From Capnocytophaga periodontitidis (lineage in GTDB: Bacteria > Bacteroidota > Bacteroidia > Flavobacteriales > Flavobacteriaceae): a stretch of 64,000 nt of DNA. Made by a program: the position numbers and the translations under genes. A model generated the notes under the pieces. That model ran no database searches. It had not been told where the DNA came from and worked only from the letters and a program-made list of their open reading frames with translations. The stretch spans positions 124,001-188,000 of the forward strand of contig NZ_JAEFDB010000001.1 in assembly GCF_016126015.1 (NCBI RefSeq), written 5' to 3'. Each line of letters begins with the position of its first letter. Position 1 is the stretch's first letter. Positions 1 through 64,000 of this stretch are shown here, piece after piece.

Positions 1-1
1 A

Positions 2-661
2 ACACAATTTGAAGAAGAAGATGCTGTAGGGTGGGACGCTATAGATGAGGCTTTATTGAAGGTTTATCCTGAGCAAGAACCTCGCCACTATGGCACTATT
101 CTAAAATATATGTTGGGAGGAGAAGACCCACTTGATGGTATTAGTATCTACGACAACCACAAGCAAATTTTCCACCGTCATATAGTTTCTTACGGAATGA
201 GTGAGTTGTATTATTCTCCTGAAAGTGCTGAAAATGAATTTAGTGGATGGGGTTTTGAGTTTACTTTTCGCGTGGTACCTTTTGAAGGAGATAAAGATGC
301 GGAGGGTACTAAAAACGAACCTTTTTGGGTTATGAATATGATGCAGAATTTAGCTCGCTATGTATTTGATAGCAAAAAATGGTTTGAAGCCTATCACTTT
401 ATTCCAGCTAATGGACCTATACGTTTGGAGAGTGATACCAAGTTAGTAGGGATAGCCTTTGCCCCTGACCCTCAGTTGGGCACTATTGAAACCTCTAATG
501 GCGAAGTAGCTTTTTTGCAAATGGTAGGGATTACACAACAGGAATTGGACTGGCTTTGGCAAGAACCCAAAACCTATAAGGTGGAGGAGCTTATCAATAA
601 AATGCGAGAGGACAATCCTCTGCTCATCACCGATTTAAAAAGAGAAAAGTCTTATGTATAA
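2..661 (+). CDS. SUFU (suppressor of fused) domain protein, 5'-truncated
   Basis: The reading frame is already open at base 2 and the TTG at 56 is internal, so the true start lies upstream of the window. The visible 219 residues carry the bacterial SUFU signature: YPEQEPRHYGT, then LGGEDPLDGISIY, then SGWGFEFTFR. Bacterial SUFU-domain proteins are a known superfamily that often serves as immunity proteins in polymorphic-toxin systems (established knowledge), but no toxin is visible here. It is followed after 46 bases by a membrane protein and a ClbS-like gene, all reading into nqrB. No signal peptide is visible in this part, so a cytoplasmic location is likely. Family call is strong; role is unknown. 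Confidence 0.85.
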   Translation, partial: TQFEEEDAVGWDAIDEALLKVYPEQEPRHYGTILKYMLGGEDPLDGISIYDNHKQIFHRHIVSYGMSELYYSPESAENEFSGWGFEFTFRVVPFEGDKDAEGTKNEPFWVMNMMQNLARYVFDSKKWFEAYHFIPANGPIRLESDTKLVGIAFAPDPQLGTIETSNGEVAFLQMVGITQQELDWLWQEPKTYKVEELINKMREDNPLLITDLKREKSYV

Positions 662-707
662 ACACCTAAAATTATAGAAAAAGTAACAGTTTTTAAATAA
701 TTGAAAA

Positions 708-1541
708 ATGTCTAATTATTACAAACCTTCAGGCAAATTCTCTCCAATATCATTCGTATACTTATTATTGGTATGTGTGATAGCAATGCCTATATTAGCA
801 ACTATCTATGCATACTTAATATGGTATATTCCATTTGTGTATATCAACTTTTTAATTACTGCTGGTTTAGGCTTTGCTATAGGTATTGCTGTTTGGCAGA
901 TAGTAATTAAACTGGGTAAAGTCCGCAACTATGGGCTTGCAATTTTGTTAGCTCTTATTGCTGCACTTGCTGCTTATTACTTCCAATGGGTGGTATGGAC
1001 TAATTTAGTACTTACTTCAAGTGGTGAAGAATCACAACTTTTATACTTGTTATCCAATCCTTTTGACCTTTTCCAGCTGATAGGATTTATCAACGAAAAT
1101 GGAACTTGGAGCTTTAAAGGTGCGGTAGTGAGTGGAACTTTTCTTACTATTATTTGGATAATAGAGCTTTTAATTATCATTGGGGTAGCCATATTTATAG
1201 CAATACCTCATTCTAAGCATCCTTTCAACGAAACTCTTGACGAGTGGTTTGAAGAAGTAGAATTACCTGCTTTTTCTTATATAGAAAATGCAAGTAGCTT
1301 CAAACAACAAGCAGAGCAAGGTAATTGGGAGCAATTAGAACCTATGATTCAAAGAAGTAGCAAAGAGCAAAGTCATAGCGTTTTCACTTTGTTTGCTTCA
1401 GGTAATGAATATTACCTTTCAGTAACTAATGAAAGAGCTAAAGTAAACAACAAGGATAAAGTAGAGTTTGACTCTGATAATTTTATAGTACATCTGCGTA
1501 TTGACAAAACTGTTTACGATATGCTAAAGTCAAAAGCTTAA
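708..1541 (+). CDS. Hypothetical membrane protein with four TM segments
   Basis: This is a 277-residue protein I do not recognise as a named family. Hydrophobic segments lie near residues 14-40, 43-65, 73-100 and 145-170. A soluble tail of about 105 residues follows, acidic and rich in E, S and Q. It has no signal peptide; the N-terminus MSNYYKPSGKF runs straight into the first membrane span. Its stop is 3 bases before the ClbS-like gene and its start is 46 bases after the SUFU gene, so the three are probably co-transcribed. The position between a SUFU-domain and a ClbS-like gene allows a self-protection role, but nothing in the protein proves it. Confidence 0.7.
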   Translation: MSNYYKPSGKFSPISFVYLLLVCVIAMPILATIYAYLIWYIPFVYINFLITAGLGFAIGIAVWQIVIKLGKVRNYGLAILLALIAALAAYYFQWVVWTNLVLTSSGEESQLLYLLSNPFDLFQLIGFINENGTWSFKGAVVSGTFLTIIWIIELLIIIGVAIFIAIPHSKHPFNETLDEWFEEVELPAFSYIENASSFKQQAEQGNWEQLEPMIQRSSKEQSHSVFTLFASGNEYYLSVTNERAKVNNKDKVEFDSDNFIVHLRIDKTVYDMLKSKA

Positions 1542-1544
1542 ATT

Positions 1545-2051
1545 ATGGCAAGACCTGCAACGAAACAAGATTTAGAGTTTTTAGCTAAAGAAAATTACCA
1601 AAAGTTACTTTCTTTGATAGAAACACTACCTGAGGGGCAGCGAGAAGACCCCTTTCCAGAAGGTACAATGAATAGAAATATTCGCGATGTTATAGGACAC
1701 TTGTATCATTGGCATTTATTATTCCTAAATTGGTATGAGGTAGGAATGCGAGGTGAAAAACCTAAAATACCCAAAGAGGGTTATACTTTTTCTGACACTC
1801 CTAAACTCAACCGAGAAATATGGGAGCAATGTCAAAAAGTATCACTTGCTGAGATACTCTCACTTTTTGAAGCTTCTCATAATAAAGTGTTCCAACTTAT
1901 ACAGAAACACTCAGATGAAGAGCTTTTTACCAAAAAGAAGTATCATTGGACGGGTACGACCTCACTCGGCTCTTACTTAGTTTCATCGACGTCAAGCCAT
2001 TACGATTGGGCTTTAAAACTAATTCGCAAATCAATAAAAAGAAATAATTAA
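1545..2051 (+). CDS. ClbS/DfsB-family four-helix protein (DUF1706)
   Basis: The protein has 168 residues. Its start MARPATKQDLEFLAKENY and the later DVIGHLYHWHLLFLNWY and YHWTGTTSLGSYL segments match the ClbS/DfsB (DUF1706) family of DinB-like four-helix proteins. ClbS is known to protect colibactin producers from their own genotoxin by opening its cyclopropane warhead. Most family members in genomes without colibactin have no known substrate, and no colibactin-type synthesis gene is present here. It lies 3 bases after the membrane protein and 16 bases before nqrB, so it may be co-transcribed with the NQR subunits. Family call is good; substrate unknown. Confidence 0.82.
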   Translation: MARPATKQDLEFLAKENYQKLLSLIETLPEGQREDPFPEGTMNRNIRDVIGHLYHWHLLFLNWYEVGMRGEKPKIPKEGYTFSDTPKLNREIWEQCQKVSLAEILSLFEASHNKVFQLIQKHSDEELFTKKKYHWTGTTSLGSYLVSSTSSHYDWALKLIRKSIKRNN

Positions 2052-2067
2052 CTTATTCATTAAGAAA

Positions 2068-3297
2068 ATGAGTTTAAAAAGTAAATTAAATAAATTAAAA
2101 GAAAAGTATAAAGGAACGAAGATGGAGACAACATTCAATGCGCTCCACACTTTCCTCTATACGCCTAATGAGGTAACTCACGGAGGTACCCATATTAAGG
2201 CTGCCGACGACCTAAAACGAACAATGAATATGGTGGTTTTAGCACTCATTCCTTGTTTGATTTTTGGTATTTTCAATGCAGGTTACCAGCACGAAGTGGC
2301 TTTTGGTCACTTAACGCATCCTGCTGAAGGCTTAGCTTTCTGTAGTGGTGATTTTTGGAGCTGGACAAACTTCTGTATTGGTTTTATTAAAGTACTTCCT
2401 TTGGTAGTAGTGTCGTATGTAGTAGGTTTGGGCATTGAGTTTATCTTTGCTACTATCCGCGGTCACGAAGTAGAAGAAGGATACTTGGTAACTGGTATGT
2501 TGGTGCCACTTATCGTTCCAGTGGATATTCCACTTTGGATGCTTGCTGTAGCAGTAGCCTTTGGAGTAATCATCGGTAAAGAGGTATTCGGGGGTACAGG
2601 TATGAATATCTTAAACCCTGCGCTTACCATTCGCGCCTTCTTATTCTTTGCTTATCCTACTTCAATGACAGGAGATAAAGTATGGGTAACAGGTGTATTA
2701 GATCGTTCTAAAGAAATTGCTGCTGGAGCAAACTTAGATGCTGTTTCAGGAGAAACTATCTTAGGTAACTTGGCACAAGGACACCCTATTCACTACACCG
2801 ATTCTGACCTCCTTTTCGGGTTTATTCCAGGTTCAGTAGGTGAAACTTCTACTATCCTTATCCTCTTAGCAGGTTTATTCCTTATCTATACCAAAATCGC
2901 TTCTTGGCGTGTGATGGTTAGTATGTTTATAGGAGCTTGGGTAATGGGTGCTATTTTCAACGCTTTAGCACCAAGTATGGTAGGCACTTCTTTCTACGCT
3001 ATTTGGAGCGTACCAGCTTATCAGCACTTGCTCATTGGAGGTTTGGCTTTTGGGGCTGTATTTATGGCTACCGACCCAGTTACAGCAGCACAAACGAATA
3101 CTGGTAAGTATATCTATGGCTTCTTAGCTGGTTTCATTGCTATTGCTATCCGTTGCTTCAACCCTGCTTATCCTGAAGGGGTAATGCTCGCTATCCTATT
3201 AATGAACGTACTAGCTCCTACTATCGACCACTTCGTAGTACAAGCTAATGTATCTCGTCGTAAAAAACGTTTAAAAACAGTTACTAAAACCGCATAA
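2068..3297 (+). CDS. nqrB: Na+-translocating NADH:quinone reductase subunit B
   Basis: NqrB is a membrane subunit of the sodium-pumping NADH:quinone oxidoreductase and carries covalent FMN plus the riboflavin/quinone region. The 409-residue protein has the amphipathic N-terminus, about ten membrane spans, GKEVFGGTGMNILNPAL near residues 170-186, and MATDPVTA toward the end. The flavinylation site is DAVSGET (residues 224-230), with Thr230 the expected FMN-phosphate acceptor. The family consensus is D-x-x-S-G-A-T/S, so Glu229 replaces the usual Ala. nqrA, normally just upstream, is not visible; a ClbS-like gene occupies that place 16 bases upstream. nqrC follows after 3 bases. Confidence 0.95.
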   Translation: MSLKSKLNKLKEKYKGTKMETTFNALHTFLYTPNEVTHGGTHIKAADDLKRTMNMVVLALIPCLIFGIFNAGYQHEVAFGHLTHPAEGLAFCSGDFWSWTNFCIGFIKVLPLVVVSYVVGLGIEFIFATIRGHEVEEGYLVTGMLVPLIVPVDIPLWMLAVAVAFGVIIGKEVFGGTGMNILNPALTIRAFLFFAYPTSMTGDKVWVTGVLDRSKEIAAGANLDAVSGETILGNLAQGHPIHYTDSDLLFGFIPGSVGETSTILILLAGLFLIYTKIASWRVMVSMFIGAWVMGAIFNALAPSMVGTSFYAIWSVPAYQHLLIGGLAFGAVFMATDPVTAAQTNTGKYIYGFLAGFIAIAIRCFNPAYPEGVMLAILLMNVLAPTIDHFVVQANVSRRKKRLKTVTKTA

Positions 3298-3300
3298 ATT

Positions 3301-4038
3301 ATGGCAGTAAAAACAGAAAGTAATTCGTATACAGTGATTTTCGCCATTATAATGGTGGTAATCGTAGGAGCTTTGCTCGCTGGTATTTCATCAGCATTGA
3401 GCAGTGATATCAGTAACAATAAAAAGTTAGAAAAGAAACAAAACATCCTCTACGCTATGGGGGTAAATCACAACCAAGGTGAGCTCGGAGGAGGTAAAGT
3501 AGAGTTTCTTTCTACAACTGATGCTGAAAAAGAGTTCCCTAACTATGTGAAAGAACAATACCTTATCAAAGGGAATACCGCTGAAAAAGTAGAAGGTGCT
3601 AATGACCTTATCAACTTCAACGGTCATCGTGAAGGTTTGCCTCTTTATGTAGGTGAAAAAGATGGAACTACCCTCTACATCATTCCCGTAAGCGGACGTG
3701 GTTTGTGGGATGCTATTTGGGGATATATAGCCGTAGATAAAGACCTTATCGTACGTGGCGTTTTCTTCGACCACAAGGGAGAAACTGCTGGTTTGGGAGC
3801 TAATATAAAAGAACGTTTCTTTATGGACGACTTTATTGGGGAACATTTATTGGATGCTACTGGTAACTTCCAAAGCATTCAAATTTCAAAAAGCAATGGT
3901 GACCCTGAAAATAAACGTAAAGAAGATGGGAAAATAGATGCTATTGCAGGAGCTACCCTTACTGGTAATGGAGTGCAAGCAATGATACGCGATGGCATAG
4001 AGCCTTATATATCCTATATTAAAAGTTTAAACAAATAA
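3301..4038 (+). CDS. nqrC: Na+-translocating NADH:quinone reductase subunit C
   Basis: NqrC carries the second covalent FMN of the complex, on a periplasmic domain held by one N-terminal membrane span (about residues 11-33). The flavinylation motif is DAIAGAT (residues 213-219), with Thr219 the predicted FMN acceptor, attached by an ApbE-type transferase; two ApbE genes lie at 21032-23113. GRGLWDAIWGYIAVD (about 132-146) and ETAGLGANI (161-169) are family hallmarks. Length 245 is normal. It starts 3 bases after nqrB and ends 6 bases before nqrD, so translational coupling is likely. Confidence 0.95.
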   Translation: MAVKTESNSYTVIFAIIMVVIVGALLAGISSALSSDISNNKKLEKKQNILYAMGVNHNQGELGGGKVEFLSTTDAEKEFPNYVKEQYLIKGNTAEKVEGANDLINFNGHREGLPLYVGEKDGTTLYIIPVSGRGLWDAIWGYIAVDKDLIVRGVFFDHKGETAGLGANIKERFFMDDFIGEHLLDATGNFQSIQISKSNGDPENKRKEDGKIDAIAGATLTGNGVQAMIRDGIEPYISYIKSLNK

Positions 4039-4044
4039 GAAACT

Positions 4045-4692
4045 ATGGGACTATCAAAAAAAGATACAAAATTAGTAACCGACCCTCTATGGGATAACAA
4101 CCCCGTAACGGTACAAGTATTAGGAATTTGTTCAGCTTTAGCGATTACAGCCCAATTGAGAGCCGCTATCGTAATGAGCCTTTCCTTTACCTTTGTACTT
4201 GTAATGGGTAATGTAACCATTTCTTTACTTAGAAATGTAATACCACCTAAAATCCGTATCATTGCCCAGCTAATTGTAGCAGCTGCTTTGGTAATCGTGG
4301 TGGACTTTGTACTGAAAGCTTATGTGTACGACCTTAGCAAACAGCTATCGGTATATGTAGGGCTTATCATCACCAACTGTATTTTGATGGGACGTTTTGA
4401 GGCGTTCGCCTTAGGTAACCCTCCAGGAAAATCGTTCTTAGATGCTATTGGTAATGCAGGTGGTTATTCTATCGCTTTGCTTATCGTCGCCTTCTTCCGT
4501 GAACTATTAGGTTCAGGCACTTTGCTCGGTTTCCAAGTATTAGGAGATCCTATTAAGAAAACAGGTGTATATGCTTGGGGCTATGAAAACAACGGTTTTA
4601 TGTTGTTAGCACCTATGGCATTAGTAACTTACGGTATAGTAGTGTGGGTGCAACGTTCACGCAACAAAGCCTTGATAGAAGACAGTCATTAA
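4045..4692 (+). CDS. nqrD: Na+-translocating NADH:quinone reductase subunit D
   Basis: NqrD is an integral membrane subunit that, with NqrE, forms the sodium channel region and ligates the intramembrane iron centre. The 215-residue protein has six predicted spans. It keeps the two conserved cysteines, Cys29 (in VLGICSALA) and Cys112 (in IITNCILMGR), in the half-helices that hold the iron. The family motif GRFEAFALGNPPGKS follows Cys112. It lies 6 bases after nqrC and 20 bases before nqrE in the uninterrupted nqrBCDEF run. Confidence 0.95.
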   Translation: MGLSKKDTKLVTDPLWDNNPVTVQVLGICSALAITAQLRAAIVMSLSFTFVLVMGNVTISLLRNVIPPKIRIIAQLIVAAALVIVVDFVLKAYVYDLSKQLSVYVGLIITNCILMGRFEAFALGNPPGKSFLDAIGNAGGYSIALLIVAFFRELLGSGTLLGFQVLGDPIKKTGVYAWGYENNGFMLLAPMALVTYGIVVWVQRSRNKALIEDSH

Positions 4693-4712
4693 TCATTTAA
4701 AAAGAAAAGAAA

Positions 4713-5459
4713 ATGTTAGAATATTTAACACTGATTTTTAAATCAATATTCGTTGAGAATATGATTTTCGCTACCTTCTTAGGTATGTGTTCGTACTTGG
4801 CTGTATCTAAAAAAGTATCTACTGCCATAGGCTTAGGAGCTGCCGTTATCTTCGTACAAACCCTTACTGTACCTATGAACTGGTTGCTTAATGAGTACAT
4901 ACTCAAAGAGGGTGCTTTGCGTTGGTTAGGCGAAGAGTACGCTAATTACGATTTGAGCTTCCTTACTTATATTTTGTTCATTGCTACGGTTGCTACAATG
5001 GTACAGTTGGTAGAGATTATAGTAGAGAAATTCTCACCATCTTTATATAACTCATTGGGTATCTTCTTACCTTTGATAGCCGTAAACTGTGCTATCTTAG
5101 GGGGGTCTCTCTTTATGCAATCACGTGCTGAAGTAATTCACTCATTCGGTCTTTCAGTAGCCTATGGAGTGAGTTCAGGATTGGGCTGGGCTATCGCTAT
5201 CTTAGCATTAGCTGCTATTCGTGAGAAAATACGTTATTCACACGTGCCTGCACCTTTGCGCGGCTTAGGTATCACCTTCATCACAACAGGGCTTATGGCT
5301 ATCGGCTTTATGAGCTTTGGTGGTATGCTTACAGGTGGTAGCAGCAAAAAAGAAGAAGCTAAAGATGCTCCTAAACAAGAGACTACTATCCAACAAGAAG
5401 TTAAAACTGATAAATTAGCTCATAACACAAAAGATTTAAGCAATGATATTAGCAAGTGA
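4713..5459 (+). CDS. nqrE: Na+-translocating NADH:quinone reductase subunit E, with charged C-terminal tail
   Basis: This is the partner of NqrD, with six predicted spans and conserved cysteines Cys26 (in LGMCSYLA) and Cys126 (in AVNCAILGG) that complete the iron site. At 248 residues it is longer than the roughly 200 usual for the family. Two additions account for this: an extended loop around residues 62-80 and a soluble tail (about 209-248) rich in K, E, D and Q. The tail's last codons overlap the start of nqrF by 17 bases, so it is genuinely in frame and not a misread stop. The tail's role is unknown. Confidence 0.94.
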
Positions 5460-6756
5460 AATATTAACAACTATTGCAGTAACGGTGATAGGATTATTAG
5501 TTGTAATCCTCTTGTTAGTTGCTATTTTGCTTTACGTAAAACAGAAACTAACGCCATCAGGACCTGTAAAAATTACTATCAATAATGATAAAGTAGTTGA
5601 AGTGCCTCTTGGAGGTTCACTGCTCTCTACTTTAGGTAACGAAAAGATTTTCTTGCCATCAGCTTGTGGTGGTAAAGGGTCTTGTTTACAATGTGAATGC
5701 CACGTATACGAAGGTGGAGGAGAAGCGCTCCCTACCGAAACTCCTCACTTCACTAAAAAAGAATTGAAAGAAGGAGTGCGTTTGGCTTGCCAAGTGAAAG
5801 TAAAACAAGATATGAAAATTGGGGTACCAGAACAAGTGTTTGGTATCAAAAAATGGCAAGCTACTGTAGTACGTAACTACAACGTTGCCTCTTTCATCAA
5901 AGAGTTTGTGGTAGAAATTCCAGAAGATATGGATTATAAACCAGGGGGATACATCCAAATTGAAATCCCACCTTGTGAAGTAAAATACTCCGATATCGAT
6001 ATTACCGCACACCCTGTAGAACACCCAGGTGAACCCGATAAATTCAAAATGGAGTGGGATAAATTCAAACTATGGCCATTAGTGATGAAAAACCCTGAAC
6101 CTGCTGAACGTGCCTATTCTATGGCTTCTTACCCTGCTGAAGGTCGTGAGATTATGCTTAATGTACGTATCGCTACACCTCCATTCGACAGAGCTAAAGG
6201 TGGCTGGATGGACGTAAACCCAGGGGTTGCTTCATCATACATCTTCTCTCGCAAACCAGGTGATAAGGTAACCATTTCAGGACCTTATGGTGAATTCTTC
6301 ATCAACGAGTCTAATGCCGAGATGTTGTACGTAGGTGGAGGGGCTGGTATGGCACCTATGCGTTCGCATTTGTATCACCTCTTTAAAACCTTAAAAACTA
6401 ATAGGAAAGTTACCTATTGGTACGGAGGTCGTTCAAAACGTGAGTTGTTCTATGTAGAACACTTCCGAGAATTAGAACGCGAATTCCCTAACTTTAAGTT
6501 CTTCATCGTACTTTCTGAACCACTGCCAGAAGATAATTGGAAAGTGAAAAAAGATATAAATGATACCGAAGGTGATGGCTTCTTAGGATTTGTTCACAAC
6601 GCTGTAATTGAACAGTATTTGAGCAAACACGAAGCTCCAGAAGATATAGAATTGTACTTCTGCGGTCCTCCAATGATGAACAAAGCTGTTCAGAAAATGG
6701 GACAAGACTTTGGTATGCCTGATGAAAACATTCGTTTCGACGACTTCGGTGGTTAA
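5443..6756 (+). CDS. nqrF: Na+-translocating NADH:quinone reductase subunit F
   Basis: NqrF is the NADH-oxidising entry subunit. The 437-residue protein has one N-terminal membrane span (about 5-31). A [2Fe-2S] ferredoxin domain follows, with ligands Cys75, Cys81, Cys84 and Cys116; Cys86 is an extra cysteine beside the cluster. The FAD domain carries RAYSMAS (223-229), and the NADH domain carries [11 protein letters not shown] (298-308) and CGPPMM (407-412). The ATG at 5443 lies inside the end of nqrE (17-base overlap), suggesting coupling. It is the last gene of the run; a strong bidirectional terminator follows 18 bases after the stop. Confidence 0.96.
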
Positions 6757-6774
6757 TAACTACCTACATTATAC

Positions 6775-6806
6775 AAAAATCCGACTTAGTAATAGGTCGG
6801 ATTTTT
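6775..6806. terminator. Bidirectional intrinsic terminator after nqrF
   Basis: An 11-bp perfect stem (6775-6785 with 6796-6806) has a 10-base loop and ends in a T-run. The A-run on the left arm makes it work for both strands. It separates nqrF (plus) from the convergent unknown gene (minus), whose stop codon starts at the last stem base. Confidence 0.9.
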
Positions 6807-7261
6807 TATGATATAGATAAGGTTTCTTTTCGTTGTTTTATAATTGTGGAGTGACTGATAATCTCTAAACTCATAACTTTATCTACTGAATTAATACCAA
6901 TACTTAAAAGTCCTTTTCCTTCATTGATATAATAATACCATATTTTTCGGTCAGTAAAAAGGTTTTCATCAATAAAAAAAGGGGTACCTAAGGTAGATGC
7001 AACAAGATGACTATTATCTCCAAAACGGATAGGAATACACAGTTTTTGTAAAATATGATTAGCTATTTCTGTAAGTCCTTCGTATAGTAAAATATCCTCA
7101 AAACTGATAGCAGAGAGAATATCACTGTTTCTTTCCTTAAAGCAGATAATATAATACCCCAAACAATCAGCTATACCTCCTACACCAGCATAATCAAAAG
7201 GCATAGTTTCAACAGAAGAAATAAAATTAGTAAGACTGAAATCTTCGATGTTTATATTCAT
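6806..7261 (-). CDS. Hypothetical protein, unknown family
   Basis: This 151-residue protein has no recognised domain, signal peptide or membrane span. It is mostly hydrophobic/acidic with a glycine-rich stretch (YAGVGGIADCLGYY), compatible with a small cytoplasmic mixed alpha/beta fold. I take the ATG at 7261 (MNINIEDF). An upstream TTG at 7303 would lie inside the predicted -7 box (7301-7308) and ahead of the transcription start, so it cannot be the start. It is monocistronic and convergent with nqrF. It could be an immunity-type protein by size and style, but that is a guess. Confidence 0.7.
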   Translation of the reverse strand: MNINIEDFSLTNFISSVETMPFDYAGVGGIADCLGYYIICFKERNSDILSAISFEDILLYEGLTEIANHILQKLCIPIRFGDNSHLVASTLGTPFFIDENLFTDRKIWYYYINEGKGLLSIGINSVDKVMSLEIISHSTIIKQRKETLSIS

Positions 7262-7300
7262 AAATGAGTTATTGTTTCCTATTAGAAGATTTTTGAAGTG

Positions 7301-7308
7301 CAAAAATA
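7301..7308 (-). promoter_or_regulatory. -7 box of the 6806-7261 gene
   Basis: On the minus strand this reads TATTTTTG, a match to TAnnTTTG. Expected transcription start is near 7294, leaving a leader of about 33 bases before the ATG at 7261. No clear -33 TTTG is seen. Confidence 0.55.
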
Positions 7309-7349
7309 GGAATAATTGCTAAAATTAGAGAACATTTCAAAAAATATCG

Positions 7350-7357
7350 TACCTTTG
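7350..7357 (+). promoter_or_regulatory. -7 box of the TlpA-like lipoprotein gene
   Basis: TACCTTTG matches TAnnTTTG and lies 23 bases before the ATG at 7381. The -33 element is weak: only a TTTC near 7335. Confidence 0.6.
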
Positions 7358-7380
7358 TCATTATTTTAAATCATAGTGTT

Positions 7381-8523
7381 ATGAAAAAGATATTTGCAAT
7401 CCTTGTATGCGCCTTAGTGTCGTGCTCCAATCCAGAAGAAGCAATAAAGGCTTATCAGCAACAAAAAGACACCATAGGTTTACAATCAGCTGAGAAACAA
7501 AATGAACTCTTAGGGCAATCTCCTATGGCTTTTAAACAAAGTATGCAGGCAATAGCCCAACAATACGCTGAAATACAGAAAAACTTACCAGCAGATTTCG
7601 CAGCTAAAGAAGAGAAAGCTAACCGCTATCAACAGTTGGCTATAGTATCGGAATATTTGTTGAATCACCGCAAATATACCGAAGAAGAAGCTCCTGCTAT
7701 CAAGGAGTTGGAAGCCTTGTGTGCTACTGTAGATTTAGATAATGCCGCTGATTTTAACGATTATCCTGATTATCAAATTTTAGTACGCAATCTCTTTCAG
7801 TGGCGTATTTACTCTCATAAAGTACAATATGAGTTTGACGACCCTTGGGGCAAAGTATTAGCCGATTTCAAAGCGCTTAAATCGGAAAATATCAAGCAGG
7901 AATTAGCCCCTTTACTCATAGAGGGCGTATCGCCTACTTCGGCAACTGACACTAATGAAGAAATTATTGATTTATTGCCAGAGTTACTGAAAAATAGAAA
8001 AGGAATGTCTGGAATAGAGTTTCAACACGAGCTTGACCATCACATTGACTTGCTAAACAAACTCAAAGCAGGACAACCTTTTCCTGCTCTTCCTGTTCTC
8101 ACCGATTTAAACGACAAGGAGGTGAAATACAAGTATTTACCACTGAAAGGTAAATTGCTGTTCATAGATATTTGGGCTACTTATTGTCCTGATTGCCGTA
8201 AGGAGTTGCCTGCTTTAGAAGCCTTACAAGAAGATTACAAAACGCTACCTATTACCTTTGTAAGTATTTCGGTAGACCGCGATAAAGAAGTGTGGAAAGC
8301 AATGGTAAAGGAAAAGAAACTTCGTGGTATTCATCTATATGCCTCTCCTGAAACAAAGGAATTATTCAAAGATTTGTACGATTTGAGGAGTATCCCGCGT
8401 TATATGTTGATAGATGAAAAAGGAAATATCATCAATGCTAATCTACCAATGCCTTCTGATAAAAACTTAAAAGAATTGATAACAGAGAAGTTAATAGTTC
8501 TTACCAATCCTAAAGCACAATAA
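7381..8523 (+). CDS. TlpA-like thiol-disulfide lipoprotein
   Basis: This 380-residue predicted lipoprotein has signal peptide MKKIFAILVCALVSC with lipobox LVSC and Cys15 as the lipidated residue. A helical domain of about 220 residues precedes a TlpA/thioredoxin-fold domain (about 230-375). The active site is WATYCPDCRKE, with redox cysteines Cys269 and Cys272 in a CPDC motif and the cis-proline in SIPRYML. Such proteins reduce or isomerise periplasmic disulfides. It is a paralogue of the lipoprotein at 51839-53200: same architecture, shared SENIK and WATxC..CRKE segments. Monocistronic, with its own promoter and terminator. Substrate unknown. Confidence 0.88.
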   Translation: MKKIFAILVCALVSCSNPEEAIKAYQQQKDTIGLQSAEKQNELLGQSPMAFKQSMQAIAQQYAEIQKNLPADFAAKEEKANRYQQLAIVSEYLLNHRKYTEEEAPAIKELEALCATVDLDNAADFNDYPDYQILVRNLFQWRIYSHKVQYEFDDPWGKVLADFKALKSENIKQELAPLLIEGVSPTSATDTNEEIIDLLPELLKNRKGMSGIEFQHELDHHIDLLNKLKAGQPFPALPVLTDLNDKEVKYKYLPLKGKLLFIDIWATYCPDCRKELPALEALQEDYKTLPITFVSISVDRDKEVWKAMVKEKKLRGIHLYASPETKELFKDLYDLRSIPRYMLIDEKGNIINANLPMPSDKNLKELITEKLIVLTNPKAQ

Positions 8524-8563
8524 TTTTAGTGCAATAACTAAAAACTATTAAGAAGAAAAAGAT

Positions 8564-8600
8564 AAGGTTATCTGTTGTAAATCAATAGATAACCTTTTTT
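8564..8600 (+). terminator. Intrinsic terminator after the TlpA-like gene
   Basis: A 10-bp stem (8564-8573 with 8586-8595) has a 12-base loop and a T-run to 8600. It insulates the downstream nitric oxide reductase gene from read-through. Confidence 0.85.
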
Positions 8601-8635
8601 AATGTTTCTAAATTAGCTTAGATGTTTAAAAAAAA

Positions 8636-8645
8636 ACTTATAAGT
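8636..8645. promoter_or_regulatory. Perfect palindrome upstream of the NO reductase promoter
   Basis: ACTTATAAGT is a perfect 10-bp palindrome ending 26 bases before the -7 box of the reductase gene, where an activator or repressor could bind. It does not match the TTGAT-type FNR consensus. A role in NO or oxygen control is only a guess. Confidence 0.3.
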
Positions 8646-8671
8646 GTTATATTAAATACAATTATCTTTCA

Positions 8672-8679
8672 TATCTTTG
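8672..8679 (+). promoter_or_regulatory. -7 box of the NO reductase gene
   Basis: TATCTTTG matches TAnnTTTG, 39 bases before the ATG at 8719. No TTTG is present at -33, as expected for a promoter that needs an activator. Confidence 0.6.
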
Positions 8680-8718
8680 TACCCGCAAATAATAAAAAAA
8701 CACTAATATATTTTATTT

Positions 8719-10962
8719 ATGACAGCTAAGAAATTATGGATTTGGCTTGGGGCAACAGTAGCTGCCTCATTCCTCGTACTGATTTTTTTCGGTGTAGAAA
8801 TATACCGTACTACGCCTCCTTTCCCCGAAAAAATTGTAACTACTGATGGGGAATTGCTCTATAACGGGCAAGACATTAAAGACGGTCAGAATGTTTGGCA
8901 GTCAATGGGAGGACAAACGGTAGGTAGTATCTGGGGACACGGTGCTTATATCGCACCCGACTGGAATGCTGATTACCTACACCGCGAATCTGAAATGCTC
9001 TTGGATATTTTTGCAGCTAAAGATGGTAAGGTCTACAAAGACCTTCCTGAAGAAGAGCAGGCTAAATACCAAGTGCAGTTGCGCAAAGAACTTCGCTCAA
9101 ACACTTTTGACCAAAGTACAGGAGTGATTACTTTCTCTCCCGAACGTGCGCAAGTAGCTAAAGAGTTGGCAGTTTATTACACCAAACTCTTTATGAACGA
9201 CCCATCGTTAGACAAAACGCGTAGCCATTATGCGATTCCTAAGAATGCAATCAAAGACCCTGCACGTATGCAACAAATGAATGCGTTCTTTACTTGGACT
9301 TCTTGGGTATGTAGCACTAATCGTCCTAATAGTGATGTAACCTACACCAATAACTGGCCTTACGACCCCGTGATAGGTAATCATCCATCTACCTCACTAC
9401 AAATGTGGTCAGGATTTAGTGTGCTAATGTTGCTATTTGGGGTAGGACTTTTGGTGTACTACCACGCAAGTAACAAAGAAGAAGAAGAAAACGAACACCT
9501 CCCCGCTGAAGATCCTATGCGTGGTATGAAACCTACACCTTCAATGAAAGCAACCCTTAAATACATCTGGATTGTATCATTGCTTATTTTAGTACAAATG
9601 GTGGCTGGGGTGATCACAGCGCACTATGGCGTAGAAGGTGAAGGGTTCTTTGGTATTCCTCTTGATTTGGTATTGCCACAAGCTATTTCACGTAGTTGGC
9701 ACGTACAGTTGGCTATTTTCTGGATTGCAACCTCTTGGTTAGCCACAGGGCTTTACATTGCTCCTGCTGTATCAGGTCACGAGCCTAAATACCAAAAATT
9801 AGGTGTAAACATTCTCTTTATTGCCTTATTGATTGTTGTATTAGGGTCATTAGCAGGACAATGGTTCGGTGTAATGCAAAAATTAGGCTTGGTTGAAAAC
9901 TTCTGGTTTGGTCACCAAGGTTATGAATATATAGAATTAGGTCGTTTCTGGCAAATCTTATTGCTTGTAGGCTTATTCTTATGGTTGTTCTTAATGGTGA
10001 GAGCTTTATTGCCTGCTTTGCGTAAAAAAGACGAAAACCGCCATTTGTTATTACTCTTTGTATTGGCTTCTATAGCTATTGCCGCTTTCTATGGTGCAGG
10101 CTTAATGTATGGTCGCCAAACTCATATGGCTATCGCCGAATACTGGCGTTGGTGGGTAGTTCACCTTTGGGTAGAAGGCTTCTTTGAAGTGTTTGCTACT
10201 GTTGTAGCTGCTTTCTTATTCTCACGTATGGGCTTGTTGCGCTTGAAAGTAGCGAGTGCTTCAGTATTGTTCTCTACTATCGTATTTTTAGCAGGAGGTA
10301 TATTAGGTACTTTCCACCACTTGTATTTTAGTGCGACCCCTACAGGTGTATTAGCTTTAGGTGCTACATTCAGTGCTTTGGAAATTGTACCTTTAGTACT
10401 TATAGGTTTTGAAGCTTATCACAACTATAAAATTTCTAAATCTACTGAGTGGATTAAAGCCTATAAATGGCCTATCTATTGCTTTATCGCAATGTGTTTC
10501 TGGAACTTCTTAGGAGCAGGTATCTTTGGTTTTGCTATCAACCCACCTATCGCTTTGTATTACATACAAGGCTTGAACACTACAGCCGTACACGGTCACG
10601 CCGCCCTCTTTGGGGTATATGGTATCCTTGGTATAGGTCTCATCTTGTTTGTACTTCGCGGTCTATACCCCGATCGCCACTGGAATAACAAGATTCTTGG
10701 TTGGGCATTCTGGTTGATAAACATCGGATTACTTGTGATGTTAGTAGTGAGCTTGCTCCCTATAGGTATTATGCAAGCAGTAGAAGCTATTCAAAACGGC
10801 TATTGGTCAGCGCGTTCTGAGGAATTTATGCACACCGATTTGATGCAAACCATACGTTGGTTGCGTATACCTGGTGATACTCTCTTAGCTATAGGTGAAT
10901 TGCTATTGGTATACTTCATTATTGGACTTAAAACCGGTTGGTCACTCAAAGAAAAAAGATAA
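8719..10962 (+). CDS. norZ: Quinol-dependent nitric oxide reductase (qNOR)
   Basis: qNOR reduces two NO to N2O with electrons from quinol. It is a single-chain fusion of the NorC-like and NorB-like parts. The 747-residue protein has an N-terminal span (about 7-27), then a periplasmic domain of about 200 residues (NGQDIKDGQNVWQSMGG, GSIWGHGAYIAPDW), then about 12 more spans. Heme/FeB histidines are visible in SRSWHVQLAIFW (about 327-338), WWVVHLWVEGFFE (about 477-489, with the conserved glutamates), FHHLYF, and AVHGHAALFG (about 624-633). Length and architecture are normal. It is monocistronic between two terminators and likely serves NO detoxification, since no other denitrification gene is in view. 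Confidence 0.95.
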   Translation: MTAKKLWIWLGATVAASFLVLIFFGVEIYRTTPPFPEKIVTTDGELLYNGQDIKDGQNVWQSMGGQTVGSIWGHGAYIAPDWNADYLHRESEMLLDIFAAKDGKVYKDLPEEEQAKYQVQLRKELRSNTFDQSTGVITFSPERAQVAKELAVYYTKLFMNDPSLDKTRSHYAIPKNAIKDPARMQQMNAFFTWTSWVCSTNRPNSDVTYTNNWPYDPVIGNHPSTSLQMWSGFSVLMLLFGVGLLVYYHASNKEEEENEHLPAEDPMRGMKPTPSMKATLKYIWIVSLLILVQMVAGVITAHYGVEGEGFFGIPLDLVLPQAISRSWHVQLAIFWIATSWLATGLYIAPAVSGHEPKYQKLGVNILFIALLIVVLGSLAGQWFGVMQKLGLVENFWFGHQGYEYIELGRFWQILLLVGLFLWLFLMVRALLPALRKKDENRHLLLLFVLASIAIAAFYGAGLMYGRQTHMAIAEYWRWWVVHLWVEGFFEVFATVVAAFLFSRMGLLRLKVASASVLFSTIVFLAGGILGTFHHLYFSATPTGVLALGATFSALEIVPLVLIGFEAYHNYKISKSTEWIKAYKWPIYCFIAMCFWNFLGAGIFGFAINPPIALYYIQGLNTTAVHGHAALFGVYGILGIGLILFVLRGLYPDRHWNNKILGWAFWLINIGLLVMLVVSLLPIGIMQAVEAIQNGYWSARSEEFMHTDLMQTIRWLRIPGDTLLAIGELLLVYFIIGLKTGWSLKEKR

Positions 10963-10986
10963 TGTCTTATAAAAATCCCTAAATGA

Positions 10987-11022
10987 AAAAAGGCTATCTA
11001 CAGTGTTGTAGGTAGCCTTTTT
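10987..11022. terminator. Bidirectional terminator between norZ and brnQ
   Basis: A 16-bp stem with one G-U type pair (10987-11002 with 11007-11022) has a GTGT loop and is flanked by A- and T-runs. It serves both convergent genes. Confidence 0.9.
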
Positions 11023-11046
11023 ATATATTAGTTAAATAGAATTAGC

Positions 11047-12351
11047 TTAGTTCTTTGGGAAACTTTGGATTCGTATTATCACTGTTGTTATGACAAACGA
11101 TAAGAAAGCAGGTAAAAACCACTCTATTTTATAACTACTTAAGGGCAACAATGTTCTGAATTTAATAATCCATTCTATATTCTGCAAATCGCCGATGATA
11201 AAAAGTCCTGATAATACAGCGGTGAGTGTCACTCCTACTATATAAGGAGTATTGCTTTTTACTTGTTTACCAAAGAAAAGTACAAACAGCGTAAGCGCGA
11301 TGGTGATAGGGTATGAAAAATCTAACAGATAACCGGCGTAATGTATGATTTCTTCAACACTTTGAATAGAAAGGACAAAGGATACTATACTACAAATCCA
11401 TACCCCCCATTTATAAGGAATACGCCCTTTGCTGATATTCTCAAAAATCTCACCCATAGCCGATACAATAGCAATCGCTGAGGTTAGACAAGCAAAAGCT
11501 ACTGCTACTGAGATAACAATTCCTCCATTGCTACCCAATACATTGTAAGCTATGTGTTTTAGGATATCTATATAACTAACGCCTTCTTCTGAAGGGGAAA
11601 GATTAGAGGTCGCACCTAAATATAATAGTCCTCCGTAGATAAACACCAAACAGCCTGCAGATATTATCCCTGAGAGTATGGTAACCTGCTTTTTATCAGC
11701 CTCTCTTTGGTACCCTTCACGAACTATAGATGAAATAATTAAGCCTGAGAAAATAACCCCCGCCAGCACATCTAAAGTTAAATACCCTTTCGAAAAACCA
11801 AAAGCAAAGGCTTCTCTAAAGGTATAACCATTATCAGCCAACTCTTTAGGGGCATTGAGAGTACCCACAACTATCAAAATTGTAAGCGAAAGAATCAAAA
11901 AAGGTGTAAGGATTTTACCTATGATATCCACTATTTTAGCTTTTGAAATAGAAAGCAATAAGGTAATACCAAAGTAGAACACACCAAAGGTAATCTTGTC
12001 TATTTGAGGGAAGAAAGGTTGTACAGCTACTTCATAAGTAGTAGAACCCGTTCGTGGCACACAAATGAGAGGCCCTAGCGTAACGATGATAATGAAAACA
12101 AGCGCATTGACGAATAATGGGGGAAAACGCTTGCCTAAATCGGTGAAGGTGAGCCCTATGGAGGCTACCATTACCACCGCCAAGAACGATAGCAGTATGT
12201 CCGATACAAAGAAACCTGCAAAAGCCACACCACTTAAAGCTCCTATTTTTAATCCTATATAGGGAGGGATAACTAAATTGCCCGCCCCAAAAAACATCGC
12301 AAATAGAGCAAAACCAGCTGTTACAACAGTGATAAATTTCTTTTTATCCAT
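11047..12351 (-). CDS. brnQ: Branched-chain amino acid:cation symporter (LIVCS family)
   Basis: This 434-residue inner-membrane carrier takes up Leu, Ile and Val with Na+ or H+. The family N-terminus is clear: VTAGFALFAMFFGAGNLVIPPYIG. About 12 hydrophobic spans follow. I chose the ATG at 12351 (MDKKKFITVV); one codon pair upstream (12357) is also possible. The start candidate at 12384 overlaps the -7 box and is excluded. Monocistronic, convergent with norZ. Use of Na+ would suit a cell with a sodium-pumping NQR, but that is inference. Confidence 0.92.
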   Translation of the reverse strand: MDKKKFITVVTAGFALFAMFFGAGNLVIPPYIGLKIGALSGVAFAGFFVSDILLSFLAVVMVASIGLTFTDLGKRFPPLFVNALVFIIIVTLGPLICVPRTGSTTYEVAVQPFFPQIDKITFGVFYFGITLLLSISKAKIVDIIGKILTPFLILSLTILIVVGTLNAPKELADNGYTFREAFAFGFSKGYLTLDVLAGVIFSGLIISSIVREGYQREADKKQVTILSGIISAGCLVFIYGGLLYLGATSNLSPSEEGVSYIDILKHIAYNVLGSNGGIVISVAVAFACLTSAIAIVSAMGEIFENISKGRIPYKWGVWICSIVSFVLSIQSVEEIIHYAGYLLDFSYPITIALTLFVLFFGKQVKSNTPYIVGVTLTAVLSGLFIIGDLQNIEWIIKFRTLLPLSSYKIEWFLPAFLSFVITTVIIRIQSFPKN

Positions 12352-12381
12352 AATCATTAGGTTTAATAGCTTATATCGCCA

Positions 12382-12389
12382 CAAAGATA
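12382..12389 (-). promoter_or_regulatory. -7 box of brnQ
   Basis: On the minus strand this reads TATCTTTG, a match to TAnnTTTG. The expected transcription start near 12375 rules out the upstream TTG start at 12384. Confidence 0.6.
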
Positions 12390-12500
12390 CAACTTCTTTT
12401 TAATAAAAGAAAGTTTTTCTTTATTTTTCTTTGTTTTCTTTTTTTAGCAGTTAATACTATCTATTTGGATATTCGTATCTCTTGAAGGGGAAAGGACTTC

Positions 12501-13445
12501 CTAAAACCTAATATGGGGATATTTCATAGTAAATGCCTCTACTTTTTGTTGCAACTGGGCTAAAAACTGTTGGTGGCTCTCAGTATCGGAATGAAAAGGA
12601 CGGTGTAATAAGCCTTTCTGGATACTATCTACTTGTTTCATATCTGCTTGAGTAGCCGAGTCTATATAGGTAGTAACCAAACGCTCCCATATATAATCGA
12701 TTGCCATTTCCGATGGATGTACCATATCGTTGGCATAGAAACGATAGTCGCGCAATTCGTCTGATAACAACTCGTAAGCAGGAAAATAAAGGCTCTTGTT
12801 GTTGGTGATAAGAGGGTATAAAGCTGAGAAGAGTTGTGATTTACTCACCTGATTTTCAAAGAAGCCGTCTTTGATATGGCGTACAGGAGAAATAGTAAAA
12901 ATCACATTTATTGAGGGGTTGAGCTGTGTGAGTAGTGTAATAATATGATTGAGACTCTCGGTGATTTCTTCTATTGAGAGCAAGCGTTTAGAGAAGTGTT
13001 GAGCAGGTAGTTTGTGACAATTTGCTACGATAGTATTGGTGCTGTTGTAGATATATACCCAAGCCGTTCCCAAGGTGATAAAACAAAAACTCGCCTCTTG
13101 TAAAGCTTGTTGTAGTTGCGTTTGTTGGGTATTAGCTACTTGAATAGCCTCTTTGAGTGAAGAGCGACTCATATCCGAATGAAAATAGAAACTATGCCAC
13201 AATTCATCGTGAAGGAAGAAATCTTCAGCGGTATAAGGAGTGTGTGCAATGGTATGTTGCAGGATATACTCAATAGCCTGTGGATGAAAGAGCACTCCAA
13301 ACGGATTTACTGTAATAGAAAATTTGTAATAAGCGAACTTTTGTGCCATATTCACAGCAAAGCACGAACCTAAACTCACTATAGAGGTATAGTAAGTAAT
13401 GCTTTCTGTTGTTTTAGAGATAGGTACAATTGTTCTAAAATCCAT
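12501..13445 (-). CDS. GSCFA domain protein (SGNH-like hydrolase family)
   Basis: This 314-residue protein carries the name-giving GSCFA motif at residues 26-30, in SIVSLGSCFAVNM, followed by NPFGVLFHPQAI. The C-terminal block has FYANDMVHPSEMAIDYIWE, whose D-x-V-H-P resembles the catalytic Asp/His block of SGNH hydrolases. GSCFA proteins are common in Bacteroidota and often sit in envelope-polysaccharide contexts; the reaction is not established. There is no signal peptide, so it is cytoplasmic by sequence. It is the last gene of a six-gene minus-strand run that starts with a GT9 glycosyltransferase; the gap to ogt is 10 bases. Confidence 0.9.
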   Translation of the reverse strand: MDFRTIVPISKTTESITYYTSIVSLGSCFAVNMAQKFAYYKFSITVNPFGVLFHPQAIEYILQHTIAHTPYTAEDFFLHDELWHSFYFHSDMSRSSLKEAIQVANTQQTQLQQALQEASFCFITLGTAWVYIYNSTNTIVANCHKLPAQHFSKRLLSIEEITESLNHIITLLTQLNPSINVIFTISPVRHIKDGFFENQVSKSQLFSALYPLITNNKSLYFPAYELLSDELRDYRFYANDMVHPSEMAIDYIWERLVTTYIDSATQADMKQVDSIQKGLLHRPFHSDTESHQQFLAQLQQKVEAFTMKYPHIRF

Positions 13446-13455
13446 AGTTATAGTA

Positions 13456-13977
13456 TTAGGAATTACTTTTTTCTAAATTGAGCAAAAACTCCTTTCGGCT
13501 AAGACCACCTGCATAACCTGTGAGTGTACCATTACTGCCAATCACACGGTGGCAAGGTACGATAATAGAGAGGCGATTTTTACTATTGGCATTGGCTACT
13601 GCACGAACGCCTTTGGGATTTCCTACAGCAATTGCTTGTTCTTTATAAGTACGCGTTTCGCCATACGGAATGGTTTGCAATACCTTCCACACTTCTTCTT
13701 GAAAGGATGTCCCCACTAAGGTAATGGGTAACGTAAACTCTTTGCGTTCTTTAGCAAAGTACTCTTTTAGTTGCTTTTCGAGTTCTAAAAGCAAGGCGTT
13801 TTCTTGCTCCATATCTTTAGCTTCCAAGCGCAAAAGTACTTCAGCTTGATCTCGATACCAAGTTGTTTGGTCGAGAAAATCTAATACACAAATAGCTTCA
13901 TCCGTTGCCATTGCTATCATCACTCCTATCGGGGTGATGATTTTCTTCTTGTATAATTTCAGTGTCTTTTTCTTCAT
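13456..13977 (-). CDS. ogt: Methylated-DNA-protein cysteine methyltransferase
   Basis: This suicide enzyme transfers the alkyl group from O6-alkylguanine to its own cysteine. It has 173 residues, with the short Ogt-type N-domain (TPIGVMIAMATDEAICVLDF), the helix-turn-helix region (PYGETRTYKEQA, AVGNPKGVRAVANANSKN) and the active-site IVPCHRVIG. The GYAGGLSRKEFLLNLE C-terminus is typical. I take the ATG at 13977 (MKKKTLKLY); the ATGs at 13998-14001 would add a non-homologous leader. Its start lies 80 bases inside the 3' end of the AsmA-like gene in another frame, which implies coupled translation. Confidence 0.93.
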   Translation of the reverse strand: MKKKTLKLYKKKIITPIGVMIAMATDEAICVLDFLDQTTWYRDQAEVLLRLEAKDMEQENALLLELEKQLKEYFAKERKEFTLPITLVGTSFQEEVWKVLQTIPYGETRTYKEQAIAVGNPKGVRAVANANSKNRLSIIVPCHRVIGSNGTLTGYAGGLSRKEFLLNLEKSNS

Positions 13978-16732
13978 TGGTAGCTTCGCTATTAACATCA
14001 TATTCAGTTTCTTCTAAATCTTTAGATTTTTTGCCCAAGCCTATTTTTGGGTTCTCTTGAGTTCCTGTTATTTTTATAGGAATCCCTATAATTCCCAAAG
14101 GAGGTAAGCCTAAACGCATTTTAAAGTTGAGTTTCCCGTCAAAGCTAGTTTGTCCTTCAATACGTGGGCGGAATCCTGATACCTTAAACTTAAATCGCTC
14201 TACGGTGATGAGGTTGTTTTTAATCTCACTTTTGATGTCGATAGTAGAAAGTTTAGAATCTCTTAGCGCATCGGTACCTGTTTTATCACTAATCACATTG
14301 AAAAGTTTAAAGCCTTTCATTTGTACATCTTTCACTGAAAGCACACCTCCTCCTTTAAGTGAAGGGTAGATGGGCGACATCTCATCGTTAAGTTTTCCAG
14401 CTACTTTATAATCTAAAGAAATAATACCATGTGCATCTTTAGCCATTGAAGCCATTTCTCTAAAGAGTTTTACCTCTTTATAAGCGCGTTGCACATCAAA
14501 GTTTTCAGCTTTGATATCAAAATCAAAATGAGCGCGTTTAGGGGTTTCGTCGCCGTATTTGGCATTGATTTGAGCGGTAACTCCTATAACGTTGAAGTTT
14601 ACATTTTTCAGAGATAAAGTACCTTTTTTTAGTTGGGTGCTTCCTTTGAGGTTGAGAATATCGAGCCCTTGAAAAACTACCTTTTTCAGGTTAGCATTCA
14701 GGTTAAAATCAAAAGGTTTAGGAACTATCACTACACCTTTTTCAGAAGCGACAGTAGCTGTTGGGGTTGTAGTAGATTGATCTTTTGTTTCTTCAGGTGA
14801 GGGAGCAGGGGAAGCATACATAAACTCATCTACATCAATATAGTTAGAGGATACTGAAAAATTACCTCTGAGTATCTGATTTTTAGAGAATAAAAAGTTA
14901 ATGACATTGCTCATTCGTCCGTTCATCAAAAAATCGGATTTACCATAAGTAGCACGGAAATTAGTAAAGCGCATATCATCTTGCTGAAATCTAAAAAGTC
15001 CTTGCTGAATAATAAATGGTTTTGGTAAATATTCTGATGTTGTTTTGATATTGCGAAGTTCAATGCTACCCTTGTTTTGCAATAAGTGATAACGCCCATT
15101 GGTGGCATCACTTTGTGTACCTTTTAGCGATACATCAGCATTGGCATAACCTTCTAATTCCAAGCCTTTTTGTGAGAATACTTTGTAAATTTTAGCAATG
15201 TTGAGTTCGCCTTTTGCTTGAATATCATAGTGAATGTCGTCAAAATTTTCCATTGCTAAATTCACTGTAAAAGGTTTATTCTCAAAAAGAAAATTGAGAG
15301 GATTGAGTTTCAACGCCAGCGTTTTCATACTGCCATCAGTGTTCTCTACCTTTCCTTTAAAATGTATGTCGGTGATAGGATTAGGGTAATAGGGTGTTTT
15401 TACATAACCTTCCGAGAATTCTAAATCGCCTTTGGTAATAGGGAATAACTTTTGTTCTGGGGCATACGTTCCTTTAGATTTTATATCGGCTAAAAGCATA
15501 CCTTTTACCTCTAAATCCTTCATATCCAGTAAGTGCATTACATTTGCTACATTGATGTTTGCACGTACTTTAGCATCAATCACTGGGGGATTGATACCGT
15601 TTAAATTCAAGATACCTGAAAAATATTCTTTACCAATTGTAAAATAGATAGAATCGAGTTTAACCCCTACTTTATTCACATCTAAAGAGGGCAGACTCGT
15701 CTCTATATTTAGGAAGAGATGTTCGGCTGGCGCAGGCACACCTTCATAGCCTACATAGCCGTCTCTCACTTTCATTTTAAAGAAAATATCGGGGCTCAGG
15801 TTTTGTGAAGCAATATATTTTCCTTTCATTGAAAAGAAAATGTCAGTTTTTCCCTTAAGGGTTGCTTTTTTATGCCATTGGGTAAACTGAGGAGGCAAAG
15901 CTGTAAAGAAATCGTTGAGATTGCTATCTTTAGAATTGATTTCAAAATTGAGATTATAACCATTGCTCAAGAAGTCTAACTTTCCTTTGAAGTCTACGGG
16001 TAATTGGTTTATTTTTAAATCGTTTTGTTGAAAAATAAACGATAATGAATGCGTGTTGATTTGAGTGATAAGCTCTGCATTTACGTGTTTGTCCTTTAGG
16101 TAAGTTTCACCACCAAAGATAAAATCTAATGATTGTATTTGGGCTTTGGTGCGCAAATCAAAAATGGATTCTTCTAAACCTCCTTTTCCTAAATAGTTGA
16201 ATCCATTGGCTTGGATATAAATTCCTGTAGATTTATCGTCGTAGATCAGCTGGGTGTTTTTCAGTTCAATACGTTGTAGGTCTACGCGAGCATCGTCGTC
16301 ATCACCTTCATCGGTATCTCCTGATGATTTATACACGTTATAGCTTGCTCCTCCTTGTTTATCAACTTGAATATGTACAAAAGCATTTTTAAGATAAATC
16401 TCCTCTATATCAATTTTCTTAGAGAAAAGCAATTCTTTTACATCAATCCCTAAAGAGAGTCGTTTTACCGATACTAAAGTGTCGTTCTCAAAGGGAGCTG
16501 ACCCTTTGAGGAGTACATCGTCTAAGTTGAGAGTAAGAGAGGGAAAATGTGTAAAGAAAGTGAGATTTGCCTTAGAGAAGTTCAGTTCACCGTTGAGGTT
16601 GTCGTTGGCTAATTTCTTTATTTTTTCGGTAACATACTCGGGGTAGAGCATTGGGAAAACAATTACAAAGGCTAATAGTAACCCAGCTACTATTCCTAAG
16701 TATTTCAGCGTTTTAAGTAGATATATCTTCAT
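13898..16732 (-). CDS. AsmA-like envelope protein
   Basis: This 944-residue protein has a single N-terminal membrane anchor (about residues 9-31, AGLLLAFVIVFPMLYPEYV). A very long stretch of beta-strand repeats follows, typical of the AsmA/TamB-like (VPS13-related) group thought to form a lipid-transfer groove between inner and outer membranes. An AsmA C-terminal-like segment runs about 700-890 (FDFNLNANLKKVVFQGL through RLGLPPLGIIGIPIKITG). The final 45 residues are acidic and low-complexity (EE/DD/N-rich); this is where ogt overlaps. A low-complexity T/P/E linker lies near residues 637-660. It abuts aroQ with no gap. Confidence 0.85.
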   Translation of the reverse strand: MKIYLLKTLKYLGIVAGLLLAFVIVFPMLYPEYVTEKIKKLANDNLNGELNFSKANLTFFTHFPSLTLNLDDVLLKGSAPFENDTLVSVKRLSLGIDVKELLFSKKIDIEEIYLKNAFVHIQVDKQGGASYNVYKSSGDTDEGDDDDARVDLQRIELKNTQLIYDDKSTGIYIQANGFNYLGKGGLEESIFDLRTKAQIQSLDFIFGGETYLKDKHVNAELITQINTHSLSFIFQQNDLKINQLPVDFKGKLDFLSNGYNLNFEINSKDSNLNDFFTALPPQFTQWHKKATLKGKTDIFFSMKGKYIASQNLSPDIFFKMKVRDGYVGYEGVPAPAEHLFLNIETSLPSLDVNKVGVKLDSIYFTIGKEYFSGILNLNGINPPVIDAKVRANINVANVMHLLDMKDLEVKGMLLADIKSKGTYAPEQKLFPITKGDLEFSEGYVKTPYYPNPITDIHFKGKVENTDGSMKTLALKLNPLNFLFENKPFTVNLAMENFDDIHYDIQAKGELNIAKIYKVFSQKGLELEGYANADVSLKGTQSDATNGRYHLLQNKGSIELRNIKTTSEYLPKPFIIQQGLFRFQQDDMRFTNFRATYGKSDFLMNGRMSNVINFLFSKNQILRGNFSVSSNYIDVDEFMYASPAPSPEETKDQSTTTPTATVASEKGVVIVPKPFDFNLNANLKKVVFQGLDILNLKGSTQLKKGTLSLKNVNFNVIGVTAQINAKYGDETPKRAHFDFDIKAENFDVQRAYKEVKLFREMASMAKDAHGIISLDYKVAGKLNDEMSPIYPSLKGGGVLSVKDVQMKGFKLFNVISDKTGTDALRDSKLSTIDIKSEIKNNLITVERFKFKVSGFRPRIEGQTSFDGKLNFKMRLGLPPLGIIGIPIKITGTQENPKIGLGKKSKDLEETEYDVNSEATNEEKDTEIIQEENHHPDRSDDSNGNG

Positions 16733-17152
16733 TTAGTCGATAAGGCTTTGTATTGCTAATTCATAACTTTTTATTCCCAACCCTACAATCACACCTTTGG
16801 CTACTGCTGATAAATAAGAATGATGACGGAAAGTTTCTCGGGCAAAAGTATTGGAGATATGTACCTCTATTACAGGAGTTTTAACAGCTTTGATAGCATC
16901 AGCTAAAGCGATAGAAGTGTGAGTATAAGCGCCAGCATTGAGCACTATTCCTTCAAAAGTAAAGCCTATTTCATGAATTTTATCAATAAGAGCTCCCTCG
17001 TGATTGCTTTGGAAGTAGAGCAATTCACATTGAGGGAACTTAGTTTGTAACTCGGCTAATATCGCTTCAAAAGTTTGAGAGCCGTAAATTTCAGGTTCAC
17101 GAGTTCCTAACAAGTTGAGGTTAGGCCCATTGATAATCATTATTTTTTTCAT
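16733..17152 (-). CDS. aroQ: 3-dehydroquinate dehydratase, type II
   Basis: This enzyme dehydrates 3-dehydroquinate to 3-dehydroshikimate in the shikimate pathway. The 139-residue protein is of the small dodecameric type II class. [18 protein letters not shown] near the N-terminus holds the active-site lid Arg and catalytic Tyr. [23 protein letters not shown], the catalytic His in EVHISN, and REXXRHHS-like RETFRHHS complete the signature. The start [10 protein letters not shown] (17152) fits the family better than the upstream ATG at 17158. It has no gap to the AsmA-like gene and 9 bases to the DUF2807 gene. Confidence 0.96.
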
Positions 17153-17161
17153 AAACACATC

Positions 17162-17872
17162 CTACTCTTCTATTTTGATGCGCCCTATACCTTTTACACT
17201 TTTCTTAAACACAGGCGGATTTCCTTTTACAGTGATGCCACCTGCTCCTGCTATAGAAGCGTCTACTTCTTCAGTTACGTGAGCTGAAATGTTTCCAGCG
17301 CCCGCTATACGCAAAGTAGCTTTTTTAGCGATGAGATTTTTAAGGTCTATATCGCCCGCTCCTTTTACTACGGCATTGAGACGTTCGGCTGTACCTGTTA
17401 TATCTACATCGCCTGCTCCAGCTACCTGTACATCAAGAGCGGTAGCCTCTACAGTAGCATCGAGGTCGCCACTGCCTTCTATTTTGAGCTGTAACTCACC
17501 TACTTTTAGTTTTCCTTGTGTAGAAACATCAACAGCACCTTTTGTTACTATCTTTTTCAAAGAAGTATTAATGGGTACATATACTGTTAATGAAGTTTTT
17601 AGTTTGTATTTATTGTCTATACTGACGTAGAGTACCTTATTTGATACACTTGTTTTCAAATACGGAAGTACCTCTTTTTGTCCTTTAACTTTTAAAGCAC
17701 CTCCTTCGCCTTCTGTGAGCACAAGATGATAAGCTCCCGATACTTCGACTGACTCATAAGTAGCTACTTTTCGGTCTTCAGTTTTGATTTCTTTTTCGCC
17801 ATTAGTATTTTTTTGGCAATACACTACTCCTACTAATAGAGCAGTCATCATAAAAGTCATAATTTTTTTCAT
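17162..17872 (-). CDS. DUF2807 (putative auto-transporter adhesin, head GIN) protein
   Basis: The protein has 236 residues. A hydrophobic N-terminus (about 4-19, ending VVYC) could be a signal peptide or a lipoprotein signal with Cys19. The rest is a right-handed beta-helix type repeat domain. Glycine turns recur about every 20 residues: KIEGSGDLD, VAGAGDVDI, VKGAGDIDL, IAGAGNIS, IAGAGGIT. This is the DUF2807 / head-GIN pattern, a common Bacteroidota envelope family of unknown function. Its start overlaps the end of the GT9 gene by 4 bases, so they are one transcription unit. Confidence 0.85.
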   Translation of the reverse strand: MKKIMTFMMTALLVGVVYCQKNTNGEKEIKTEDRKVATYESVEVSGAYHLVLTEGEGGALKVKGQKEVLPYLKTSVSNKVLYVSIDNKYKLKTSLTVYVPINTSLKKIVTKGAVDVSTQGKLKVGELQLKIEGSGDLDATVEATALDVQVAGAGDVDITGTAERLNAVVKGAGDIDLKNLIAKKATLRIAGAGNISAHVTEEVDASIAGAGGITVKGNPPVFKKSVKGIGRIKIEE

Positions 17873-33715: not shown

Positions 33716-33970
33716 TTATGCATTTTTTTTTGTATTTTCTTCTTCGTTAGGTTTTACTAAAATGGCATATATTTCAATAGCAAAGCCTAATAGCACCAAA
33801 GCAGGGGCTAAGTGAATGCGTCTGAAATTAAAAATCGACGTATCAAATACTGCGGGGTTGTCGCTTCCGCCACCGCTCATCAGTATAAAACCAATAGCGA
33901 TTACCGCTAATCCTATTCCCATTATGAGATAGTTTTTCTTTCCGAATATAGAAGTTGAATGATGTTTCAT
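33716..33970 (-). CDS. DUF3098 membrane protein
   Basis: This 84-residue protein has two membrane spans (about 14-32 and 54-72). The family pattern is clear: FGKKNYLIMGIGLAVIAIGF, LMSGGGSDNPAVFD, and FRRIHLAPALVLLGF. DUF3098 genes commonly follow ftsX in Bacteroidota, as here with a 13-base gap, suggesting a link to division or envelope work, but the role is not known. Confidence 0.92.
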   Translation of the reverse strand: MKHHSTSIFGKKNYLIMGIGLAVIAIGFILMSGGGSDNPAVFDTSIFNFRRIHLAPALVLLGFAIEIYAILVKPNEEENTKKNA

Positions 33971-33983
33971 ATCTGTTGTTTAT

Positions 33984-34862
33984 TTAATAGTAGAGATCGT
34001 TTGTGTTTAAGTTTAAGAATCGTTGTGTAGCGAAATAAGTGCTCAACCAACTGATGAGAATTCCCATAGCGAAAATTCCTATAAAAACGACACATAATAT
34101 CGTGTTGTCTAATAATATAGAAAACTCAGGGTATGATTTTACAATTGCTAAGAGTGCCCCGTAGAATAGCAGTATAGCGAGAAAAGCGCTCAAAATACCC
34201 AAGCGTACATTAGTGCGGATAAACGGGCGACGTATAAAACTACGGGTGGCACCTACCAATTGCATTGTTTTGATAATAAAACGTTTAGAGTAGATAGATA
34301 GGCGAATAGAAGCATTGATGAGCAGTACCGATACAAAGGTGAAGAGTGCGCTAAATACTAAAGTAATAAGTCCTATTCTATTTACGTTCTCGTGAATGAG
34401 AGCGACGAGGGATTGATCGTATACTACTTCCGATACAAAAGAGTTTTGTTCTAATTCACGTTTTATTTCTGCCATTTTATCGGGTTCAGCATAATCGGCT
34501 TTTAAGCTCAAGTCGATAACATTTTGTAAGGGGTTTGTACCAATGAAGCTCACAAAATCTTCGCCTATGTCCTTGCTAAAGGTTTCAGCAGCTTCATCTT
34601 TGGAGATAAATCGCAATGATTTTACAAATGAAGCTACTGAGAGTGTTTTTTGTAATTGAGCGATATCGGCACTTTTAGCTTCGTCTTTAATGAGGATAGT
34701 AACAGTTACTTGTTCTTTGAAGTGATTGGCTAACTTTTTAGTACTGAACACTAAAAAACCAAAGAATCCCAATAGGAAGAGTACTAAGGTAATGCTCACT
34801 ATTACCGAAAAATAGGAAGTGAGTAATCGTCGTTTGTTAAAAGAATCAATAGACCGAGCCAT
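33984..34862 (-). CDS. ftsX: Cell-division permease-like protein FtsX
   Basis: FtsX with FtsE controls peptidoglycan hydrolases at the septum. The 292-residue protein has a first span (about 16-37), an extracytoplasmic domain with TVTILIKDEAKSADI and LRFISKDEAAETF, and three C-terminal spans (LITLVFSALFTFVSVLLI, GILSAFLAILLFYGALL, LCVVFIGIFAMGILISW). IIKTMQLVGATRSFIRRPF is the family coupling segment. ftsE is not adjacent; in Bacteroidota it often lies elsewhere. It heads the six-gene minus run and has a full promoter. Confidence 0.95.
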   Translation of the reverse strand: MARSIDSFNKRRLLTSYFSVIVSITLVLFLLGFFGFLVFSTKKLANHFKEQVTVTILIKDEAKSADIAQLQKTLSVASFVKSLRFISKDEAAETFSKDIGEDFVSFIGTNPLQNVIDLSLKADYAEPDKMAEIKRELEQNSFVSEVVYDQSLVALIHENVNRIGLITLVFSALFTFVSVLLINASIRLSIYSKRFIIKTMQLVGATRSFIRRPFIRTNVRLGILSAFLAILLFYGALLAIVKSYPEFSILLDNTILCVVFIGIFAMGILISWLSTYFATQRFLNLNTNDLYY

Positions 34863-34896
34863 TCTTGTTTTTTCTATTTATAAACTAAAAATCAGG

Positions 34897-34927
34897 CAAA
34901 AGTATAATATTTTTTTGAAATAGCAAA
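34897..34927 (-). promoter_or_regulatory. Promoter of the ftsX-led operon
   Basis: On the minus strand: TTTG (34924-34927), 19 bases, then TACTTTTG (34897-34904). The leader is about 28 bases. Confidence 0.75.
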
Positions 34928-34978
34928 AAAAAACTAATTTGCTAGTTTTCTAATTTTTAAAATTTACTAATTATTTTG

Positions 34979-34986
34979 TATCTTTG
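34979..34986 (+). promoter_or_regulatory. -7 box of the first SusC-like gene
   Basis: TATCTTTG lies 17 bases before the ATG at 35004. No good -33 TTTG is at the right distance, so the promoter may be regulated or weak. Confidence 0.55.
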
Positions 34987-35003
34987 CCTTAAATTTCTGC
35001 TCT

Positions 35004-36824
35004 ATGAATCTAAAAAATATACTTATAATTGCTTTTTTAGGGCTTTTTGCTTTACCTTCATTGGCTCAAACCCTTACTGTAACAGGGAGAGTAGTAGATG
35101 AAGAGCACATCCCTATGTTTGGAGCTTCGGTGTGGGTAAAAGGCACTAAACGTGGAGCTGTAGCCGATTTTGATGGGAATTTTAGTATAGAAGTGTCTGT
35201 AGGTGAAGTGTTAGAATTTTCTTTTTTAGGTTATGAAAAGATAGAACGCACTATCAAAGAAGATACTAAAAAAATTAATATTACTCTCAAAGAGGAAGAG
35301 ACTGAAACGCTTTGTGATATTCCAGGGGCTCCACGATTGATGTTTCCAGCAGCACCTGGTGTTCGCGAATATTGGGAAAACTTGCCTTATCAAGGACAAA
35401 ATATATATTCAAGAGATTATCGAGAGCTACCTACGGTTCAATTGACTGATGTTTTGGAAGGACGCGCCTTGAGTTTCAACGCAAGTACAAGTACAATCCG
35501 AGGTGGGAAGGTGCTTTATGTAGTTGATGGTATTCCTATAAGCCAAAATGCTGATGATATTGCGTATCTAACCCCACAAAATATACAACAAATAGAAGTG
35601 TTGCCTGGTGCCTCGGCAGCTGCCTTGTACGGAGGTGAGGCATCTAATGGAGCTGTTGTAATTACTACTAAAATAAGAAAAAACTGGGAAGCAAAACGTA
35701 ATTTTTCATCGGCTACGGGCGTTTATAGCAACGGAAAAACAATTGCACAAAATGCAATTAGTTTATATATGGGTAATAATGATGAGCATCAAACCTATCT
35801 ATCAGCTACTTCCTTGCAATCAGGGCGAGAAAATCAATTTTCACCTTATGAACGCTATCAACTCTTTGCTCGCCATAATAGTTATATCGGTAGAGCGGGG
35901 TTGAATTTAGATCTTTCAGGGGGGTATTCTCACCAAAATCAACAAACATTAGTAGCTCCTGAAAATTTCTATGCTTTTTCAGGAGCACTAACTTATAGAA
36001 ATGGGAGTGATTTTAATGTAGGGACTCATTTTAGGTTAGACAATCGTTCTTTGCCTTCTGAAAAACTTTCTTATTATACCGATGTGTTGCTCAATTATCT
36101 ATGCTATTTAGATTATGGTTTTTTACTCCATTCTCATTTAGGAACTTCTTATGAAAGAGATAAAACAGCTGTTTTTGGGCTTACTTCTTTAGAATATGAT
36201 GAGAAAGCCTATCTATATTTTTCGGCAAGGCGTGATTTTCCTACAGTAAGCTCAGCGAACGCCTTGTATTGGCGACCTACGATAGGAGCTTCAGTGTTAC
36301 CACATCACATCTTTAAAAAATTACAAAAAAAGAGAAATAAAAAACTTACTAATAGTAAATTACGTGGGGCATATACTTGGGGAGAAGATTCTTCTTATGA
36401 AATAGGATTTGAAACTGAATGGTGGGGTAGTTTCTTTTGTGATGCTACCCTATATCGCACTTCATTAGAAGATACTTCCTTACTCAACAATCGCTTACAA
36501 ACTGAAGGAGCAGAAATGAGAATAGGAGGGGTATACTACTACAAACAATATACTTGGCGCAACAAGTTCATCACTTCATTTAACGAAAAAGAAATAGGAA
36601 CATCTTGGCGTTTGGGGTGGCAAACCTATATGAGTGATAATAATTGGCAACTTACAGCTCTACTCACTTCCGACACTACACAATTACACTTACAAGAACT
36701 TTCGCTTAGTTACAATTTAAGAGGTTTGCTTGATGTTGCCTATTTTCTCAATGTGTCGCTCTATTATTCTGCTCCTCCTTCTACACCCAAAAACACAGGT
36801 TTGATGCTCAAAATTCATTTTTAA
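35004..36824 (+). CDS. Size-reduced SusC-like TonB-dependent receptor (606 aa)
   Basis: The protein has signal MNLKNILIIAFLGLFALPSLAQ, a carboxypeptidase-regulatory-like beta-sandwich (about 24-97, GRVVDEEHIPMFGASVWVKG, VLEFSFLGYEKI), a plug domain (GKVLYVVDGIPI, IQQIEVLPGASAAALYGG, NGAVVITTK; about 135-230) and a short barrel ending LKIHF. SusC proteins usually have about 1000 residues; the 959-residue paralogue at 36904 is near that. Here about 350 barrel/loop residues are missing. The frame is open throughout with no internal stop, so it looks shrunken rather than broken. Whether it still forms a full barrel is uncertain. It has its own promoter, 79 bases before the next gene. Confidence 0.82.
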   Translation: MNLKNILIIAFLGLFALPSLAQTLTVTGRVVDEEHIPMFGASVWVKGTKRGAVADFDGNFSIEVSVGEVLEFSFLGYEKIERTIKEDTKKINITLKEEETETLCDIPGAPRLMFPAAPGVREYWENLPYQGQNIYSRDYRELPTVQLTDVLEGRALSFNASTSTIRGGKVLYVVDGIPISQNADDIAYLTPQNIQQIEVLPGASAAALYGGEASNGAVVITTKIRKNWEAKRNFSSATGVYSNGKTIAQNAISLYMGNNDEHQTYLSATSLQSGRENQFSPYERYQLFARHNSYIGRAGLNLDLSGGYSHQNQQTLVAPENFYAFSGALTYRNGSDFNVGTHFRLDNRSLPSEKLSYYTDVLLNYLCYLDYGFLLHSHLGTSYERDKTAVFGLTSLEYDEKAYLYFSARRDFPTVSSANALYWRPTIGASVLPHHIFKKLQKKRNKKLTNSKLRGAYTWGEDSSYEIGFETEWWGSFFCDATLYRTSLEDTSLLNNRLQTEGAEMRIGGVYYYKQYTWRNKFITSFNEKEIGTSWRLGWQTYMSDNNWQLTALLTSDTTQLHLQELSLSYNLRGLLDVAYFLNVSLYYSAPPSTPKNTGLMLKIHF

Positions 36825-36845
36825 ACGTTAAAAAAATATAAAAAT

Positions 36846-36877
36846 TTTGTATTTTTAACTAAGAAGTATTATTTTTG
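36846..36877 (+). promoter_or_regulatory. Promoter of the SusC/DUF1735 operon
   Basis: TTTG (36846-36849), 20 bases, then TATTTTTG (36870-36877): a canonical promoter, 26 bases before the ATG at 36904. Confidence 0.8.
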
Positions 36878-36903
36878 CGGGGTATATTTATAAATATATC
36901 GCT

Positions 36904-39783
36904 ATGAAACAGAAAATACAACTTCTTTTAACCCTGTTGCTCCTAACTTCAGGAGCCCTCCAAGCTCAAATGAAAACCATTACTGGGGAAGTTTTCGACG
37001 AGAACAATGAGCCTCTGCCATCAGTTGAAGTAATTATTAAAAACACAAATTCATCAAAAAATCCTAAAAGTGTTTCAACAGATATTGATGGTAAATTTGA
37101 ACTCAAAGCCAGAGTAGGTGATATACTTGAGTTTAGTTTTTTAGGCTATGAAACCCAAAAAAGAAAAGTAGAGGGTAAAAATAAAACTATCAATTTTAGG
37201 GTGGTTTTAAAAGAGGAAAAAATAGGCCTTTGTATCCTCCCTTTTATTACTATTCCTCCAAAAACTATGGCTTTGGGGATCCAAAAAGTCCCATATCGTT
37301 TAACCTATCTACAACAAGCTGTATCAAGCAAAGACCTCACTCAAGTCAAACAAGCAAATTTTGTGAATAGCCTTGATGGTAGGGTTGCGGGTTTGCATAT
37401 CCAGCGTAATGCGACGGGTATAGGAGGGGCTACTAAAGCTACTATGCGCGGGGCTCGCTCACTTTTTGGTGATAACAATGTGCTTTATGTGGTGGATGGA
37501 ATGCCTATAGTTAATCAAGCTGAAAGAGGGTTTGGAGGCAATGGCAGAGATACCAGCGAAGGTATATCCGACCTCAATCCTGAAGACATTGCAGAGGTAG
37601 TAGTACTACAAGGGGCACAAGCTACTGCCCTCTACGGAGCATCGGCTGCTAATGGGGTACTACTCATTCGCACTAAGAAGGCTAATGACAATCAACTCAA
37701 TATAAACTTGTCTTCCTCAGTAGAATTTGTAAATAAACTAACAAAACCTGAGTTCCAAGAAACCTATGGCAATGAGTTAGGACAATACACTTCTCTCTCT
37801 ACTCGAGCCTTACCTAAGGGTACTGATTTCAATATCAATGATTTTTATAGAACAGGTCACATATACCAAAATTCACTAAATGTTTCAGGTGGATTTAATT
37901 TTGAAGGTGGCAATAATAAAACGTATGCTTCAGTAGCATCTTTGCAGTCAGGAGGGATAGTGCCTAATAGCGTATATAACCGTTACAACGCTTATTTACA
38001 AAATAGTACTTCTCTGTTAAAAAAGAAGTTGAATATAGATCTTTCAGGTAACTATATCCGTCAGTATGAGCGCAATCAGGTTGCTTCGGGCATTGCTTTC
38101 AACCCTATAGTAGGTTTATATTTATATCCAAGAGGTGAACAATTTGCTCAAGAGCGTTATTTTGAGCGTTATGATGCTGTAGCAGGTTATGATAAACAGT
38201 ATTGGATAGCAGGTTCCGGAACTCCTGATACTCCTGCTAATTTAGGAGAAAATATCCAAAATCCTTATTGGATTGCCTATCGCAATTTGCGTCCTGCTAC
38301 TAAAAATCGCTATATGTTTTCAGCTAAAGCGAACTACAAAATTATGGATAATCTAGAAGTGGCAGCTCGTTTCCGTATGGATAATACTTCTTCTACTATG
38401 GACGACAAGCGTTATGCTTCCACACTTCCTGCTTATGCGGCTGCTAACGGTTATTATGCTCATTGGAAAGAAACCTTTAAACAACAATATGCCGATGTTA
38501 TCGTTCATTATAATAAAACGGTTTTAGGTTTGGATTTAGATGCTCACCTCGGAGCTTCTTATGAAGGCTATGACACTCAAGTAGATGGTTATAGAGGAAA
38601 TCTGACAAATGTAAACAATTTCACTCAAAGCAATATTGCAGCTCCTACGGCGATTTTTCACCCGTTATGGGGAAAAAGAAGCAATACTGCTTTCTTTGCA
38701 ATGGCTGAAATAGATTGGAAAAATAAATTATACCTCACTCTCTCAGGTCGCGCTGATAAACCATCCGATTTTCCTTACACAAGCGAAAGTACAGTCTTCA
38801 GTCCGTCAATAGGATTAGCAATACCGTTATATAATTTTGTAAATATAAATAAAGATATATTGAAAGATGCCAAATTGCGTGGAGGTTACAGCCAAGTAGC
38901 CGCCCCTATGAGCTATGCGGGGTTAGGCGTTGCCGAAACTTCTCGTGCTTGGATAGGTGATTCGTATACTTTACCTAACTACCCTGCTGATTTACAATTA
39001 GAACGTACCACCTCTTACGAAGTAGGTTTAGATACCCGATGGTTTAACAATCTTTCATTGAATGCTACATTCTATCACACCCGTACTAACAATCAGTTAG
39101 TTCCCATTTTGTGGCAACAAGCGGGAGAGGTACAAAATCAAGGAGTAGAAGTAGCACTTGGATACACTTATAACAGAGCATTGAAAGGTGAAACTCAAAT
39201 CATTGCTTCTACTAATAAAAATAAGATACTGAGCCTACCTCGTGAGATTACCAATGGTATGTACACCTTGCGTGAAGGAGGTGAAATAGGCGATATATAC
39301 GATGCTAATGGCAATAAATTAGGCTCTACAAACCCTGATTGGCTCTTAGGCTGGAAAGGAAAATTGAGCTACAAAAATTTTGATTTAGATTTCTTGTTCA
39401 AAGCGCGTTTAGGTGGGATAGTTCTTTCAGAAACAGAACGTTATTTCGATCGTTATGGGGTTTCTAAAGCCTCTGCAGCTAATCGCGGTGCTAACTATGT
39501 TCTTTTTGTAGCTAATAGAACTGCTACCGATTATCAATATTCGGCTACTAATATTCGCTTGCAAGAAGCTGCTCTTACCTATCACTTTAGAGAAGGTTTT
39601 ATTGTGAAAGGATTGAAAGATCTCAGTGTGTCGTTAGTAGGTAGCAACCTGCTAATGCTCTATAACAAAGCACCATTCGACCCCGAAATAGTGCCTTCAG
39701 TAGGTACTTATGGCAGCGGTTATGATAAATTTATGTTGCCTTCCGTAAGAAGTTACGGATTAAATGTAAAAATGCAATTCTAA
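36904..39783 (+). CDS. SusC/RagA-family TonB-dependent receptor (959 aa)
   Basis: This full-length outer-membrane receptor imports a large ligand using TonB energy. Signal peptide MKQKIQLLLTLLLLTSGALQAQ is followed by a carboxypeptidase-regulatory-like domain (about 24-105), a plug with NVLYVVDGMPIV and EDIAEVVVLQGAQATALYG (about 150-255), and a 22-strand type barrel to residue 959, ending VKMQF. SusC normally pairs with a surface SusD lipoprotein lid. Here the next gene encodes a DUF1735/LamG-type lipoprotein instead, 9 bases downstream. The ligand is unknown. It is the first gene of a three-gene operon that ends with a shrunken paralogue. Confidence 0.9.
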   Translation: MKQKIQLLLTLLLLTSGALQAQMKTITGEVFDENNEPLPSVEVIIKNTNSSKNPKSVSTDIDGKFELKARVGDILEFSFLGYETQKRKVEGKNKTINFRVVLKEEKIGLCILPFITIPPKTMALGIQKVPYRLTYLQQAVSSKDLTQVKQANFVNSLDGRVAGLHIQRNATGIGGATKATMRGARSLFGDNNVLYVVDGMPIVNQAERGFGGNGRDTSEGISDLNPEDIAEVVVLQGAQATALYGASAANGVLLIRTKKANDNQLNINLSSSVEFVNKLTKPEFQETYGNELGQYTSLSTRALPKGTDFNINDFYRTGHIYQNSLNVSGGFNFEGGNNKTYASVASLQSGGIVPNSVYNRYNAYLQNSTSLLKKKLNIDLSGNYIRQYERNQVASGIAFNPIVGLYLYPRGEQFAQERYFERYDAVAGYDKQYWIAGSGTPDTPANLGENIQNPYWIAYRNLRPATKNRYMFSAKANYKIMDNLEVAARFRMDNTSSTMDDKRYASTLPAYAAANGYYAHWKETFKQQYADVIVHYNKTVLGLDLDAHLGASYEGYDTQVDGYRGNLTNVNNFTQSNIAAPTAIFHPLWGKRSNTAFFAMAEIDWKNKLYLTLSGRADKPSDFPYTSESTVFSPSIGLAIPLYNFVNINKDILKDAKLRGGYSQVAAPMSYAGLGVAETSRAWIGDSYTLPNYPADLQLERTTSYEVGLDTRWFNNLSLNATFYHTRTNNQLVPILWQQAGEVQNQGVEVALGYTYNRALKGETQIIASTNKNKILSLPREITNGMYTLREGGEIGDIYDANGNKLGSTNPDWLLGWKGKLSYKNFDLDFLFKARLGGIVLSETERYFDRYGVSKASAANRGANYVLFVANRTATDYQYSATNIRLQEAALTYHFREGFIVKGLKDLSVSLVGSNLLMLYNKAPFDPEIVPSVGTYGSGYDKFMLPSVRSYGLNVKMQF

Positions 39784-39792
39784 AATTCTATA

Positions 39793-40938
39793 ATGATGAA
39801 AAAAATATTTTTAATACTTAGCTTACTCTCAATAGTAGCTTGTAAAGATGAAACTACCGAAAAAATTGCCCATCCTAATATTGACCAAAAGGTTTATTTT
39901 GTAGGCAATAAATCGCAAGAGGTATTTGTGCAAGAATACCAAGAAAACAACTTAGAAAACGTAAAAGCTCAACTCATCTATCCGGCTGAGAAAAACCTAT
40001 TTGCAGATCTCCTTACAGGGGATGCGCAATATCTCGCTGATTATAATGAACGCTATGGCGTAAATTATAAATTGTTGCCTGCTGATAAATACAAAGTTGA
40101 TGAAATTATTGTCTTTGGCAAAGGTGAAAGAGAAACTCCTATAAAAATTACTATAAAAAATCTCATTTTCGATGATGATGAAGTGTATGCCCTTCCCTTG
40201 CAAATTGTGAATAGAAAAAGCATACAAGCAATTGAAGGACAAGAACATTTGCTGTTGGTGATTCGTCCTAACAGATATAGTAAAGTGTTAAAAATGGGCA
40301 CAACTTCGGTAACTTCTACCGAAATTCTTTCTTCAAGTAATGTTTTTGAGCAGTGGAGTTTTGAAACTACAGTGTATGTGGAAAGTCTTACTGGTGAAGT
40401 ACCCATCATAGGTCTCAATAAAAATACAGCAAATCCATTAGAAGTAGCATTTAAAAACAGACAATTACAAGTACAACTGAATGCTGTTACTGCTCTCGAA
40501 ATCCCTACAACAGCTTTTGCTCCTCAAGTAAACAAGTGGTATGCTCTATCGTTTACTTATGATGGTAACACTTTGCGTGCTTTTGTAAATGGCAAAACTG
40601 TCGCTACCCAATTGTTACAAGGAGGAGCTGTACAACTTAGAAATCTCTATATAGCAGGTAGTAACCAGCGCTTGAGAGAGTTACGCTTTTGGCGAAGAGC
40701 TCTTACTCAACAAGAACTTAAAGCTAACCTATGGCATACTTTACCTACTAACAAAGATTTACAACTTTATTTGCCTCTCAACGGCAAAAAAATAGATTTT
40801 AATACCAAAGAGGTAACCGACGACGAAACAGGGCTCTGGGATTGGTCGTCTTATGGAATGCCTATAATCAGCCTGCCCTCAGGAGCTTCTTTTGATAGTG
40901 CTACTGGCAATGGTTATAGATTTCCACCAGAAAATTGA
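39793..40938 (+). CDS. DUF1735 plus LamG-like surface lipoprotein
   Basis: This 381-residue lipoprotein (MMKKIFLILSLLSIVAC, Cys17) has two domains. Residues about 28-160 match the DUF1735 / BT_3987-type N-terminal domain (KVYFVGNKSQEVFVQEY, LADYNERYGVNYKLLPADKY). Residues about 170-345 form a concanavalin/LamG jelly roll (WSFETTVYVESL, KWYALSFTYDGNTLRAFVNG, LRELRFWRRALTQQELKANLW), a glycan-binding fold. DUF1735 lipoproteins usually belong to glycan-harvest loci with SusCD and GH18 glycosidases; neither SusD nor a glycosidase is present. It likely sits on the surface as the binding partner of the SusC-like protein. Confidence 0.82.
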   Translation: MMKKIFLILSLLSIVACKDETTEKIAHPNIDQKVYFVGNKSQEVFVQEYQENNLENVKAQLIYPAEKNLFADLLTGDAQYLADYNERYGVNYKLLPADKYKVDEIIVFGKGERETPIKITIKNLIFDDDEVYALPLQIVNRKSIQAIEGQEHLLLVIRPNRYSKVLKMGTTSVTSTEILSSSNVFEQWSFETTVYVESLTGEVPIIGLNKNTANPLEVAFKNRQLQVQLNAVTALEIPTTAFAPQVNKWYALSFTYDGNTLRAFVNGKTVATQLLQGGAVQLRNLYIAGSNQRLRELRFWRRALTQQELKANLWHTLPTNKDLQLYLPLNGKKIDFNTKEVTDDETGLWDWSSYGMPIISLPSGASFDSATGNGYRFPPEN

Positions 40939-40940
40939 CA

Positions 40941-42875
40941 ATGAAACTGAACAAACATCACCTCTTACTTTTGCTTTTTCTATTAGGAGCAACTTTACAC
41001 GCCCAAGTGAAAAATATCACTGGGCGTGTGATAGATGCAAAAGAAAGAAATCCAATTTCTTTTGTTCCAATAGTTGTAAAAACTTCTCCACCTACAGAAC
41101 CTCCACAAGTGGTGATGACAGATTTAGACGGTAAATTTCAGCTCCAAGCAAAAGAAGGTGATGTACTTGAAATTGCCTTTATGGGATATGAAAAACAATA
41201 CAAAAAAATAGAAGGTAAAGCTAAGAAAAAACACTTTAAAATTGTTTTAGAAGAAGAAAGTGTGGGAACAGTTTGTTATGGACCTATGAGCATACTTTTC
41301 TACACTTCACTCGAACGAAGGAAAGAGGAAGAAACATTTACTTACCCGCAACAATCTATAGGAGAACAAGAACTTACAGAAGTAAAACAGATGAATTTTC
41401 TCAATAGTCTTGAAGGTAGGATTGCAGGGATACAGCTACAACACGAAGCCTTAGAGATAAGAGGAGGTAACAAAGTGCGTTATATAGTAGATGGGGTACC
41501 TATAGACAATCCCTCTGATCTCAACCCTGAGGATATAAGGAGTCTTACTGTTTTGTCAGGTACTCAAGCTGCGGCTATTTATGGAGCATCAGCAGCTAAT
41601 GGAGTAGTACTTATTCGCACTAAAAAATCTACAAGTAAGAAACTGAATGTCAATTTCTCTTCATCAGCCGAGTTGTTAAAACCACTTTCTTCAGAAGATA
41701 TTTATAGAACGGGATATGTATACCAAAATGCAGTGAGTTTTTCAGGAGGACAAAACTTTAAGAAAGGAGCAAAAAATAGAATATATGCTTCTTTAGCTTC
41801 TTTAGAATCAACAAGTATTGTGCCTAACGACTCCTATAATCGCTATAATAGCTATTTACACAATGCAACTTCTTTGTTGAATGATAAATTGAACATAGAT
41901 CTTTCAGCTAATTATATCCATCAGTATGAGCGCACTCCAAGCGGTTATCACAATCAATACACTGAAATGAAAGACCGCTATATGTTTTTAGCTAAGGCAA
42001 ATTATGTAGTAGGTAGAGGTTTATCCTTCACTGGGCATTTCCGTATGGATAACAATTTTATTACAGCACACTCCACTTATAAACAACAATACGCTGATGT
42101 CATCTTAGGCTATAGCAAAAAACTCTCAACCAATTTCAACTTAGAGAGTCATTTAGGGGCTTTGTACGAAGAAAATAACACCCAAGCTGCTTTTGCAGTA
42201 ACCGAAGTGGATTGGCAATCTAAAGTGTTTCTTACTCTTTCAGGACGTACTGAAAAATATTTAAATCATATTTATGACAATAATAAACTCCTATTCACTC
42301 CCTCAGTAAGTATAGCAATGCTCTTGCATCAATTCTTAGATATGAATGAAAGAACATTAGGTTATGCTAAATTGCGTGCTGGTTATACCCCAATAACAGA
42401 CCCTTACGATTGGCAGTCAGAACGCTCTATGTGTTATGAGATAGGTTTAGATAGCAAATGGTTGTTTGATTGTCTCTCTGCTGGGGTTACTTTTTATCGC
42501 AATCAAATCAATAAACAAGGTGTAGAACTTGTTTTAGGCTACATTAGCGAAAAACCCAATCCTTACCCTAAAACTCCAGGATTCTATTGGGAGACCCAAC
42601 TTGTTGCAGCTACCTATCCTCATACACAATTAGGTTGGCGTGGAAAAATGAACTATAATGATTTTGATTTAAATTTCTTGTTTAAAGCCCGCTCAGGTAA
42701 GAAAGTGTGCTTGCAAGAAGCCGCCCTTACTTATCATTTTAAGGGAAAATTTGAGATGAAAGGCTTGAATGACCTTAGTATGTCGTTAATAGCTACTTAT
42801 GATATTGATAGCCCAAAATATACCTCACTACCACTTGTAAGAAGCTATGGTTTGAGCGTAAGAATGCAATTCTGA
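40941..42875 (+). CDS. Size-reduced SusC-like receptor (644 aa)
   Basis: From the ATG at 40941, 2 bases after the lipoprotein stop, 644 residues. Signal peptide MKLNKHHLLLLLFLLGATLHAQ, regulatory-like domain (about 24-100), plug with VRYIVDGVPIDNPSDLNPED and LSGTQAAAIYGASAANGVV, then a short barrel ending VRMQF. It aligns along its whole length with the 959-residue protein (SxNIHQYER-type, FRMDN, YKQQYADVI, DFDLNFLFKARSG, CLQEAALTYHF). It lacks about 310 residues as several separate in-frame deletions, mostly of loops. This speaks for stepwise shortening, not one accident. Confidence 0.82.
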   Translation: MKLNKHHLLLLLFLLGATLHAQVKNITGRVIDAKERNPISFVPIVVKTSPPTEPPQVVMTDLDGKFQLQAKEGDVLEIAFMGYEKQYKKIEGKAKKKHFKIVLEEESVGTVCYGPMSILFYTSLERRKEEETFTYPQQSIGEQELTEVKQMNFLNSLEGRIAGIQLQHEALEIRGGNKVRYIVDGVPIDNPSDLNPEDIRSLTVLSGTQAAAIYGASAANGVVLIRTKKSTSKKLNVNFSSSAELLKPLSSEDIYRTGYVYQNAVSFSGGQNFKKGAKNRIYASLASLESTSIVPNDSYNRYNSYLHNATSLLNDKLNIDLSANYIHQYERTPSGYHNQYTEMKDRYMFLAKANYVVGRGLSFTGHFRMDNNFITAHSTYKQQYADVILGYSKKLSTNFNLESHLGALYEENNTQAAFAVTEVDWQSKVFLTLSGRTEKYLNHIYDNNKLLFTPSVSIAMLLHQFLDMNERTLGYAKLRAGYTPITDPYDWQSERSMCYEIGLDSKWLFDCLSAGVTFYRNQINKQGVELVLGYISEKPNPYPKTPGFYWETQLVAATYPHTQLGWRGKMNYNDFDLNFLFKARSGKKVCLQEAALTYHFKGKFEMKGLNDLSMSLIATYDIDSPKYTSLPLVRSYGLSVRMQF

Positions 42876-42882
42876 AAATTTG

Positions 42883-43149
42883 TTAATTTGCTAATTCAAA
42901 TTTTACTCCTCTGAGTTCTTCAATCTGTTGTAACAAGTGATGAATGATTTCCAACCCTGCCATATTCACTTCAAGGTCGTAATGCCAATTTGTAAAGCGT
43001 TCAAAATCCGAAAGTTGGTCATAATGAAGGTAAGTAGTGTTGTTGATGACCTCCGTTTGTATGAGCCCGCTGGAGGCTAAATCGTCGAAAAAAGTGACTT
43101 CTATATTGTATAAACGAACGATGTCTTCTCTTGATATTCTCTCTTCCAT
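42883..43149 (-). CDS. cbpM: Chaperone modulator CbpM
   Basis: This 88-residue MerR-like helical protein is known to bind and inhibit the J-domain of CbpA. MEERISREDIVRLYNIEVTF, FFDDLASSGLI, and HYDLEVNMAGLEIIHHLLQQ are the family pattern. It lies 2 bases after cbpA on the same strand, the expected pairing. Its stop is 7 bases from the convergent SusC-like gene, with only a weak AT-rich stem between them. Confidence 0.92.
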   Translation of the reverse strand: MEERISREDIVRLYNIEVTFFDDLASSGLIQTEVINNTTYLHYDQLSDFERFTNWHYDLEVNMAGLEIIHHLLQQIEELRGVKFELAN

Positions 43150-43151
43150 AA

Positions 43152-44072
43152 CTATGAATTTTTAAGTTGTTCAAATAATTCTTTTTGTTTCTCAGTGAGG
43201 TGCTTAGGCAACTGCACTTGGTAAGTAACAAAGAGGTCGCCAAAGCTGTCTTTTTGTTTATATACGGGGAATCCTTTACCTTTGAGTCGCACCGTAGTAC
43301 CGTTTTGGGTTTCAGGGGCTACTTTCATTTTTACCTTGCCACTTAAAGTATCTATTTGCACCTCTCCGCCTAACATAGCAGTGTAGAGGTCAATATTTAC
43401 GGTTGTTTTCAGGTCGTTACCATTGCGTTCAAATTGAGCGTCGGGTTCTATGTGGAAAGTAATGTACAAATCGCCATTAGGACCTCCGTTATAGCCCTCT
43501 TGTCCGTGACCTTTGAGTTTGATTTGTAAACCTTCATATACTCCTGCTGGCACAGTAATACGTATGTTTTTGCCATTTACAGTAAAGGTGCGTTGCTGAG
43601 TGGTAGCCACTTCGCGCAAAGGGAGGGACATATCGGCATAGAGGTCTTGCCCCTTGAATTTACCTGAAGCGCTACTATAACCTCTGCCAAAGCCACCCGC
43701 ACGTCCGCCAAACATATCTTTAAAGAAATCGGAATAATCTTCATTAGAGTAATTGCCTCCGCTAAAGCCCTCAAAACCTTCAAAACCTCCGAACCCGCCA
43801 AAGCCTCCACCGCGAGCGCGTTGCTGTTGCTGAGCTTTTTCGTACTCCTCGCCATATTGCCAATGTTCTCCGTACTTGTCGTATTTAGCACGGTTTTCAG
43901 GATTACTGAGCACCTCATTAGCTTCGTTAATTTCTTTGAATTTTTGCTCTGCCGTCTTGTCGTTAGGGTTCATATCGGGGTGATATTTGCGCGCTAATTT
44001 GCGGTAAGCTTTCTTTATTTCTTCTTGAGTAGCAGTTTTTTCTACTCCTAATGTTTTATAGTAATCAATCAT
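43152..44072 (-). CDS. cbpA: DnaJ-class co-chaperone CbpA
   Basis: This 306-residue J-domain protein helps DnaK. The J-domain (residues 3-67) has the HPD motif at 31-33. A glycine/phenylalanine-rich linker (about 85-125, [15 protein letters not shown]) and the DnaJ C-terminal domain without zinc finger follow ([55 protein letters not shown]), the CbpA architecture. The start at MIDYYKTLG (44072) is fixed by the -7 box just upstream; a longer frame upstream is not part of the gene. Confidence 0.95.
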
Positions 44073-44093
44073 ATTTACTAAAATTAATGTACG

Positions 44094-44101
44094 CAAAAGT
44101 A
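44094..44101 (-). promoter_or_regulatory. -7 box of cbpA-cbpM
   Basis: On the minus strand this reads TACTTTTG, 21 bases before the ATG at 44072. No -33 TTTG is seen. Confidence 0.6.
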
Positions 44102-44144
44102 ATACTTTTTTTTCAATAGTGATACATAGTTCACAATTATTTTG

Positions 44145-44152
44145 TAATTTTG
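44145..44152 (+). promoter_or_regulatory. -7 box of the O-acylation cassette
   Basis: TAATTTTG matches TAnnTTTG, 29 bases before the GTG start at 44182. No -33 TTTG is seen. It is back-to-back with the cbpA promoter. Confidence 0.55.
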
Positions 44153-44181
44153 CCCCCTGAAAGAAAACTAAGTACCATTTT

Positions 44182-45795
44182 GTGAACACATCATATTTTA
44201 AACAATCGTTTTTTATTGTTTTGCTGGCTACGGTCATCTTTATAGGCTTTAAGGAGTTTTTGCCAGCACGCATATTTCCTGAAGTCAAAGCAATGGATAA
44301 TGTAGTGGTAGATAGCTTAATGTTAGAAGCTATATCGGGTAAGGAAATCGATAAAGTGCTCAGTCAGGCAAACGATTCAATGGCTACTGCTAAGAGATTG
44401 AAAAAATCCGATGAGTATCTCTTTGCTTTTTTTAAAAAATTATACGAACTCGAAACTACTAAAAAAGGAAAGATAAGAATAGGCTACTACGGCGATTCAA
44501 TGACCGACGGTGACTTAATCGTACAGGATTTAAGAGCCCTCTTTCAAGATGCTTTTGGCGGACAAGGAATTGGATTTTTGCCCATCGCTTCCGAGTCGGC
44601 TAAATCTCGCGGAAGTGTATGGCATTCTTATTCTAATACTTGGAAAACACAGTCGTATGTGAATGTAAAACGCCCCAAACGTCCTTTTGGAGTGTGCGGA
44701 CAAGTGTTTTTTACTCAAGGCAATGGCACTTGGGTGCAGTATAAATCATCTAACCAAAAACATATCAGTCAACTATATGCCCCTGTACTCTATTATGGTT
44801 CATCGGGCAACAAGGAAGCTAAAGTTGAAATTACCTATGATACTGTGAAGGTGGTAAAATCGCTAACTACCGATAAACTACTGAATGCCCTACCTCTCAC
44901 CGAAGGGCATAACACCAAAGCAGTACGCATTACTTTTTACAAATCGGATAGTATTCCTATTTATGGAGTAAGCTCAGGAGAACGACAAGGAGTGTATGTT
45001 GATAACTTTTCAAGTCGTGGTAATTCAGGTTTACCTATTTCCCTTTTCAATGTAGATTTGATGAACCGATTTGATGACGCACTTGGTGGATATGACCTCA
45101 TCGTGTTGCACTTTGGTGCTAATGTGCTCAACTATGGCACTTTAGATTATTCGTGGTACGAAAGGGGAATGACCAAAGTAGTAAATCAAATACGCGCTTG
45201 TTTTCCTAATACCTCTATTCTTATCATCTCAACCGCCGATAAATCAACTAAGGTGAATATGGAAATGCAAACTGATAAAGCGGTAGTACCTTTGGCAAAT
45301 GCGCAACACAAATACGCGCGTAATACTCATTCTGGTTTTATCAATTTGTACGAATTGATGGGAGGAAAAGGTTCTATGAAACAATGGGTAGAAGCCAATC
45401 CTTCACTTGCAAGCAAGGATTATACTCACTTCAATGCAAGAGGAGCTAAAAAGGTTGCTCATTTGTTGTATAATAAATTGATGGAGGAATATGAACATTA
45501 CAAAGACCCACATAACAGTCAGAAAGCCGATGTTTTTGGTGAAAAAATAAAAGAAATACAAGAAGTGCGACCAACCACAACAACCACTGCTACTGCCACT
45601 ACTGCGACAGCTACACGTACTGTACAGCCCGCGGCACCAGCACGACAACAACCAGCACGACAACAACCAGCACGACAACAACCAGCACGACAACAACCAG
45701 CACGACAACAACCAGCACATCCTGTACAACAAGCACCAGCAGCACAACATAAAGATTCAGTAAAACCTAAAAGCTCCGATTTGTACGAGCTGTAA
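44182..45795 (+). CDS. Membrane-anchored SGNH/GDSL-like protein with Pro/Gln-rich tail
   Basis: The protein has 537 residues and a GTG start. It is anchored by an N-terminal span (about 8-26). The SGNH core shows [10 protein letters not shown] (Gly104, Asp105, Ser106), then [11 protein letters not shown] (Asn near 312) and a terminal [15 protein letters not shown] (Asp413, His416), giving the likely Ser-His-Asp triad. It acts outside the inner membrane, as an acyl-esterase or acyltransferase. The last 80 residues are low-complexity: a Thr/Ala run and five PARQQ repeats, wall-spanning or flexible in style. It is first of three genes with a LysM-SGNH protein and an MBOAT, which suggests O-acylation of a glycan. 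Confidence 0.82.
45637..45720 (+). repeat. 15-bp tandem repeat encoding PARQQ
   Basis: Five perfect copies of CCAGCACGACAACAA plus nine bases of a sixth, in frame within the SGNH gene. The copies are identical at DNA level, so expansion or contraction by slippage is recent or ongoing. Length change would only alter the tail length by five residues per unit. Confidence 0.95.
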
Positions 45796-45838
45796 TACTA
45801 AAAAAACACTAATAACACACTAAAAAGACACAATTATA

Positions 45839-47344
45839 ATGAAAAAGAAACAATTGGTAAAGAAAATCATAATGGGGAGCTGTATGCTATTGGGAGTAAC
45901 ACTCTATTTAAGAGCTAACTATACCTCAGCAAAAAATGTTTTCCCCCCTTTGGCTGCCAAAGATACTCTCTCAGTTTATGCCAAAAACAATGCCCCGAAA
46001 GAGTACAACAATATGTACAACACTTCGGTGCTAACTCCTTTTTTTGAAAAATTGGCTACTTTAGAAAAATCTAAAAACCGCAAACTGAATATCGTCCACA
46101 TAGGCGACTCACACATCCAAGCCGATGTGATGCCCAATGTGATGAGACAGCGTTTGCAAGAAAGTTTTGGCAATGCAGGATTAGGCTTGGTCTTTCCATA
46201 CTCTCTTATCCGTACTAACGGTGGGCACAATGTGAGTTTTACTTCTAATATCTCTTGGGAAGCTCAGAAAAATACATCTTCACCATTGGCAGGAATCACA
46301 GGCTATGCCCTTTCTACCGATAAGAAAAATTTTGTGATAGAACTAAACCTAAAAAATAAAGATTACGCTTTTAATACCCTTAAAATTATCACCCCTAAAA
46401 ACCAACGTCAGTTTGAGTTAGCAACCAATGTAGGCAAGGTAACCGCTCCTTTAAAGCCTTCAGTTCCTAAGATGATTTCACATAAGGTAACTCAAGGCGA
46501 AACCCTCTATGGCATTGCTAAACAATACCACACTACGGTGGCTCTATTGCAGAAAAACAATCATTTGAAAGGGAGTAATATCCGTATAGGACAGGTGTTA
46601 CACATCGCTTCTGCTAAAGGAATTGCAGGTACTGTACCTGCTCCCGCCCCTGCAACTAAAGTGGATATGAGCAATGCAACTATCCTCAAGGCCAATTCGC
46701 TTTACAACTACTATGCTTACGACAATCTGAATGTTTCTGATAAAATATACTTAACCCCTAATACCGAAAGCAGTTCGTTTACGCTTAATGGCATAGTACT
46801 CGAAAATGACCAAAAAGGGATTATTTATCATACAATAGGCGTAAATGGAGCCCATTTTTCCGATTACAACAAATCCGATTTGTTCTTTGAACAGATAAGT
46901 GCTCTCGAACCCGATTTGATAGTGATTTCCTTAGGTACTAATGAAGCTTATGGTAGGCTTGCCCCAGAAAGATACGATGCCGAGGTGATGAAATTTATTA
47001 ATACTATACGCACTCAGTACGGCAACTGTCCTATCATACTCACAACTCCTCCTCCTTTTTTGTATAGAAGAAAAAGTACCACCTCATTGTGCGTAGAATA
47101 CGCCGATACACTGATAGACAACGCTGTAAAGGATAATTATAGCGTGTTCGACCTCTATCGTGCCTTAGGTGGTAATGAAGCAATGAGTAGATTTATACAA
47201 CAAAAACTTATCGCCGGTGATCGCGTACATTATACCAGAGATGGTTACTTAGAACAAGGTGAGCTTTTCTTCGATGCTTTTATGAGTAATTACTTAAACT
47301 ACAAAAAACAATCCAAACACTCTTTAAAACCCATTTTAAATTGA
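45839..47344 (+). CDS. SGNH hydrolase-like protein with LysM domain
   Basis: This 501-residue protein has an N-terminal span (about 10-27). The SGNH block I is VHIGDSHIQADVM (near 86-97). A LysM peptidoglycan-binding domain (SHKVTQGETLYGIAKQYHTT to GQVLHIA, about 213-256) is inserted in the middle of the SGNH domain. VISLGTNEAYGRL (near 361-373) and DRVHYTRDGYLEQG (near 460) complete the catalytic set. LysM would hold the enzyme on peptidoglycan, so peptidoglycan or a wall-linked glycan is the likely substrate. Its stop overlaps the MBOAT start by 4 bases (TTGA). Confidence 0.88.
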   Translation: MKKKQLVKKIIMGSCMLLGVTLYLRANYTSAKNVFPPLAAKDTLSVYAKNNAPKEYNNMYNTSVLTPFFEKLATLEKSKNRKLNIVHIGDSHIQADVMPNVMRQRLQESFGNAGLGLVFPYSLIRTNGGHNVSFTSNISWEAQKNTSSPLAGITGYALSTDKKNFVIELNLKNKDYAFNTLKIITPKNQRQFELATNVGKVTAPLKPSVPKMISHKVTQGETLYGIAKQYHTTVALLQKNNHLKGSNIRIGQVLHIASAKGIAGTVPAPAPATKVDMSNATILKANSLYNYYAYDNLNVSDKIYLTPNTESSSFTLNGIVLENDQKGIIYHTIGVNGAHFSDYNKSDLFFEQISALEPDLIVISLGTNEAYGRLAPERYDAEVMKFINTIRTQYGNCPIILTTPPPFLYRRKSTTSLCVEYADTLIDNAVKDNYSVFDLYRALGGNEAMSRFIQQKLIAGDRVHYTRDGYLEQGELFFDAFMSNYLNYKKQSKHSLKPILN

Positions 47345-49029
47345 ATACAGCAGCATTAGCCCAGTGGTTTACCGATAATTTTAGCTTCACAACTGAACAA
47401 GTAAAACAATGGTTTACCTATAACCCCAATCACCCTCTACTATTTAATAGCAGTCTGTTTTTGGGGCTATTTTTGGTGTTTTATTTAGTGTATATCATCA
47501 CTAAAAAACACGTCCATTTCCGTACGGTATATGTTACCTTATTTTCACTGTTTTTTTATTATAAAGCAGGTGGTAATTACTTTGTACTACTAATACTCTC
47601 TTCGGTATTAGACTATTTTTTTGCTGGACAGATTTACAAAGCCCAAAAACCTGCTGCGCGAAAATTCTTCTTGGCAGTGAGTATGATAACCAATTTGGGG
47701 ATATTGTTCTATTTTAAATATACGAACTTCCTTATCGATAGTTTTAACGCTATTTTCCAAAGCAATTTTGCATTGATGGATATCATATTGCCAGTGGGTA
47801 TCTCATTCTATACTTTCCAAACGATGAGTTACACAATTGATGTATATCGCCGTGAAATAGAACCTGCTAAGAGCTTTTTAGACTTTGCTTTCTTCGTGTG
47901 TTTCTTCCCTCAGTTGGTAGCAGGGCCTATTGTAAGAGCAAAAGATTTTATTCCGCAAATATACAAAAAGCTCACTCTCACTAAAGAAGAAACCTCATTG
48001 GCTCTTTTCCTTATCATAGGAGGATTGCTCAAAAAAGCTGTGATTTCCGATTATATTTCACTAAACTTTGTAGATAGGGTATTCGAGGCTCCTAATAGTT
48101 ATACTCCTTTTGAAAACTTAATGGCAGTCTACGGCTATTCATTGCAAATTTATTGTGATTTTTCAGGTTATTCCGATATGGCGATAGGCTTAGCCCTACT
48201 GATGGGCTTTACGTTGCCTATAAACTTCCGTACGCCTTACCAATCTAAAAATATTACCGAATTTTGGCGACGTTGGCATATCTCACTTTCAACGTGGTTG
48301 AAAGACTATTTGTATTTCTCGGTAGGAGGAAACAGACGAGGTACTTTCTGGGGTTACTTTTTCCCTACTTTGTTTTTTGGGGCTACACTATTTTGGGCAG
48401 TAAAAATGTACGATACCACTCCTATACCGCTTTACATTGTAGCAGGGGCGATAATAGTATTTGTATTAGCTATAGTAGTAGCTAAAGATAGAAAAAAATC
48501 AGTACGTAGCCATTTCAACCAAATGACAACAATGCTCTTAGGAGGATTATGGCACGGGGCTAATTTGCGTTTTATCATTTGGGGAGCTCTTCACGGACTT
48601 GCCTTGGCTGTGCATAAAACTTTTATGGACTTTTTCCCTGCTAAAAAAGAAGATGAGAAGAAAGGTTTCTTCAGTAGTACTGCCAATGTAATATTTGTGA
48701 TAATAACCTTTCACTTTGTGGCTTTCTGTTGGATATTTTTTAGAGCAAAAGACTTTGATATTGCCCTTACAGTGATGAATAATATTGCTGATCTGCAATT
48801 TGATTGGCACAAGTGGCAAACTATTATTGAGGGTTATAGAAATGTATTTCTACTAATGGCAATAGGCTTTGTATGGCATTTCTTTCCTCAAAATATGAAC
48901 GATCAACTGAAGAATTTCTTTGGTAGTATGCCTATACTTTTCAAAGCAGTGATAGTGGCGCTCACTTTCTGGGTAGTGTATGCTACTGCTTCCAGCGGGG
49001 CACAACCTTTTATATACTTCCAGTTTTAA
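47341..49029 (+). CDS. MBOAT-family O-acyltransferase
   Basis: This 562-residue polytopic protein of the AlgI/PatA/DltB class moves acyl groups from the cytoplasm to extracytoplasmic acceptors. Family motifs are DIILPVGISFYTFQTMSYTID, FPQLVAGPIVRAKDFIPQ, YCDFSGYSDMAIGLALLMG, NITEFWRRWHISLSTWLKDY, and GGLWHGANLRFIIWGALHG with catalytic His405. An insertion of two spans (about 335-385, MYDTTPIPLYIVAGAI) splits the usual WRRWH-GGLWHG spacing. The start is TTG at 47341, overlapping the previous stop; no earlier ATG fits. Together with the two SGNH proteins it forms a full O-acylation unit. Confidence 0.92.
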   Translation: MNTAALAQWFTDNFSFTTEQVKQWFTYNPNHPLLFNSSLFLGLFLVFYLVYIITKKHVHFRTVYVTLFSLFFYYKAGGNYFVLLILSSVLDYFFAGQIYKAQKPAARKFFLAVSMITNLGILFYFKYTNFLIDSFNAIFQSNFALMDIILPVGISFYTFQTMSYTIDVYRREIEPAKSFLDFAFFVCFFPQLVAGPIVRAKDFIPQIYKKLTLTKEETSLALFLIIGGLLKKAVISDYISLNFVDRVFEAPNSYTPFENLMAVYGYSLQIYCDFSGYSDMAIGLALLMGFTLPINFRTPYQSKNITEFWRRWHISLSTWLKDYLYFSVGGNRRGTFWGYFFPTLFFGATLFWAVKMYDTTPIPLYIVAGAIIVFVLAIVVAKDRKKSVRSHFNQMTTMLLGGLWHGANLRFIIWGALHGLALAVHKTFMDFFPAKKEDEKKGFFSSTANVIFVIITFHFVAFCWIFFRAKDFDIALTVMNNIADLQFDWHKWQTIIEGYRNVFLLMAIGFVWHFFPQNMNDQLKNFFGSMPILFKAVIVALTFWVVYATASSGAQPFIYFQF

Positions 49030-49040
49030 GGATAAGAAAT

Positions 49041-49078
49041 AAAAAAAGGCTTTGCAAACTCATAGCAAAGCCTTTTTT
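49041..49078. terminator. Bidirectional terminator after the MBOAT gene
   Basis: A stem of about 14 bp (49041-49055 with 49065-49078) with core GGCTTTGC/GCAAAGCC, flanked by A- and T-runs. It serves the convergent MBOAT and M16 genes. Confidence 0.9.
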
Positions 49079-49085
49079 ACTTTTT

Positions 49086-49106
49086 ACTTCTCACTTCTCA
49101 CTTCTC
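49086..49106. repeat. 7-bp tandem repeat at the end of the M16 gene
   Basis: Three copies of ACTTCTC in tandem. The third includes the stop codon and last residues of the M16 gene on the minus strand, so copy-number change could alter its final residues. Confidence 0.7.
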
Positions 49107-50468
49107 ATTTCCATAACTATCAAACTCCTTCATAGGGATTTTCTTTCCATCGAAGTTGATATTTTTAAGTTCATCAGCTATGTCACTACCTTTGCCTACG
49201 ATGATGATTCTGAAGTTTTTTAATAGAAAATAACTATTAGCAACTCTCTGTACGTCTTCTTTGGTTACTGCATTAATCTTGGCGATATAGTTCTTGTAAA
49301 AATCTTCGGGTAGGTTGCGCACTTTTATATTGATAGCGTAATTGGCAATCGTCTGCGGACGCTCAGTAGCTAATACAAACTGACCTAAATACTGTGCTTT
49401 AGCTTGCGCTAACTTCTCTTCACTCACTATAGTAGTTTGTATGCGTTTTACTTCTTTGAGTATCTCAACAATGGCAGGAGCTGTTACGGCATTGCCTACT
49501 TTAGTCTTGATACTGAAACTGCCTTTTGTCCATTTATCAGTTTTAAAAGTAGAAAAAGCACCATAAGTATAGCCGTGTTCTTCGCGCAAATTCATATTGA
49601 TATAACTACCAAAATCTCCACCTAAAATACTATTGGCTACTAATAGAGGGAAGTAATCAGGGTGAGACATCTTGAGGTCGATGAGGTTTGTAACTTGTAT
49701 TTCCGATTGTACTGCGCTGGGCAAATCTATAAAGTTGATTTGTGTTTCACTCACATTCTCAGGGATATATAAGGCAGGAGTTTCTTCTGAATAAGGTTGC
49801 CAATCAGCGAAATGTTCGTTTACTAAAGTAATTACCTCTTCGGGATTTACATCACCTGTAACTACTAAATAGGCATTGTTAGGCACAAAACGCTTGCGGT
49901 AATAGTTGGTTACATCGTCTAAGGTGAGGGCAGCAATCTGGGTTTCAGTAATGTATTCGCCGTAAGGGTGAGCCGTAGTGTAGCGCAAGGTTTGCCGTAC
50001 GCGTTTCATAATCACTTCAGCATTGCTTTCGTTAGCACGGATACTTTGGATAATGCGTGCTTTTTCTTTTTCCATATCCTCCTCAGTGAAGTTAGGGTGC
50101 AGGGCAGCATCGGCAATGAGTGCTAATACTCGCGGAAAATATTTAGAGAGTACTTGAGCATAAGCGCCATTAGGAGCGATAGAGAGTGTTGCAGCGAGAT
50201 AGTCTATTTCCTCGTTAAAATCGTCTTTATTGATAGAGGTAGACCCATTGCCCGCCATTAGTGAAATAAGGTCGGAAATTCCCTTTTTTTCTTTTTCTAA
50301 TTCTGGACATTCGTCTAAAGAGAGACGGATGCCTACTTGAGGGAGTTGGTGGTTTTCTACTATCAATAGCGTAAGTCCGTTCGGAAGACTATGTGTAATA
50401 GGAGTTCCTAAATTGATAATAGGAGCAGCTCCCGGGGTAGGTTGTATAGAGCGGTCTATATGTGTCAT
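49098..50468 (-). CDS. M16-family peptidase-like subunit, non-catalytic
   Basis: This 456-residue protein has the two-lobe M16 fold. The N-terminus HSLPNGLTLLIVENHQLPQV is right for the family, but the zinc motif HxxEH is replaced by ISDLISLMAGNGST (about 64-77), so it cannot be catalytic on its own. LTLDDVTNYYRKRFVPNNAYLVVTGD and NSILGGDFGSYINMNLREEHGYTYGAFS, with the substrate-binding R..Y pair, are kept. It follows its catalytic partner by 10 bases, as in the heterodimeric processing-peptidase arrangement. No signal peptide, so likely cytoplasmic as annotated. Confidence 0.92.
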   Translation of the reverse strand: MTHIDRSIQPTPGAAPIINLGTPITHSLPNGLTLLIVENHQLPQVGIRLSLDECPELEKEKKGISDLISLMAGNGSTSINKDDFNEEIDYLAATLSIAPNGAYAQVLSKYFPRVLALIADAALHPNFTEEDMEKEKARIIQSIRANESNAEVIMKRVRQTLRYTTAHPYGEYITETQIAALTLDDVTNYYRKRFVPNNAYLVVTGDVNPEEVITLVNEHFADWQPYSEETPALYIPENVSETQINFIDLPSAVQSEIQVTNLIDLKMSHPDYFPLLVANSILGGDFGSYINMNLREEHGYTYGAFSTFKTDKWTKGSFSIKTKVGNAVTAPAIVEILKEVKRIQTTIVSEEKLAQAKAQYLGQFVLATERPQTIANYAINIKVRNLPEDFYKNYIAKINAVTKEDVQRVANSYFLLKNFRIIIVGKGSDIADELKNINFDGKKIPMKEFDSYGNEK

Positions 50469-50478
50469 TTTTGTTTAC

Positions 50479-51747
50479 TTATTGAACTGAAGGTAAATAA
50501 TTGAGGTCTAAACGTTGGTTTTTGTCTAAATACTTGCGAGCAGCCTCTCTAATATCTTCACGAGTAATAGCGCGGTAGTGGTCTATTGCTTTGTTGATGA
50601 GGTTTGTATCTTTATAGAAAGTATAGTTATCAGCTAAAGAGAGGGCAATTCCTTCCATATTGCTGTTTTGAGCTACAAAGTTAGCCTCTATCTGGTTTTG
50701 TAACTTTTCATATTCTCGCTCACTGATGAGTTCTGTTTGTAGTCTTGTAATTTCTTCGTCCATTTCTTGTGCTAAAGTTTCCAAACTCACACCGTCCATA
50801 GGGAGCGCTCCCATTATATAAACGCCATAATCTTCTTGAGCATCCGAAAATGCTAATACCTGTAAAGCAGTTTGATGTTCGTCAATCATTTTTTTGTAGA
50901 GGCGAGCACTTTTACCATCGGTAAGGATATTAGAAAGCAAGTCAATAGTATACGAATCTTTGTCCGTCATAGCAGGAGTGCGATAGGCATATAGTTTAAG
51001 AGGAATTTGGATGTTAGGGTCGTATTCGGTTACCTCAATAGTTTTAGTGATAGTAGCTTCTTCTATTTTGTTGCGTTGTATCACATTACCCGTATTAGGA
51101 ATCGTTGCAAAGTATTGCTCTATCCATTCTTTAGTAGTTGGGGTATCAAAATCGCCAGCTACTACTAATACCGCATTGTTAGGATTGTAGAATTTCTTTT
51201 TGAAAGCGATGAATTCTTCTAAGCTGGCAGCATCTAAATGTTCTACTTCACCAATCACTGTGCTAGAGTAGGGGTGTTTTTTAAAAAGGTAAGGATTGAT
51301 AGCTGAGCGATACATTATTCTGCCGTAAGGAGCGTTGTCTATACGTTGGTTTTTCTCTTCTTTTACCACTGAATTTTGAGTACTTACTCCAATCTCATTG
51401 ATAACAGGGTGCAACATACGTTCAGCTTCCATCCACAAGCCTAATTGCAGGTTATTAGAAGGGAAAACTTCGTAATAATACGTTTTATCCTGCGTAGTAA
51501 AAGCATTGTTATGCCCGCCATTTGCCGATACAATATCAAACCATTTGCCACGTGCGATATTTTGAGAACCTTCAAAGAGGAGGTGTTCAAAAAAGTGGGC
51601 AAAGCCAGTGCGAGTAGGGTCTTCGTCTTTAGCACCTACGTGGTACATTACCCCTATAGTTACTACGGGGGCAGCGTTGTTAGGGTGAAGAATCACGTGT
51701 AACCCATTAGGGAGGTCGTATTCTTCAAAAATAAGAGATTGAGCCAT
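50479..51747 (-). CDS. M16-family zinc metallopeptidase, catalytic subunit
   Basis: The 422-residue protein has the inverted zinc motif HFFEH (His51, Glu54, His55) in GFAHFFEHLLFEGSQN; the third ligand Glu lies in the downstream helix near NSVVKEEKNQ. The body includes NNAVLVVAGDFD and LSNILTDGKSARLYKKMID. It pairs with the non-catalytic subunit downstream. No signal peptide is seen, although relatives in Bacteroidota are often exported. Start at MAQSLIFEEYDLPNGL fits the family. It sits just after a strong terminator with about 24 bases for a promoter, and no TAnnTTTG is visible there. Confidence 0.94.
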   Translation of the reverse strand: MAQSLIFEEYDLPNGLHVILHPNNAAPVVTIGVMYHVGAKDEDPTRTGFAHFFEHLLFEGSQNIARGKWFDIVSANGGHNNAFTTQDKTYYYEVFPSNNLQLGLWMEAERMLHPVINEIGVSTQNSVVKEEKNQRIDNAPYGRIMYRSAINPYLFKKHPYSSTVIGEVEHLDAASLEEFIAFKKKFYNPNNAVLVVAGDFDTPTTKEWIEQYFATIPNTGNVIQRNKIEEATITKTIEVTEYDPNIQIPLKLYAYRTPAMTDKDSYTIDLLSNILTDGKSARLYKKMIDEHQTALQVLAFSDAQEDYGVYIMGALPMDGVSLETLAQEMDEEITRLQTELISEREYEKLQNQIEANFVAQNSNMEGIALSLADNYTFYKDTNLINKAIDHYRAITREDIREAARKYLDKNQRLDLNYLPSVQ

Positions 51748-51771
51748 AGTTAATTTGTCAATGAGTTAATC

Positions 51772-51813
51772 AGAAAAAAACTTTGCTAAAGCCTTTATAG
51801 CCTTAGCAAAGTT
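51772..51813 (-). terminator. Terminator of the TlpA-like gene (minus strand)
   Basis: An 11-bp stem (51779-51789 with 51803-51813) has a 13-base loop. On the minus strand it is followed by a seven-T run (51772-51778). It separates the TlpA-like gene from the M16 pair. Confidence 0.85.
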
Positions 51814-51838
51814 ACAATCAATATGAAAAAAGTCTCTG

Positions 51839-53200
51839 TTATAGATTAGCGTTGATAAGTTCTTTTATCTTAGCTTCAGAAGGACGAGGAGCATTGATGC
51901 TAATAAGTTTTCCGTCTTTGCTTACCAAGATAAAACGTGGAATACCTGTAAGGTCATAGTTTTCAGCAAAATCAGGTGACATTTGTACATTCTTGTGCAA
52001 TTGTACACCAGTTAATTTTTCAGTGGTTACTGCATTTTTCCAAGCCTCTTTATCATCATCAACAGAAAGACTTACGAAAGTGATATCTTTATCTTTGTAC
52101 TCTTCTTGTAGTGCTTTGAGTGCAGGTATTTCTTTACGGCAAGGTAAGCACCAAGTAGCCCAAATATCAATATAAAGTAATTTACCTTTGAGGCTTTCAG
52201 AAGTAACAGTATTGCCTTGTATATCTTGAGCTTCAAAAGCAGGAAAAGGATTGCCGTCTTTTAGGCGTTCGAGGTTAGCCAAGCGTTTGTTAATTTCTGC
52301 AACACCTTCAGCATCTTTCACATTAGCCTTTACTATTTCAGTGAGTTTTTTGTTGTTTTCTGGAGTATTTGCTACTGAAATACCACTAATAAGTGAGCGT
52401 GAAAGGCTTTTTTTGATGTTTTCAGATTTGAGAGTTTCAAAGTGTTTGATGACTTTATCCCAAGGATTTTCATTCTCTTTGGCACTTTGGTATTTTTCGT
52501 AGAAGTTGCTTATAACTAAAGCTTTGTAATAGGCATAGACATCAAAGTCTTGAGAAAGATCATAGTTGATACGTCCTAATTCATCGGCTATTTCTTTAGG
52601 TAGTTTAACTTTTTCACCTGTAAGTTCTTGGTGAGCGCCCTCGTAAAGGCTTTTCATATAAAGCAATTCATAATTGATGGCTTTAGCTTCCGTAGTTACG
52701 AATTTTTTAGAGAGTTCTTTTTCTCCATTGAGGAGGTTGAGGTATTGTTGCCCTATTGCTATGATACTCTTTTTGAAGTCTTCAGGTTTTTGAGCGAAAG
52801 TTTTTTCCAATCCGTTTTGCACTTGAAAGTAAAGAGCGTTTTTCTTTTGTAAATAGTTGTTGATATCTACATTAGCTCCAGTGAAAGTGGCTGCAATAGG
52901 ATTGCTGTTGAGGTTGATATTCACAGCTGTTTCTTTTCCTTTTTCCAAATAAACAGGCACTTGAACGCCGTACATAGGGTTACCAATAGTGTAATAGAAG
53001 TAGTTAGTATCTACTTTCAAAGTATCGCGGAAAGTCCCGTCTTGATTGATATGTAAATCGGACTTGAAATCACCTCCTGTAATTTTGAGAGGCAGACCGT
53101 TATAGCTATCAATTTTACCAGATAGCACGATGTAATCAGCTCGTTCACCACAAGCTACAAAGCCTAAAGAGGCTAACGACAAAATAAATAGTTTTTTCAT
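51839..53200 (-). CDS. TlpA-like thiol-disulfide lipoprotein
   Basis: This 453-residue lipoprotein (MKKLFILSLASLGFVAC, Cys17) has an N-terminal DUF4369-like beta domain (SGKIDSYNGLPLKITGGDF, DGTFRDTLKVDTNYFYYTIG), a helical middle, and a C-terminal TlpA domain. The active site is WATWCLPCRKE, with Cys351 and Cys354, and the cis-proline is in TGIPRFIL. It probably reduces periplasmic or surface-protein disulfides. It is a paralogue of 7381-8523 with an added N-terminal domain. The ATG at 53200 is chosen; the start at 53242 lies upstream of the likely transcription start. Confidence 0.9.
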   Translation of the reverse strand: MKKLFILSLASLGFVACGERADYIVLSGKIDSYNGLPLKITGGDFKSDLHINQDGTFRDTLKVDTNYFYYTIGNPMYGVQVPVYLEKGKETAVNINLNSNPIAATFTGANVDINNYLQKKNALYFQVQNGLEKTFAQKPEDFKKSIIAIGQQYLNLLNGEKELSKKFVTTEAKAINYELLYMKSLYEGAHQELTGEKVKLPKEIADELGRINYDLSQDFDVYAYYKALVISNFYEKYQSAKENENPWDKVIKHFETLKSENIKKSLSRSLISGISVANTPENNKKLTEIVKANVKDAEGVAEINKRLANLERLKDGNPFPAFEAQDIQGNTVTSESLKGKLLYIDIWATWCLPCRKEIPALKALQEEYKDKDITFVSLSVDDDKEAWKNAVTTEKLTGVQLHKNVQMSPDFAENYDLTGIPRFILVSKDGKLISINAPRPSEAKIKELINANL

Positions 53201-53231
53201 TGCGATTTGATGAAATAAATTAATTAGGTTG

Positions 53232-53239
53232 CGAAAGTA
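53232..53239 (-). promoter_or_regulatory. Probable -7 box of the TlpA-like gene
   Basis: On the minus strand this reads TACTTTCG, one base off TAnnTTTG, about 32 bases before the ATG at 53200. Confidence 0.4.
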
Positions 53240-53289
53240 CAAAGTTTTTTTTGAATAGCAAAATATTTTTCAAATTAAGAGTTTGAAAA

Positions 53290-53321
53290 TTTGTTCATTA
53301 ACTAATTAGTTTGTACTTTTG
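53290..53321 (+). promoter_or_regulatory. Promoter of the outer-membrane protein pair
   Basis: TTTG (53290-53293), 20 bases, then TACTTTTG (53314-53321): canonical. The leader of about 70 bases before 53398 is A-rich. Confidence 0.8.
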
Positions 53322-53397
53322 CAATTGAAAATTAACCTAAATTTAAAAATTAGGTTTTATAACTAAAAAACATACTATAAAAATTATTTAAAAAGAA

Positions 53398-55062
53398 ATG
53401 AGAAAAACTTTTTTAAGCGTTAGCGCTTTCGTGCTTTTATCAGTTTCGGCTGTTGCACAAGTAAAGGACATTAGTTTTGCAGTAGCACCTACTGTTGATT
53501 ATGTATGGTTGCCAAAGAAAACAGCTGTGACCAATGGCTTTATGGCGGGGGGTTATGTAGGTTTTGGTTTTGGTAGAAATTTAGAGTTATTGGGCTCTTA
53601 TAAGCATTCAATAGGGTTGAAATCAACTCTTGATGGTTATGATGCTCCTGCTGCTATTAGCAATGTATTTGAAGCTAAAGATGTATCTGTATATCGCTGG
53701 GGTGGAGAGCTAAAAGGAAATATCCCAATGGCTTATTCTTTTCAGCCTTATGTTACTTTAGGTTCAGGTGTGCAAACTATCAAAGCTAATGATTTGAGTC
53801 AAAACCAAGTATATTTTGGTTTAGGAATAGGTTCTAAATTTAATCTTGCCCGCCGTCTTACTTTGAATATAGAGGCTAAAGCTACTCACTTTTCATTAGA
53901 CTCTAGAAATATACTTTATAAACCAACAGAAGCTAACACATCGGCTTACAATAGTTGGATAAACAGTAATGTAGAAGATAAAAGTCATTTGCTCTGGAGT
54001 GTAGGTGCAGGTTTAGAACTTTACTTAGGAGGTCGCAATCCTAATGAATTAACCGAGTTAGACCAAGTATATACAAGTCTAAAAGGTTTTAAAGTAGTGA
54101 TAGAACCTACTTTGGGTTACTTAAACTTCAACGAAGACAGCAATTTGCGCGATGCCTACTTTGGAGGTTTGGCATTGGGAGTAGATTTCACTGAGTACAT
54201 AGGTGTTAGAGGTTACTATCACCGTGCTATGAAAGATGAGAAATTCTCTGCTGAGTTTGACAAACTATCCATATATGGGGGAGATTTCTTAGCCCGATTG
54301 AATGTAGCCAAAGGAGTAGTTCCTTATTTGCAAATAGGTGTGGGCTATATGAAAGTAGGTGATGACTATGTAGGTAAGGTAGTTAGCAATACCAATACCT
54401 CAGGTATTTTTGCCAAAGGAGGTGTAGGGTTAGCAATACCTTTAGGAAAACGTGTTGAGCTTTTTGGGGTAGCTAATTTGATGTATACTACTCGTAATGA
54501 AGATGTATCTTCTGCCTTGAGTTCAGTACATAAATTGCAAAGCAATGTATTTTATAATGCAGGGGTAAGAATTAAATTGGCTAAATCAGTAGAAAAAGAA
54601 TTGTATGAACAAGAATTAGGTGCAGCTGAAGCTGATAAAGTTTGGGTTGCTACCCCTACAACTACAACAAATGTTGCATCTACTATTTCTCCTGAAAAAC
54701 GAAACTTAGCTTACTACAACAGCCAGATAACTGCCACTGAAAAGCAACTACAAATGGCTTACCAAAATGGTGATACTGCAAATGCTAACCGTTTGTTAAA
54801 AGAAAAACAACAGTGGGAAAATCTTAGAAACACCTATGTAGCTGAGCGTTTGCCTTATCCTGCCTCAGAGCAAGTGCGCTTAGTGCGTATGACTCCTGAA
54901 GAGCTACAACAGCTAATAAATGATGTAGTAAAACGCATTAGAGAGGGAGAAGTAAAAAGTCCTGAACAACGTATCGACCGATTAGAAAAACTTCTTTTGG
55001 AAATGCAAGATTCAAAAGGTGAAATTCAAGAAGGGAAAATAGAAATACCTGCATCAAAATAA
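53398..55062 (+). CDS. Outer-membrane beta-barrel protein with coiled-coil tail
   Basis: This 554-residue protein has signal MRKTFLSVSAFVLLSVSAVAQ. It shows two successive beta-barrel-like halves, about 23-215 and 228-400 (ELLGSYKHSIGLKSTLDGYD, RLTLNIEAKATHFSL; KVVIEPTLGYLNFNED, RGYYHRAMKDEKFSAEF, GVGLAIPLGKRVELFG). A soluble tail of about 140 residues with heptad-like helices follows (NSQITATEKQLQMAYQNGD, TPEELQQLINDVVKRIREGE, RIDRLEKLLLEMQDSKG). The tail would lie in the periplasm and may pair with the OmpA-family protein encoded 2 bases downstream. Function unknown. Confidence 0.75.
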   Translation: MRKTFLSVSAFVLLSVSAVAQVKDISFAVAPTVDYVWLPKKTAVTNGFMAGGYVGFGFGRNLELLGSYKHSIGLKSTLDGYDAPAAISNVFEAKDVSVYRWGGELKGNIPMAYSFQPYVTLGSGVQTIKANDLSQNQVYFGLGIGSKFNLARRLTLNIEAKATHFSLDSRNILYKPTEANTSAYNSWINSNVEDKSHLLWSVGAGLELYLGGRNPNELTELDQVYTSLKGFKVVIEPTLGYLNFNEDSNLRDAYFGGLALGVDFTEYIGVRGYYHRAMKDEKFSAEFDKLSIYGGDFLARLNVAKGVVPYLQIGVGYMKVGDDYVGKVVSNTNTSGIFAKGGVGLAIPLGKRVELFGVANLMYTTRNEDVSSALSSVHKLQSNVFYNAGVRIKLAKSVEKELYEQELGAAEADKVWVATPTTTTNVASTISPEKRNLAYYNSQITATEKQLQMAYQNGDTANANRLLKEKQQWENLRNTYVAERLPYPASEQVRLVRMTPEELQQLINDVVKRIREGEVKSPEQRIDRLEKLLLEMQDSKGEIQEGKIEIPASK

Positions 55063-55064
55063 CT

Positions 55065-56105
55065 ATGAAGTATATCTATTGCATTATAGGGGTGCTATTA
55101 TTGTGTGTACATAGTATGTATGCACAAGTAGCCCCTAATAAAACAAAAACAGAGATAGTAATGACCGTAGATGAACTGCAATACTTATTAGAACAAATAG
55201 GGAGAGCAGAACTCACTAATCTCAGAGATAAGGAGTTGGACAGTATGCTATCGGCTGTAAAATATAAACAAAAAGAGATGCCTTACACTTCGGCAGTAGC
55301 TGAAGAAAGTAAATTTGCTACCAAAAGCCCAACAATAGTAGCAGGAACAGCAAGTAATACTGCAGTAGCACGTACGGCAACTAATACAGCTATTGCGCGT
55401 ACAGCTACCAACACTGCTATCGCACGTAACACTGCAATACCTCGCACCGCAAGTACTACAACCTCTCGTGTAATGCCTCACACTACAGTGGCTCCTATGG
55501 CAGTATCTCAAACAGCAAGTAGTACTACTGCTATCGCACAACAGGTGGCACAATTGTCGAAAAGTGTAGATCAGTTACGCAAACAGCAACAATTGCTCTT
55601 AGCTGCTTTAGCTGCCAATACAGGAGTAGGAATAGCTACAAAAAATGCACGTGCAACAACAGTTACACCTACAACAGCATCTCAAACTCCTATAGTAGTC
55701 CAAAATGTGACAGCTACTGGAGTACCTATGCAAATTTCGGCTGAAAGACGAAGTGAATTGGAGCAATTATTAGCCGCGTATGGACATAAAAAAGCTGTAC
55801 TTTATTTTGCTAATAACAAGTCTGTGCCCTTAAGTTACGACCCTATTACTATAGATGAGATGGTAACAATGCTAAAAACACATCCCGAGTTATCAATACT
55901 CTTAGAAGGGTACGCAAGTGAGGTAGGAAGTGTTGCATATAACAATGTATTGTCGATGCAACGTGCTGTAAATGTAGCTCAAATATTAAAAGCTAAAGGA
56001 ATAAGTAGCGAACGTATACTAACTGCTTTTAAAGGAATAGACCCACAGGTTACACCTGCCGAAGCACGACGTGTAGAGCTAAGAGTTGTTATCCATAGCT
56101 ATTAA
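55065..56105 (+). CDS. OmpA-family protein with Ala/Thr-rich repeat linker
   Basis: This 346-residue protein has signal MKYIYCIIGVLLLCVHSMYAQ. A short helical segment (about 30-70), a long Ala/Thr-rich low-complexity linker (about 85-215, with ARTATNTAI repeats at 102-128 and a coiled coil near 160-185), and a C-terminal OmpA-like domain (about 225-346) follow. The OmpA domain shows AVLYFANNKSVPLSYD, LSILLEGYASEVGS, NNVLSMQRAVNVAQILKAKG and RRVELRVVI. The usual D of TDxxG is replaced (YASEVGS), so peptidoglycan binding is uncertain. It is co-transcribed with the barrel protein, 2 bases apart. Confidence 0.8.
   Translation: MKYIYCIIGVLLLCVHSMYAQVAPNKTKTEIVMTVDELQYLLEQIGRAELTNLRDKELDSMLSAVKYKQKEMPYTSAVAEESKFATKSPTIVAGTASNTAVARTATNTAIARTATNTAIARNTAIPRTASTTTSRVMPHTTVAPMAVSQTASSTTAIAQQVAQLSKSVDQLRKQQQLLLAALAANTGVGIATKNARATTVTPTTASQTPIVVQNVTATGVPMQISAERRSELEQLLAAYGHKKAVLYFANNKSVPLSYDPITIDEMVTMLKTHPELSILLEGYASEVGSVAYNNVLSMQRAVNVAQILKAKGISSERILTAFKGIDPQVTPAEARRVELRVVIHSY
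55368..55448 (+). repeat. 27-bp repeats encoding ARTATNTAI
   Basis: Three consecutive ARTATNTAI units. Their DNA differs at synonymous sites, unlike the identical 15-bp repeats at 45637-45720, so this repeat is older and seems kept at protein level. Confidence 0.8.
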
Positions 56106-56150
56106 TTGTTAATTGTCAGTTGTTAATTATTAATTGTTAATTGTCAATTT
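56106..56150. repeat. TTAATTG-type degenerate intergenic repeat
   Basis: The spacer between the OmpA-family gene and psd has four or five imperfect copies of TTAATTGT (also TCAGTTGT). The last copies sit at the -33 distance of the psd promoter and supply a TTG there. Confidence 0.7.
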
Positions 56151-56155
56151 TTTCT

Positions 56156-56163
56156 TATCTTTG
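56156..56163 (+). promoter_or_regulatory. -7 box of psd
   Basis: TATCTTTG, 19 bases after a TTG (56134-56136), and 19 bases before the ATG at 56183. Confidence 0.65.
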
Positions 56164-56182
56164 CCCCCTAAAATAAATAATA

Positions 56183-56833
56183 ATGTTTCATAAAGAAGGT
56201 TTTAAGATTATTCTCGTAACGCTATTTATAGTGATAGGAGTATCACTAATAGCACATTATTTTGTTGATATACTATGGCTTAAGAAAGGTATACAACTCT
56301 TAGCTATTGTATTTCTCATAGCTATTTTGCAGTTTTTCAGAAATCCTAAACGCATAACACCTCGAAATGACCAATACATCATAGCCCCTGTAGATGGCAA
56401 GGTGGTGGTGATAGAAGAAGTGTTTGAAAAAGAGTATTTCAAAGATAAACGCTTGCAGGTATCCATCTTTATGTCGCCTATCAATGTGCACGTAACACGT
56501 TATGCTTTAGGGGGTAAAATTACTTATAGTGAGTATCACCCAGGTAAATACTTAGTAGCGTGGCACCCGAAGGCTTCAGAAGAAAACGAACGTACTACTG
56601 TAGTGGTAGATAATCCTGTGTTTGGTGAAGTGTTATACCGACAAATAGCAGGTGCCTTGGCTAAACGCATTGTAAATTACGCTAAAGTAGGCGATACCGC
56701 TGTACAAGGAGAGGATGCTGGATTTATTAAATTTGGGTCACGTGTAGATGTGTATTTGCCTTTAGGAACTAAAGTAAAAGTAAAGTTGGGCGACAAGGTA
56801 AAAGGAGGCGTGCAAGTAATTGCTGAAAAATAG
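56183..56833 (+). CDS. psd: Phosphatidylserine decarboxylase, short type
   Basis: This enzyme makes phosphatidylethanolamine from phosphatidylserine, using a pyruvoyl cofactor formed by self-cleavage. The 216-residue form is the compact Psd class. Two N-terminal spans (about 8-50) are followed by DQYIIAPVDGKVVVIEEV, VSIFMSPINVHVTRYALGG, YHPGKYLVAWHPKASEENER, and the cleavage site FGSRVDVYLP, with Gly185-Ser186. A Gly-Lys-rich C-terminus (KVKVKLGDKVKGGVQVIAE) ends it. It is 12 bases before the CapA-family gene. Confidence 0.95.
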   Translation: MFHKEGFKIILVTLFIVIGVSLIAHYFVDILWLKKGIQLLAIVFLIAILQFFRNPKRITPRNDQYIIAPVDGKVVVIEEVFEKEYFKDKRLQVSIFMSPINVHVTRYALGGKITYSEYHPGKYLVAWHPKASEENERTTVVVDNPVFGEVLYRQIAGALAKRIVNYAKVGDTAVQGEDAGFIKFGSRVDVYLPLGTKVKVKLGDKVKGGVQVIAEK

Positions 56834-56845
56834 AACTATATTACT

Positions 56846-57910
56846 ATGAAAAAATATTTCTTCTCAATAGCTCTCATAATAACTTCTTATATTTCGGCAC
56901 AAACAGATAGTCTTGCAGTTGCCACTACTAAGGATACTCTCAGTATAGTGGCAGTAGGTGATGTGATGATAGGTTCAGGATTTCCTGAAGGATATCTCCC
57001 AAAAGATGATGCTGTTGAGAGCTTTAAATATGTAAAACCTTATTTAAAAGGAGATATTGTATTCGGCAATTTAGAAGGAGCGATTCTTGATACAGGTACT
57101 TCTGATAAATGTAAAAACTCAGCTGAAGGAACTTGTTATGCTTTTAGGATGCCTAACCGTTATGGCAAAATTATCAAAGAGGCAGGTTTTAACCTGATGA
57201 GTACTGCGAATAACCACGCTAATGACTTTGGTGAGAAAGGGCGACACAATACAGCTAAAATATTAGATGAAGTGGGTATATATCACGCAGGCCCCGTAGA
57301 AAATAAATCGGTTATCTTTGAGAAAGATGGAGTGAAATACGGTTTTTGTGCTTTCTCGCCTAATAGCAATATGTTATCGGTGAACAATATCGACCAAGCT
57401 ACTGATTTAGTAAAGGAATTACGCTCGCAAGTAGATATTGTGATTGTATCATTTCATGGAGGGGCTGAAGGATCTAAAAGTACCCGTGTACCACGTGCCA
57501 ATGAGATCTTTTTTGGTGAAAATAGAGGAAATGTCTATAAATTTGCGCACTCAGTAATCGATGCAGGTGCTGATATTGTATTGGGGCACGGTCCTCACGT
57601 AACACGTGCTGTAGAAGTGTACAACGGTAAGTTTATTGCTTATAGTATGGGAAATTTCAACACCTACGGACGATTTAGCTTGCAAGGCCCTAATGGAATT
57701 GCCCCTTTGCTAAATATTAAAATCAATCGTAAAGGCGACTTTCTGTATGCCGATGTACTCTCTGTAAAGCAAACTAAAGCCAATGGATTGTTACTCGACG
57801 ATGATTGTAAGGTATTTGAAGAGATGAAACGCCTTACCAAACTCGATTTTCCTGAAACTCCTTTGCACTTTGAAAACGACAAAATACAACTAAAAACTAT
57901 AACTAACTAA
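56846..57910 (+). CDS. CapA-family (PGA_cap) exported metallophosphatase-like protein
   Basis: The protein has 354 residues and signal MKKYFFSIALIITSYISAQ. The CapA/PgsA-like metallophosphatase fold shows SIVAVGDVMIGSGFP, GDIVFGNLEGAILD, MSTANNHANDFGEKG, IVSFHGGAEG, and VLGHGPHVTRAVEVYNG followed by AYSMGNF. These supply the metal-binding Asp/Asn/His set. CapA was named for poly-gamma-glutamate capsule work, but no capBC genes are here, so the substrate is unknown. It follows psd by 12 bases and is probably co-transcribed. Confidence 0.9.
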   Translation: MKKYFFSIALIITSYISAQTDSLAVATTKDTLSIVAVGDVMIGSGFPEGYLPKDDAVESFKYVKPYLKGDIVFGNLEGAILDTGTSDKCKNSAEGTCYAFRMPNRYGKIIKEAGFNLMSTANNHANDFGEKGRHNTAKILDEVGIYHAGPVENKSVIFEKDGVKYGFCAFSPNSNMLSVNNIDQATDLVKELRSQVDIVIVSFHGGAEGSKSTRVPRANEIFFGENRGNVYKFAHSVIDAGADIVLGHGPHVTRAVEVYNGKFIAYSMGNFNTYGRFSLQGPNGIAPLLNIKINRKGDFLYADVLSVKQTKANGLLLDDDCKVFEEMKRLTKLDFPETPLHFENDKIQLKTITN

Positions 57911-57960
57911 CTCCTAATAACTCCTAATAACTCCTAACCCCTAACGACTAATAACTAAAA
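57911..57960. repeat. CTCCTAATAA short tandem repeat
   Basis: Two exact 10-bp copies of CTCCTAATAA directly after the CapA stop, then decayed copies (CTCCTAACCC, CTAACGACTAATAACTAAA). Similar sequence lies at 60958-60978 and, on the other strand, 27485-27512. It occupies most of the spacer before yebC. Confidence 0.85.
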
Positions 57961-57974
57961 ACTAAGTAATATAA

Positions 57975-58694
57975 ATGGGAAGAGCATTTGAATTTAGAAA
58001 AGCCCGTAAATTTAAACGTTGGGCTGCAATGGCAAAGACATTTACCCGCATAGGGAAAGACATCGTAATGGCAGTAAAAGAAGGCGGACCTCACCCTGAA
58101 ACTAACTCACGCTTGCGTGCCGTAATACAAAATGCCAAAGCCGCCAATATGCCCAAAGAAAATATTGAGCGTGCTATTAAAAAAGCAAGTGAAAAAGATA
58201 CTGCTAACTATAAAGAAGTACTCTTTGAAGGTTATGCCCCTCACGGTATTGCTTTGCTTATCGAAACCGCAACCGACAACAATAACCGCACTGTAGCGAA
58301 TATCCGCAGTTACTTCAACAAGTGTAATGGTACTTTAGGTACCTCAGGTTCTGTAGAATTTATGTTCGACCACACTTGTAACTTCCGTATCAATGCTATA
58401 GGTATAGATCCTGAAGAATTGGAACTCGAAATGATAGATTTTGGGGCTGAAGAAGTGTTTGTAGATGAAGATGGTATCCTTATCTATGCTCCTTTTGAGA
58501 GTTTTGGAGCTATCCAAAAAGAGTTGGAAAGCCGAGGTATTGAAATCTTATCCTCAGGATTTGAGCGTATTCCACAAGTAACCAAAGAACTCACCCCTGA
58601 AGAACAGGCTGATGTAGAGAAACTTTTGGAAAAAATCGAAGAAGACGAGGATGTCCAAAATGTATATCACACTATGAAAGAAAGTGAGGAGTAA
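57975..58694 (+). CDS. yebC: YebC/PmpR-family protein (TACO1-like)
   Basis: This 239-residue YebC-family protein belongs to a group long called transcription regulators and more recently linked to translation of proline-rich stretches. MGRAFEFRKARKFKRWAAMA opens it, followed by KTFTRIGKDIVMAVKEGGP, NMPKENIERAIKKAS, YEGYAPHG-type LFEGYAPHGIALLIETATDN, and FNKCNGTLGTSGSVEFMFD. All are family hallmarks. No promoter is seen in the repeat-filled spacer upstream. Two bases after its stop an ATG opens a short frame overlapping a strong hairpin. Confidence 0.95.
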   Translation: MGRAFEFRKARKFKRWAAMAKTFTRIGKDIVMAVKEGGPHPETNSRLRAVIQNAKAANMPKENIERAIKKASEKDTANYKEVLFEGYAPHGIALLIETATDNNNRTVANIRSYFNKCNGTLGTSGSVEFMFDHTCNFRINAIGIDPEELELEMIDFGAEEVFVDEDGILIYAPFESFGAIQKELESRGIEILSSGFERIPQVTKELTPEEQADVEKLLEKIEEDEDVQNVYHTMKESEE

Positions 58695-58696
58695 CA

Positions 58697-58786
58697 ATGA
58701 GTTTAACCTCTAAATTTGGCATTCCCACCCTTTTACTGTACTTAGGGGTGGGAATGCTTGCTTATAAAGTCCTTTTCACAGAATAA
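58697..58786 (+). CDS. Possible 29-residue membrane peptide
   Basis: An ATG two bases after the yebC stop opens a 29-codon frame with one hydrophobic helix: MSLTSKFGIPTLLLYLGVG, then MLAYKVLFTE. It has basic residues on both sides of the helix and looks like a typical small membrane peptide. It ends 24 bases before gltS, so it could be a third gene in that unit. Against this, a 12-bp perfect inverted repeat lies inside it (58719-58757) and could explain the sequence as an RNA element instead. Both readings are open. Confidence 0.4.
   Translation: MSLTSKFGIPTLLLYLGVGMLAYKVLFTE
58719..58757. terminator. Strong hairpin between yebC and gltS
   Basis: A perfect 12-bp GC-rich stem (58719-58730 with 58746-58757) has a 15-base loop. 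No T-run follows directly (TTGCTTATAAAG), so it is not a standard intrinsic terminator. It may stall or protect transcripts, or regulate gltS. Confidence 0.65.
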
Positions 58787-58810
58787 AAAACTTTTTTAAA
58801 ACCCAACATA

Positions 58811-60037
58811 ATGAAATCCATTATCATCGACCCTTATTATACCCTAATTATTGCTACTCTTGTATTGCTGGTAGGACGCTTATTAGTAACAAAAATAAAA
58901 ATCTTGCGTGATTTCAATATCCCTGAACCCGTAGCAGGCGGACTCTTGGCTGCTGTTATCATCTATCTGTTGTATATCAAATACGAGATTTCATTAGACT
59001 TCAATACAAACCTACAAGACGCTTTTATGCTCTTTTTCTTCTCTTCTATTGGGCTCAGCGCCGATTTCTCCCGACTAAAAGCTGGTGGTAAAGGACTTAT
59101 CATTTTCTTAGGAGTAGTAGCGCTGTTTATTGTAGTACAGAATACAGTAGGAGTTACATTAGCTACAAGTTTAGGACAAAATCCTATTATGGGTTTGATT
59201 ACAGGTTCTATCACACTTACGGGCGGACACGGCACAGCAGGGGCGTGGGGCAAAATATTAGAGACTGACTATGGTATTAAAGGGGCAACGAGCCTCGGTA
59301 TGGCTTCGGCTACTTTTGGGTTGATACTCGGCGGACTTATAGGAGGTCCTGTAGCACGAAAATTAGTGAACAAATTAGGAAAAAAACCTGTAGAAAAACA
59401 AAATGACAATACTGTTGACGCTGTAGTAGAAGTATTTGAAAATGCGGGTAAACAGCGTTTGATTACTTCAAAATCGGCAATAGAAACAATGGCGCTGTTT
59501 GCCGCTTGTCTGTCGTTTTCGGCTATTATGGTTTCTCCTGCCGTAACGGCTTGGTTGCCTGAAAAATTCACCATTCCACAATTTGTATGGGCTTTATTTT
59601 TCGGGGTGTTCTTGCGCAATATACTCACCAACGCCTTCAAAGTGAATATGTTCGACCGTGCTATAGATGTATTTGGCAATGCTTCACTCAGTCTGTTTTT
59701 AGGCATCGCTCTAATCAACTTAAAACTTTGGGAACTATTTCATATAGCTGTACCAATGTTCATTATCTTAGTCGTACAAACTTTTGTGATGTGCACGTAT
59801 GCCTATTTTGTTACTTTCCGCTTGATGGGAGCTAATTACGATGCAGCGGTACTCTGTGCAGGACATTGTGGTTTTGGTTTAGGAGCTACCCCTACGGCAG
59901 TAGCTAATATGCAGTCGGTTACCGAGCGTTTTGGACCTTCACACAAAGCCTTTTTAATTGTGCCAATGGTAGGAGCGTTCTTTATAGATTTTATCAACGC
60001 CTTTATCTTGACTACTTTTATAGGTTTCTTACAATAG
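58811..60037 (+). CDS. gltS: Sodium/glutamate symporter
   Basis: This 408-residue GltS takes up glutamate with Na+. It has about ten spans in two repeats. The first re-entrant loop region reads TGSITLTGGHGTAGAW and the second CAGHCGFGLGATPTAVANM, the paired family signatures. IPEPVAGGLLAAVI and FFFSSIGLSADFSRL are also typical. It probably uses the sodium gradient made by NQR. Its stop is 6 bases before the Imm45-like gene. Confidence 0.95.
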   Translation: MKSIIIDPYYTLIIATLVLLVGRLLVTKIKILRDFNIPEPVAGGLLAAVIIYLLYIKYEISLDFNTNLQDAFMLFFFSSIGLSADFSRLKAGGKGLIIFLGVVALFIVVQNTVGVTLATSLGQNPIMGLITGSITLTGGHGTAGAWGKILETDYGIKGATSLGMASATFGLILGGLIGGPVARKLVNKLGKKPVEKQNDNTVDAVVEVFENAGKQRLITSKSAIETMALFAACLSFSAIMVSPAVTAWLPEKFTIPQFVWALFFGVFLRNILTNAFKVNMFDRAIDVFGNASLSLFLGIALINLKLWELFHIAVPMFIILVVQTFVMCTYAYFVTFRLMGANYDAAVLCAGHCGFGLGATPTAVANMQSVTERFGPSHKAFLIVPMVGAFFIDFINAFILTTFIGFLQ

Positions 60038-60043
60038 TTATTA

Positions 60044-60361
60044 ATGGAAAAATTGATAGATTATACAGAAACATCTATTCCAAGAGGAACGATATTTAAA
60101 TGTAAAGGAGTATATCCTTATGAAGAAGTTGTGTACTTTCTATTGTGTGAATTAGGTGATAGTTACGGTTTAATGGTAATTTCGGGTTATAAAGCAGGAT
60201 TAGTTTATGTGCGTTTCCCTAAAGAATCTATACCTGAAGGTTACAAATTCGGACTAAGAGCAGATTGGCTAAAGGAAAATTGGCAAAAATGGGGCTATAT
60301 AGATTGCCAACTAAAAGATGTTTATATCTGTGAGAATACCGAAATGTTTTCTTTTAAATAA
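60044..60361 (+). CDS. Imm45-family immunity protein
   Basis: The 105-residue protein resembles the Imm45 family: SIPRGTIFKCKGVYPYEEVV, YGLMVISGYKAGLVYVRFPK, ADWLKENWQKWGYIDCQLKDVYI. Imm45 proteins neutralise toxin domains of polymorphic-toxin or contact-dependent systems (the family was defined by neighbourhood). No toxin, VgrG, T9SS cargo or RHS gene is next to it, so it looks like an orphan immunity gene. It lies 6 bases after gltS and may ride on its transcript. Confidence 0.75.
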   Translation: MEKLIDYTETSIPRGTIFKCKGVYPYEEVVYFLLCELGDSYGLMVISGYKAGLVYVRFPKESIPEGYKFGLRADWLKENWQKWGYIDCQLKDVYICENTEMFSFK

Positions 60362-60462
60362 GTTTTGAACTCTCTATTAAAGATAATATTCAAAAAGAAA
60401 TATTGATAGGAGAGAAAATAGATAATGATTTGACTCACAAAATTTGGAATTGGTTAGATTAA
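60358..60462 (+). pseudogene. Headless 3' remnant of a small gene
   Basis: A 34-codon open stretch without a start codon. It reads SFELSIKDNIQKEILIGEKI and then DNDLTHKIWNWLD before its stop at 60460-60462. The mix of residues is that of a real protein C-terminus, helical and ending in a W-x-W-L-D motif. In this frame a stop lies immediately upstream (60355-60357). It is probably the tail of a lost immunity-type gene, since it is followed after 4 bases by the ATG of the next gene. Family not known. Confidence 0.5.
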
Positions 60463-60466
60463 AAAA

Positions 60467-60968
60467 ATGGAAAATTTACTTTTTTTTAGAAGCATTAAAA
60501 GCATTACAATGGAACATTTCCGCAGATAAATTACCTGATAATTTTCGCGTGGAAGATATAGCTAATGGAAGAATGCAATATACCCCCAAAGAATTTCAAG
60601 AATTTATAAACTTGTTCAGTGTGTGTGCTAATCAAGAAGATACAGTATGGTTTCTATCAGCTAAAGATTACCAAAATACTGATGAATCTGCTTTTGCTTG
60701 GAATGAGTTTGAAAAACAGAGCTTAGAATATGCAGAAAATGACAACGAAAGAAATAAGGTAAGTGAGTTTTGGAAAGCTCATTTACCTTTCCTTATATCA
60801 GTTAAAAATGGGTATGAATATCTGGCTATAGGGATTGCTAAACATAATTTTGGTAATATTTATCGCGGGTATGAACCTATGTATGAAGAAACGGAACTTA
60901 TAGCTTCTTCTTTTTCTGAATTTAAACAACAGTATATCGATGATTGTGCATCACATTCTAACTCCTAA
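60467..60968 (+). pseudogene. SUKH (SMI1/KNR4)-like immunity gene with frameshift at T8
   Basis: The body (from about 60486) encodes an SMI1/KNR4-like protein: WNISADKLPDNF, FWKAHLPFLISVKNGYEYLA, YRGYEPMYEETELIASSFSE. The best start is the ATG at 60467, 4 bases after the upstream stop. It reads MENLLF and then hits an eight-T run (60480-60487) that shifts the frame. With seven T it would read MENLLFLEALKALQWN, a natural start, giving 166 residues. As written, only a TTG at 60444, inside the upstream remnant, gives an intact frame (174 residues). It is either broken, expressed by slippage, or switched by T-run length. Confidence 0.6.
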
Positions 60969-60978
60969 CTCCTAACTT
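60958..60978. repeat. CTAACTC short tandem repeat
   Basis: Copies of CTAACTC in tandem (CTAACTCCTAACTCCTAAC) begin inside the last codons of the SUKH-like gene and run past its stop. They resemble the repeat at 57911-57960, 3 kb upstream. Confidence 0.65.
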
Positions 60979-61084
60979 CTATCTTTTAATCCTAAAAAAA
61001 TTAATGTTTTTTTAACTATTATTTTTTCGTTACAATTATCTTTCGTACTTTTACGCCCTAAATTTAACTAATTATAATATTTGT

Positions 61085-63844
61085 ATGGATAAAATGATGT
61101 TATATTTACCGTTAGTCCTTGCTATTCTTGGACTTATCTTTATGATTGCGAAAGCTTCGTGGGTGAACAAACAAACCACAGGCAACGATCGAATGCAAAG
61201 TATTTCCAAAAGTATCAAAGAAGGGGCAATGGCGTTTCTCAATGCTGAGTACCGCATTTTAGGTATTTTTGTGATTATTGCTTCTATTGCTCTGTTTATT
61301 GTTTCTCGTATGGTAGAAACTTCTCACTGGCTTATTGTAGTAGCTTTTGTGTGTGGAGCTTTCTTCTCTGCCTTAGCGGGAAATATCGGGATGCGTATTG
61401 CTACCAATGCTAACGTACGCACTACCGAAGCAGCTCGCACTAGCTTGCCAAAAGCTTTGAGAGTATCCTTTGGAGGTGGTACTGTAATGGGATTAGGAGT
61501 GGCAGGTTTGGCTGTATTGGGCTTGAGCTTGTTCTTTATCCTCTTTGTAAACACTTTTGTAGGAGGAGGCAAACCTTTCTATGACGAAATGACTCTTGTA
61601 CTCGAAGCCTTAGCAGGTTTCTCACTCGGTGCTGAGTCTATCGCACTCTTTGCTCGTGTGGGTGGTGGTATTTATACCAAAGCTGCCGACGTAGGGGCTG
61701 ACCTCGTAGGAAAAGTAGAAGCTGGTATCCCAGAAGATGACCCTCGTAACCCTGCTACTATTGCCGACAACGTAGGTGATAACGTAGGTGACGTAGCTGG
61801 TATGGGAGCTGACTTGTTCGGTTCGTATGTGGCTACTGTACTCGCTTCAATGGTATTGGGTAACTACGTGATTAAAGATATGGCAACTGCCAATGGTGGT
61901 GCTTTCACCGATGCCTTTGGTGGTTTAGGCCCTATCTTATTGCCGTTAGTAATTGCTGGTGTAGGTATCATTGCTTCAATTATTGGTACTTTCTGTGTAG
62001 GTATCAAAAACAACGATGCTAAAGAAAAACAAGTACAAAGTTCACTAAATACAGGTAACTATGTAGCTTTAGCACTTACTTTAGTAGCTTGCTATTTTCT
62101 TATCAAATATATGTTACCCGAAACTATCCAAATGAGTTTCTTTGGCGAAGGAGTAAAAGAGATTGCAAGTATCAATGTATTCTATGCAACTATCGTAGGT
62201 TTGGCAGTAGGCTTACTCATTTCTGCTATTACTGAACACTTTACCGCTTTGGGTAAAAAACCAGTATTGAATATCGTACGCAATTCATCTACTGGAGCTG
62301 CTACTAACATTATTGCAGGTTTGGCTACAGGTATGAAATCTACCTTTGGTTCTGTATTGCTTTTTGCTGTAGCTATTTGGGGTTCTTACTCTTTAGCTGG
62401 TTTCTATGGTGTAGCGATTGCCGCATCAGCAATGATGGCAACTACAGCTATGCAATTGGCTATTGATGCTTTTGGTCCTATTGCTGATAATGCTGGGGGT
62501 GTAGCCGAAATGAGTGAATTGCCAAAAGAAGTGCGTCAACGTACTGATATTTTAGACTCAGTAGGTAATACTACTGCAGCTGTAGGTAAAGGATTTGCTA
62601 TTGCTTCAGCAGCTCTTACCGCCTTAGCCTTGTTCGCTGCTTATGTGACCTTTACAGGCATTTCTGGTATCAATATTTTCAAAGCAAACGTATTAGCTGC
62701 CTTGTTTATCGGAGGTATGATTCCAGTAATTTTCTCAGCCTTGGCAATGCAATCAGTAGGGAAAGCTGCTATGGATATGGTGAACGAAGTACGTCGCCAA
62801 TTCCGTGAAATCCCTGGTATTATGGAAGGTAAAGGTACTCCAGAGTATGGTAGATGTGTAGATATTTCTACCAAAGCTGCTTTGCGCGAAATGATGTTAC
62901 CTGGTGCTATTACAATCATCACTCCTATTATCATCGGTTTTGTGATGGGTGCTGAAGCTCTTGGCGCTTATATGGCTGGTGTAGCTGTATCAGGAGTTGT
63001 ATGGGCTATCTTCCAAAACAACGCTGGTGGTGCTTGGGACAATGCTAAGAAATCATTTGAAGCAGGTGTTGAAATCAACGGACAAATGACTTACAAAGGT
63101 TCTGATGCTCACAAAGCTGCCGTTACTGGTGATACTGTAGGTGACCCATTCAAAGATACTTCAGGACCTTCAATGAATATCCTTATCAAACTCACTTGCT
63201 TGGTAGGTTTGGTAATTGCTCCTATCTTGGGTGGACATACCGCTGATGCTTCAGGTACTCCTATAGAAGCTCAAATTCGTCAAGGTGAAGGTGAGGGAGT
63301 GATGCCTGTGGAAGAAGTAGTAGTTATTGAAGAAGGTAAGCTTAACGCCGATGGTGACTTCGAGTACAATGTAGGTGATTTATTCCAATTGAGCCTTTTT
63401 GACAATACAATGTTAGAAGTAGGAAAGAACTCATCTGAAGCACACCTCGTGAAATTGATAGAAGATAAAAACCTTACTACTCCAGAACAGTTCAAAGATA
63501 ACTGGATTACTTTGGATAGAACTTACTTCAAAACAGGTAGCGATGAACTTACTGAAGGTTCTGAACAACAATTAAAGAACATTGTAGCTATTTTGAAAGC
63601 TTATCCTAAAGCTGCTATTCGTTTAGGAGGTTATACTGATAATACGGGTAGTGTTGAAGGTAACAAAAAACTTTCAGAAAGACGTGCTAATTCAGTGCTA
63701 AACAAATTGGTAGCATTGGGTGCTAACAAAGCTCAATTGAGCGCTCAAGGTTATGGTGCAGAACACCCTCTTTGTCCTGCTAACGATACTCCTGAGTGCA
63801 AAGCTAAAAACAGACGTATCGACATACGTTTGACTGCTAAATAA
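61085..63844 (+). CDS. hppA: K+-dependent membrane pyrophosphatase fused to an OmpA domain
   Basis: The pump (about residues 1-720) hydrolyses PPi to move H+ or Na+. Motifs: [20 protein letters not shown] (Asp206 region), [18 protein letters not shown], and [10 protein letters not shown] (near 493), whose Ala marks the K+-dependent class. Gly replaces the acidic residue often found after ADLF; such proteins include H+ and dual pumps, so the ion is unsure. A linker rich in acidic residues (about 720-809) leads to an OmpA domain (about 810-919: [50 protein letters not shown]). The pump C-terminus is extracytoplasmic in the family, so the domain would reach peptidoglycan. The usual length is 670-750. 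Confidence 0.93.
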
Positions 63845-63870
63845 CAGTATTTTAGTTACTATATAACCTC

Positions 63871-63912
63871 AAAAGGGGTGTTTGAGGAACTTCTTCCTCG
63901 AACACCCTTTTT
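63871..63912 (+). terminator. Intrinsic terminator after hppA
   Basis: A stem of about 19 bp with a few wobble pairs (63871-63889 with 63894-63912) has a 4-base loop and ends in a T-run. Confidence 0.9.
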
Positions 63913-63929
63913 ATAATCACCTAAAAACT

Positions 63930-64000
63930 ATGAAATTACCTTTATTTTCAGCAGCTATATTGCTCACTGCTTTGGTAGCCTGCAACGACTCAAAGACTTC
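63930..64000 (+). CDS. Lipoprotein, 3'-truncated by the window edge
   Basis: Only 23 residues are visible. The start MKLPLFSAAILLTALVAC with lipobox LVAC and Cys18 marks a lipoprotein. It lies after the hppA terminator. Nothing else can be said. Confidence 0.7.
   Translation, partial: MKLPLFSAAILLTALVACNDSKT

Follow-up and report, generated by a model that had tools for sequence, protein, structure and literature searches.

Membrane-bound pyrophosphatases (mPPases) are homodimers with extracytoplasmic C-termini, in which the last transmembrane helix (TM16) contributes its start to the active site at the cytosolic face and runs outwards from there, and in which K+-independent enzymes carry a lysine at the K+-dependence position. 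An addition to such a pump was described in a 2024 review for Paucibacter sp. KCTC 42545, whose m-PPase bears at its C-terminus an OmpA-like domain of about 110 residues with a role to be elucidated, and four further proteobacterial m-PPase-OmpA records are given in Table 2 of this review, where the labels are Paucibacter, Burkholderiaceae, Betaproteobacteria and Pseudomonadota and no Bacteroidota appear (PMC11210485). No other report of an mPPase-OmpA fusion was found in the open-access literature. For the OmpA-like fold, the wall peptide in the PorE crystal is bound by the side chains of D576, N584 and R591, which are described as conserved across the OmpA family (PMC7192894). For the pump, excerpts of two papers give a glutamate at position 5.43 as the mark of the H+-pumping enzyme of F. 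johnsoniae (PMC10897367; PMC6882861).

We describe here an mPPase-OmpA fusion from the oral bacterium Capnocytophaga periodontitidis, found in a stretch of 64,000 nucleotides that we refer to as the window (contig NZ_JAEFDB010000001.1, positions 124,001 to 188,000). With a probability of about 0.68, we read the protein as a PPi-driven inner-membrane H+ pump whose C-terminal leash and OmpA head bind the diaminopimelate peptide of the cell wall, most likely as a passive tether. The spread of the fusion in Bacteroidota, its repeated origin and the exchange of its module appear to be new as far as the open-access literature shows.

Architecture of the fused protein

The features of the locus, numbered by window position, are the following.

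61085..63844, + strand: mPPase-OmpA fusion gene, 919 amino acids plus stop (Pfam)
61085..63235, + strand: residues 1-717, membrane pyrophosphatase core up to the end of helix 16 (Pfam H_PPase 14-711, Foldseek)
61634..61636, + strand: Glu184 at position 5.43, the semi-conserved glutamate that the F. johnsoniae H+-PPase also has there (position scheme from PMC10897367 and PMC6882861, placed on the sequence by us)
63104..63229, + strand: residues 674-715, last helix (TM16), a helix of the model, taken to run outwards from the active-site motif as in mPPases generally
63236..63328, + strand: residues 718-748, disordered, fast-evolving leash of 31 residues (pLDDT <50; dN/dS)
63329..63517, + strand: residues 749-811, small beta-rich subdomain belonging to the shared module (structure model; alignment of Capnocytophaga-type with Chryseobacterium-type tails)
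63518..63841, + strand: residues 812-919, OmpA_C-like peptidoglycan-binding domain (Pfam, fold match)
63638..63640, + strand: Asp852, counterpart of PorE Asp576, invariant in 25/25 aligned tails
63662..63664, + strand: Asn860, counterpart of PorE Asn584, invariant in 25/25 aligned tails
63683..63685, + strand: Arg867, counterpart of PorE Arg591, invariant in 25/25 aligned tails
63773..63799, + strand: Cys897 to Cys905, possible disulphide in the OmpA head, invariant in 25/25 aligned tails

The gene is a single open frame with an ATG start and without internal stop, and its 919-residue product is a complete membrane pyrophosphatase joined to an OmpA-like domain. Pfam places H_PPase (PF03030) at residues 14-711 over the entire profile (1-645 of 645; 875.8 bits, E 2.8e-263), which bears out the complete core claimed in the initial annotation, and the NCBIfam model NF001955 is matched with 1236.2 bits (cut-off 1059). 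The profile search of the C-terminal residues that the same annotation had proposed returned OmpA (PF00691) at residues 814-910, again over the entire profile (1-98 of 98; 68.2 bits, cut-off 27.2, E 8.5e-19), and the motifs TDNTG (residues 851-855) and S-x-x-R-A (residues 864-868) are intact as first described. A sequencing join or frameshift as the source of the fusion, already doubted in that annotation on account of the continuous frame, is ruled out by the occurrence of this frame at full length in 15/20 genomes of the genus. Of the acidic linker of about 90 residues that had been proposed between the two parts, the acidity stands, the stretch at residues 718-813 having 96 amino acids with 20 Asp and Glu versus 7 Lys and Arg, but predicted disorder is confined to residues 718-748, and from residue 749 the model is ordered, with a beta-rich part preceding the OmpA fold. 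The structure model has a mean pLDDT of 85.0 and 16 long helices; Foldseek aligns it with the V. radiata H+-PPase (6afw_A) at E 5.6e-49 and a TM-score of 0.72 of the query and 0.89 of the target, and the head is matched in fold by domains that bind the wall, among them Pal, MotB and the peptide-bound 3td5.

The best reading of the core from its residues is a K+-dependent H+ pump of the F. johnsoniae type: besides Glu184 there is no glutamate at 6.53 or 6.57 (position numbers placed by us), and the K+-dependence position is occupied by alanine (GNTTAA). The fused pump would thus be expected to transport H+. Since helix 16 begins at the cytosolic active-site motif and crosses the membrane once, the OmpA head should lie on the periplasmic side; the initial view that the topology suits a pump tied to the wall gains from this single crossing, its other premise, the extracytoplasmic C-terminus, being general background on the family. 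For the periplasmic side of mPPase C-termini, no usable statement was found in PMC5150537 and PMC9560603.

The 25 aligned tails comprise 15 of the Capnocytophaga type and 10 of the Chryseobacterium type. The spacing of D852, N860 and R867 (8 and 7) equals that of D576, N584 and R591 in PorE, and the asparagine recurs in 38/38 fused tails picked by a motif that did not itself demand it, while the count of all three residues in these motif-picked tails is partly circular as the selection motif already contains the aspartate and the arginine. The Cys897/Cys905 pair is common to the Capnocytophaga-type, Chryseobacterium-type, L143 and L145 tails and is not present in 11 other listed fused tails, nor in the modules of the DUF937 proteins L122-L124 and L129. 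By its residues and fold the head is thus predicted to bind peptidoglycan in the cell. Such domains can apparently lose this capacity, as a profile search found an mPPase tail from another family (L132, genome G1155) that is still recognisable as an OmpA module and has lost the wall-binding motif.

Substitution ratios among eight Capnocytophaga-type gene pairs show purifying selection on the head and a freely evolving leash: dN/dS was 0.01-0.03 for the core (8/8 pairs), 0.04-0.14 for the head (7/8 pairs computable) and 0.16-2.1 for the leash (7/8 pairs computable), and these ratios are rough, since dS approaches or exceeds 1 in several cases. The leashes of the closest pair are 90% identical and those of the remaining seven pairs 15-58%, yet helix 16 and the GYTD motif lie 125-141 residues apart in all 15 Capnocytophaga-type tails. 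A kept length together with a free sequence is the pattern expected of a tether.

A functional operon with the neighbouring genes found no support, and there is no evident link to the downstream gene for a 680-residue lipoprotein, a gene similar to which is kept in G008, G010 and G013. Two small upstream genes (window 60044-60361 and 60444-60968) resemble immunity proteins, with Imm45 over and SMI1_KNR4/SUKH under the cut-off. Further upstream (window 53398-56105), a gene for a beta-barrel outer-membrane protein is followed by one for a 346-residue OmpA-domain protein containing repeats rich in Thr, Ala and Asn, and the two may form a pair.

Distribution and origin of the tail

The fusion is found in 15/20 Capnocytophaga genomes with matches spanning 916 to 919 query residues, and every pump found in the genus carries the tail (15/15); the other five genomes (G007, G011, G012, G014 and G015, of which G014 is only 88% complete) gave no mPPase match and all possess a soluble family I pyrophosphatase. 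That the genus is Capnocytophaga agrees with an OmpA encoded by G007, in which all 261 residues of the C. gingivalis OmpA chain in PDB 5wtl recur unchanged. This soluble enzyme is matched over its full profile in 16/20 genomes and was not found in G008, G010 and G013, while in the C. periodontitidis genome (G000) it occurs only as two fragments. The broken gene lies outside the window (G000:C1:765399-765676; L102:1878-2132) and, compared at the DNA level with the intact copy of G018, has an internal deletion that is not a multiple of three; G010 retains at most a short remnant of the gene in the same kind of comparison. Family II pyrophosphatases were found in 0/20 genomes. In 4/20 genomes, that of C. 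periodontitidis included, the fused pump is therefore the only pyrophosphatase found of the three kinds searched (mPPase, family I and family II), and it may be the sole pyrophosphatase of C. periodontitidis. As the searches found no family II enzyme and no intact family I enzyme beside it in these four genomes, the pump is probably active with its tail on.

The fusion had been thought unusual for the family of mPPases, a view that finds no support in this form: besides the 15/15 pumps of the genus, 56 of the 59 frames listed for the Chryseobacterium family have the fused length, and several other Bacteroidota lineages carry it too. It is thus common in parts of Bacteroidota, whereas, as regards the question whether it is also long described, the open-access literature yielded a description in Proteobacteria only, in the 2024 review (PMC11210485). 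Within the Flavobacteriaceae (299 genomes), the listed matches outside the genus all end by query residue 775, and an OmpA domain is lacking in all 37 pumps read from the rest of the family (L037-L073; L042 is cut by a contig end). At the order level, 288 of 395 genomes have a pump. Among these, a family (f5) that we take as the Chryseobacterium family, because the named Chryseobacterium L145 groups with it, has at least 59 pump places listed, 56 with frames of 908-959 and three with frames of 759-774 residues; all 11 long frames that were read contain OmpA and the two short ones read do not, in a sample that leaves out the pump of G472, and G391 of this family has no pump match among the matches listed. 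In two genomes of the Chryseobacterium family (L106, L107), the gene directly upstream of the mPPase resembles by eye a soluble inorganic pyrophosphatase.

At the class level (395 genomes), fused tails occur in at least three further families, namely f24 (four genomes), f70 (G1124) and f77 (G1350, G1320 and G1181), and an 882-residue frame in G1363 is probably another fused pump. Named genomes with a fused tail include at least Taibaiella helva (L144), Chryseobacterium sp. Leaf180 (L145) and the Bacteroidetes MAG UBA2364 (L146). A 9-kb contig labelled Phycisphaerales (L143) has one as well; it may be misbinned, since its core sits with Taibaiella. The fusion is seen on two core types, Glu5.43 and Glu6.53, the latter in L094, which has a BON plus OmpA tail and is the sole full-length match among the matches listed for the 146 genomes of its class. 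Among eight records assigned by name to a phylum other than Bacteroidota and its close relatives, six have no tail beyond helix 16; the remaining two, L143 and L174, have cores that cluster with those of Bacteroidota. Pumps without any tail also occur within Bacteroidota (among them L183, L191, L211 and L213). Other C-terminal additions to mPPases were observed: a YceI domain in L065 and L066 by Pfam, with L201 looking alike, a SnoaL-like addition above the Pfam cut-off in L067 and just below it in L068, and Cys-rich tails in Flavobacterium (L149, L160).

On a FastTree phylogeny of 158 cores, which contains long rows and is not a random sample, the OmpA tail requires nine state changes, all forced by starred branches, of which one is the loss in L132 and the others are undistinguished as gains or losses. 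That Capnocytophaga and the Chryseobacterium family inherited one fusion vertically is rejected, as their cores as one clade give a p-AU of 2.4e-10 (59 chosen rows). Their tails and that of L143, 23 mPPase modules in all, group as a supported clade (99/96), which adjoins DUF937-OmpA proteins (92/90, not starred). Because the tails form one clade with a common Cys pair and the cores do not, the tail has most likely moved between pump genes; alternatively, the sequences could point to an unsampled donor inside the clade of 23. A single capture for all mPPase modules is likewise rejected (p-AU 0.0002; 60 rows, omitting the long rows L094, L251, L252 and L002, the duplicate L236, and L023 and L024), so that the module was acquired at least twice, and on an earlier module tree including the long rows the mPPase label needs eight changes, four of them forced by starred branches. 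No donor module was found among the eight other places listed in the C. periodontitidis genome, where six matches begin at query residue 806 or later, C11 at 785 and C4 at 776, the scores of C11 and C4 being weak. The Sphingobacterium pumps L147 and L157 adjoin the Capnocytophaga-type cores on the tree (92) and lack an OmpA tail, which suggests gene transfer between the two groups.

The module is also found on other proteins. In family f77 (genus g475), five SecDF proteins that were read have it as an insertion in their periplasmic part (L130, L131, L134, L137 and L140; the Pfam order in L131 is SecD_1st, OmpA, P1 head, SecD_SecF_C), and the sister group of these inserts is made up of the pump modules of that family (98/99). 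Genome G1124 has the module on cytochrome oxidase subunit IV (COX4_pro; L232, L257:9362-10300), among genes that by eye resemble those of an oxidase; it shares 78% identity with the module on the mPPase of G1124 itself, and this fusion was seen in 1/13 genomes of the family of G1124. Related modules are carried by DUF937 proteins and by short proteins with one hydrophobic stretch. No report of SecDF or oxidase OmpA fusions was found in the open-access literature. A tentative and rather doubtful generalisation would be that the beta subdomain and OmpA head form a mobile wall-binding cassette that was repeatedly grafted onto periplasmic parts of unrelated energy-linked inner-membrane machines in Bacteroidota (mPPase several times on two core types, the SecDF P1 region, cytochrome oxidase subunit IV), in some cases through copying inside a single genome, which would give a wall-anchored layer of pumps and proton-driven machines that places or staples the inner membrane.

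A proposed passive tether and its alternatives

In the proposed mechanism, PPi from the cytoplasm would be split at the cytosolic face of the pump and H+ exported, the C-terminus would emerge outside the membrane, and the leash would let the head hold the diaminopimelate peptide of the wall. In a homodimer, each pump would present two heads, held to peptidoglycan like MotB-type stators, with the pump confined to the wall and the inner membrane stapled to it. We are less sure of what the attachment serves; most likely it would fix the position of a membrane protein and staple the inner membrane to the wall rather than act as a switch specific for the pump, because the leash is floppy and related heads sit on proteins of other functions. 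Three observations speak against the tether. The OmpA module of L132 has lost the wall-binding motif. Many Bacteroidota pumps have other tails or none; pumping therefore does not require a wall anchor, and additions at the C-terminus may simply be tolerated. Finally, 5/20 genomes of the genus gave no pump match.

Wall binding by the head might instead alter the turnover of the pump, such that PPi hydrolysis or H+ pumping would track the state of the wall or growth, and the direct departure of the tail from helix 16, whose start belongs to the active site, as well as the recurrent fusion to mPPases would suit such a regulator; we consider it quite unlikely, as 31 disordered and poorly conserved residues make tight mechanical coupling improbable and related modules serve on proteins of other functions. 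An explanation that we regard as unlikely, and that overlaps with the tether, sees in the C-terminus a permissive site and in the OmpA head a domain with a job of its own, for example in envelope cohesion, that would share only the membrane anchor with the pump: the YceI, SnoaL-like, BON plus OmpA and Cys-rich tails at the same site fit this view, as does the lack of a tail in 6/8 pumps from phyla outside Bacteroidota and near kin, yet some Bacteroidota pumps are tail-less, too. A chance fusion that left the pump with a functionless tail could be argued from the relatives L081 and L082 without a tail and from the degenerate tail of L132, but it is very improbable given the purifying selection on the head and the intact Asp, Asn and Arg residues in all 25 aligned tails.

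Relation to known systems

The putatively tethered pump may be the housekeeping pyrophosphatase in four genomes of the genus, and the repeated gain of the module on different pump cores, together with the SecDF and oxidase subunit cases, points to a little-studied ordering of the inner membrane in Bacteroidota. The closest described counterpart, the m-PPase-OmpA of Paucibacter, has the identical domain order, an mPPase followed by a C-terminal OmpA-like domain. Its core is predicted to be K+-insensitive in the review, from which the Capnocytophaga core, with its alanine at the K+ position, differs under the general rule for this position. With the H+-PPase of F. johnsoniae the fused pump shares the core subtype as judged by the Glu5.43 mark, but an OmpA domain is found in 0/37 pumps read from other genera of the same family. 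Pal, OmpA and PorE have the wall-binding fold and residues in common with the head; they anchor outer-membrane or periplasmic complexes, whereas the head described here sits on a primary pump. MotB and PomB stators have one membrane helix, a plug and a separate channel partner, in place of which the fused protein has a full mPPase core with 16 long helices. A head that does bind the wall would tie a primary ion pump physically to peptidoglycan, in the manner of flagellar stators.
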